A stretch of DNA of 49,449 nt from assembly GCA_016779525.1 (NCBI GenBank), contig JADHNL010000006.1:1-49449 (forward strand), written 5' to 3'. A model generated the notes under the pieces. It saw only the letters and a program-made list of their open reading frames with translations, was not told the origin of the DNA and ran no database searches. Below, in pieces: positions 1 through 49,449 of this stretch (position 1 is the first letter of the stretch; every line of letters begins with the position of its first letter). The stretch is from SAR86 cluster bacterium. Its GTDB lineage: Bacteria > Pseudomonadota > Gammaproteobacteria > Magnimaribacterales > TMED112. A program made the position numbers and the translations under genes.

Positions 1-1
1 A

Positions 2-502
2 TTCATCATTTTTATGTGGCTTGCTGTTCTGATTCTTCGTCCAGTTGTCACTTTTTTTCGAAAACAGAAACCTGAAACTACAAGAAGCACAACAATAAAA
101 GCCACTACTATAAAATCTAAAGCAATAAAAAAAGTTAAAAAAATATCAAAAGCTCCCGTTTCAGCTGTTGAGAAAAATAGTGATTTTAAAATTTTATGTG
201 CTTGTGGGAATCAGACCCATCTACCTGATCGCATTAATGAAGAAAAAGTAACAATCAAGAATATAAATCAATTTTATAGAAAATTGATTTGTTCTTCTTG
301 TGGTGAAAGGAAAGCAAAAGTTTACCTTCTGGATGATTTGATACTTGACTTATCAAAGATTAAATTATGTGTTGAATGCAACAACCCAATACCAATAACA
401 AGGTTGGATATAAACCCTGAAGCCAATGAATGTGTCTATTGTATAGAAGCAAGAGAAGATGAAGAATCAAAAAAAATTTCCATGAAAGGTTATGAACCAT
501 AA
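2..502 (+). CDS. Membrane-anchored protein with two Cys-rich zinc-ribbon-like modules; C-terminal DksA/TraR-type C4 finger; probably 5'-partial
   Basis: ORF 14..502; reading frame is open to the window edge upstream of the ATG and the N-terminus reads as a TM helix, so the true start may lie outside. C-terminal CVEC-x17-CVYC matches DksA spacing C-x2-C-x17-C-x2-C. Confidence 0.6.
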   Translation, partial: FIIFMWLAVLILRPVVTFFRKQKPETTRSTTIKATTIKSKAIKKVKKISKAPVSAVEKNSDFKILCACGNQTHLPDRINEEKVTIKNINQFYRKLICSSCGERKAKVYLLDDLILDLSKIKLCVECNNPIPITRLDINPEANECVYCIEAREDEESKKISMKGYEP

Positions 503-509
503 AATGTAG

Positions 510-1412
510 ATGTCTAAGTTAACTTTAAAAGATTTAATTAGTTTAGAAGAGCCAGCAGTCGAGCAAAAAAGCTTTCGTGTTGTGCGGCACATCATGAAAG
601 GTCATGGCTGGGAAGGCTTTGATGACATGATTAGATTTGATGATGAGTTGCTTAATATCTTCGCAGGCAATATGGTCAGCGATAGATACAAAGGTGCCGA
701 AATTATCTTAACTTGTGTGGCACTGCCTAGATCCAAAGCATTGTTTAGAGCAGCATTCCGCAATCATGGCATCATCTCTTTTAAAGAAGCACGTAAACAC
801 TATTCAGGTTATGACCGATACAACCATTACTTACGCTCAAACAACATTCATACAGTTAAGGATTTAAGCAAGCAAATATTCTACAAGTTAGAAAGAATTC
901 CTCTTCTGGAAGAATTTAGAAATAGACTGGTCATTGATTGGGGCAAGAACTCTCAAACTTATATTCAGAAGAGATTGGATAAACCAGTTTCTGAAATTTA
1001 TCCCCAAGGCTTTGTTTCTTTTTTCCCCGGGTGGGACAGGGTAAAGATTTCATACCGTGAACTCAAAGAAATTATTGATAATCCCGATGGTAACAAAGAT
1101 TGGTTTCAATACTTATCCAGTCATTCAGGAGTCTATGTCATTCTGGATGAAAAGTCAGGCAAACAATACGTCGGCTCGGCATACGGGGGAGAGGGATTGT
1201 GGACTAGATGGTCTGGCTACGCGCGCACTGGACACAATGGCAACAAGGCTTTGAAAGCATTAGCCAGCAAAGATCCTAATTTTGCCGATAAATTTACCTT
1301 CTCACTCCATCATGTTTTCCCTAAGACAGTGAGTAAGAATGAAGTTATCGAGTTTGAATCAATGTTGAAGCTCAAATTAGGTTCCCGAGCCTTTGGTTTG
1401 AATGAAAATTAA
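510..1412 (+). CDS. GIY-YIG nuclease family protein
   Basis: 300 aa; C-terminal GVYVILDEKSGKQYVGSAYGGEGLWTRWSGYA with GVY...YVG, downstream Arg, Glu (EFESMLK) and Asn (GLNEN). Confidence 0.85.
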   Translation: MSKLTLKDLISLEEPAVEQKSFRVVRHIMKGHGWEGFDDMIRFDDELLNIFAGNMVSDRYKGAEIILTCVALPRSKALFRAAFRNHGIISFKEARKHYSGYDRYNHYLRSNNIHTVKDLSKQIFYKLERIPLLEEFRNRLVIDWGKNSQTYIQKRLDKPVSEIYPQGFVSFFPGWDRVKISYRELKEIIDNPDGNKDWFQYLSSHSGVYVILDEKSGKQYVGSAYGGEGLWTRWSGYARTGHNGNKALKALASKDPNFADKFTFSLHHVFPKTVSKNEVIEFESMLKLKLGSRAFGLNEN

Positions 1413-1457
1413 GCTACGTTTAAAATATTTTTATACAAAACGATCAATGAACAAAAT

Positions 1458-2264
1458 ATGAAATCAAAAAATAAAATAGGAAATGGTTGCCTATGGACTA
1501 TATTAGTTGCGGTTGGAGTTATTATTTTAGTCAACTTAAATACCCCTAGTGAAGAAGAAAAAAAAGTTATGGTTGAGGAAAAATATTCAGAGGTAAAAGC
1601 AATTCCTGCTTCGGAATATTGTGCAAATAGAGATGGTTATGAAGAATTGATTGAACTTGAATCTCAGAGTCCTAGAAGTGAATACTATTCTAATATTTCT
1701 CAAGAGAAGTATGAGGAGTACTCTCAAAAATGTGCAGAAAAAACTGCTCAATTGATTAAAGAAGCGGAAGTACGAAGAATAAGTGAAATCAGAACAAAAT
1801 ACGCAAGTTTTGATGAAATTTATGGAGATACAAGAAAGATCACAAAAGAAGATCTTAGGAATTACATGATAAAAGTTCTAGAAATAACTCCAAACTGCTT
1901 CCCTGAATATGTTGATAAAAGCACTAATAAAAAAAGAACTTATTTTTTAATGTGCACAGATATGAAAAAAGTTTATTGGTCTGAAAGTGATATGAAAGAT
2001 GGGATTGTAAGAAGCATAATTCCTCATTTATCTGATCTTGAGGCTTTGGCATATTGTGAGGAGTTGATTAAGTTGCAGCTAAACAACCCTGAAACATTCA
2101 GCCCTAGCATCCTGAACTATGCTGTAACAAAAGTAGAAGATTCTAGATCCGTTGTTGTGCAAAATTTTTCAGCTAAAAATGGTATTGGAGCTAAATTAAA
2201 TTATCGCGCAACTTGTTTGGTCGGCAATGAAGTTTACGAGATTCAAGAGTTAATTCAGATTTAG
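1458..2264 (+). CDS. Hypothetical protein with N-terminal membrane anchor
   Basis: 268 aa ORF; N-terminal hydrophobic segment CLWTILVAVGVIILVNL; no family recognised. Confidence 0.6.
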   Translation: MKSKNKIGNGCLWTILVAVGVIILVNLNTPSEEEKKVMVEEKYSEVKAIPASEYCANRDGYEELIELESQSPRSEYYSNISQEKYEEYSQKCAEKTAQLIKEAEVRRISEIRTKYASFDEIYGDTRKITKEDLRNYMIKVLEITPNCFPEYVDKSTNKKRTYFLMCTDMKKVYWSESDMKDGIVRSIIPHLSDLEALAYCEELIKLQLNNPETFSPSILNYAVTKVEDSRSVVVQNFSAKNGIGAKLNYRATCLVGNEVYEIQELIQI

Positions 2265-2291
2265 GGTAGCAAAAGGGTAGCAATTTACCCT
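2263..2291. repeat. Tandem direct repeat AGGGTAGCAA (2263-2272, 2274-2283) overlapping a small hairpin AGGGTA-gcaatt-TACCCT (2274-2291)
   Basis: Read directly in sequence between the accessory genes and tRNA-Ser. Confidence 0.6.
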
Positions 2292-2379
2292 CCAAATTGA
2301 TGAATAATGATGAAACTTGCTCTTTGCTATCTCATCGATCTCATCATAAAATACGCATTCCAATAAGGTTTTATTGATA

Positions 2380-2469
2380 GGAGAGGTGGCTGAGTGGTCG
2401 AAAGCGGCACCCTGCTAAGGTGTTATACGAGTAATCGTATCGAGGGTTCGAATCCCTCTCTCTCCGCCA
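2380..2469 (+). tRNA. tRNA-Ser (anticodon GCT), encoded CCA
   Basis: Acceptor GGAGAGG/TCTCTCC, anticodon stem-loop ..CCTGCTAAGG.., long variable arm TACGAGTAATCGTA, T-arm GAGGGTTCGAATCCCTC, 3' GCCA. Confidence 0.95.
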
Positions 2470-2506
2470 ATTTAAATATCTCATTTTTTAAGTTAATGTA
2501 TAGCTA

Positions 2507-3742
2507 GTGATTAAGAAAATAGTAATAGTAATCTTATTTTTGATTCTGGCTTCATGTGCCGATAGTAATTATAAAGAGGAGGCTCCAAATCAAGTTCTAT
2601 ATCTTTGGCTGCATGATATTGGTTTTGAGGATCCAAATTTCTTAGCAGTAGTAAATGCCGATCCAGAATCAAAGAACTATGGAAAATTGATCGACACAGT
2701 TGCTGTTAATGAAACGTTGGGAATGGCTCACCATACTCCAATCTTCCTTCCTTCTTCTGGCATGATATTTGCAAACGATTTTCATAATAGCTATACCTAT
2801 ATATTTGATACCAAAAACCCTTTAAAACCTAAATTGATAAATAGCTTTGGTAAATTAAATGATTTTAATTTTCCTCACAGTTACTCTGAGCTGCCCAACG
2901 GAAACATTATCACGACCTTCCAAACCAAGAGCGGAATAGATTCAATAGGAGGCATAGTTGAATTTGATAAGGAAGGAAATTATTTAAGATCTTCCAGGGC
3001 TGAACCAGAGGATCCATCAATTTTTGTCAGACCATACGGAATTATTCTCGTTCCAAAATTAAATAAAATTATTACAACAAATTATGATATGCATGAAACA
3101 GATATAGGCTACCACATTCAGATTTGGGACATGGCTACATTGAATCTTCTTCATACAATTCAATTACCTAAAGTAGAGGGCATGATCATCGACCAGAACC
3201 CATTTGAAGGAAGATTGTTATCTGATGGAGAAACAATATTGTTTCAAACATTTTCTTGCGGCCTATTTGTTCTTGATAATTTAAGTGAACTTGAACCTAA
3301 AGTTACGTATACGCACCACTTTGCAGAGGGTCCCTTTTGCTCATTGCCAGTTAGACTGGAAAATTATTGGATTCAAACTGTTGCTAGTGACAATGGTGGT
3401 TTCAATGGTTTGGTAGTTCTTGATATCAGTGATCCATTTAACCCACTTGAGGTCGATAGGTTAGATACTGGCAGCAAGATCGGCCCTCATTGGCTAAGCC
3501 CAAATCAAACTGGTGAACAAATTGTCCTAACTGGTTTTTTTGAAGAATTAGAGCGAAGAATAATCATGTTAAATTTTGATAAATCTAGTGGAGATTTATC
3601 CATAGATAAAACCTTCGGAGGAGGTGACGTCAGTGGTCCCGGGCTAATGGTAGACATTGAGGAATGGCCACATGGGAAGACGGGAGCAGCATTAGCACAT
3701 GGCGCAATTTTCTGGCCTCCCGCTCCTCCAGATTGGAAATAG
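2507..3742 (+). CDS. SELENBP1/SBP56-like beta-propeller lipoprotein
   Basis: GTG start; lipobox LILASC; similarity to recalled SELENBP segments (FLAVVNADPESKNYGKLIDT; GYHIQIWD; C-terminal GAALAHGAIFWPP). Confidence 0.55.
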   Translation: MIKKIVIVILFLILASCADSNYKEEAPNQVLYLWLHDIGFEDPNFLAVVNADPESKNYGKLIDTVAVNETLGMAHHTPIFLPSSGMIFANDFHNSYTYIFDTKNPLKPKLINSFGKLNDFNFPHSYSELPNGNIITTFQTKSGIDSIGGIVEFDKEGNYLRSSRAEPEDPSIFVRPYGIILVPKLNKIITTNYDMHETDIGYHIQIWDMATLNLLHTIQLPKVEGMIIDQNPFEGRLLSDGETILFQTFSCGLFVLDNLSELEPKVTYTHHFAEGPFCSLPVRLENYWIQTVASDNGGFNGLVVLDISDPFNPLEVDRLDTGSKIGPHWLSPNQTGEQIVLTGFFEELERRIIMLNFDKSSGDLSIDKTFGGGDVSGPGLMVDIEEWPHGKTGAALAHGAIFWPPAPPDWK

Positions 3743-3788
3743 CAGCACTACTTGTTATTAATTTAAAATATGAGAGCAGATTTGTAGA

Positions 3789-4301
3789 CTAGTTCTTTTG
3801 CGTCTCAAGAAAACGACCTACGGGCACATCATCTAGTGGTAATAGTTTGATATTAAATTCTTCCCTTATCTCTTTTAGTGTTTTATTAAGATAATTTTCA
3901 GGCGTATGGTAATCCCATCGTTTTGTCATCTTCATACATAACCGAAATATTTTTATTTTAACAGGAATTAAGGACACATAGATTTTAAAAATTGACCACC
4001 AGCCACCATATTTTCCAACTAAGGATTTAATGAACTTACTGTAATCAGGATCTCGATAAAAACCTATTATTGGACCCCATTTAAATTTCGTACCCCACAA
4101 TGCATAGGTATCGAGCAGTGACTCTTCTTCTATTGATGTTCCCAAACCAAATAAAACATGAGTGTAATCGTGCTCTTTAAACACCTTTGTATTTGGGGAG
4201 TCTATTTCTAATATTTCTTTGAATGCAGGATTTATCGCGTAGAATTCTTCTATGCCTTGCTCTAAAGTCTGTAATGAATCTTGTTTTTGAAACTCATACA
4301 T
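3789..4301 (-). CDS. Coq4-like protein (ubiquinone biosynthesis family)
   Basis: HDYTHVLFGLGTSIEEE matches the Coq4 metal-binding motif HDxxH-x11-E exactly in spacing. Confidence 0.65.
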   Translation of the reverse strand: MYEFQKQDSLQTLEQGIEEFYAINPAFKEILEIDSPNTKVFKEHDYTHVLFGLGTSIEEESLLDTYALWGTKFKWGPIIGFYRDPDYSKFIKSLVGKYGGWWSIFKIYVSLIPVKIKIFRLCMKMTKRWDYHTPENYLNKTLKEIREEFNIKLLPLDDVPVGRFLETQKN

Positions 4302-4325
4302 AACACCGCTAAAATATCATAATTA

Positions 4326-5120
4326 ATGAAAAAAAATAAAGTATTTTCTCTTTTTTTGAGCATTTGTTTAGTTTCCTGTACAACATTTATTCGGGAGCAA
4401 TATGCTTCGCCAATTCAGTTGGTTGGAAACTCAGGTGAATATATAATTTTGCCAACCAAAACTGGCACAGGTTACCTCATTAAGAACAGGGAAGGAAACA
4501 AAGAGGTATTAGGTCTGCCTTATGTTACCGAAGAGGAGCTGATTATTATCGCTGGTCAAGAAATCTTGATGCAGCCAGTAGATTATGGTGAATCAAGAAT
4601 TACCATAACGAATAATTCATTGGTTAATTTAAGTCCAGAGGATCAAGCTCGGGCCAATGCTGAAGCTCTTAAAGTGAATCAAGCAGTAAAGCAAGTTACA
4701 CAACAAACCGATTTTAATTTTGATTTTTTCCCGCCAGTGCAAAATTTCATTACATCCGGTTATGGTAAGAAGCGATTCATTAATGGTAATCCAAGATCAC
4801 CACACTTGGCTTTAGACATTGATGGTAATGAGGGTGACCCAATCTATGCGCCTAAAGCAGGAGTAGTGGTTATAGCAGAAGAGCATTTTTACAGTGGCAA
4901 AATGATGTTGATCAACCATGGCGGTGGTCTTTTTACGTCTTATAGTCACATGAGTGACTGGGTTGCAGAGGAAGGCGATTATGTCGAAGCCAAAGAATTG
5001 ATAGGTAAAGTTGGTTCAAGCGGAAGAGTAACAGGACCTCACCTGCATTGGGTGGTTTATTTAAATGGCAATAGAATCAATCCAGAGCTGTTGGTTGATT
5101 TACAATACTATCAGGACTGA
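4326..5120 (+). CDS. M23 family metallopeptidase, lipoprotein
   Basis: Lipobox (CLVSC), HxxxD (HLALD) and HxH (HLHW) LytM/M23 motifs. Confidence 0.9.
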   Translation: MKKNKVFSLFLSICLVSCTTFIREQYASPIQLVGNSGEYIILPTKTGTGYLIKNREGNKEVLGLPYVTEEELIIIAGQEILMQPVDYGESRITITNNSLVNLSPEDQARANAEALKVNQAVKQVTQQTDFNFDFFPPVQNFITSGYGKKRFINGNPRSPHLALDIDGNEGDPIYAPKAGVVVIAEEHFYSGKMMLINHGGGLFTSYSHMSDWVAEEGDYVEAKELIGKVGSSGRVTGPHLHWVVYLNGNRINPELLVDLQYYQD

Positions 5121-5713
5121 AGAAAAAACTTTTCCCAATCATTTCCTGAAAGTTTATAGCATTCTCGGTAATTGAGCCTTTCCTCACTTGCTTCCCAGAA
5201 TTCAAAATATGACACCTTAATTTGGTAGCCACCCCAATCTAAAGGTCTTTTTTCTTCTAGTTCTCCAGATTCTATTAGTGATTTGGTTTGTTCAAATTTG
5301 GCCTGCAACATCTCATATGACTCTATTGGTTGCGATTGATCCGATGCAATGGCAGCAATGTTCTTGCCCTGCTCGCGCCCATAAAAATGTTCATCAGAAA
5401 AAATCTCTGGACACTTTGCAATCTGGCCTTCCAATCTAATTTGCACATTGGTTGCAGCCCACCAGAAATTTACAGCAACCTTATCATTGACGTTAAAATC
5501 ATTGGCTTTATGACTGCTGTAACTAGAAAAGAAGATTAAATTATCTTCAAAAAAATACTTGAAATTAACGTATCGAGCATGAGGCGCCCCATCGGCATCT
5601 ACAGATGAGATGCAACCAGCTTCAGCAATTGGCTGACCATTTTCTTCGGCTTGTAGATAGTAATCTTCAAATTTTTTAAATGGACCTTGATCGGGCAGAT
5701 TTTTAAATTGCAT
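5111..5713 (-). CDS. pdxH: Pyridoxamine 5'-phosphate oxidase
   Basis: 200 aa; PNPOx features throughout (DADGAPHARYVNFK, FFSSYSSHKANDF, VNFWW, C-terminal RLNYRE). Confidence 0.88.
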   Translation of the reverse strand: MQFKNLPDQGPFKKFEDYYLQAEENGQPIAEAGCISSVDADGAPHARYVNFKYFFEDNLIFFSSYSSHKANDFNVNDKVAVNFWWAATNVQIRLEGQIAKCPEIFSDEHFYGREQGKNIAAIASDQSQPIESYEMLQAKFEQTKSLIESGELEEKRPLDWGGYQIKVSYFEFWEASEERLNYRECYKLSGNDWEKFFLQS

Positions 5714-7110
5714 TAGTCCATAAACCTTACTTGAATTGCATCGGCATAGATCTCAGAAAAAATACCCGATATCACAACAAATTTCTTTCTACCTTTAAGT
5801 TTCATTTTTGATTTGAGAGCATTAAATGCAGCTGAGATAGTTTTCTCATGGTTTTTGGTGAATTTAAGGCTGAGGTTTTCAACTGAAGAAGATAAAGATA
5901 ATTTATTCTGGGTTGAAGTGCTATTGGTGAAAGCGTATACAGGAACCTTTGGCCTGGCTCGAGAAATTAAATTGGCTGTAAAACCACTTCTGGTTAATAC
6001 CACTATGGCGTCGGCATTAATTTTTTCACTCAATTTTACAGTTGTGGCTGCTAGGATATGCCAGTCAGTTTCTTGTTTAAAGCCATTTTGAAATTGAAGT
6101 GTTTCTGATCTCTCAGCATTGAGAGCGATATCACGTATGTATTCAACGCATTTAAATGGATATTTTCCGACGCTTGTTTCACCAGAAAGCATCAAAGCAT
6201 CTGTGCCCTCATAGACTGCATTGGCGACATCTGATACTTCTGCTCTTGTGGGGTGTGGGTTCTTAATCATCGATTCAAGGAGTTGAGTTGCAACTATGGA
6301 TTTTTTGCCATGTTTGGCAGCAACCCTAATCATCTTTCTTTGGATATATGGCAAATTGGTAATGTCGGTTTCGATCCCCAAATCTCCTCGGGCCACCATA
6401 ACCCCATCGGAATTTTTTACAATTTCATCTAGGTTTGAAAGTCCCTCTTGGTCTTCAATTTTAACAAATGTCTCAACATTGTCGGCTCTATCTTTCAGAA
6501 ATTTCTTAAGCGTCAGTAAGTCTTGTTTTGAACGGCAAAATGAGAGGGCAATAAAATCAACGCCCATTTCCAATGCAAAATCCAAATCTTTTTTGTCTTT
6601 GTCCGTTAGTGTGGGTAGTTTAATTTTTGCGCCTGGGAAATTAACGTGCTTTTTCCCAGCAATCACCCCACTATCTAAAACTTCGCAAGTAATATTGTTG
6701 GATAGGTCAATATTTTTTATTTTTAGTTCTATGGCTCCATTATCAAGGGAGATTTTTCCTCCTTTTTTAATACCTTTGACGTACTTTAAATTATCTACAG
6801 GTAAGGCTTTGTTGTTTTTGCCCTTTTGTTTAGAAAGGACTAATTCCTGACCTTTTTTAAGGTGAAGAGATTCAGAAGTTTTTGCTGTTCTAATCTCAGG
6901 CCCTTGGGTATCTACCATAACCCCAATTGACTGATTTAATGATTTGTTTAAGGACTTTACGTAACCAATAATCTCTTTTAAATCCTCATGGCTAGCATGA
7001 GACATATTGATTCTCACAACATTCATGCCATTTTTATACAGATTTAAGATTGATTCTTTAGATTTAGTGCTTGGCCCAACTGTTGTAATTATTTTTGTTC
7101 TTTTATGCAT
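5713..7110 (-). CDS. pyk: Pyruvate kinase
   Basis: 465 aa; TKIITTVGPSTKSKE, MVDTQGPEIRT, VMVARGDLGIE, RAEVSDVANAVYEGTDALMLSGETSVGKYP. Confidence 0.97.
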   Translation of the reverse strand: MHKRTKIITTVGPSTKSKESILNLYKNGMNVVRINMSHASHEDLKEIIGYVKSLNKSLNQSIGVMVDTQGPEIRTAKTSESLHLKKGQELVLSKQKGKNNKALPVDNLKYVKGIKKGGKISLDNGAIELKIKNIDLSNNITCEVLDSGVIAGKKHVNFPGAKIKLPTLTDKDKKDLDFALEMGVDFIALSFCRSKQDLLTLKKFLKDRADNVETFVKIEDQEGLSNLDEIVKNSDGVMVARGDLGIETDITNLPYIQRKMIRVAAKHGKKSIVATQLLESMIKNPHPTRAEVSDVANAVYEGTDALMLSGETSVGKYPFKCVEYIRDIALNAERSETLQFQNGFKQETDWHILAATTVKLSEKINADAIVVLTRSGFTANLISRARPKVPVYAFTNSTSTQNKLSLSSSVENLSLKFTKNHEKTISAAFNALKSKMKLKGRKKFVVISGIFSEIYADAIQVRFMD

Positions 7111-7131
7111 ACACAGTTTATTTAGTTTTTT

Positions 7132-7139
7132 ATTATAAT
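7132..7139. promoter_or_regulatory. Palindromic ATTATAAT: candidate shared -10 for divergent pyk and kbl
   Basis: Self-complementary octamer gives TATAAT on both strands inside the 35-bp pyk/kbl spacer. Confidence 0.45.
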
Positions 7140-7145
7140 CTCTTT

Positions 7146-8339
7146 GTGAGCAAAAGTTTTTATTCGTCCATCAAAAGAGAGATAGAAGATATCAGAAATG
7201 AAGGGCTTTATAAAGAAGAACGTTATATTTCATCACCCCAAAAAACAAACATCAGCTTATCGGATGGCTCCAATGTGCTTAATTTTTGTGCCAATGATTA
7301 TTTAGGACTGGCCAATAACAGCGAAATAAAGAAAGCTGCTAGCGAAGCGCTAGAGACCGATGGTTTTGGAATGGCTTCAGTCAGATTTATTTGTGGCACC
7401 AATGATCTGCACCAACAACTTGAAACTAAGTTAAGCACTTTTCTGGGTTACGAAGATTGCATACTCTACGTTGCTGCCTTCGATGCCAATGGCGGCTTAT
7501 TTGAACCACTTTTTCATGCTGAAGATGCAATTATTAGTGATGCTCTTAATCATGCATCAATTATAGATGGCATTCGACTTTCAAAAGCAATGCGCTTTAG
7601 ATATGCCCATAGCGATATGACAGAACTCGAAGACTGCCTGAAAAAAGCTGACGATCAAGGTGCACGTCATAAGGTAATCGTTAGCGATGGTGTCTTCTCT
7701 ATGGATGGTTCATATGCAAAACTTGATGAGATTGTTCCATTAGCTAAAAAATACGATGCTCTAATTATGATTGACGATTGCCATGCAACAGGTTTTGTTG
7801 GCAAAAATGGCAGAGGCACAGCAGAACACTTTGGTCTCGAGGGTGAAGTTGATATTTTAACTGGCACACTCGGCAAAGCATTGGGTGGAGCATCGGGCGG
7901 TTTTACTTGCGCCAAAAGTGATGTGATTAAGTTGCTCAAACAACGATCCAGACCTTATCTATTTTCTAATGCATTGCCTCCTTCAATTGTTGCAGCCAGT
8001 CTTAAAGCTCTTGAAATAATCGAAGTTGATACAGAACGTAGGGCACGCATTGCAACAAATGCTTCTTACTTTCGTTCACAAATAAAAAACCTTGGATATA
8101 CAGTAATTGGTGACGATCATCCAATTACACCAGTGATGGTTGGCGATGCAAAAATAGCTCAGCAAATGTCCAAACTTCTGCTTGCCAAGGGTTTGTATGC
8201 CATTGGTTTCTTTTTCCCAGTTGTGCCAAAAGGCCAAGCACGCCTCAGGCTTCAAATTACTAGCGAACATAAACAAGATGAACTGGATAAAGCTGTTACA
8301 ATATTCGAGGAAGTTGGGAAAGAGCTTGGGGTAATATGA
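7146..8339 (+). CDS. kbl: Glycine C-acetyltransferase (2-amino-3-ketobutyrate CoA ligase)
   Basis: PLP alpha-oxoamine synthase; NFCANDYLGLAN, DDCHATGFVGKNGRGTAEHFG, TLGKALGGASGGF. In-frame GTG at 7146 fits the family better than the ORF-track start at 7095. Confidence 0.93.
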   Translation: MSKSFYSSIKREIEDIRNEGLYKEERYISSPQKTNISLSDGSNVLNFCANDYLGLANNSEIKKAASEALETDGFGMASVRFICGTNDLHQQLETKLSTFLGYEDCILYVAAFDANGGLFEPLFHAEDAIISDALNHASIIDGIRLSKAMRFRYAHSDMTELEDCLKKADDQGARHKVIVSDGVFSMDGSYAKLDEIVPLAKKYDALIMIDDCHATGFVGKNGRGTAEHFGLEGEVDILTGTLGKALGGASGGFTCAKSDVIKLLKQRSRPYLFSNALPPSIVAASLKALEIIEVDTERRARIATNASYFRSQIKNLGYTVIGDDHPITPVMVGDAKIAQQMSKLLLAKGLYAIGFFFPVVPKGQARLRLQITSEHKQDELDKAVTIFEEVGKELGVI

Positions 8340-9361
8340 AAGCACTGGTAAAAGCTAAAAAAGAGATTGGCTTAGTATTGAGCGAGGTTGATAAGCCTAG
8401 TATTGGGCCCAAAGACGTTTTAATTAGAGTCAAAACAACATCCATCTGTGGTACAGATTTACACATTTGGAATTGGGACAATTGGGCACAATCTGCCATT
8501 AAGACACCCATGACAATTGGTCATGAGTTTATGGGGGTCATTGATCAAATTGGCTCAGATGTAAAAGGACTAAATGTTGGAGATAGAGTTTCAGTTGAAT
8601 CTCATATTGCAGGCACCAGAAGTAGAAATGCTAAAGCTGGAAAACTTCACCTGGATCCAGATACTGTAAATCTAGGAGTAGATAGAGATGGTGCATTTGC
8701 TGAATACGTTTCAGTTCCTGAAACCAATGTAGTGCCATTACCTGATTCAGTTGGGGATGAACTTGGAGCCATCTTAGATCCGTTTGGCAATGCAGTGCAT
8801 GCTACGCTTTCATTTGATTTGGTGGGAGAGGATGTTCTTATTACCGGCGCAGGACCAATTGGCATAATGTCTGCAGCAATCGCTCAACATATAGGAGCAA
8901 GAAGAGTGCTATTAACTGACATAAACAACGAACGATTGGTTTTAGCACAACGGGTTTGCAATGTGGAGACTGTTAACCCTACTGAACAATCAATTGCCGA
9001 CAAAATGTCTGCAATGGGTCTTAAAGAAGGATTCGATGTTGGCTTGGAAATGTCAGGATCTGAATTGGCCCTTAAAGAAATGGTGGAAAATATGATCATG
9101 GGCGGCAAGGTTGCTTTGCTAGGTTTGCCTAGTAACGAGATTTCTTTGGACCTATCTAAGGTAATTTTTAAAGCACTCAATATAAAGGCTATCTATGGTC
9201 GGGAAATTTTTGAGACCTGGTATAAGGGATTGGCTCTGCTTGAATCCGGCTTAGATATAAAAAATATAATTACACATAATTTTGAATACAGTGACTTTGA
9301 GAAAGCCTTTGCATTATTGAACGATGGAAAAGCAGGCAAAGTAGTGCTGCATTGGAGTTGA
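8336..9361 (+). CDS. tdh: L-threonine 3-dehydrogenase (zinc-type MDR)
   Basis: ICGTDLHIWNWD, GHE, DPFGNAVHATLSFDLVGEDVLITGAGPIGIMSAA, IYGREIFETWYK; adjacent to kbl. Confidence 0.93.
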   Translation: MKALVKAKKEIGLVLSEVDKPSIGPKDVLIRVKTTSICGTDLHIWNWDNWAQSAIKTPMTIGHEFMGVIDQIGSDVKGLNVGDRVSVESHIAGTRSRNAKAGKLHLDPDTVNLGVDRDGAFAEYVSVPETNVVPLPDSVGDELGAILDPFGNAVHATLSFDLVGEDVLITGAGPIGIMSAAIAQHIGARRVLLTDINNERLVLAQRVCNVETVNPTEQSIADKMSAMGLKEGFDVGLEMSGSELALKEMVENMIMGGKVALLGLPSNEISLDLSKVIFKALNIKAIYGREIFETWYKGLALLESGLDIKNIITHNFEYSDFEKAFALLNDGKAGKVVLHWS

Positions 9362-9362
9362 C

Positions 9363-10337
9363 ATGGAATATAGGAAGTTAGGAAATTCAGGCTTAAAAGT
9401 TTCTGCTTTGTCGTTTGGTTCTTGGGTAACCTTTAGCAATCAGGTTGATGCAAAGTTAGCACAACAAATGTTTGGTATCTGTTTGGATCATGGTGTCAAT
9501 TTCTTTGATAATGCTGAAACTTATGCACATGGACAATCAGAGATTGTGATGGGTGAAGCTTTAAATTCATTGAGTCATCCTCGAGATTCCTATTGCGTAT
9601 CCTCAAAAGTATTTTTTGGCGCTGAAAAAAATCCTTTACCAACTCAGATGGGTTTGAGTAAAAAACATATAACAGAAGCATGCGATCAGGCCATGAAGCG
9701 CTTAAAAGTCGATTACTTAGATTTGTTTTTCTGTCACCGAGCTGATCCGGATACGCCAATTGGTGAAACGGTATGGGCAATGCACAACCTAGCGACACAA
9801 GGGAAAATTATCTATTGGGGCACGTCCGAATGGGAAGAGTCACAAATTAGAGAAGCTTATGAGTTTGCTGAAAAATACAACCTCACCCCGCCAACCATGG
9901 AGCAGCCTCAATACAATCTGCTTTACACAAACAGGCTGGAGAAAGATTATTTACCAATTTTTAACGATTATAAAATGGGCACAACCATATGGTCACCACT
10001 AGCAGCTGGATTGCTATCAGGCAAATACATAGAGGGTGTACCGGCTGACTCGCGTGCCAATCTTCCAGGCTACGAATGGTTAAGAAAGATAATGATCGAG
10101 ACTGATAATAGTAAAGACAGAATGCAAAAGATCGTAGATCTAAAAGTTATAGCCGATGAACTTGGAGTGAGTTTAGCAAAGATGTCTATTGCTTGGTGCT
10201 TATTGAATGAAAATGTTTCCACGGTAATTTTAGGTGCTTCGAAAATATCTCAGCTTGAGGATAATTTGGGATCCATGGAGGTGCTCAAGTTATTGACTCC
10301 TGAAATTGAAAAAAGAATTAGAGCTATTATTGAATAG
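9363..10337 (+). CDS. Aldo/keto reductase (Kv-beta/YghZ-like)
   Basis: MEYRKLGNSGLKVSALSFGSW, FFDNAETYAHGQSE, DYLDLFFCHRADPDTPIGETVWAMHNL, WGTSEW. Confidence 0.9.
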   Translation: MEYRKLGNSGLKVSALSFGSWVTFSNQVDAKLAQQMFGICLDHGVNFFDNAETYAHGQSEIVMGEALNSLSHPRDSYCVSSKVFFGAEKNPLPTQMGLSKKHITEACDQAMKRLKVDYLDLFFCHRADPDTPIGETVWAMHNLATQGKIIYWGTSEWEESQIREAYEFAEKYNLTPPTMEQPQYNLLYTNRLEKDYLPIFNDYKMGTTIWSPLAAGLLSGKYIEGVPADSRANLPGYEWLRKIMIETDNSKDRMQKIVDLKVIADELGVSLAKMSIAWCLLNENVSTVILGASKISQLEDNLGSMEVLKLLTPEIEKRIRAIIE

Positions 10338-11511
10338 ACTGACTCACATCACCCAGACCAAAAATCAAATTTTGAATCTTATTTACACCGGGACAAATGT
10401 CTGGGGCGATGAAAGGGCAATTTAAATTTGAAACCCCTAAGGATTTTGTGTCGGGGAAATTCAAACTTGGGTCATCCACAGGTGCTACTCCGGGCTCGGG
10501 CTCAGTTGCTAGCATTAAGGTAATGTACTTTATCCAGGAATAGGGCATCCATAGCAAATATTCAAGAGGCCCAAATTTTATCTGATGACCTTTGTCGTAG
10601 TTATGGGAGTATTTGGTAAATCTTACGAGGGAAATATTTTCTTCAGGCACAAAGAATGCAAATTGACCATCGGTTACTTCAAGACCAACTAAGGTTTTGT
10701 TTTCATTAAATTTCCTTACACTCCAATGTAAACCAAACCATTCTCCAGTCCCTTCAGATAAAGGTTTTATCGATTGATTTATGAAATAAGAATCAATAAG
10801 TTGAACGCCATCATATACACCCTTGTTGGCTATTAGATTGATAAATTTTAAAAAGTCTATGGGTTTTAAATCAACCCCATAGTAGGTCATGTCGTTGCCA
10901 GCCACATCGCTCCATAAGCCATATCTTTCAATGCCCAAAGGCTTAAAAATTTCTTCAACCAAAACTTCGTGTGGTTCTTTGCTAAAAATTGTTTGAATGA
11001 CAGGGTTAAGAAGCATGGTATTAACGTTGTTGTATTCATAAACCACACCTTGTTCTAAGTTAGGTTTTACTTTCATTGCAAATGCAAGATTGTCTTTCGA
11101 GAAAAACATTTCTTCGTTGTAGTATTCAGTAATGGCCAAGCCCGTTTTCATTGCTAATAAGTTGTAGAGGGTAATATCAGCTTTAACGTCTCTTGATAAC
11201 TCAGGTATAAAGAAGCTTAAAGGTTTGTTGAGATCCTCAAGGGTAATGAGGTCCTGCTCTATTGCTACCCCAATAAGAGCAGCATAAAAGGTTTTGGCTA
11301 TTGACCAAGAGGTCGCTAAGTCGTCTTCGCTATAGTTCTCACCATAATATTCATGAATAATTTCGCTATTATGCGACATGATAAATGCTTGAGTGGCATT
11401 GTCGGATTCTATGAGCTCAACTAACTGTTTTTTTACTTCTTGATTGAGTGGTTCGTTAGCAGAAAAGTTGGCAGTAAAAAAAACAAGTAAGCCAAAGAGA
11501 ATTCTATTCAT
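10327..11511 (-). CDS. Serine hydrolase, class C beta-lactamase family, exported
   Basis: Signal peptide; SxxK (SWSIAKT) and YxN (EYNNVN). Confidence 0.8.
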   Translation of the reverse strand: MNRILFGLLVFFTANFSANEPLNQEVKKQLVELIESDNATQAFIMSHNSEIIHEYYGENYSEDDLATSWSIAKTFYAALIGVAIEQDLITLEDLNKPLSFFIPELSRDVKADITLYNLLAMKTGLAITEYYNEEMFFSKDNLAFAMKVKPNLEQGVVYEYNNVNTMLLNPVIQTIFSKEPHEVLVEEIFKPLGIERYGLWSDVAGNDMTYYGVDLKPIDFLKFINLIANKGVYDGVQLIDSYFINQSIKPLSEGTGEWFGLHWSVRKFNENKTLVGLEVTDGQFAFFVPEENISLVRFTKYSHNYDKGHQIKFGPLEYLLWMPYSWIKYITLMLATEPEPGVAPVDDPSLNFPDTKSLGVSNLNCPFIAPDICPGVNKIQNLIFGLGDVSQSIQ

Positions 11512-12682
11512 CTTCTAAGAATGTCAGGTAATCAATTATTTGTGAGTAATCTCTTATGAACTCTCTTGATACTCCGTCCTCCAAAGTTGCTGGAGATATT
11601 ATATTTTCATCAGCGTTCAGAAAGCCCCATTCAATCAAAAGTCTAGCTAAGGCAATGACATTATCCATACCCAGAAAACTTAAGCTATAAAGAAAGCCAA
11701 GGTTTTGAACATCACCAGGGGGAGGGGTGTATTTGGTTATTCTGACGAATACCACATCCTTTTCTTTGTCGACAAAAATGTATTGTCCAAATTTTCCGCT
11801 GGCGTTGAAAATTTTTCTCTCTTCATCAAACCTTGATATCCACCAATGCATCGAATACCCGCGTTCAGATTGGTAGCCATTTTCAGGAGGTAAGTCCCAA
11901 ACTTGTTGAAATGTTTCTTTGACAAATTCTTCTGAAATTAATTGCTCGTCTTCCCATTTCCCGTTCCTTGAAAATAGTAAACCAAACCTTGCGTAGTCAC
12001 GTGCCGACATATCAAGACAGCAATAAGTCAATGAATTGCCAGCATTATCGGTCCAGGCAGAATAAGACGAAACTTTGGTAGGATCCATTATTCTTTCTTT
12101 CAATAGTGTTTTAGCATTTTTCCCAGTTGCTCTAAGCAATATATCGCTTAAAAGCATGGAGTTAACATTGTTGTACTCAAACTTTGAATCGGGCTCTTTG
12201 TCTCTTTTAACTGTTTTTGCATAGGCCAGATGGTCTTTTTCAAAAAACATATTTTCGTGTTGGTTTGCTGGGTATTCGAGACCACTCGACATATTTAATA
12301 CTTGTCTAATTGTTATATCTTGTCTGTCTTCGGTAAAATACGGCAGATAGTTAGAAACTTTGTCATCCAATGATGCAATTTCACCCCGATCAATAGCGGT
12401 ACCAATCAGACTTGCATAATAACTTTTAGCCACCGACCATGATGTACCTCTAGAGTTTTTGTCATAACCTTCGGCATATCGCTCTCCCACTATGTAACCA
12501 TTTTTAATGAGCACTGTAGCCATGGTTGAATCATCTACAAAAGATGCATCCAGTAGTCGGTCAACTTTACTTGAATCTAAACCAAGACTCTCTGGTGACC
12601 TAGATTCCCATTCTGTATCTGGATATGTACTGTCTGCAGTAGTGCTTAATGAAAGAAGTAAAGTTAATGCGATGTATCTCAT
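11504..12682 (-). CDS. Serine hydrolase, class C beta-lactamase family, exported
   Basis: Signal peptide; SxxK (SWSVAKS), YxN (EYNNVN); paralog of the adjacent downstream gene. Confidence 0.85.
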   Translation of the reverse strand: MRYIALTLLLSLSTTADSTYPDTEWESRSPESLGLDSSKVDRLLDASFVDDSTMATVLIKNGYIVGERYAEGYDKNSRGTSWSVAKSYYASLIGTAIDRGEIASLDDKVSNYLPYFTEDRQDITIRQVLNMSSGLEYPANQHENMFFEKDHLAYAKTVKRDKEPDSKFEYNNVNSMLLSDILLRATGKNAKTLLKERIMDPTKVSSYSAWTDNAGNSLTYCCLDMSARDYARFGLLFSRNGKWEDEQLISEEFVKETFQQVWDLPPENGYQSERGYSMHWWISRFDEERKIFNASGKFGQYIFVDKEKDVVFVRITKYTPPPGDVQNLGFLYSLSFLGMDNVIALARLLIEWGFLNADENIISPATLEDGVSREFIRDYSQIIDYLTFLEDE

Positions 12683-12865
12683 GTAATTCCTTTTTTTATG
12701 TTGGTTAAAATAATACCATATTGAAAGAAAAACTAGATATTTATAGTACCGGTTTAAAGAAATTTATCCCCAAATCCTCGGGTTGAAAATTCATTTAAAA
12801 TCCATATACATAAAGGGTTTGAACGGTATTATCGTAGACTATTTTCAGTGTATTAGGACAGCTTC

Positions 12866-13438
12866 ATGACAGTTTTATTTTCAGCACATTCATTAAGCCA
12901 CAGCATAGATGGCAATGATATTTTTACAGATATGTCTTTTGATGTTAAAACTGGCACTATCACAGAGATTAGAGGGGGCAATGGATCAGGAAAATCTTCC
13001 CTACTGAAAATCTTATGTGGATTAATAAAGTCAAATAGTCTTGATGTACAACAAGATGTAATTGGAGATATATCCTACTTAGGTCATTCCAACGCAATGG
13101 TGGAAGAGATGAGCTTCAGGCAAAATTTTGCTATGGACGGGAAGACTATTGATAAAGTCTTAGCCCAAAGGCTTAATATTTTTAGGCTTAGAAATCAAAA
13201 ACTAAATAACCTTTCATATGGAGAAAAAAGAAAAATAGCTCTTCAAAGGGCATTGCAGTCGGGGAAAAGAATTTGGATTTTTGATGAGCCATTTGCTGGC
13301 TTAGATGATAATAGTGTTGCTACTCTAGAAAGTATCTTTTCGGAACATGTTAAAGAGGCTGGGACTATTGTGGTCGCAAACCATCAGCAGATTATTTCAA
13401 ATAGCAATATTATTAATATGGAGAAGAGTTATGCTTAG
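12866..13438 (+). CDS. ccmA: Heme exporter ATP-binding protein CcmA
   Basis: Walker A GGNGSGKSS, signature LSYGEKRK, Walker B WIFDEPFAGLD; first gene of ccm operon. Confidence 0.93.
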   Translation: MTVLFSAHSLSHSIDGNDIFTDMSFDVKTGTITEIRGGNGSGKSSLLKILCGLIKSNSLDVQQDVIGDISYLGHSNAMVEEMSFRQNFAMDGKTIDKVLAQRLNIFRLRNQKLNNLSYGEKRKIALQRALQSGKRIWIFDEPFAGLDDNSVATLESIFSEHVKEAGTIVVANHQQIISNSNIINMEKSYA

Positions 13439-14048
13439 TGCTCTAAAGAGGGAGCTATTGTTGTTTTTTGGTGTGCCAAAAAATATTTACCTCCCTTTAT
13501 CGGTATTTTCAGTAATATTCCTCATATTTCTTATATTTAATGAAGGGCAGTCATTTCAGTATGCAAGCTTGTTTATTGCTTCATTTATTACCGTATTAAT
13601 TATTTCTGAAAATACTTTTAAGGAAGATTTTCTAAATGGATACATCGAAAAGCTATTGTGTGAGCAAAGCAACATGCTTTACTACTTCTTTGCAAAAAGC
13701 CTCACCCAGTTAATGTTTATTTTTATACCGATGCTTGGGCTTAACTTTATTTTTGGTTCTGTGCCTAGTGGTATGAGTTCTGCTAGCTTTAGTCTTGCGT
13801 ACTTAGTTTTTCTTTTAACGCTTAATTTTTTCTTTCAGTTAGGTAGTGTGGTTTCAGTAAGAAGAAATAATTCTTTGAACGCCCTAATTATTATTCCACT
13901 TTTGATACCTTTTATAATCTTAGTTAAAGGCTTAGTGGTAGATGGTGAGTGGGAGCCAAACTTTTATTTTTTAATGGCTTATTTTATTTTTGGATTGTTT
14001 TTTATAAATTATCTAACAGTTAAAGTCTTGGAAATTCAGAGTAAATAA
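13431..14048 (+). CDS. ccmB: Heme exporter membrane protein CcmB
   Basis: In-frame ATG at 13431 overlapping the ccmA stop; multiple TM helices; operon position. Confidence 0.9.
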   Translation: MLSALKRELLLFFGVPKNIYLPLSVFSVIFLIFLIFNEGQSFQYASLFIASFITVLIISENTFKEDFLNGYIEKLLCEQSNMLYYFFAKSLTQLMFIFIPMLGLNFIFGSVPSGMSSASFSLAYLVFLLTLNFFFQLGSVVSVRRNNSLNALIIIPLLIPFIILVKGLVVDGEWEPNFYFLMAYFIFGLFFINYLTVKVLEIQSK

Positions 14049-14049
14049 T

Positions 14050-14781
14050 ATGTACAAATACATAGCGAAATATTTTTTATTGGACAGGGTGTTCTTGTTT
14101 TGTAAGGCTACAGCCTTATGGTCACTTGGCATTGGGGCTACATCATTTTTGTTGGTTGCTTATCTATGCTTAATTATTTTGCCTGCGGATGCTACTCAGT
14201 CTGAGGTGTATCGGATTCTTTTTGTTCATGTCCCTTCTGCTATCTTTTCAGAATTGGTTTACATCTTCATGGCTATAAATGGATTTATATATCTAGTTTG
14301 GAGAACTAAAATTTCAGCCATATTTTTAAATTCAGCAATTAATATTGGTCTAGTATTCACAGCATTAGTTCTAGTGACAGGTGCTTTGTGGGGCAAGCCT
14401 ACCTGGGGAACCTATTGGGTTTGGGATGCCCGAATCACTTCAACATTTATATTGCTAATTCAATACATAGGGATCTTGGCTTTAAAGTCTTCTTTTAATT
14501 CAAAAGAAACTGCAGACCAAATTGTCTCAATTGTGGCTATTATTGGTGCCATAAACATTCCAATAATTAAATTTTCTGTAGAGTGGTGGAACACTTTGCA
14601 TCAGAGTGCGAGCATAACCTTTAGTGGTAGTTCAATTGATGCTGAAATGCTTTATGCGTTGCCGCTTATGGTTTTATCTTTCGCATTTTTGGCTTTCTTT
14701 ATTTTCTGTAGAAATGTGCAGATTGAAATCTTATCTAGAAAATCAAGCGCTAAGAAAGTTCGGGAGTTATTGAATGGATAA
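14050..14781 (+). CDS. ccmC: Heme exporter protein CcmC
   Basis: Tryptophan-rich motif WGKPTWGTYWVWDARITSTFIL; operon position. Confidence 0.95.
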   Translation: MYKYIAKYFLLDRVFLFCKATALWSLGIGATSFLLVAYLCLIILPADATQSEVYRILFVHVPSAIFSELVYIFMAINGFIYLVWRTKISAIFLNSAINIGLVFTALVLVTGALWGKPTWGTYWVWDARITSTFILLIQYIGILALKSSFNSKETADQIVSIVAIIGAINIPIIKFSVEWWNTLHQSASITFSGSSIDAEMLYALPLMVLSFAFLAFFIFCRNVQIEILSRKSSAKKVRELLNG

Positions 14782-14899
14782 TTTGCTTTTAGTGTACGCA
14801 TGCTACTTTATTACATTTGCAGCATTAATTGGTTTAGGAGCTTTGGTTGAAATGAAATTTCGTAATCAAGTAAAGGAGCTGCAAGAGGATTATGATTAG
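14774..14899 (+). CDS. ccmD: Heme exporter protein CcmD (41 aa), absent from ORF track
   Basis: ATG overlaps ccmC stop, TAG overlaps ccmE ATG; translates to MDNLLLVYACYFITFAALIGLGALVEMKFRNQVKELQEDYD: one TM helix plus charged tail. Confidence 0.85.
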   Translation: MDNLLLVYACYFITFAALIGLGALVEMKFRNQVKELQEDYD

Positions 14900-15308
14900 A
14901 AAAAATAGAGCAAATAGAATTTATTTAATCTGTACATTTATATTTGCTGCTGCAGCAATTGTTTATTTTGTTTTGCAGGCTATGAATAAAAACATTGACC
15001 TTTATTTAACTCCAACTCAGGCCAAATCAGGTCAGTATGAGATAGATGGCAGCTTTAAACTTGGCGGTATGGTTGCAATTGATTCTATTAAGACTGGAAG
15101 TGAGCTTGATGTGACCTTCATCGTTACAGATTTCAAAAATTCAATGACTGTAAATTATTCTGGTGTTCTGCCAAGCTTGTTTAAAGAAAATAGTGGGGTA
15201 GTTGCTTCAGGTTTTTATGACCAAGATGCAAAGATTTTTGTTGCAGATGAGATATTAGCTAAACACGATGAGAATTACATGCCAATAAATATAGAGGTGG
15301 AAAATTAA
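14892..15308 (+). CDS. ccmE: Cytochrome c maturation heme chaperone CcmE
   Basis: Heme-binding LAKHDENYMP motif. Confidence 0.95.
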   Translation: MIRKNRANRIYLICTFIFAAAAIVYFVLQAMNKNIDLYLTPTQAKSGQYEIDGSFKLGGMVAIDSIKTGSELDVTFIVTDFKNSMTVNYSGVLPSLFKENSGVVASGFYDQDAKIFVADEILAKHDENYMPINIEVEN

Positions 15309-17121
15309 TATCAGCCCTGATGTCTTAGGCAATATTTTTTTAGGTTTAGCATTATTTTCTGCTTCACTTCAAATTATTGCCTCGTTAAAACAAAAAATAC
15401 TGCTCGCTAAAAACCTCAGCTATGCCACTTGTCTATTTCTTTTTGGAGGTGCTGTATACCTATTATCCAAATTTTTGACCAATGATTTTTCCTTCCTGTA
15501 TGTAGCTCAAAATTCAAACGTTTTATTACCAACCTTTTACAAAGTCTCAGCTTTCTGGTCGGCCCATGAGGGCTCATTCTTTTTAATGATTCTTCTCTTA
15601 AGTTTTGCTAGCTCTATTGGTCTCTATATCACCAAAAACCGTGCTTTTACATCCTATGTCATGGCATCACAAGGCATAATTATTTTCACTTATTTGCTAT
15701 TTATGATTTTTGTATCAAGTCCATTTTTAAAGTTGGACTTTGCTCCAGTAAATGGAGCAGATCTTAACCCCTTGCTCCAAGACCCTTTGCTAGCCATTCA
15801 TCCTCCGATAATTTTTTCTGGCTATGTCTTCTACGCAGTAACATTTTGTTATGTCATTGCGGGTCTATTTAGTGGGTTTTCGCAACAATTATTTCAGCAT
15901 TTAAAGATATGGGCTGGCATTTCATGGTTTACTTTATCTTTTGGCATATTGCTTGGCTCAATTTGGGCATACTATGAATTGGGTTGGGGTGGATATTGGT
16001 TTTGGGATCCTGTTGAGAATGTCTCACTAATGCCTTGGATAGCCGGGACTGCTTTGACCCACTCTTTGGTCTATAGTCGGGATAAACTATTGCTTTCATG
16101 GATGGTATTTTTAGCAATCCTTACTTTTTTACTTTCAGTTTTTGGATCATTCATTGTGCGCTCTGGAATCCTCAACAGCGTTCACAGTTTTGCAGCTGAC
16201 CCATCTAGAGGAATTTTTTTACTCAGCATCTTTGCGGCATTCTCATTAATATCATTTGTACTATTCATAAAAAACTTTGCAAAAATGGAGTCTGCCTGGC
16301 CAAAATTAGGTTCAAGAAATTATCTTGTGGTTCTCAATAACATTGTGTTGTCAGGTATTTTATTGGTTGTTTTTATTGGTACTTTGTACCCAATACTTAC
16401 CGAAGTTATATTTAGTCAAAAGCTTAGCATTGGTCCAGATTATTTCTCTCAGCTTATTTCACCTTTAGTGCTTGTTTTGATCGCACTATTTACGTACGAG
16501 CAATTTATGAGTTTAAGTATAAATACCATTTTTAAGCTTGGCGGGCTTCTGGTTGTTTCAGCAATATTTCTTTTTATAATTTTGCCGGCAAACGTTTACC
16601 TCAATCTAATTTTTTGTTTTGTACTTTTGGTGGCCTTGGTGATTAAAGCAATTTACGATTTCCAACAAAGAAAAGCTTTAATCCAACCTCATAAGGTTTT
16701 AGGACATTTCTCAGTGACTTTAATGACGCTAGCGATTATCTTTAACCATAATTTTTCAGAACGTGTGGATATTAGAATTTCCCCAGGAGATGCGATAAAA
16801 GTTATGAATGCTGATATTCAATTTGAAAGTATTGATATTGTAGCTGAACAAAATTTTGATTCAGTTAAAGCAAATTTCGTAGTCAATGAAAATTTTACTC
16901 TTACTCCTGAAAAAAGGATTTATAAAGTGGGAGGGCAAATTACTTCAGAAACGGCTGTAAACTCAAACATCATAAAAGACTATTTGATTGTTCTTGGAGA
17001 TAGGTTTGAAGATGGATCCTGGTCAGCAGCGTTTTCAATCAAATATGGCATTCTTATAATATGGCTTTCGGCAGGTTTGTTGCTTGTTTCTATGCTTTAT
17101 GGAACGATAAGGAGAACGTGA
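15304..17121 (+). CDS. ccmF: Heme lyase CcmF; apparent non-canonical ATT start
   Basis: WWD domain WGGYWFWDPVENVSLMPW; ORF-track start at 15475 truncates a conserved N-terminus that stays open to 15304 (NISPDVLGNIFLGLALF...FLTNDFSFLYVAQNSN). Confidence 0.9.
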   Translation: MNISPDVLGNIFLGLALFSASLQIIASLKQKILLAKNLSYATCLFLFGGAVYLLSKFLTNDFSFLYVAQNSNVLLPTFYKVSAFWSAHEGSFFLMILLLSFASSIGLYITKNRAFTSYVMASQGIIIFTYLLFMIFVSSPFLKLDFAPVNGADLNPLLQDPLLAIHPPIIFSGYVFYAVTFCYVIAGLFSGFSQQLFQHLKIWAGISWFTLSFGILLGSIWAYYELGWGGYWFWDPVENVSLMPWIAGTALTHSLVYSRDKLLLSWMVFLAILTFLLSVFGSFIVRSGILNSVHSFAADPSRGIFLLSIFAAFSLISFVLFIKNFAKMESAWPKLGSRNYLVVLNNIVLSGILLVVFIGTLYPILTEVIFSQKLSIGPDYFSQLISPLVLVLIALFTYEQFMSLSINTIFKLGGLLVVSAIFLFIILPANVYLNLIFCFVLLVALVIKAIYDFQQRKALIQPHKVLGHFSVTLMTLAIIFNHNFSERVDIRISPGDAIKVMNADIQFESIDIVAEQNFDSVKANFVVNENFTLTPEKRIYKVGGQITSETAVNSNIIKDYLIVLGDRFEDGSWSAAFSIKYGILIIWLSAGLLLVSMLYGTIRRT

Positions 17122-17630
17122 TGAAAAAAACTATTGTTGTTCTTACAGCAGCACTATTGGTCGCATTGGTTTGGTTCTTTGCCTTATCTTTGAACACCCC
17201 AAAAATCTCAAATGTGAAAACCCAAGAGGGAAAAAGTTTACCCAGTGGTTTTGAACTTATAAAACTTAATGGTGAGAAAATAGAAGAAACCGAACTCAAT
17301 GAAGGCATGGTCTTGCTTAATGTTTGGGCAAGTTGGTGTATTACTTGCTTGGTTGAGCACCGATTTTTAAAGGAGTTAAGCAACACTTATAACATTGATG
17401 TAATAGGGATTAATTATAAAGACAAGCTTGGCGATGCTATTAAGTACCTTGATAAAAACGGCGATCCATATATTTATTCTATTCACGATTACGACGGCAA
17501 GTATGCTCTTAAGCTAGGGGTAACCGGAGCCCCTGAAACCTTTTTGCTAATTGACGGTGAGATTGTTAAACACAGAGTTGGGGAAGTAAACCAACAGGTA
17601 TGGGATGAAGAATTTAGCCATTTTTTTTAG
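17121..17630 (+). CDS. ccmG: Thiol:disulfide interchange protein CcmG/DsbE
   Basis: Thioredoxin fold NVWASWCITCLVEH...GINYKD...GAPETFLL; ATG at 17121 overlapping the ccmF stop. Confidence 0.93.
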   Translation: MKKTIVVLTAALLVALVWFFALSLNTPKISNVKTQEGKSLPSGFELIKLNGEKIEETELNEGMVLLNVWASWCITCLVEHRFLKELSNTYNIDVIGINYKDKLGDAIKYLDKNGDPYIYSIHDYDGKYALKLGVTGAPETFLLIDGEIVKHRVGEVNQQVWDEEFSHFF

Positions 17631-17988
17631 TATTTTTTTCTTAGGTTTTTTTATTTCTGCAGAGCAGTTATATCCAGGCCTGGACGAACAACAACTTAAA
17701 AGACTTAACTATTTGTCCGACAATATTCGTTGCCCAAAATGCTCGTATGGCAACATTTCCAGTTCAAATGCGCCAATTTCCAAAGATCTAAAAGAAGAAA
17801 TTGCCCAAATGATTTTAGCTAATAAAACAAATGACGAAATTTATGACACCATGACCGAAAGGTACGGAGATTACATTCTCTTAAATGATCCTGAGAAAAG
17901 GAATCCGCTAATATTTCTTGCTCCTTTAATAGTTTTAATTATATCCATATCAGTGGTTACAATTTATACTATTAAAAAATCTAAATGA
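17605..17988 (+). CDS. ccmH: Cytochrome c maturation protein CcmH (short form, no CcmI domain)
   Basis: NIRCPKC motif, MTERYGDYILLNDP, C-terminal TM; 127 aa. Confidence 0.93.
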   Translation: MKNLAIFFSIFFLGFFISAEQLYPGLDEQQLKRLNYLSDNIRCPKCSYGNISSSNAPISKDLKEEIAQMILANKTNDEIYDTMTERYGDYILLNDPEKRNPLIFLAPLIVLIISISVVTIYTIKKSK

Positions 17989-20182
17989 GACTAAAAAGCT
18001 TAAAATTAGCAGGATTTAAAAGTTTTGTTGATCCAATAACTGTCGATTTCCCTGGAATAATGTGTGGCATTGTTGGCCCTAATGGATGTGGAAAATCAAA
18101 TATCATAGACGCTATTAAATGGGTCAAAGGTGAGCTTTCTCCCAAGAGCCTTCGAAGTGAAAGTTTGCAAGATGTCATATTTAACGGATCGGATAATCGT
18201 AAACCTGTAAGCCACTGCTCAGTAGAATTAACTTTCGATAATTCTGAGAATTTTTTAGGAGGCGAATATTTAAAATTCAATGAAGTCAGTGTCAAGAGAG
18301 AAATGGCGAGAGATGGCCAGTCGACTTATTTTATTAATAACGCCGTCGCCAGGAGAAGAGATGTTCAAGACTTGTTTTTGGGTACCGGTTTAGGATCAAA
18401 TAGTTATGCAATTATTGAACAGGGAATAGTTTCAAGCCTGGTTGGAGCAAAGCCAGAGGAATTAAGAAGTTACGTTGAAGAAGCTGCTGGTATTACAAAA
18501 TACAAAGAGAGAAAGAGAGAGACAGAATCGCGAATTCGAAGAACTTCCGAGAATATATCAAGATTAAAAGACCTTGAAGATGAGGTCAAAAGATCAATCA
18601 GAAGATTGAATGCCGAAGCTAACCTAACAACTAAATACAAAAAGTTGCGTGATCAAGAGCAGCAATTTCAGAAATTTTTAATAAAGTGTGACCTTGATGA
18701 GTTAATTGCCCAGAAAAAAAGTTCAGAGAAAGAAAATAAATCAATCGATACAGACATTGAAGGCTTGGAGGCACAAAAAATTTCATTTATCTCTAAAAGA
18801 GATGTGGTCAAAACCACATTGATGGAAGGATTGAAGAAGCTTGAAGACGAGCAAAGAAAATTCTTTGAAACAGGCGCTAAAATTTCATTGGTAGAAGAAA
18901 AAGAAAAGTCGAGCAAACAACGAGTTGAAGACTTAGCCAAAGAAAAAGAAAAAATAAAGAATAATATTGCCGAGCTAAATAGTTCTGAAAATTCTGTCAA
19001 AAGTTCGGAAAATATAAGCTCTGAACTAGATAAAAAATTGCAGACGAATGCCAGCAAGGAAGCAAAATCATTAAGCCTCGATGATTCAACTGAAAAAAAA
19101 GTTACACAATCTTTATCTAATTTTTGGATAGATGGTTATAAAACTGGTGTAGGTGAAGCCAACGATAATATTTTGACTATTAATAGTCTGAAAAAAGATT
19201 TTGAAGAACGAATAGTGGCAATTGAAAATGAGATTAAAGCATTGGAAAAAGATACCACAGCAGAGAAAGCCAATCTCTCCGATTTAGTTGAGCTTAGAAA
19301 GACGCAGGAGCTAGCTGTCATTGAGCTCAGAGGCAAGCAAGATAAATCAAGCGAGGAACTAAGGTCTTTTGAACATGAAATATCAAGACTTGAGACTGAG
19401 AAAGATGTTGTTATCCGCGACAGAAATGAAAAAGAACTTAACAAGCGAAGCATTGAGATTGAGATTAAAGAAAAAGAAGACAGGCTTAGAGTTTTTAATG
19501 AAGTTAAAGACATTGAGGGCGATTACGATGAAGTCCTTATGTCCCTAGAAAAACTTCAAAAAAGAATTATGAACTTGGGACCCATTAACTTTGCTGCTCC
19601 CGAGACTCTTGAGGTTGAGAAAAAAAGAAAAGAGACACTAACAAGTCAGATTGAGGAGCTAGAAACTTCGTTAAATAAACTTGATGAGGCAATTAAAAAG
19701 ATCGATCGTGAATCAAATAAGTCGTTTCATGAGTGCCTAAATTCAGTAAATAAATACCTTGAAGAGATGTTTCCAAAGCTGTTTGGTGGAGGTTTTGCAA
19801 AACTTAATTTACAAGATGATTCAGAAGACTCTGGTCTTGTGCTTATGGCAAGGTTACCAGGTAAGAAGAACACTAAATTATCACAGCTATCTGGAGGTGA
19901 AAAGGCATTAACAGCCTTAGCGCTCGTTTTTTCACTATTTTCAATTAATCCAGCCCCATTCTGTTTATTGGATGAGGTTGATGCACCGCTTGATGATGAC
20001 AACACTTCAAGATTTATTAATTTGGTATCAGAAATGTCTGAAAAAGTGCAATTTATTTTTGTGACCCATAACAAAATTTCCATGGAAAAAAGCTCACACC
20101 TTCTAGGAGTAACTATGAGAGATTTGGGTGTCTCTAAGGTTGTATCTGTCGATGTGGAGCAAGCAATGGAGATGGCACAATC

Positions 20183-20186
<4 letters not shown>
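17985..20186 (+). CDS. smc: Chromosome segregation ATPase SMC, short form with no recognisable hinge
   Basis: 733 aa; Walker A GIVGPNGCGKSN, signature KLSQLSGGEKALTALAL, Walker B FCLLDEVDAPLDDDN; followed by zipA-ligA. Confidence 0.9.
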
Positions 20187-23386
<3,200 letters not shown>

Positions 23387-23390
23387 TTAA

Positions 23391-24581
23391 TTGAATAGAA
23401 GAGATTTTCTTAAACTTCTTGCACTGCTAGCAGTATCAACTTATTTGGGTTCGTCCACATCAACAAAAAAAGACCGAATAGTCATAGTGGGAGCTGGAAT
23501 AGTTGGCTCTGCATTAGGTTATGAGTTGGCCAAGGCTGGTGCCAATGTAACTTTAATTGATAAAGCGCAACCAGGCTCACAAGCAAGCACTAATTCTTTC
23601 TCGTGGATTAATGCAACTTATCCTAAACAGCCTTATGCCTATAACTTCTTCTCACAATTAGGCATTGATGCTTATAAGAGTTTAGCTCCTGAATTGAATT
23701 TCCAAATTAAATGGTCTGGGTCCTTAGAGTGGTTTGCAAATAAGCAGATAGAAACAGATTCATTCAAACAACTTGCAAATATTATGAGGTATAAGCAATA
23801 CACACCTGTCGAAGTAATTTCTGCATCAGATGCAAATCAATTGGAACCAAAAGTTATCTTTAAAAAGAATACGAAAGTAATTTTCTCAAAATCCGATGGC
23901 GCCATTGATGCTTTGGACGCAATTCATAAACTAACAAATCAAATAAAACAATATGGCGGCAAGATAATTTACCCTTGTGAGTACCTCTCATCGAACTACA
24001 AAAATGGAAAATTGCTTTCAATTAAAACTAACCAAGGAGAGATTGAAGCGGATAAAGTAATTTTCACCTCTGGTATCGACACCAATGCTTTGACAGGCAA
24101 ATCATTTTTAAAAGAAGCAACACCGGGTATTATTTTAAAATCCAAGCCAACTAAAGATGCAATGAATCGAATGCTGATTGGGCCGGGAATTCATGTACAT
24201 CAACAAAATAATGGTGTTGTTGTCATTGGTGAGCAAACTGGAGCACCCCCAACTCATAAAGAAAGGCTTAAACAAAAACCAAATAAGTTTCCTGAAATAA
24301 TTGGAAAACAGCACGGCGAACGATTGCTGCAGCAAACTAATTTATTATTTCAAGAAAAATTAAATTTAGACCTGGATCAAATTTCAATTGGTTGGCGTCC
24401 ATTACCTAAAGATGGTTTGCCAATTATTGGTTGGCTACCTAACCGGCCTAATTCATATATCGCAACAATGCATAGTGGTGTGAGTTTGGCTGCAATTGTT
24501 GCCAAGGTAGCTTCTCAGGAAATTTTAGATGGCGTAAGCAGTACTTTGCTGAAAGAATTTAGGCCCTCTAGATTCTTCTAA
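23391..24581 (+). CDS. FAD-dependent oxidoreductase (DAO family), putative Tat substrate
   Basis: TTG start; NRRDFLKLLALLAVS Tat-like signal; IVIVGAGIVGSALGYELAKAGANVTLIDK dinucleotide-binding motif. Confidence 0.85.
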   Translation: MNRRDFLKLLALLAVSTYLGSSTSTKKDRIVIVGAGIVGSALGYELAKAGANVTLIDKAQPGSQASTNSFSWINATYPKQPYAYNFFSQLGIDAYKSLAPELNFQIKWSGSLEWFANKQIETDSFKQLANIMRYKQYTPVEVISASDANQLEPKVIFKKNTKVIFSKSDGAIDALDAIHKLTNQIKQYGGKIIYPCEYLSSNYKNGKLLSIKTNQGEIEADKVIFTSGIDTNALTGKSFLKEATPGIILKSKPTKDAMNRMLIGPGIHVHQQNNGVVVIGEQTGAPPTHKERLKQKPNKFPEIIGKQHGERLLQQTNLLFQEKLNLDLDQISIGWRPLPKDGLPIIGWLPNRPNSYIATMHSGVSLAAIVAKVASQEILDGVSSTLLKEFRPSRFF

Positions 24582-27450
24582 TCTGGAATCCTTCCTCGGA
24601 TGCTTTTTTCTCAAGATTCGGATTGATGATAGAAAAACAGCTATTAGGTTGCCCTTTTAGTTGCTCTGCTGCTTCGATAATCTCTTCTCGCGAGGTATTG
24701 ATAATTTTCTTTCGGTATTGAGATCTAATTTTCTGTGATTTTTCTTCAATATTAAATCTATAATCCTTGAATGCTTCTCCTGCAGGGGATGCAGGTTTAT
24801 CGATATCCGATAATACAGATAGCTTAGCTTCAAGAATCATTTCATCATCAAAATCACCTTTGGTTGCCCATTTGAATGACTCAGTAAAGTCTTCAAAAGT
24901 TTCAATAAATCTTGGATCTCTGTATGAAAAGAATTTGAATGCTCCTGCAAAAGGATCATAAATAGCTCCGCCACCATATGCTCCACCTTGTTCTCGCACT
25001 CTTCTGTGCAAAAATTCATTCCTCAAGAGACTTGCAAGAAGTAGATATTTTGGCGAATCTTCTGGGGAGTAAGAGGGTGCATCAAGCGACATTGCTGAAA
25101 AATTAACTTGAGTATTAATAGGCATTGCAACTTTTAAAAAGGCAGGCTTAAAATCAAAATTAATGGCTGAATCCCCGTCCTTTTTGAAATTTATATTCTT
25201 TATAAAATTCAGTTGTTCTTTACTAGGTTTTATATTTGAAATAATTGCGAGCTCATTCGCATTATCTTTAAGACTTACACTAAGATCTGCAATTTTTTGG
25301 ATTTGTTTTTTAGCATCTTCTTCATTGTTGGAAATAAAAGGAGCAAATTTAAACAATGAGGACAGACCACCACTTATTTCATGGAGAGCACCAAGTTGGT
25401 TATGCATTGCTGATGCTGAAAGCATTGCAAACCTATGGCCATTTTCTACAATAGACTGCTGTATGCCCATAAAATTTTGAAACATAAGTTCCTTGATTCT
25501 CTTTTCATCATCAAACTTAGAGGAATCAAGTATTTTGAACATTAAATCCAAGATTTCGTCGTTGTTTTCTGGCAAGTATTTTGATGACAGAGCAACCCTC
25601 CCTTTGAGTTGCATGGTTTTATCAAAATAGAAATGGGTTGATGCAGATATGCCTCCAGATACTTTTGCTACTGACTCTTGTAGTTTAATGTGGTCCATAT
25701 CTCCAGCACCTACTTTGCCCATAAGCGTTGTCAGAAGCATTAAATCGCCAACTTCATCAATTGAGCTGAGATTAACCTTTCTAGATATTGAATTGTAGGT
25801 CAAACCATTGGTGGCTTGATCATAAAATATTGGGCTATAACCAAATGTCGATAGTTTTTTTGTAGCTGGGTATACAACTTCACTTGGCACATCTGATAAT
25901 TCAAGTTTTGGAAGTAAATTTTTATCAGGTGCAGCTTCTTGTCTTTCCGCTAGTGCTTTAGCAGAGTTAACTAATTCAAGTTTTTCACGACTGCTCATTG
26001 AGGATTTAATTTTTTCTAATGTTTTTGTAAAGTTCGATTCTCTGCTATTGATTAGTTCCATATCTGGGACCATTTCCAGATCTACTCTGTGTTGATTATC
26101 TACAAAAAACCTTTTTACTAAATCTTGCAGGTAGCTGCTATCTTTAATTTTTTCTTTAAGAGACTTCAAAGCTTCATCAACATTTGATAATGCAATTGGA
26201 TCAGCTTTATAGAGGGCTCCGGGAGCCATAGAGAGAAGTATTTGTAGCCCATATGGCATCGATCCTGATGAGATTTCCCTTCTATTAAGCTCAAGCTGGT
26301 AGAATGCTGCATCAATTTGATCTTGTGAGAAACCATTTTTAACAACATCGCCAAAAGTTTTATCTAGTAGTTTTTTGAATTTGTCCTGAGAGTCTTTTTC
26401 TGAACCTTCAATGCCACAAATGAACATTAAGTGACGCATGCTATCTTCAAGTCCTAAAATTTGAGCAGGAGATTTCCCAATATCATTAGATTCAAGTGCT
26501 TTATAGAGCGGAGAAGCAGAATTACCAAGCAGCAGCAATGATATCAAGTGCGCTTCAAGCAGTTGTTCAATATCAAAACTTTCACCAAGAACCCAAGCTG
26601 TATAGTTTTGATAGCCACTTTGTTCTTGCGATACAGGGGTAAACGGTTCTTCTGCGCTTACACTTTTATTGAAAGGTTTTTGGTTTTTTACTATTTCTAA
26701 TTTAGCTTCATCGATTCTTTTAAATTTCTGTGCCAATTTTTTGTCAATGAAATTTTGTATTTCTTTGGCGCTGACATCGCCCCATGTGAAATAGGTCGCA
26801 TTCGATGGGTGGTAAAACTTTTTATGGAAGCCTTTGAGGTAGTCGTGAGTCAGTTCAATAATTGTTTCTGGATCACCTCCACTATTGTGCTTATAGGTCA
26901 GATCTGGAAAAAGGTTTTTAGTCAGAGCTTGCCAAGTGATGCTTGAAATGTTGCTCATTGAACCCTTCATTTCATTGAATACCACACCCTTGTATTCAAG
27001 AGGGGAGCTACTCTTATCAAACTTTGAAAATTCCAGTCTGTGACCTTCTTGCTTAAAATCCTCTTCGGCCAGTATTGGAAAATAAACTGCATCGAGATAA
27101 ACATCTAGCAGGTTAAAAAAATCTTTTTTGTTTTGTGTAGCAAAAGGATATGCAGTCCAATCGCTTGCTGTAAAAGCATTCATAAAAGTACTCATTGATC
27201 TTCGTAGCATCATGAAAAAAGGATCTCTAACTTTGTAATTTTCTGAGCCACAAAGTGTTGTGTGTTCAAGTATGTGCGCTACACCCGATGAGTTTTCTGG
27301 TATCGTTCTGAACATCACCATGAAGACCAACTCCTTGGAGTTATTCTTTAGGTGTATGTGCTCGGAACCATATTCGTCCAACTGATATCTTTCTGCTTCG
27401 AATCCAAGGGATGGGTTTTGTTTTTTATCTATTAATTTGTAGCTATTCAT
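24568..27450 (-). CDS. M16C insulinase-family metalloprotease (PreP-like)
   Basis: 960 aa; inverted zinc motif HILEH; GVVFNEMKG; REQGGAYGGGA. Confidence 0.93.
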   Translation of the reverse strand: MNSYKLIDKKQNPSLGFEAERYQLDEYGSEHIHLKNNSKELVFMVMFRTIPENSSGVAHILEHTTLCGSENYKVRDPFFMMLRRSMSTFMNAFTASDWTAYPFATQNKKDFFNLLDVYLDAVYFPILAEEDFKQEGHRLEFSKFDKSSSPLEYKGVVFNEMKGSMSNISSITWQALTKNLFPDLTYKHNSGGDPETIIELTHDYLKGFHKKFYHPSNATYFTWGDVSAKEIQNFIDKKLAQKFKRIDEAKLEIVKNQKPFNKSVSAEEPFTPVSQEQSGYQNYTAWVLGESFDIEQLLEAHLISLLLLGNSASPLYKALESNDIGKSPAQILGLEDSMRHLMFICGIEGSEKDSQDKFKKLLDKTFGDVVKNGFSQDQIDAAFYQLELNRREISSGSMPYGLQILLSMAPGALYKADPIALSNVDEALKSLKEKIKDSSYLQDLVKRFFVDNQHRVDLEMVPDMELINSRESNFTKTLEKIKSSMSSREKLELVNSAKALAERQEAAPDKNLLPKLELSDVPSEVVYPATKKLSTFGYSPIFYDQATNGLTYNSISRKVNLSSIDEVGDLMLLTTLMGKVGAGDMDHIKLQESVAKVSGGISASTHFYFDKTMQLKGRVALSSKYLPENNDEILDLMFKILDSSKFDDEKRIKELMFQNFMGIQQSIVENGHRFAMLSASAMHNQLGALHEISGGLSSLFKFAPFISNNEEDAKKQIQKIADLSVSLKDNANELAIISNIKPSKEQLNFIKNINFKKDGDSAINFDFKPAFLKVAMPINTQVNFSAMSLDAPSYSPEDSPKYLLLASLLRNEFLHRRVREQGGAYGGGAIYDPFAGAFKFFSYRDPRFIETFEDFTESFKWATKGDFDDEMILEAKLSVLSDIDKPASPAGEAFKDYRFNIEEKSQKIRSQYRKKIINTSREEIIEAAEQLKGQPNSCFSIINPNLEKKASEEGFQIRRI

Positions 27451-27502
27451 CTTGTTTTTATTAATGGGAACTAATATATATAATTAAAGTCATAAATAAA
27501 GC

Positions 27503-28015
27503 ATGTACAAAAATTTTTTTAAAATTATCTTCACTCTAACCGTTTTATCATCCTGTGCAACAATGGTCAGCACCGAACAGGTCAACAACTTTAACTTAGC
27601 GGATTATAACTCTTTCTCTGTTGATATGTCTGATTCATCTGAGGAAGTTAGAGTCAGCCCATTCACTGTAAGTAACTTAAATAACGAATTTAAAGAGGAA
27701 CTGCAAAACTTAGGCCTAGTGTTAGATCAAGATAATGGAGCATTAAAATTTAAAGTAAGTTTGTCACTTGATGAGGAGAATAGGAGAGGCGTTACATACC
27801 GTTCAAAGTATGGCCCATGGTGGACTGGTCCAGTGCTTTATGATGACTACGATGATTACGATCGAGCTTATTTGAGAGTCACCATCTCCGATCAAGAAGG
27901 CGCACCTCTGTGGACAGGATTTAGACCAGTTAGATACGTTGATAGAGAGCTGAGGCTTGATCAAGAAGAGATAAGCGCACTTGTCAAAGGCTTTCTAGTC
28001 CAGCTAACAGGCTAA
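27503..28015 (+). CDS. Lipoprotein, DUF4136-like
   Basis: Lipobox LSSCA; overall layout resembles DUF4136. Confidence 0.5.
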   Translation: MYKNFFKIIFTLTVLSSCATMVSTEQVNNFNLADYNSFSVDMSDSSEEVRVSPFTVSNLNNEFKEELQNLGLVLDQDNGALKFKVSLSLDEENRRGVTYRSKYGPWWTGPVLYDDYDDYDRAYLRVTISDQEGAPLWTGFRPVRYVDRELRLDQEEISALVKGFLVQLTG

Positions 28016-28593
28016 GGTACGAGCCAAAAACTTTCCTTTTTTCCCTTAGCATTCCAAGAAAATTTACATCTGCGATGACCGGTTCTTTGAAGATATAAAA
28101 ATTCAAGTGTCATAAAATTAAATTCGATAGTACAGAAGTTCTCGTAACCTTCTTCAACTGAAATTTCTTTCATATGAAAATCGTATTTTTTGGGATTAGA
28201 AATCTTGTGACTTGATCCATCAAGAACCGAATAGCATTTTTTTGAAATTGCCTGGGAGTCATTCCAAGCTTCTTTTGTTTTTTTATTTTTATAATTTATT
28301 TTTGCAATTCCTGTCAGTCGCAACTGAATTTTTTTATTAGGGTCATACCCAATCACAGATGCTTTATTATTGGCCTGAATTAATTTGGCTTTATCTGATC
28401 TGTAATCAGAATGAAAACGTAGGGTTCTTTTTGCTGCATTGAAATCTCTAAGCACCATAACTTTATTGGAAATATTCTTTCCATCAAAATTACTAAAAAC
28501 CAGTGTATGAAACAAAGAGTCTCGGTTTTTAATCCCATCTTTGAGAAGGTCATAGGCGTGTTTTTCAATGACACTCTTTGAATTAAAGTTCAT
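28012..28593 (-). CDS. PNPOx-like flavin-binding protein
   Basis: KVMVLRDFNAAKRTLRFHSDYRSDKAKLIQANNKASVIGYD; second PNPOx-fold gene besides pdxH. Confidence 0.7.
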   Translation of the reverse strand: MNFNSKSVIEKHAYDLLKDGIKNRDSLFHTLVFSNFDGKNISNKVMVLRDFNAAKRTLRFHSDYRSDKAKLIQANNKASVIGYDPNKKIQLRLTGIAKINYKNKKTKEAWNDSQAISKKCYSVLDGSSHKISNPKKYDFHMKEISVEEGYENFCTIEFNFMTLEFLYLQRTGHRRCKFSWNAKGKKESFWLVP

Positions 28594-28648
28594 AAAATAA
28601 GTCTAATTCAAAATATCTTTGCTTGATAACTTTGATTAAAATAAATCT

Positions 28649-30379
28649 ATGCTTAAAAAATATTCACTTCTTTTAATAATCCTACTCTCATCCTGTGCAG
28701 ACAACACAAATAATTCAGAACAAAAAAGCGAAGAGGTGAGCGCACCTGATCAAAATGACGACTTAAAATATCTTGCACAAGACTTTAGAGAAAAAATTTA
28801 TATGCCGCATGAAAATATCAAAGTTGCAGTTGGTTATGGTCTTGCCAATTCAATTTTGGTTTTGGGCAATTCTCAGAGTCTGGTTGTGGACACCATGGGA
28901 GGAATTGAAACTGCAAGCAGGGTAATTGCTGATTTAAATATTCCTTTAGACAAGCCTGTGACTACATTGGCCTATACGCACTTTCATGCAGACCATACTC
29001 TAGGAGCTCAAGCATTTGTTGATCAATTTCCAATTGAAAACGTTATATCCCATGAAACAACTGTTGCTGAGATAAGAGATTTCTTTGGCATAAAGCGGGA
29101 TCTAATCAGTGAAAGATCATTGAAAATGTTTGGATCAATTCTCCAGGAAAAAGATAAAACATCTTCAAGTGGCATTGGGATTAAGCTTGAAACAGGGATA
29201 GATACTCCTGGCTACATTAAACCATCCATAACATTCAGCAACTTCTATAGTCACGATCTTGACGGTTTAGAGATTCAGTTTTTTCATGCTCCGGGTGAAA
29301 CCGATGACCAGCTCTTTGTTTGGATACCTGAATACAAAACTTTGATGCCAGGAGATAATATCTACAAAGCATTCCCTAATATTTACACAATAAGGGGCAC
29401 AACGTACAGAAGCTTTAAGTCATGGTACACCAGCCTAGAAAAAATGATGGCGTTGGAGCCACAAATTTTAATACCTAGTCACGGCACACCCATCAATGGA
29501 AAAGAGGAAATTTCTAGAGTGTTATCCAATTACCGAGATGCCATTAAATTTGTCCATGATCAAATGATGCGAAACTTAAATTCAGGCTCCAGTCCATTAG
29601 AAGCTGCTAGAAAAATTAAGTTACCAGAAAATCTTGCAAGAGATCCTCACTTATTTGAGCTTTATGGCACCATTGAGTGGAGTGCTCGCAATCTATTTAA
29701 CGGTTACTTCGGGTGGTTTGATGGCAATCCAACCAACCTTTACCCATTTACAAAAGAAGAGTACAGCGAAAAGCTGCTAACGCTAATTCCTGAAGAGCAA
29801 CTCATTTCTGAACTTGATAAAGCTCTTGCAGAGGAAGATTCACAATGGGCTCTCTATATTTCCGATCTTTTAATTGATTCAGGAAAAGTTTCTGATCAAA
29901 TTCTTGCAAAAAAGGCAGCAGCTCTCAAAAATCTTGGAGATTCTGCTTACAATCCAAATGCGGTTAGTTTTTACAGAAGCACTTACGCAGAATTAACTAA
30001 TAGCACCAGTGACAAAGTTTTTATTACTGGTGATAGTCAAATAGAGCCAAACCTCCTAGACCAACTTGATGTTTTAATGTTTTTGGAAACTATGGCGATT
30101 AGGCTTGATCCAGGAAAAGTAGCTGGGATTGCTGATACTAAGTTTGTGAAATTTACAGACTTAGACGAAGTATGGAAACTAAGATTGGAAAACAGTGTTT
30201 TTACTTATGAGAAGGTAAGCGAAATAGTTGAATACGACATTGAAATGTCATCTTTAACCTTTAAAAGCCTTGTTACTGGTACAATTAATCCAATAACTGG
30301 CATATTATTAACGAATAATAATGCCAAAGGCCCAAATAAAAGAGGGTTTTTAGAATTGCTAAGCAACTTTCAAGAATAA
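28649..30379 (+). CDS. MBL-fold alkylsulfatase-like (SdsA1-type) lipoprotein
   Basis: Lipobox; THFHADHTLGAQAF; HGTPINGKEEI; downstream dimerisation-type and SCP2-like regions. Confidence 0.75.
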   Translation: MLKKYSLLLIILLSSCADNTNNSEQKSEEVSAPDQNDDLKYLAQDFREKIYMPHENIKVAVGYGLANSILVLGNSQSLVVDTMGGIETASRVIADLNIPLDKPVTTLAYTHFHADHTLGAQAFVDQFPIENVISHETTVAEIRDFFGIKRDLISERSLKMFGSILQEKDKTSSSGIGIKLETGIDTPGYIKPSITFSNFYSHDLDGLEIQFFHAPGETDDQLFVWIPEYKTLMPGDNIYKAFPNIYTIRGTTYRSFKSWYTSLEKMMALEPQILIPSHGTPINGKEEISRVLSNYRDAIKFVHDQMMRNLNSGSSPLEAARKIKLPENLARDPHLFELYGTIEWSARNLFNGYFGWFDGNPTNLYPFTKEEYSEKLLTLIPEEQLISELDKALAEEDSQWALYISDLLIDSGKVSDQILAKKAAALKNLGDSAYNPNAVSFYRSTYAELTNSTSDKVFITGDSQIEPNLLDQLDVLMFLETMAIRLDPGKVAGIADTKFVKFTDLDEVWKLRLENSVFTYEKVSEIVEYDIEMSSLTFKSLVTGTINPITGILLTNNNAKGPNKRGFLELLSNFQE

Positions 30380-31024
30380 ATGAGCCAACCAACTAGAATA
30401 CCACCCAGAAGAAAATCTCGTGGCGACAGCCAAACTCTTTTCAGCGCCTTAATGTTGGTGGTTGTTTTTGCAACACTAGCAGGGATGTATTTTTATCTAG
30501 AAAGTCAAAGAAAAGCCAATGAAGAAGTGCTTAATTCAATTGCAGATAAGGTTAGGGTCATTGAAGATAAATTATCAATCACTAATGAAGACTCTGAACA
30601 AAATATGCAAACGGTTTTGGAGCAAATTAAATTCATTGATACTGAAGTTAGAAAGCTATGGGGCCATCGAAAAGGATATTTAGATAGCATTAAGAAACAA
30701 GAAAATAAGTCAGCTGCCAATGATAGATCGATTAAGCAGCTGAGCTCAAAATCAACCAATCTAGAAGACAAGATTGATAGCGTTAATAATAAGATTGAAT
30801 TAGCTGAGGACCTGCAGCTTAAAATAACAATGCTTACCAATGAACTTAACAAGCAAAAGCAAATATTAGATGAAAATGGCGAAAATCTTGATGCCATAGA
30901 CAGGTATCGCATTCAGAACAATCAAAAAGTCACAGAAATACTCACCAGGCTAAATAATTTATCTAGAGAACTTGATGACATACAAGAATCTTTGATCGTG
31001 CAAACTGGAGTCACAAATGGGTAA
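30380..31024 (+). CDS. Hypothetical membrane-anchored coiled-coil protein
   Basis: One N-terminal TM followed by heptad-rich sequence. Confidence 0.65.
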   Translation: MSQPTRIPPRRKSRGDSQTLFSALMLVVVFATLAGMYFYLESQRKANEEVLNSIADKVRVIEDKLSITNEDSEQNMQTVLEQIKFIDTEVRKLWGHRKGYLDSIKKQENKSAANDRSIKQLSSKSTNLEDKIDSVNNKIELAEDLQLKITMLTNELNKQKQILDENGENLDAIDRYRIQNNQKVTEILTRLNNLSRELDDIQESLIVQTGVTNG

Positions 31025-31229
31025 TTTTCTTAATGAGACTTTTTTCAAATTCTTTTTAATCATCTGTTTGATTCCAAGCGTAATTTTTATTGGAAAAGCT
31101 TTCCTACTGTTTTCGCCTGTCATCTTTTGGGTGCTTGGTTATATGGCCCACAAGAAAGGCAATGAAAGCGAAACAATAATGTGGGTGATTTTTGCAATTA
31201 TTGCTTTAATCCTGGCATTTGTTATATAA
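31017..31229 (+). CDS. Small hypothetical membrane protein
   Basis: 70 aa hydrophobic ORF overlapping the preceding stop. Confidence 0.5.
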   Translation: MGNFLNETFFKFFLIICLIPSVIFIGKAFLLFSPVIFWVLGYMAHKKGNESETIMWVIFAIIALILAFVI

Positions 31230-31245
31230 AATACACAATTCAGTC

Positions 31246-31330
31246 GGGGATGTGGTGGAACTGGCAGACACGCTGGATTTAGGTTCCAGTGCCGTAAGGC
31301 GTGGGGGTTCGACTCCCTCCATCCCTACCA
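31246..31330 (+). tRNA. tRNA-Leu (anticodon TAG), encoded CCA
   Basis: Acceptor GGGGATG/CATCCCT, anticodon loop TTTAGGT, variable arm TGCCGTAAGGCGT, T-arm GGGGGTTCGACTCCCTC, ACCA. Confidence 0.95.
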
Positions 31331-31372
31331 TTACTTAACACTAAAAAAGCATTGAATTAAACTTAAACAACG

Positions 31373-31435
31373 ATGATATATAGGCTTGAAATAGATGGGC
31401 TTAGAGCATTAGCTGTTTTTTCTACGAAAAATTAA
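31373..31435 (+). pseudogene. 5' remnant of an acyltransferase-3 (OafA/YrhL-type) gene
   Basis: Translates as MIYRLEIDGLRALAVFSTKN*; the YRxEIDGLRALAV N-terminus is characteristic of acyltransferase-3 proteins, then stops. Confidence 0.75.
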
Positions 31436-31455
31436 CCTTCAAATGTCAAGTTTGC

Positions 31456-31496
31456 TTTACATTAAATTTTTGTTAAGTATACTTTACATTTAAATT
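31456..31496 (+). promoter_or_regulatory. Candidate promoter (TTTACA-N16-TATACT) with two TTTACATT(T)AAATT repeats
   Basis: -35 at 31456-31461, -10 at 31478-31483; repeats at 31456 and 31483 bracket the core promoter upstream of the 31512 gene. Confidence 0.5.
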
Positions 31497-31511
31497 AAAT
31501 GAGATTTTTTT

Positions 31512-31916
31512 ATGGACGTAGCTATTATCGGATCAATGGTACCAATTTTGGGTATATTAGCTGGCATTATTATTCCAGTATCAGTATTTGTTTGGCAGTA
31601 CTTTGATGCCAAAAATGAAAGAGCTGCTGTAGTTGAAATTGCAAAAAACCTTGATGACCCTGAGCAAGTCGAGAAATTAGTTCACTTGTTCGATGAACGT
31701 AAGAAAGAACCAGTTGATTACAGGAGAAGTGGATTGGTAACACTTTTTGTAGGCATTGGTTTATTTCTTTTCGGTCTTTTTTTTCTTGGTGATCTTTTGA
31801 AAGGTGTTGGTTTGCTAGTCTTTGCTATTGGACTAGGGCAGATTATTGCAGGTTATGTATACCCAAATACCAGTGAAGAGATTAATAAAGCTGTAGAGGA
31901 CTATGAAGAGAAATAA
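31512..31916 (+). CDS. Small multi-TM protein, DUF6249-like
   Basis: 134 aa; N-terminal TM, soluble linker, two C-terminal TM segments. Confidence 0.6.
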   Translation: MDVAIIGSMVPILGILAGIIIPVSVFVWQYFDAKNERAAVVEIAKNLDDPEQVEKLVHLFDERKKEPVDYRRSGLVTLFVGIGLFLFGLFFLGDLLKGVGLLVFAIGLGQIIAGYVYPNTSEEINKAVEDYEEK

Positions 31917-31927
31917 GAGATTCGGTT

Positions 31928-32146
31928 TTGGGAAGAAATCACAGAAAATTAATTAATAACTTAGAAAGTATTCGAAAGTCAGCTGGTTTAACCCAGAAAG
32001 ACCTCTCTGATCTAGCTGGTGTATCTAGGGTTAGCATCAATGCAATTGAAAATGGGGTATATGTACCATCTACTGTTTTGGCTTTGAAGATTGCTAAGAC
32101 ACTCAAATGTTCTGTGGAGGACTTATTTCAATTAACAGCTAACTAA
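31928..32146 (+). CDS. XRE/Cro-CI family HTH regulator (YozG-like)
   Basis: NLESIRKSAGLTQKDLSDLAGVSRVSINAIENGVYVPSTVLALKIAKTLKCSVEDLF. Confidence 0.85.
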   Translation: MGRNHRKLINNLESIRKSAGLTQKDLSDLAGVSRVSINAIENGVYVPSTVLALKIAKTLKCSVEDLFQLTAN

Positions 32147-33293
32147 ATAAATCTCTTGCTACAAGCTCAAGCATTATTTCTGATGTGCCACCATAAATCT
32201 TTTGTATCCGTGCATCGGCGTATGCTCTAGAAATCGGGTACTCTTTCATGTAGCCATAACCACCAAATAATTGCAGACATTCATCAGCCATATGGCATTG
32301 TGCTTCACTTGCTGAGAATTTTGCCATTGATGCCGTTGCAGCATCCAGCTTACCTTCAGCAAATAGCTCTAAACACTCTTTCATGAGTGCTCTATTTAGC
32401 CTTAGTTGAGTTTGGAGTTTAGCCATCTTGAATCTGGTATTTTGAAATTCAGCAATCTGCTGACCGAAGGCTTTTCTTTCTGAAACATATTCTTTTGTGA
32501 TACCCATCATGAAATCCATTGCAGCAACTGCATTTAATGCCAATGCCAGCCTCTCTCGTGGCAATTCTGTCATCAATGTTATAAAACCTTGGTCTACTTC
32601 TCCTAAGACCGCAGAATGTGGAACCAGCACTTCATCAAAAAATAATTCTGAGGTATCGGATGAATGAAGGCCTAACTTTTCTAAGTTTCTGCCACGTGAG
32701 AACCCATCTACTGATGTGTTGACCAGAAAAAGCGATACACCAGATGAGCCTTTTACATCTGGATTGGTTTTGGCAGCAGTAATCACAAAGTCAGCATGCT
32801 GGCCATTGGTTATAAAGGTTTTAGCACCACTAATAACCCACCCATCTTTATTTTTTTTAGCTCGTGTTTGGATGCCTTGTAAATCACTGCCAGCTCCAGG
32901 TTCGGTCATAGCTATTGCTCCAACTAACTCCCCTGTAACCATTTTTGGTAAAAAATGTAATTTTTGATCTTCTGTCCCTTTGTTTAGGATGTAGTGTGCA
33001 ACTATGTCAGAGTGCACACTTAATCCAACGGCTACCGAACCGAAGTTCGCATAGGTGATTCCACAAGGAATAGTTAGAGCCATTTCAGCATCGGCTTCGT
33101 GACCACCATACTTTTCTGGGATATCAATGCAAAGTAAACCTGCAGCACCTAACTTATTCCATAAATCTCTTGGGAAAATACCATTTTCTTCCCACACTTC
33201 GTAATGGGGAGCAATTTCATTTTCACAAAATTTTTCAATGGTTGCTTGGAGGAGAGTTAAGTCTTCACGATCTGGGTTTAGAGAATAATTCAT
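32139..33293 (-). CDS. Acyl-CoA dehydrogenase
   Basis: AMTEPGAGSDLQGIQTRA, WVISGAKTFITNG, CLQLFGGYGYMKEYPISRAYADARIQKIYGGTSEIM. Confidence 0.95.
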   Translation of the reverse strand: MNYSLNPDREDLTLLQATIEKFCENEIAPHYEVWEENGIFPRDLWNKLGAAGLLCIDIPEKYGGHEADAEMALTIPCGITYANFGSVAVGLSVHSDIVAHYILNKGTEDQKLHFLPKMVTGELVGAIAMTEPGAGSDLQGIQTRAKKNKDGWVISGAKTFITNGQHADFVITAAKTNPDVKGSSGVSLFLVNTSVDGFSRGRNLEKLGLHSSDTSELFFDEVLVPHSAVLGEVDQGFITLMTELPRERLALALNAVAAMDFMMGITKEYVSERKAFGQQIAEFQNTRFKMAKLQTQLRLNRALMKECLELFAEGKLDAATASMAKFSASEAQCHMADECLQLFGGYGYMKEYPISRAYADARIQKIYGGTSEIMLELVARDLFS

Positions 33294-33312
33294 AACATGG
33301 CCCTATATCTTT

Positions 33313-33327
33313 ATTATATTTTATAAT
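33313..33327. promoter_or_regulatory. Inverted repeat ATTATA-TTT-TATAAT: back-to-back candidate -10 elements
   Basis: Perfect 6-bp dyad in the divergent 32139..33293 / 33352 spacer; TATAAT reads outward on each strand. Confidence 0.45.
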
Positions 33328-33351
33328 ATAGCTTTAACAAAAGTTGGAAGT

Positions 33352-34539
33352 ATGGGAGAAAGAGTCATAGTAGCTGGAGTCGGAATGATTCCATTCACAA
33401 AACCAGGAGCAAGCGATCCTTACCATTTAATGGGTGAGAAAGCAGCCCGTGCAGCACTTGAAGATGCTGGTTTGAATTATAAGAAAGTGCAACAAGCTTA
33501 TGTTGGCTATGTTTATGGTGACTCTACTGCAGGCCAAGCAGCTTTGTATGGTGTAGGTTTAAGTGGTGTTCCTATCTTCAATGTTAATAATTACTGTTCC
33601 ACCGGATCATCGGCATTGTTTCTTGCAAGGCAAGCTGTGCAGTCAGGTTCAGTTGACTGCGCTTTAGCTCTGGGTTTTGAGCAAATGACCCCAGGCGCTT
33701 TGGGCATTATATTTGAAGATAGGCCAAATCCTTTGATGCGATTTTACGAAGAGATGGAGAGCCTGCAAGGGTTTGATGAATCTTCCCCTTGGGCTGCTCA
33801 ATTTTTTGGTGGTGCTGGGCTTGAGCATATTAAGGAATATGGAACATCAACAAATACTCTGGCAAAAATTAAAGTTAAAGCAAGCAAACATGCTGCAAAA
33901 AATCCATTTGCTATTTTCAATAAAGAAGTAACGGAAGAAGAGGTTATGAATTCTCCGATGATCTTTAATCCTCTTACCCGATTGCAATGCTGTCCACCCT
34001 CTTGTGGAGCAGCAGCAGCAATAATTTGCACAGAAGGTTTTGCCAAAGCAAACAACTTAAATATTGATATTGCTATTGCAGCACAAAGCATGACAACTGA
34101 TTACAGCACGACATTTGAAGACCACGATATGAGAAAAGTGGTCGGTTATGATATGGCGAAAGAAGCTGCTCAAGCGGTTTATGAGGCATCTGGCATTTCA
34201 CCAAAAGATATCAAAGTTTGTGAGCTGCATGATTGCTTTACAACCAACGAACTTATTTCATACGAAGCTCTAGGGCTTGCCGATGAAGGCGAAGCAGAAA
34301 AATTTGTAGTCGACGAACAAAATACCTATGGTGGTCAATGTGTAACAAACCCAAGTGGTGGATTGCTTTCAAAGGGACATCCTCTCGGTGCCACTGGTTT
34401 GGCACAATGCTATGAGTTGGTTAATCAGCTAAGAGGCAATGCAGGTGTGCGTCAAGTTCCCGATGTTAAATTAGGCTTGCAACACAACCTAGGTCTTGGA
34501 GGAGCATGTGTAGTGACCCTTTATCAATCAACAAATTAA
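33352..34539 (+). CDS. SCP-x/lipid-transfer-type thiolase
   Basis: NNYCSTGSSALFLA nucleophile region; CELHDCFTTNEL; NPSGGLLSKGHPLGATGLAQ. Confidence 0.9.
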   Translation: MGERVIVAGVGMIPFTKPGASDPYHLMGEKAARAALEDAGLNYKKVQQAYVGYVYGDSTAGQAALYGVGLSGVPIFNVNNYCSTGSSALFLARQAVQSGSVDCALALGFEQMTPGALGIIFEDRPNPLMRFYEEMESLQGFDESSPWAAQFFGGAGLEHIKEYGTSTNTLAKIKVKASKHAAKNPFAIFNKEVTEEEVMNSPMIFNPLTRLQCCPPSCGAAAAIICTEGFAKANNLNIDIAIAAQSMTTDYSTTFEDHDMRKVVGYDMAKEAAQAVYEASGISPKDIKVCELHDCFTTNELISYEALGLADEGEAEKFVVDEQNTYGGQCVTNPSGGLLSKGHPLGATGLAQCYELVNQLRGNAGVRQVPDVKLGLQHNLGLGGACVVTLYQSTN

Positions 34540-34540
34540 A

Positions 34541-34984
34541 ATGTTTAATTCTGAATTCATAGGACATTGTTTTCCAACAAAAATACTTAATGTCGAAGAA
34601 GGTAAGCTTAAATTTTTTTCTCAAACTATAGGAGAGACCAATCCTATCTATCTTGATAAGGGTGCTGCAATAGATCGAGGCTATAGATCTATCCTGGCAC
34701 CTCCAACATATTCTTTCAGCTTAACTCTAGAAGGAGAATCGCTTAAAGATAAGTATGAGCCAATTGGCTTAGAACTTGGAAAATTATTGCATGGAGCACA
34801 AAGCTTTGAATACTTTGGTGAGATCTGCGCTGGGGATACGGTCATTATTGATGCCAAGATAGTCGATATTTTTCAGAAGAAAGGCGGAGCTTTAGATTTT
34901 TGTATTGAGGAAATGGTGGTCAAGAATGTTAAGAGAGAAACTTTGGCAGTTCTGACACAAACTTTCATAATGAGGCATAAATGA
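34541..34984 (+). CDS. MaoC-like / FAS1-type dehydratase domain protein
   Basis: Hotdog-fold features; ILAPPTYSFSL; paired with the next MaoC gene. Confidence 0.8.
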   Translation: MFNSEFIGHCFPTKILNVEEGKLKFFSQTIGETNPIYLDKGAAIDRGYRSILAPPTYSFSLTLEGESLKDKYEPIGLELGKLLHGAQSFEYFGEICAGDTVIIDAKIVDIFQKKGGALDFCIEEMVVKNVKRETLAVLTQTFIMRHK

Positions 34985-35397
34985 GTAGTTCAGAAAATAG
35001 TAAATTTTGTTCTGGAGATATTTTAGAGCCAATGACTCATAACCCTATTTCAAGAACAACCTTAGCTCTTTTTGCCGGCGCGTCTGGCGATCATAATCCT
35101 ATTCATATTGATATAGATTTTGCTAAATCTGTAGGAATGGATGATGTTTTTGCTCACGGCATGCTGGGCATGGCTTACCTTGGACGGTTTTTGACATCAA
35201 TTACAGATCAAAGGAATATTCGTTCTTATAATGTAAGATTTAGCTCAATAACACAGGTGGGTGCTGAGCTTAAATGCACTGGTAAAGTAAAAGAAATTAC
35301 AGACAACAACAGTGAACGACTAATGAAAATTGAATTATTAGTTACCGATCAAAACAATGATGTAAAATTGGTTGGTGATGCAGTAATTGCACTCTAA
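34981..35397 (+). CDS. MaoC-family dehydratase
   Basis: FAGASGDHNPIHIDIDFAKSVGMDDVFAHGMLGMAYLGRFL hydratase-2 motif. Confidence 0.9.
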   Translation: MSSSENSKFCSGDILEPMTHNPISRTTLALFAGASGDHNPIHIDIDFAKSVGMDDVFAHGMLGMAYLGRFLTSITDQRNIRSYNVRFSSITQVGAELKCTGKVKEITDNNSERLMKIELLVTDQNNDVKLVGDAVIAL

Positions 35398-35407
35398 TAA
35401 CAGAGCT

Positions 35408-35824
35408 ATGAGTAAAGAAGTAAAAGAGTTTTTTTCAACTTACAGTGATTTTGTGAAGAAAGTTACAAGTGAACCCAGCTTAGACCTAGAAGCTCTAAAA
35501 AAGAGCATGCAAGAAATTGAAGATAAATCCTCTATTGAGTCAGCAAGATTAATGACCGCTGCATTAGGTCTTGGCAGTGAAACGGGTGAATTTGTGGAAA
35601 TAGTAAAAAAGATGTTTTTGCAAGGTAAGCCACCAACAGAAGACAACATCTTTCATATGAAGAGAGAGCTTGGAGATATTATGTGGTATTGGGTTACCGC
35701 ATGCTCTGCCCTTGGCCTCGATCCTTTTGAGGTAATTAGTGAAAATCAAAAAAAACTTGAAGCACGCTATGGTGAGCAATTTGAAGTGCAAAGAAGCGAA
35801 GTTAGGAAAGACGGCGATCTATAA
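35408..35824 (+). CDS. MazG-like nucleotide pyrophosphohydrolase
   Basis: GLGSETGEFVEIVKKMFLQG and KRELGDIMWYWVTACSALGLD (ExxE...ExxD). Confidence 0.8.
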   Translation: MSKEVKEFFSTYSDFVKKVTSEPSLDLEALKKSMQEIEDKSSIESARLMTAALGLGSETGEFVEIVKKMFLQGKPPTEDNIFHMKRELGDIMWYWVTACSALGLDPFEVISENQKKLEARYGEQFEVQRSEVRKDGDL

Positions 35825-35885
35825 TATAGAGTAATTTCAGCAATAAAAATCAGGAAAAGTTATAATAATTAATCTGGGGTAAACA

Positions 35886-38800
35886 GTGGCCGAAAAAATA
35901 TCATTACAAGATAAATACACTAAGAGAGAAGGAAGAATTTTTCTTACAGGCATACAAGCTCTAGTTAGATTGCCCTTAATACAGAGCCAATTAGATCAAA
36001 AGAATAATCTCAATACCGCAGGTTTTATATCAGGTTATAAAGGCTCACCTCTAGGTGGATACGATCTTGAGCTCAGTAGAGCAGAGCAATATCTAAAAGA
36101 ATTGTCCATTCATCATCAGCCTGGTTTGAATGAGGAGCTTGGTGCCACTGCAGTTTGGGGTTCACAACAAGGTGAGTTCCATGGCAGAGGGAGGAAAGAT
36201 GGGGTTTTTGGCATCTGGTATGGCAAGGGTCCAGGGATGGATAGAACCATGGATGTATTTAAACATGCTAACGCAGCTGGTGTTTCAAAATTTGGTGGTG
36301 TGCTTGCCGTAGCTGGAGATGATCATGGTGCAAAATCTTCAACACTTCCTCACCAATCGGATCACAACTTTATGAGTGCATTCATGCCATATCTATATCC
36401 TGCAGGCATAGATGAAATAATTCGATATGGGTTGCTTGGTTTTGCAATGAGTAGGTACAGTGGTTGTTGGACTGGTTTCAAGGTGGTTTCTGATATTGCA
36501 GATTCAGGTAAGACTTATGACACCTCTATCGAGAATTTACCCATCATTATTCCTAGTGCAGATTTTCTTGGTGAGTACTCAGAGGTAAATAGAAATATTC
36601 TTTATTCAGATACTCCTAGAGAACAAGATTATCGATTGCAAAGAATTAAAGGTTTTGCTGCTCAAGGTTTTGCTAGAGCTAATGGGATAGATAGAGTTGT
36701 CTGGCAAAATAAAGGTGCAAAGCTAGGAATCATTACAACAGGTAAATCATACAACGACGTTAGAGAAGCTCTAAGATGGCTAAATATCGATGAAGCAAAG
36801 GCCGAAAGTTTTGGACTGTGTTTATATAAAGTTGGTATGCCATGGCCACTTGAGCCAGAAGGAATAAGAGAATTTTGTGAGGGGCTTGAACATGTTCTTG
36901 TTATTGAAGAGAAAAGAGAATTAATTGAACATCAGGTTAAATGGCAATTATATAACTGGAAAGAGAATGTTAGGCCTGTAGTTATCGGTAAACAAGACGA
37001 GTCAGGATCATGGTTGTTGCCTGCTGAGAATGATCTACCTCTCCAAACCATTTTAGAGACCATAGCAAAAAGGCTACACATATTAAGTGGTGATTCAGAG
37101 CTATTAGAGAGGCTTGAATGGTTTAAAAAGAGAAACGCAGAACAAGAAAAAATTACCTCTCCGGTTGTTAGGAAGCCTTTTTTCTGCTCGGGCTGTCCAC
37201 ACAACACATCTTTAGCATTGCCTGAAGGCAAAAGAGCGCTTGCTGGAATTGGTTGCCATTACATGGCAGTGAATACTGTAAAAGGAACTGAATTTTTTAC
37301 TCAAATGGGTGGAGAGGGTACTCCTTGGATAGGGTTGGCACCATTTTCAAAAGAGGAGCATGTTTTTGCAAATTTAGGTGATGGCACGTATAAGCATTCG
37401 GGCATCTTAGCAATTAGAGCAGCGCTAGATGCCAATGTAAATATCACATATAAGATACTTTATAACGATGCTGTTGCTATGACGGGAGGCCAAGAAATTG
37501 GAGACAATTGGAACGTCGATGGAATTGTAAAACAGCTTCTTGCTGAAGGTGTTAAAAAAATATCAATACTCTCTCAAGAGCCTCAAAAATACAAAAAACT
37601 AACTTCAAAATACGTTAAGAGTCTGCACCGAGATGCCATCATTGTTGAGCAAGAAGAGTTAAGTAAATATAAAGGTGTTAGTGCCCTAGTATTTGACCAA
37701 ACCTGTGCTGCGGAGAAACGCCGAAGAAGAAAAAGAGGTTTAATGCATGATCCGGTAAAAAGAGTCATGATTAATCCAGATGTTTGCGAGGGGTGTGGTG
37801 ATTGTTCAATACAATCAAACTGCGTCTCTATCGAACCCTTGGAAACTAAGCTTGGAAGAAAGAGAAAAATAAATCAATCAACATGCAACAAAGATTATTC
37901 ATGTTTGAAAGGGTTTTGCCCATCCTTTATTACTGTTGATGCTGAACTAAAACCTAAAGGCAAGTTTTATGAAATATCAGAATTACCTGAACCAAAATAT
38001 CAAGACTCTGATGGCATAACTAATATTATGCTTACTGGAATCGGCGGAACAGGAGTTCTAACCATTTCAGCTATCGTAGGGATGGCCTCTCACATTGAAG
38101 GTAAAGATTCCAGTATCTTAGATATGACAGGTCTCGCACAAAAAGGTGGTGCGGTCTGGTCACACATTAAGGTGTATGAAAAAGACAATAAACCATATAG
38201 CCACAAAATATCGCCCGCTTCTGCAAACTTGCTGCTAGCTTGCGATGCAGTTGTTGGTACTAAGCCTGAAATACAAGAGGTGCTATCGGACAAAAGAACC
38301 AGCTCCATTGTGAATACCAATACTATTCCAGTCGCAGACTTTGTCACCAATAGAGATATTGATTTTAAATCTTCCGAAGTTTTTGATTTGATAGAAAAAA
38401 CTACCAACAGTATTGAAGGTGTACCAGCGGTTGAGATGGCTGAAAAGCTCACTGGAGATGCAATTGGCGGCAATATGATTATGCTGGGAGCTGCTTTTCA
38501 AATGGGTTTAATTCCATTGAAAGAAGAAAGCATTATTGCAGCAATCGAGCTAAATAAAATTAGTATCGAAAGCAACATATATAGTTTTAGACTTGGCAGA
38601 GCTTATATTAATAACCCAAAAAATGAAATCTTTAAGTTCTTGCAAAAAGACACGGGTGAAAAGTTGTCTAATGAAGAAGTTTTAGCCGACAGGGAAGATC
38701 GACTAATGAAATACGATCCCAAAGTTAGTCAGGAGTTTTCTATGCACATGAGGAACTTGAAAAAAGTTCTAGAAACAGAACTTGAACCCGATGCTTCTTT

Positions 38801-39284
38801 TAGAAGAGCCATCAAAGAAGCTTACAGAGTTTGTGCAATAAAGGATGAGTATGAGGTTGCAAGAATGCACATTGAAACTTCAAAACATGTATTAGATAAC
38901 CAATTCAACTCATGGTCCAATTTAAGTTTTTATTTATCACCACCATTCTTATCTTTCATTAAAGACCAAAGAACGGGGAGACCAAAAAAATATAGAGTAC
39001 CTGGTTTTATTGCTATGCCTTTATTCCACATTTTAGCCAAACTTAAGTTCCTAAGAGGCACAGCTTTTGATCCGCTAAGCATGAGTGGCGATAGAAAGAG
39101 AGATCTTCAGCATAAAGATATCTTCTTTAACAGGTTAGCTGAACTTAGCTCATTAACTGCAGGGCAAAAGACAACAAAGCTAAATAGGCTTTTAGATTGC
39201 TCAGAGGCTGTTAAAGGTTACGGCCCTGTAAGAGAAGAAGCCTTTAAACAGTTTTTGGTAAGGATTGATGAAAAAAGTTTCTGA
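35886..39284 (+). CDS. Indolepyruvate ferredoxin oxidoreductase, fused alpha/beta
   Basis: 1132 aa, GTG start; SGYKGSPLGGYD, FCSGCPHNTS, GDGTYKHSG, PDVCEGCGDCSIQSNC ferredoxin motif, GIGGTGVLT gamma-type domain. Confidence 0.92.
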   Translation: MAEKISLQDKYTKREGRIFLTGIQALVRLPLIQSQLDQKNNLNTAGFISGYKGSPLGGYDLELSRAEQYLKELSIHHQPGLNEELGATAVWGSQQGEFHGRGRKDGVFGIWYGKGPGMDRTMDVFKHANAAGVSKFGGVLAVAGDDHGAKSSTLPHQSDHNFMSAFMPYLYPAGIDEIIRYGLLGFAMSRYSGCWTGFKVVSDIADSGKTYDTSIENLPIIIPSADFLGEYSEVNRNILYSDTPREQDYRLQRIKGFAAQGFARANGIDRVVWQNKGAKLGIITTGKSYNDVREALRWLNIDEAKAESFGLCLYKVGMPWPLEPEGIREFCEGLEHVLVIEEKRELIEHQVKWQLYNWKENVRPVVIGKQDESGSWLLPAENDLPLQTILETIAKRLHILSGDSELLERLEWFKKRNAEQEKITSPVVRKPFFCSGCPHNTSLALPEGKRALAGIGCHYMAVNTVKGTEFFTQMGGEGTPWIGLAPFSKEEHVFANLGDGTYKHSGILAIRAALDANVNITYKILYNDAVAMTGGQEIGDNWNVDGIVKQLLAEGVKKISILSQEPQKYKKLTSKYVKSLHRDAIIVEQEELSKYKGVSALVFDQTCAAEKRRRRKRGLMHDPVKRVMINPDVCEGCGDCSIQSNCVSIEPLETKLGRKRKINQSTCNKDYSCLKGFCPSFITVDAELKPKGKFYEISELPEPKYQDSDGITNIMLTGIGGTGVLTISAIVGMASHIEGKDSSILDMTGLAQKGGAVWSHIKVYEKDNKPYSHKISPASANLLLACDAVVGTKPEIQEVLSDKRTSSIVNTNTIPVADFVTNRDIDFKSSEVFDLIEKTTNSIEGVPAVEMAEKLTGDAIGGNMIMLGAAFQMGLIPLKEESIIAAIELNKISIESNIYSFRLGRAYINNPKNEIFKFLQKDTGEKLSNEEVLADREDRLMKYDPKVSQEFSMHMRNLKKVLETELEPDASFRRAIKEAYRVCAIKDEYEVARMHIETSKHVLDNQFNSWSNLSFYLSPPFLSFIKDQRTGRPKKYRVPGFIAMPLFHILAKLKFLRGTAFDPLSMSGDRKRDLQHKDIFFNRLAELSSLTAGQKTTKLNRLLDCSEAVKGYGPVREEAFKQFLVRIDEKSF

Positions 39285-39690
39285 GAATTTTTATGTATCT
39301 CCTCAAATAGAGCCATCAAATATTTATGGCTTATCTAAAGACAAATTTGATATCGTTGTTTGCAATAGGCCTGATGGCGAAGAGTCCAATCAACCATCTA
39401 AAATTGAAATATCCAATGAGTGTCAAAAAAAGAGTTTAGAGTTTATAGATCTTGAAATGGTTCCTGGAGATATTAATTTCGAAACCATAAAAAGAACTAA
39501 AGAAATTCTAGACACCAATAAAAAAGTATTTGCCTATTGTCGAACAGGTACAAGGTCAATAACTCTATGGGCCTTTGCTAGCTGCTACACAAAAGAAGTC
39601 GTTGATATAATCAGCGAGGTAAGCAAAGCTGGTTATGAACTAGCGCACTTGAAAGATGTATTTGTAAGCTTTAAGTCTAGCCTTTCCTAA
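39268..39690 (+). CDS. DUF442 / TIGR01244-type phosphatase-like protein
   Basis: NRPDGEE and YCRTGTRS phosphatase-like loop. Confidence 0.7.
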   Translation: MKKVSENFYVSPQIEPSNIYGLSKDKFDIVVCNRPDGEESNQPSKIEISNECQKKSLEFIDLEMVPGDINFETIKRTKEILDTNKKVFAYCRTGTRSITLWAFASCYTKEVVDIISEVSKAGYELAHLKDVFVSFKSSLS

Positions 39691-39934
39691 GCAGAAGAAT
39701 TAACCAAACTAATGGCACTATAGCCAAACATCCTATGGTTATATTGATTGCTGTCATTAGTGGAAAATCTAAGAGGGCTCCTAAAAAATCTGACAAACTA
39801 TTGCCCAACAAAGCACCATAGATGGCGCCATGAATACCTGACCCTTTAAAGTATTTATCAATGTCTATGCCAATTAGAGTTGTAAAAGCCAGAATGCCAT
39901 TATCAACCAAGCCAAAAACTAGTCCTTCAGGCAT
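39677..39934 (-). CDS. Small hypothetical membrane protein
   Basis: 85 aa, two predicted TM segments; abuts the 40317 gene. Confidence 0.5.
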   Translation of the reverse strand: MPEGLVFGLVDNGILAFTTLIGIDIDKYFKGSGIHGAIYGALLGNSLSDFLGALLDFPLMTAINITIGCLAIVPLVWLILLLRKG

Positions 39935-40317
39935 TAAAATATTTTCCTTTCCTGTTTTCTCAAAGCTGTAACTAAGAATACAAAATAAACCAATTCAAAG
40001 ACGGTAAAATACAACAAAAATACCGAATCAAATTCTCCATAAATGAATGTAACAATTCGGCCCAGAAGAATTCCAGTGATTACAAATAAAAGAATCTTGA
40101 AGAATGATGACTCATATTTATTTTTAATTAATGCAAGTAGTGAAAACAAGCCAATTAGGAAATTAATGCCACCATACAACGATCTAACTTCACCGCTGCC
40201 AACATTGGTAGTTATAGCCAAACCAACCGAATCAACAAAGCCAGCTGGAAAAAACAAGGCCCACCCCCCAAGATATAGGTAAACCAAAGCAGTTAAAAAT
40301 AAAAAAATCTTATTCAT
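39934..40317 (-). CDS. DUF4345-like membrane protein
   Basis: Four TM segments; YLYLGGWALFFP...EVRSLYGGINFLIGLFSL. Confidence 0.6.
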   Translation of the reverse strand: MNKIFLFLTALVYLYLGGWALFFPAGFVDSVGLAITTNVGSGEVRSLYGGINFLIGLFSLLALIKNKYESSFFKILLFVITGILLGRIVTFIYGEFDSVFLLYFTVFELVYFVFLVTALRKQERKIF

Positions 40318-40319
40318 AT

Positions 40320-43300
40320 TTATTCATTATTTTTATTTAATAAATCTATATTACCACCAGTTGCCATCACATTATCAGTAAATGTTTTTTCATTCACAAA
40401 ACTCTTTAAGTAATCTGGACCACCTGCTTTTGGCCCAGTACCACTAAGACCCTGGCCACCGAAAGGTTGAACACCCACAACTGCACCAACAATATCTCTG
40501 TTTAGGTAAAAATTCCCAACGTTTCCTTTTTCAAATATCTTGCGAGCTTTTTCGAGTATTCTAGTGTGTGCGCCCATAGTTAAACCGTATCCAGTCTCAT
40601 TTACTTCATCCAATACCCGATCCAAATCAGATGCCGAATAACGAATAAAGTGAAGAATGGGCCCAAACTTCTCACCGTCTATTTCACTGATTGCATCAAT
40701 TTGTATGGCTGTTGGATTGAAAAAATATCCCTGATCTGGAACTTTGTTTGCGACTTCAACCATCACCTTATTTTCTTTCTCCATTCTCGCTTTATGATCC
40801 AATAATTTTTTTAAAGATGTTTCATTAATAATTGGGCCTATATCAGTCTCAGGCAGATTGGGATCACCAATAGCAAGTTCATTCATAGCTTCTGATAAAT
40901 AATCCCAGTATTCATCTGCAACCTCTTCCTGAACATATACAGCTCTAAGAGCACTGCACCTTTGGCCTGCGCTTAAGAAAGACGATCTCACGATATCGTC
41001 TATTACTTGTTCTTTAAGAGCTGAAGAGTCAACAAACATGACATTTTGACCACCTGTTTCAGCAATCAATCTTCTAATCGGGCCATCCAGATTAGCTAAG
41101 TTAAGGTTAATTTGTTTGGCTGCAGCGCTGGACCCCGTAAAAGCAACTCCATCAAGCCACTCTAGCTTAGTCAATTCATTGCTGATATCTTTTTCCGCGA
41201 TAACAAGATGCAGAGCTGATTGAGGCACTCCCGCCTCATAGAACATTTTTACGACCTCGTAAGCAATTAAAGAAGTATCCTCTGCTGGTTTGGCAATAAC
41301 ATTGTTTCCTGTTATCAGTGCTGCTGAAATCTGACCCACAAAAATTGCTAAAGGAAAATTCCAGGGACTCACACACAAAAAATTTCCTTTTGGAGCATGC
41401 TCTAAGAAATTATTTTCCCCAGTAGGACCAGGAAGCTTCAATGCCTTAAATAAATTATCGCTCTGTTGGGAATAGTAATTGATAAAGTCTATTGCTTCTC
41501 GAACTTCAGCGTCACAATCTTTCAGAGTTTTCCCTGCTTCATTTGCTAAGAGATAAAAAAGCTTTGTTTCATTTTTTGACAGAGCTTGAGCCACTAAATC
41601 TAACACTTTCTTTCGTTCTGCGAGTGGTGTTTCAGACCATTCTTTTGATGGTTTTAAAGTTTTTAGATCAGCAATTATTTGTTGGTCGGCGTATGTTACT
41701 TCACCAATTTTTTTGTTGGGATCAAATGGAGCAGCTCTGCCTAATTTTATACCTTCATGATGGACGCCATTAACGATGGACGAAGCGTGGAAGGTTTCCT
41801 TTTTAAATTCTTTCATACCTGATTTTAAATCACTGATATCAGCTAGGTCACCAAAATCAAAGCCCTTGGAATTTGCTCGATTATCAAAGATTTGATGAGG
41901 TCTCTTAACGTTTGTTAAAAAGTTTTTATTCTCAAGGTTCTCCTCGGCAATCGAGATAGGGTTTTTTACTACATCAGAAACAGGAATATCTTTCGATAAA
42001 TACTTGTTAACAAAAGAGCTATTTGCACCATTCTCAAGCAATCTTCTTACTAAATAAGGCAGTAACTCTTTCTTAGATCCAACAGGAGCATATATTCTAG
42101 TAACTGGAAAACTTTCATAAATCTTTTTTGCATTGCGATAAGTTAGATCCCCCATTCCATAAATTCTTTGGAATTCAAAATCATCAACTCTACCCTTATA
42201 TAGCTCCATTATTGCTGCAATGGTATGAGCATTGTGGGTTGCAAAATATGGCCTTAGATTCTTTGAGTGGGCAATGAGTCTAGCAGTGTGTAAATAATTT
42301 AAATCCGTAAAGGATTTAGAGGTAAATACTGGAAGATCTGGAGCACCTTTTGTCTGATGAATCTTAATTTCTTGATCCCAATATGCTCCTTTGACCAGCC
42401 TCATCATCATGCCATTTCTATTGCTTCCTAGTTCATCAATCAAATTAACAACCTCCGATGATCTTTTCCCGTATGCTTGGATTGCTAAACCTAGTCCACT
42501 CCAATCTTTAAGGCTTTTTTCTTGTGCCAATTTTTCAATTAATTTAAGGCTTAACTCCAGTCTATCCTGTTCCTCAGCGTCTATAGTTAGAGCTATTTCT
42601 TGGATAGCAGCTTGCTTAGACAACTCAAGTACCCGATCGTAGAGTTCATTTAAAACTCTTGTTTCTTTAACAGCTTCGTATCTTGGATGTATTGCCGATA
42701 GCTTTATTGAGATTTCGTGGAATGAGTTTGTTAATTGAGCATTTTTTTCACCGACTTTTGTGATTGCTTTTTCATATGCATCAAAAAAGAAATCAACGTC
42801 ACCTTGCGTTCGCGCAGCTTCACCCAACATATCAAAAGAACATGGCAACTTAGGTGAATTAAATTTTCTGAGAGCGTCATCGATATCGATTCCTGAAACA
42901 AACTCCTCACTTAAGATTTCCATCCCTTTTTTAATGGCTTCTCTTAAAACAGGATCACCAATTCTAGAAGTCACACCACTCAACCATGAAAGAGGGTTGC
43001 CTGTGATTGTTTTATCTAGCTCAACTACTTGTTCAGCTAGAAACAATCCAAAAGTTGTTGCATTAACAAAAATTGAGGGAGAGCTATTTAAGTGCTCAAG
43101 CCATTTTTTTCCACCAATTTTTTCTTGGATGATTTCATCGCAAGTCTGGTTATCAGGAATACGCAAAAGAGATTCTGCAAGACACATCAGAGCCACCCCC
43201 TCTTGGTTGCTGAGGCCGTACTCTAAAAAAAAGTTGTCCAACCTTGTTTTTTTTCTATCGTCTCTGCAGTTCTGAACAATTTGCACTGCATTTTTTTCAA

Positions 43301-43400
43301 TGTTTGGCTCATTGATCCATACGTTATTTTGAATCAACTCTTCAACCAGACCAATCTCTTCTCTGTACTTTAGTTCTTTAAGTTTATTGAAAAAGCCCAT
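40320..43400 (-). CDS. putA: Bifunctional proline dehydrogenase / L-glutamate gamma-semialdehyde dehydrogenase PutA
   Basis: 1026 aa; MMMRLVKGAYWDQEIK, FATHNAHTIAAIMEL, FLCVSPWNFPLAIF, GQRCSALR, C-terminal PFGGQGLSGTGPKAGGPDYL. Confidence 0.96.
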   Translation of the reverse strand: MGFFNKLKELKYREEIGLVEELIQNNVWINEPNIEKNAVQIVQNCRDDRKKTRLDNFFLEYGLSNQEGVALMCLAESLLRIPDNQTCDEIIQEKIGGKKWLEHLNSSPSIFVNATTFGLFLAEQVVELDKTITGNPLSWLSGVTSRIGDPVLREAIKKGMEILSEEFVSGIDIDDALRKFNSPKLPCSFDMLGEAARTQGDVDFFFDAYEKAITKVGEKNAQLTNSFHEISIKLSAIHPRYEAVKETRVLNELYDRVLELSKQAAIQEIALTIDAEEQDRLELSLKLIEKLAQEKSLKDWSGLGLAIQAYGKRSSEVVNLIDELGSNRNGMMMRLVKGAYWDQEIKIHQTKGAPDLPVFTSKSFTDLNYLHTARLIAHSKNLRPYFATHNAHTIAAIMELYKGRVDDFEFQRIYGMGDLTYRNAKKIYESFPVTRIYAPVGSKKELLPYLVRRLLENGANSSFVNKYLSKDIPVSDVVKNPISIAEENLENKNFLTNVKRPHQIFDNRANSKGFDFGDLADISDLKSGMKEFKKETFHASSIVNGVHHEGIKLGRAAPFDPNKKIGEVTYADQQIIADLKTLKPSKEWSETPLAERKKVLDLVAQALSKNETKLFYLLANEAGKTLKDCDAEVREAIDFINYYSQQSDNLFKALKLPGPTGENNFLEHAPKGNFLCVSPWNFPLAIFVGQISAALITGNNVIAKPAEDTSLIAYEVVKMFYEAGVPQSALHLVIAEKDISNELTKLEWLDGVAFTGSSAAAKQINLNLANLDGPIRRLIAETGGQNVMFVDSSALKEQVIDDIVRSSFLSAGQRCSALRAVYVQEEVADEYWDYLSEAMNELAIGDPNLPETDIGPIINETSLKKLLDHKARMEKENKVMVEVANKVPDQGYFFNPTAIQIDAISEIDGEKFGPILHFIRYSASDLDRVLDEVNETGYGLTMGAHTRILEKARKIFEKGNVGNFYLNRDIVGAVVGVQPFGGQGLSGTGPKAGGPDYLKSFVNEKTFTDNVMATGGNIDLLNKNNE

Positions 43401-43466
43401 GATATTTCCGTGCTTGATATTTTAAACGTTTAAAAAGAAAAATATAGCCAGAATGGATAGAATAAA

Positions 43467-44369
43467 TTAAAGCTTGGCTTCTTTAAAAGCTTGCTTAATA
43501 AGGTGTTTTAACCAAATATGTCCGGGGTCGTTATCGTTGGTTTCGTGCCATGCCAAAAAGAATTGAGATGGTGCTACTTCAAAAGGCAAAACCTTAAATC
43601 CAAGTTTGTGTTTTTTAGCAAAAACTTTTGTACAAGTTAAGACCATATCGGTATTTTTTAAGATCTCTGGTGTTACTAAAAAATGTTGGGCTCGCAAGGT
43701 GACTTTTCTTTCCAACTGCAATTTTGATAAAGCATTGTCGACCAAGGCTCCACCGATTTTTCTACCTGAGATGTGGATATGATCGAGCTCCAGAAATTGA
43801 TCAATTGTTAGCTCCTTTTCAGAAGCAAGTGGGTGATCCTTTCTAAAGCCACAAACAAACTCATCTTCAAAAACTAATTCTTTTGTTATGTCTGTTTCAG
43901 ATGGCGGGAATGGATCAACAATGAAATTAATTTCATTGGCTGCTAGAGCGTGATGCATCTTATCACGATTGGTGTAATAACTTGAAATTTTAACGTTTGG
44001 GGCATTTTGATGAATTTTGGTCATTAGTATGGGCAAAATTCTACCTTCGGTGACATCATTAAGTGCCAATCTAAATGTGCGACTTGAAGTTGCAGGATCA
44101 AAAGATTCAGGTTTTTCTAGACTCTTTTGCAGTATGGAAAGAGCATCCCGAACATGGATAATGATATTCTCGGTCTTTGCAGTTGGCTTTACCCCTTGAC
44201 CAACACGAATGAACAACTGATCATCAAAATAATCTCGTAATTTTGCCAAGGCACTGCTTACAGCAGGCTGTGTGATGCCTACAATTTCTCCTGCTTTTGT
44301 TAAGCTGCCTTCTGTGTATATGGCATTAAATACAACAAGCAAGTTTAAGTCGAGATTATTAAGTTTCAT
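43467..44369 (-). CDS. LysR-family transcriptional regulator
   Basis: N-terminal wHTH: NLDLNLLVVFNAIYTEGSLTKAGEIVGITQPAVSSALAKLRDYFDDQLFIR. Confidence 0.95.
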   Translation of the reverse strand: MKLNNLDLNLLVVFNAIYTEGSLTKAGEIVGITQPAVSSALAKLRDYFDDQLFIRVGQGVKPTAKTENIIIHVRDALSILQKSLEKPESFDPATSSRTFRLALNDVTEGRILPILMTKIHQNAPNVKISSYYTNRDKMHHALAANEINFIVDPFPPSETDITKELVFEDEFVCGFRKDHPLASEKELTIDQFLELDHIHISGRKIGGALVDNALSKLQLERKVTLRAQHFLVTPEILKNTDMVLTCTKVFAKKHKLGFKVLPFEVAPSQFFLAWHETNDNDPGHIWLKHLIKQAFKEAKL

Positions 44370-44381
44370 TTTTGAAATAAT

Positions 44382-44398
44382 TATACAGCAGGTGTATA
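44382..44398. promoter_or_regulatory. Candidate LysR box TATACA-gcagg-TGTATA
   Basis: Perfect 6-bp dyad containing T-N11-A (TACAGCAGGTGTA), just upstream of the divergent LysR gene. Confidence 0.6.
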
Positions 44399-44462
44399 TT
44401 ATAAATACTATTTATATTATTAAAGAAATAACTTCAATATTGTCAAATAGTTAGGGAAAATC

Positions 44463-45677
44463 ATGAACTTTGAATCTACAGAAAAAATAGATTTTTATTT
44501 ACCAAAAGTTAAGAAATTTATTGAAGAAGAAGTAATACCTGTTGAACAGAAAATACATGAGCAAGAAAAAACTGGCTCAGATAGATGGCAGCCGCATGAA
44601 GAGCTTGAGCCTCTAAAACAGGAAGCAAAAAAAAGAGGCTTATGGAATTTATTTCTACCAGATAGTGAGCTAGGAGCTGGACTCTCAAATTTTGAATACG
44701 CACATTTAGCTGAGCAAATGGGAAGAACAACTTTTGCTTCTGAGGCTATGAATTGTAGTGCACCAGATACAGGCAATATGGAAGTGCTAGTTAGATATGG
44801 CTCCAAGGAGCAACAAGATCAATGGTTAAAGCCACTTCTCAATGGAGAAATTAGGTCGGCTTTTGGGATGACCGAGCCTGGCGTTGCTTCATCCGATGCA
44901 ACAAATATGGAGGCTAAAGCTGAACTTATTGATGGTCAATGGGTAATTAATGGCGAGAAATGGTGGACTTCAGGTGCTGGAGATCCAAGGTGTAAGATTC
45001 TCATCTTTATGTGTGTGACAAATCCAGACAATGATAGACACAGAAGGCATTCAATGATTCTTGTTCCAATGGATACACCAGGTGTGGAAGTTCAGAGAAT
45101 GATGCATGTCTTTGGTTACGATGATGCACCACATGGCCACGCGCACATAAAATTTAATAACGTTAAGGTCCCATATGAGAATGTCATTCTAGGAGAAGGT
45201 CGAGGTTTTGAAATTGCTCAAGGCAGACTTGGGCCTGGTCGAATCCACCATTGCATGAGAGCTATTGGAGCTGCTGAAGTTGCTCTTGAGATGATGTGTG
45301 ATCGAGGCACCAAAAGAACAGCCTTTGGTAAAGAGTTAGTAAGGCTGGGTGGGAACTTTGATGTAATTGCCAACTCTAGAATAGAAATAAATCAAGCACG
45401 ACTGTTAACGTTGCAAGCAGCATGGATGATGGATAAATATGGCAATAAGCATGCTGCAAGCGAAATAGCACAAATTAAAGTTGTTGCGCCAAATGTAGCA
45501 TGCAATGTTATTGATAGAGCTATTCAGATGCACGGAGGTGGAGGTGTTTCACAAGATTTTCCTTTAGCTAAAATGTACTCCTTTATGCGTTGCCTACGTT
45601 TAGCTGATGGTCCTGATGAAGTCCATAGGAGAAGCGTTGCCAGAATTGAGTTGGCCAAACAATTTACTAAAGATTAG
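44463..45677 (+). CDS. Acyl-CoA dehydrogenase (ACAD10/11-like)
   Basis: [54 protein letters not shown]. Confidence 0.93.
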
Positions 45678-46600
45678 TGAATAGAGTAACGAAACTTACT
45701 GGTTCTAGATATCCAATTATTCAAGCGCCAATGGGCTGGATTGCAAGGCGCAAACTTGCTTCAGCAGTTTGTAACGCGGGAGGGCTTGGAATCTTAGAAA
45801 CCTCCTCTGGAGAAGTTGAAAACTGTATTGCAGAAATTCAAGCAATGCCGGAATTAACCGATCAGCCTTTTGGGGTTAACCTTCCATTACTTTTTTTGGC
45901 TGATGACAAAATGGTCAATATTGTTGCTGAGGCAGGAGTTAAATTTGTCACTACATCTGCCGGCGATCCAAGTAAATACATTCATGTTCTAAAAGATGCA
46001 GGCATTACCGTTTTTCATGCTGTGCCTAGTTTGAAAGGTGCTTTAAAGGCAGTGGATGCAGGGGTTGATGGTTTAGTAGTTGAAGGAACGGAAGGGGGCG
46101 GCTTTAAAGCTTCTGAGGAAGTTGGTTTGCATGTGCTCATACAATCAATTAAGAAGCATACCGATATTCCAATTGTTGCAGCGGGCGGAATAGTTGATGG
46201 TCGTGGCATGGCTGCAGCTTTTGCTGCAGGAGCAGAAGGAATTCAAATGGGCACAAGATTTGTTTCGTCATTAGAGAGCCCAGTTCATGACAATTATAAA
46301 AACAAAATTATTGAGTCTTCAGAGGAGGGCACATTTATCCTTAATAAGAAGGGTAGGCCCTGTATTAGAGCGTTAAAATCAAGCTTAACTGAAGAAATCT
46401 ATGAAAAAGGTGTTATGGATATGTCTGCTTTGGGTGGTATCAAAAGTCTTTACTTTGATGGCGATATGGAAGCAGCTCCAGCATTGGCAGGACAATCAAT
46501 TGGCTTAATCGATGAGGTCAAACCAGTTAAAAATATCATTGAAGAAACAATTGCTGAGTTCAACGCAATATGCGATGAAATGTTGAAAGCAAAATTATGA
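45677..46600 (+). CDS. Nitronate monooxygenase / 2-nitropropane dioxygenase family
   Basis: GTG start; RYPIIQAPMGWIA, VEGTEGGGFKAS, PIVAAGGIVDGRGMAAAFAAGAEGIQMGTRFV. Confidence 0.9.
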   Translation: MNRVTKLTGSRYPIIQAPMGWIARRKLASAVCNAGGLGILETSSGEVENCIAEIQAMPELTDQPFGVNLPLLFLADDKMVNIVAEAGVKFVTTSAGDPSKYIHVLKDAGITVFHAVPSLKGALKAVDAGVDGLVVEGTEGGGFKASEEVGLHVLIQSIKKHTDIPIVAAGGIVDGRGMAAAFAAGAEGIQMGTRFVSSLESPVHDNYKNKIIESSEEGTFILNKKGRPCIRALKSSLTEEIYEKGVMDMSALGGIKSLYFDGDMEAAPALAGQSIGLIDEVKPVKNIIEETIAEFNAICDEMLKAKL

Positions 46601-47688
46601 AAGTTTTAAGAACGCCAGATTCTTGTTTTAAAGACTTAAAGGAATACCCATATAAGCCTGTTTATACCAATATAAAGACAACAGATGGTACCGAGCTAAG
46701 AATTCATCACATAGATGAGGGGCCAAAGGATGGACCTATATTGTTAGCGATGCATGGCCAACCAGTATGGAGCTATTTGTACATACGTATGTTGCCTTAC
46801 CTTACTAAGGCAGGCATAAGGGTAATAGCACCTGATCTTGTGGGTTACGGCAAATCTGATAAACCAGCTGCTCGAGAAGATTATTCTTATCAGAACCAAG
46901 TTGATTGGATGGGAGCTTGGTTAAAGGAAAATGATTTTAATAATCTGACATTTTTTGGGCAAGATTGGGGGGGGTTAATCGGTTTGCGTATGGTGGCAGC
47001 AGACCCTGACCGTTTTATAAAAGTAGCAGTTGGGAACACTGGCTTGCCATATAACCCTGACGTTGACCAGGAGGTAATAGATAAAGTTCATGCATTTAGA
47101 GCAAGCAAAAAAAAGTACTCAATATTCAAAATGGGGGAAGAAGTATCAAAAATGGATAAGAAAAGTTTAAGCCTTGATAAAAGCGTTAGAACACATCCAG
47201 CTTTAAAGTTTATGTGGTGGCAGAAATGGACATGGGACACTGTTGATCCAGCCTTTGGATTAGTGAACTCATTGCAGATGGAGCGAGGCTCGCAAATTGG
47301 AAGATTTATTTATTATTTATTTCAAAGGATGGGCTTAGAAAAAATAGCTCCCTTTAAAACAGACTTAATTAAGGCATATGAAGCGCCTTTTCCAAATCCA
47401 AGTTATAAAATGGGACCCAGAGCCATGCCAAGCCAAGTGCCAATAATTCCTGATAAGTCATTGGAAGCACAAAGAGTGGCTAGGGAGTTTTTCAAAACAT
47501 CAAATAAACCATTCTTATCAGTTTTTGCAGGTAATGATCCAGTGACTAATGGCATTGAAAAGGATGTTTTAAGAATGGCGCCCAATGCTATTAGTTCAGA
47601 AAAGATAGGGGGTGGCCATTTTTTTCAATGGACTAAACCTGAAAAACTATCAAATATTTTGATTAAATTTATTAAAGGAAGTAAATGA
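46597..47688 (+). CDS. Haloalkane dehalogenase-like alpha/beta hydrolase
   Basis: RTPDSCFKDLKEYPYKPVY N-terminus, HGQPVWSYLY, GQDWGG nucleophile elbow, GNDPVTNG acid, GGGHFFQ histidine. Confidence 0.85.
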   Translation: MKVLRTPDSCFKDLKEYPYKPVYTNIKTTDGTELRIHHIDEGPKDGPILLAMHGQPVWSYLYIRMLPYLTKAGIRVIAPDLVGYGKSDKPAAREDYSYQNQVDWMGAWLKENDFNNLTFFGQDWGGLIGLRMVAADPDRFIKVAVGNTGLPYNPDVDQEVIDKVHAFRASKKKYSIFKMGEEVSKMDKKSLSLDKSVRTHPALKFMWWQKWTWDTVDPAFGLVNSLQMERGSQIGRFIYYLFQRMGLEKIAPFKTDLIKAYEAPFPNPSYKMGPRAMPSQVPIIPDKSLEAQRVAREFFKTSNKPFLSVFAGNDPVTNGIEKDVLRMAPNAISSEKIGGGHFFQWTKPEKLSNILIKFIKGSK

Positions 47689-48092
47689 TTGTACTTAATT
47701 CGCTAAGACCTACAGAAGAGCAAATGAAAATGTTTATGGAGTTTCCTGATGATAAACCCATCAAAATGGTTAACTTACTGAAGTTTAAAAATAAAGCCAA
47801 ATATAAAGATAAGAGAGAAACGGCTTTAACTGGGGAAGAAGCCTACAATATTTATTCTGAAGAAGTTATTAATCATTTAGCCAAAGTTGGCGGTAAGATA
47901 ATTTTTTGGGGTAAAGTTAAAGGTCTCTTGCTAGGTGAAGTTGAGAAACTGTGGGATCAAGTAGCAATTGCAGAATACCCTAACAAGACAGCGATGATTA
48001 CAATGTTTACCAATGAAGACTATTTGGTTAGTGAGCAACACAGAAGTGCAGGGTTGAAAGGCCAGCTAAATATCATTACTCAAGATGAATAA
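47685..48092 (+). CDS. DUF1330-like protein
   Basis: MVNLLKFK; VAIAEYPNKTAMITMF. Confidence 0.65.
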   Translation: MIVLNSLRPTEEQMKMFMEFPDDKPIKMVNLLKFKNKAKYKDKRETALTGEEAYNIYSEEVINHLAKVGGKIIFWGKVKGLLLGEVEKLWDQVAIAEYPNKTAMITMFTNEDYLVSEQHRSAGLKGQLNIITQDE

Positions 48093-48540
48093 GTTATTTC
48101 CTGACGTTGCAGACAACAATTATTTAGGCGCTAAGTCTGCTTATTATTTTTTTATACTCTGGATGCTTGTAAATACATGGCGCAGTTTTGTGCATTTTAC
48201 AGCTGAGGATGCAGGTCTAAATTCAATTGCTAATTTAATTATTTTTGAAGGCACTCCTGATCCAAATCAAGTGATCTATCTTTTTGGTTCACTTTGGGGA
48301 GAGGTCCAAGTCTTGTTATGCCTAATTAGCTGGGTAATATTAATTAAATACCGAAGTCTACTATCTTTTATGTACTTAATTTGGTTATTGGAATGGGCTT
48401 TAAGAATAACCCTAATTTCATCTTGGCATGGATTAGATGACAGTTACAGAACTGCACCGACGCCCGGAGTGGTTTACGCACCTTACGTTCTCGGTTTATT
48501 GAGTATTTTCTTTGTATTGTCTTTGAAGAAATCAAAATGA
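48085..48540 (+). CDS. Hypothetical membrane protein
   Basis: 151 aa with several TM helices. Confidence 0.6.
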   Translation: MNKLFPDVADNNYLGAKSAYYFFILWMLVNTWRSFVHFTAEDAGLNSIANLIIFEGTPDPNQVIYLFGSLWGEVQVLLCLISWVILIKYRSLLSFMYLIWLLEWALRITLISSWHGLDDSYRTAPTPGVVYAPYVLGLLSIFFVLSLKKSK

Positions 48541-49449
48541 AGTTATTAAGAAATATAATTATCATTCTTTTGTTGCTAGTCATTGCATTCTGGTTGGCAT
48601 TAAAAGTGCCAGCAGTACAAAATTATGTGTACGAAACAGCTATTAAAATGAGGTTATTAGCAACTTTGCAGGAAGAAAAAGAAGACACGCTTTCAGCAAC
48701 GGTCTGTGGCTCAGGCTCTCCCTTAGCTTCTAATAGCGCTCAAGCATGCATATTAATTAAGGCGGGTGAAGATCTATATGTCGTAGATGTAGGAGACGGT
48801 AGCGTAGCTAATTTATCACGCTGGAATACTCCATTTGAAGACGTAAAAGCTGTTTTCATTACCCACAATCACTCAGACCATATTTCCGATTTAGCTGATC
48901 TTCATTTAATGACCTGGGTAACAAGAGAGAGGGAAAGCAAACTTACAGTTTATGGGCCTGAAGGCATTGAGGATGTTACTAAAGGTTTTGAGATGACCTA
49001 TAAACACGATTACGAATTTAGAAATGCACACCATGGAGATTTAGTAACGCCCCTAGATGTCGTTGGCTTTAATCCTATAACCATAAAGGACGATTCCATT
49101 ATTTTTGACAATGGCGATTTGCAAGTTACAGCATTTAGGGTAGAACATGAACCTGTGGATCCTGCTTATGGCTTTAGGTTTGACTACAAAGGTCGTTCCA
49201 TAGTTATTAGTGGTGATACAAATTACAGTACAAATTTAATTAAAAATTCTCAAAAGGCTGATGTGCTTTTTCATGAAGCTATTTCATACGATTTAACAAG
49301 AAGGATGTCTAAAACTCTTGCCGATCTTGGTGAAGAGTTTGATAACAATATTGCCCGTTACGGCTCAAAAATCTTCACTGATATTGAGAGCTATCATGCC
49401 ACCCCTTTAGAAGTAGCAGAGATAGCAAGTCTTAGTAACGTTGATATGC
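48537..49449 (+). CDS. MBL-fold metallohydrolase, 3'-partial (runs off window)
   Basis: ATG overlaps previous stop; open frame to window end (no stop, hence absent from track); ITHNHSDHISDL, VISGDTNYS. Confidence 0.85.
   Translation, partial: MKLLRNIIIILLLLVIAFWLALKVPAVQNYVYETAIKMRLLATLQEEKEDTLSATVCGSGSPLASNSAQACILIKAGEDLYVVDVGDGSVANLSRWNTPFEDVKAVFITHNHSDHISDLADLHLMTWVTRERESKLTVYGPEGIEDVTKGFEMTYKHDYEFRNAHHGDLVTPLDVVGFNPITIKDDSIIFDNGDLQVTAFRVEHEPVDPAYGFRFDYKGRSIVISGDTNYSTNLIKNSQKADVLFHEAISYDLTRRMSKTLADLGEEFDNNIARYGSKIFTDIESYHATPLEVAEIASLSNVDM

Follow-up and report, generated by a model that had tools for sequence, protein, structure and literature searches.

A hinge-less ortholog of the chromosomal Smc protein in the SAR86 order

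A SAR86 cluster bacterium encodes an Smc protein of 733 amino acids which is, with hardly any reservation on our part, a hinge-less ortholog of the chromosomal Smc. The hinge is the domain by which every textbook Smc pairs up, and it is usually taken as the defining dimerisation and DNA-entry element in SMC complexes. The gene lies in the window, i.e. the whole stretch of 49,449 nucleotides that was analysed, with the following features:

17605..17988, + strand: ccmH, conserved upstream neighbour whose stop codon overlaps the start of smc
17985..20186, + strand: smc, hinge-less, 733 aa; open frame, profile searches
17985..18491, + strand: N-terminal half of the ATPase head, residues 1-169; AlphaFold2 model and Foldseek matches to Smc heads
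18075..18101, + strand: Walker A GPNGCGKSN, residues 31-39; invariant in 46 Smc proteins
18492..19001, + strand: N-terminal arm helix, residues 170-339; a single helix in the AlphaFold2 model
19002..19160, + strand: apical tip replacing the hinge, residues 340-392; AlphaFold2 model, mean pLDDT about 56-74
19161..19493, + strand: C-terminal arm helix, residues 393-503; AlphaFold2 model
19494..20183, + strand: joint, neck and C-terminal half of the head, residues 504-733; AlphaFold2 model, Foldseek, neck-motif spacing
19887..19904, + strand: ABC signature LSGGEK, residues 635-640; alignment of 46 Smc proteins
19959..19997, + strand: Walker B and D-loop FCLLDEVDAPLDD, residues 659-671; alignment of 46 Smc proteins
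20183..20836, + strand: zipA (ZipA_C), conserved downstream neighbour; profile match, genus-wide order
20802..22790, + strand: ligA, NAD-dependent DNA ligase; genus-wide order

From the ATG at 17985 to the stop codon at 20184-20186 the frame is uninterrupted and encodes 733 aa. The original prediction had recognized both halves of the ATPase head with intact Walker A, signature and Walker B within this short protein, and the alignment bears this out: these motifs and other head residues show no variation across 46 aligned Smc proteins, and the protein has the bipartite ABC head of a chromosomal Smc. Foldseek searches with the predicted structure retrieve Smc heads, several of them solved with ScpA. 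Orthology to the chromosomal Smc, which had also been proposed, is established on three grounds, namely profile, tree and locus. The protein reaches 730 bits against the NCBIfam equivalog SMC_prok_B (TIGR02168; cut-off 567), SAR86 Smc forms a single clade (100/100) within the hinge-bearing Gammaproteobacteria in a head-only tree, and the predicted gene order smc-zipA-ligA is kept throughout the genus. Head identity inside the genus is mostly 0.9-1.0, indicating that the heads are under purifying selection.

No SMC_hinge domain (PF06470) was detected with Pfam in the 733-aa Smc or in its source genome, and none of the 61 genomes searched in the order had a match above cut-off; a comparable scan of a normal Smc from the class (1169 aa) gives 48 bits. 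As the Pfam model is possibly weak for this class, we made our own class hinge profile, for which 20 Smc proteins from other gammaproteobacterial families were used. With this profile the 733-aa Smc scores 1.5 bits and any SAR86 Smc at most 6.6 bits, compared to 114-228 bits for left-out controls. Using both Pfam and the class profile we found no hinge-only gene in the 61 genomes, and no second full-size Smc was present across them, with single-contig genomes among the relatives searched. The predicted absence of a hinge, including from the middle segment, is thus confirmed with working controls, and we file the protein as a hinge-less variant rather than a regular member of the chromosomal Smc proteins. 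The resemblance of IDGYKTGVGE to the start of a hinge did not hold up, since the class profile scores the protein so low. We also considered a hinge remnant in the tip and rejected it, as both the class profile and profile-profile comparison gave noise.

Comparison of Smc length among relatives yields 732-736 aa in all 18 of 18 same-genus genomes with a match, a set that includes TMED112-A1 (SAR86 cluster bacterium), recorded as a complete genome. Across the SAR86 order Smc is present in 180 of 203 genomes. Full-length copies among those listed are near 730, 810-843 or 995-1010 aa long, never ~1,170, and the frames are open in nearly every listed copy, one having an internal stop. In the rest of the class nearly all listed copies comprise about 1,160-1,250 aa; the few shorter ones, not each checked, we take to be draft fragments. 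The source genome is an 827-kb draft of 24 contigs with a completeness of 74.5%, which could point to an assembly artefact in which about 1.2 kb is missing from smc. However, the equal length in 18 same-genus genomes, single-contig ones included, and the fixed length classes of the families refute a misassembly, and we consider such an artefact practically inconceivable. The hinge-less state is order-wide and older than the genus. Thus, of the internal deletion of hinge and distal arms in the original prediction, the loss itself stands, while neither a hinge remnant nor an event private to this genome is found.

The AlphaFold2 model of the 733-aa Smc (46-sequence alignment, mean pLDDT 80) and that of a protein from family f3 both show a closed hairpin capped by a helical tip. 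The tip of the 733-aa Smc comprises two short helices (346-361 and 367-388); the f3 protein has an equal design but one short tip helix. The C-strand is interrupted at 504-513 and 531-537, which is the pattern a joint should show. The arms above the neck span about 110-170 residues each in the model, compared to about 335 in the alignment of hinge-bearing class Smc, and thus fall short of the canonical length in chromosomal Smc. The N-side landmark at residue 293 occupies its canonical position in SAR86 and hinge-bearing Smc alike, and 203-204 aa separate the LG.IN neck motif from the C-terminus, a spacing shared with full-length Smc; the change is therefore limited to the distal arms and the hinge. 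Between the landmarks there are about 673 residues in the class, 236-238 in the 733-aa Smc and f3, and 314-330 in families f4 and f2.

Within SAR86 the head tree splits into f2 and f4 (810-827 aa) versus f1 and f3 (about 730 aa). The split agrees with the family tree published for SAR86 (PMC11582366), in which Suzuki pairs as sister with CHAB-I-7 and Magnimaribacteraceae with RedeBAC7D11, and we infer that f1 is CHAB-I-7 (GTDB TMED112). Because SAR86 Smc is one clade with a split that follows the families, a single early hinge loss is indicated: most simply, the hinge was lost once on the stem of the order, ahead of its diversification, and Smc was shortened further ahead of f1 and f3. The f1 heads (L001-L018) show a long stem of 0.84-0.95 in this tree, i.e. 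one fast change in what is now very conserved. The Smc proteins of ~995-1010 aa in several f3 genera likewise lack the hinge. In one of them (L072, 995 aa, G040) the stretch of arm, tip, arm and neck is repeated in the middle (31% identity over 404 columns, E 4e-62), and a second neck-like motif, LGSVNLAAPEE, is found inside the arm at 649. The duplication is nested, so that both arms are longer. Arm length therefore shifted again without return of the hinge.

Hinge-less Smc proteins also occur elsewhere in the class. SP4045 (L170, 3001-5823) and its kin come from about 22 small gammaproteobacterial genomes of 0.8-1.2 Mb (L275-L296); the full-length Smc of this clade has 926-944 aa, no hinge, and most of both arms alignable to class Smc. 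The genome G492 encodes a 937-aa Smc in which the hinge is absent as well. These examples indicate that the hinge can vanish while long arms persist. The head tree groups the SP4045 clade with one hinge-bearing family (97/89) and G492 with another (97/86), and together with the position of SAR86 these placements require three hinge losses. AU tests give p 0.117 for a single loss in all three and p 0.27 for one loss shared by SAR86 and SP4045 alone, and thus reject neither. The losses may thus have been independent, which the tree favours but does not prove.

ScpA and ScpB, the partners expected of a chromosomal Smc, were each detected in 56, and ParB in 53, of the 61 genomes searched in the order. 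The search for scpA, scpB and mukB suggested with the original prediction places scpA next to scpB on contig C6 of the source genome, while the MukB profile PF04310 matches 0/61 genomes with a positive E. coli control. Two parS-like 16-mers, each with a single mismatch, lie 0.6 kb from one another in TMED112-A1; their distance to parB, counted across the start of the record, is about 10 kb. ScpA was not found in a few genomes of the order. In TMED112-A1 (G007, single contig, L222-L272) aroF, scpA, scpB and rluB are all missing. These genes form one contiguous block in its relatives, and a specific loss of ScpAB was rejected because the entire block is absent; the gap reflects a missing or deleted segment, and the record may be short of it. 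In G012 (L154, 5200-5679) ScpA stops after just 159 aa, where scpB begins, and lacks its C-terminal winged helix, the part that contacts the Smc cap; the cause is a deletion or an assembly error.

Because the hinge is gone and yet ScpA, ScpB and ParB are kept, SAR86 appears to run a condensin without this joint. Judging from the conserved parts and partners, SAR86 Smc probably acts as a ParB-recruited Smc-ScpAB with short arms. In this reading a condensin ATPase would have shed the hinge together with the distal arms, which is most simply placed on the order's stem, and a short helical tip would close the ends of the arms. ParB would recruit Smc-ScpAB, two Smc heads would engage upon ATP, and ScpA would bridge neck and cap. 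The arms would be short, about 25 nm, and what keeps the pair together would be the heads, the kleisin and weak contacts between tips or between arms, not a dedicated high-affinity hinge, so that any closed DNA compartment would rest mainly on the head-kleisin side. Presumably such an Smc has to dimerise and load DNA differently, as had been anticipated. In Bacillus subtilis the fold of the Smc dimerisation domain is uncritical and a Rad50 hook can replace the hinge, but arm length is tightly constrained, and variants of wrong length reach parS and fail to redistribute (PMC5344682). The short-armed SAR86 Smc could therefore be partly defective.

One alternative is that the helical tip is a true mini-hinge, where two tips bundle and close a smaller tripartite ring that works by the conventional mechanism. 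This would agree with the one or two short helices that AlphaFold2 places at the tip, with parts of the f3 tip (LSPKEKA..., ...NIASEQSK) being conserved like the arms or better, and with the substitution of the hinge by a Rad50 hook in B. subtilis (PMC5344682). However, the tip is the least conserved region in the genus, with a mean pairwise identity of 0.23-0.29 per 20 residues, whereas class hinges mostly outdo their own arms (0.4-0.5 versus about 0.25). Moreover, arm segments adjoining the tips match between families at 87-99% in profile-profile comparison, whereas the tips themselves stay within the arm-versus-arm null except for a weak f3-f4 match (38% probability), and a shared origin of the tips across families was rejected on this basis. 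A CxxC zinc hook is absent in every SAR86 Smc examined. The poor conservation of the tip and the unmatched profiles argue against one conserved replacement dimerisation domain, although a fast-drifting coiled-coil contact may remain compatible with them. We therefore regard the mini-hinge as possible but the less probable reading.

Alternatively, SAR86 Smc could be a relic of genome streamlining in cells that no longer need the full condensin role, its remaining function being, for example, to clamp DNA at parS by means of the heads. The genomes are small (about 1 Mb), scpAB was not found in a few of them, ScpA of G012 is truncated and lacks its C-terminal winged helix, and the f1 heads evolved fast (stem 0.84-0.95). 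These observations are outweighed by the nearly always open frames (one internal stop among the listed copies), the intact ATPase motifs and the strong purifying selection, and by the retention of ScpA and ScpB in about 90% of mostly incomplete genomes. In addition, the arms were re-lengthened by in-frame duplication, which is unexpected in a decaying gene. A relic thus seems unlikely, and a short-armed, ParB-recruited Smc-ScpAB remains our preferred reading.

Hinge-less SMC proteins are already known: a 'hinge-less' SMC cluster was reported in 2025 from marine Actinomycetes, without mention of SAR86 or Gammaproteobacteria (PMC12153180), and our literature search on SAR86 with Smc or chromosome segregation found no report of a hinge-less Smc. 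As in SAR86, those proteins combine head and coiled coil, have neither hinge nor CxxC hook and come from abundant ocean bacteria; that paper places them in Actinobacteria, and the two are likened by description. One clade uniting them is unlikely because SAR86 Smc places within Gammaproteobacteria. We tentatively suggest, with a little less than even confidence, that hinges were lost several times independently from a working Smc-ScpAB, i.e. in SAR86, the SP4045 clade, G492 and marine Actinomycetes, whose chromosomes would be organised without a hinge-closed SMC ring.

Compared with the bacterial Smc of Smc-ScpAB (TIGR02168), SAR86 shares head, neck, joint, ScpA, ScpB, ParB and the smc-zipA-ligA order, but differs in the absent hinge and in arms of about half the length. 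Rad50/SbcC and the archaeal ASRP (ClsN/Sph; PMC9389158) are likewise members of the SMC superfamily without an SMC hinge, but own a CxxC zinc hook, whereas SAR86 Smc has none and gives profile scores far below cut-off. MukB is also a gammaproteobacterial condensin ATPase, but has a head of a different family and no match in the 61 SAR86 genomes. Smc(Zh) and Mini-Smc, engineered in B. subtilis (PMC5344682), have a swapped hinge or shortened arms and keep head and ScpAB; unlike the natural SAR86 Smc, these constructs retain a known dimerisation domain. That an entire, very abundant bacterial order has one conserved hinge-less Smc along with ScpAB and ParB amounts to a natural experiment on the role of the hinge, and relatives with long hinge-less or re-lengthened arms separate this role from that of arm length. 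Since an isolate of SAR86 is available whose genome is closed (PMC11582366), the hinge-less Smc can be tested in SAR86 itself.
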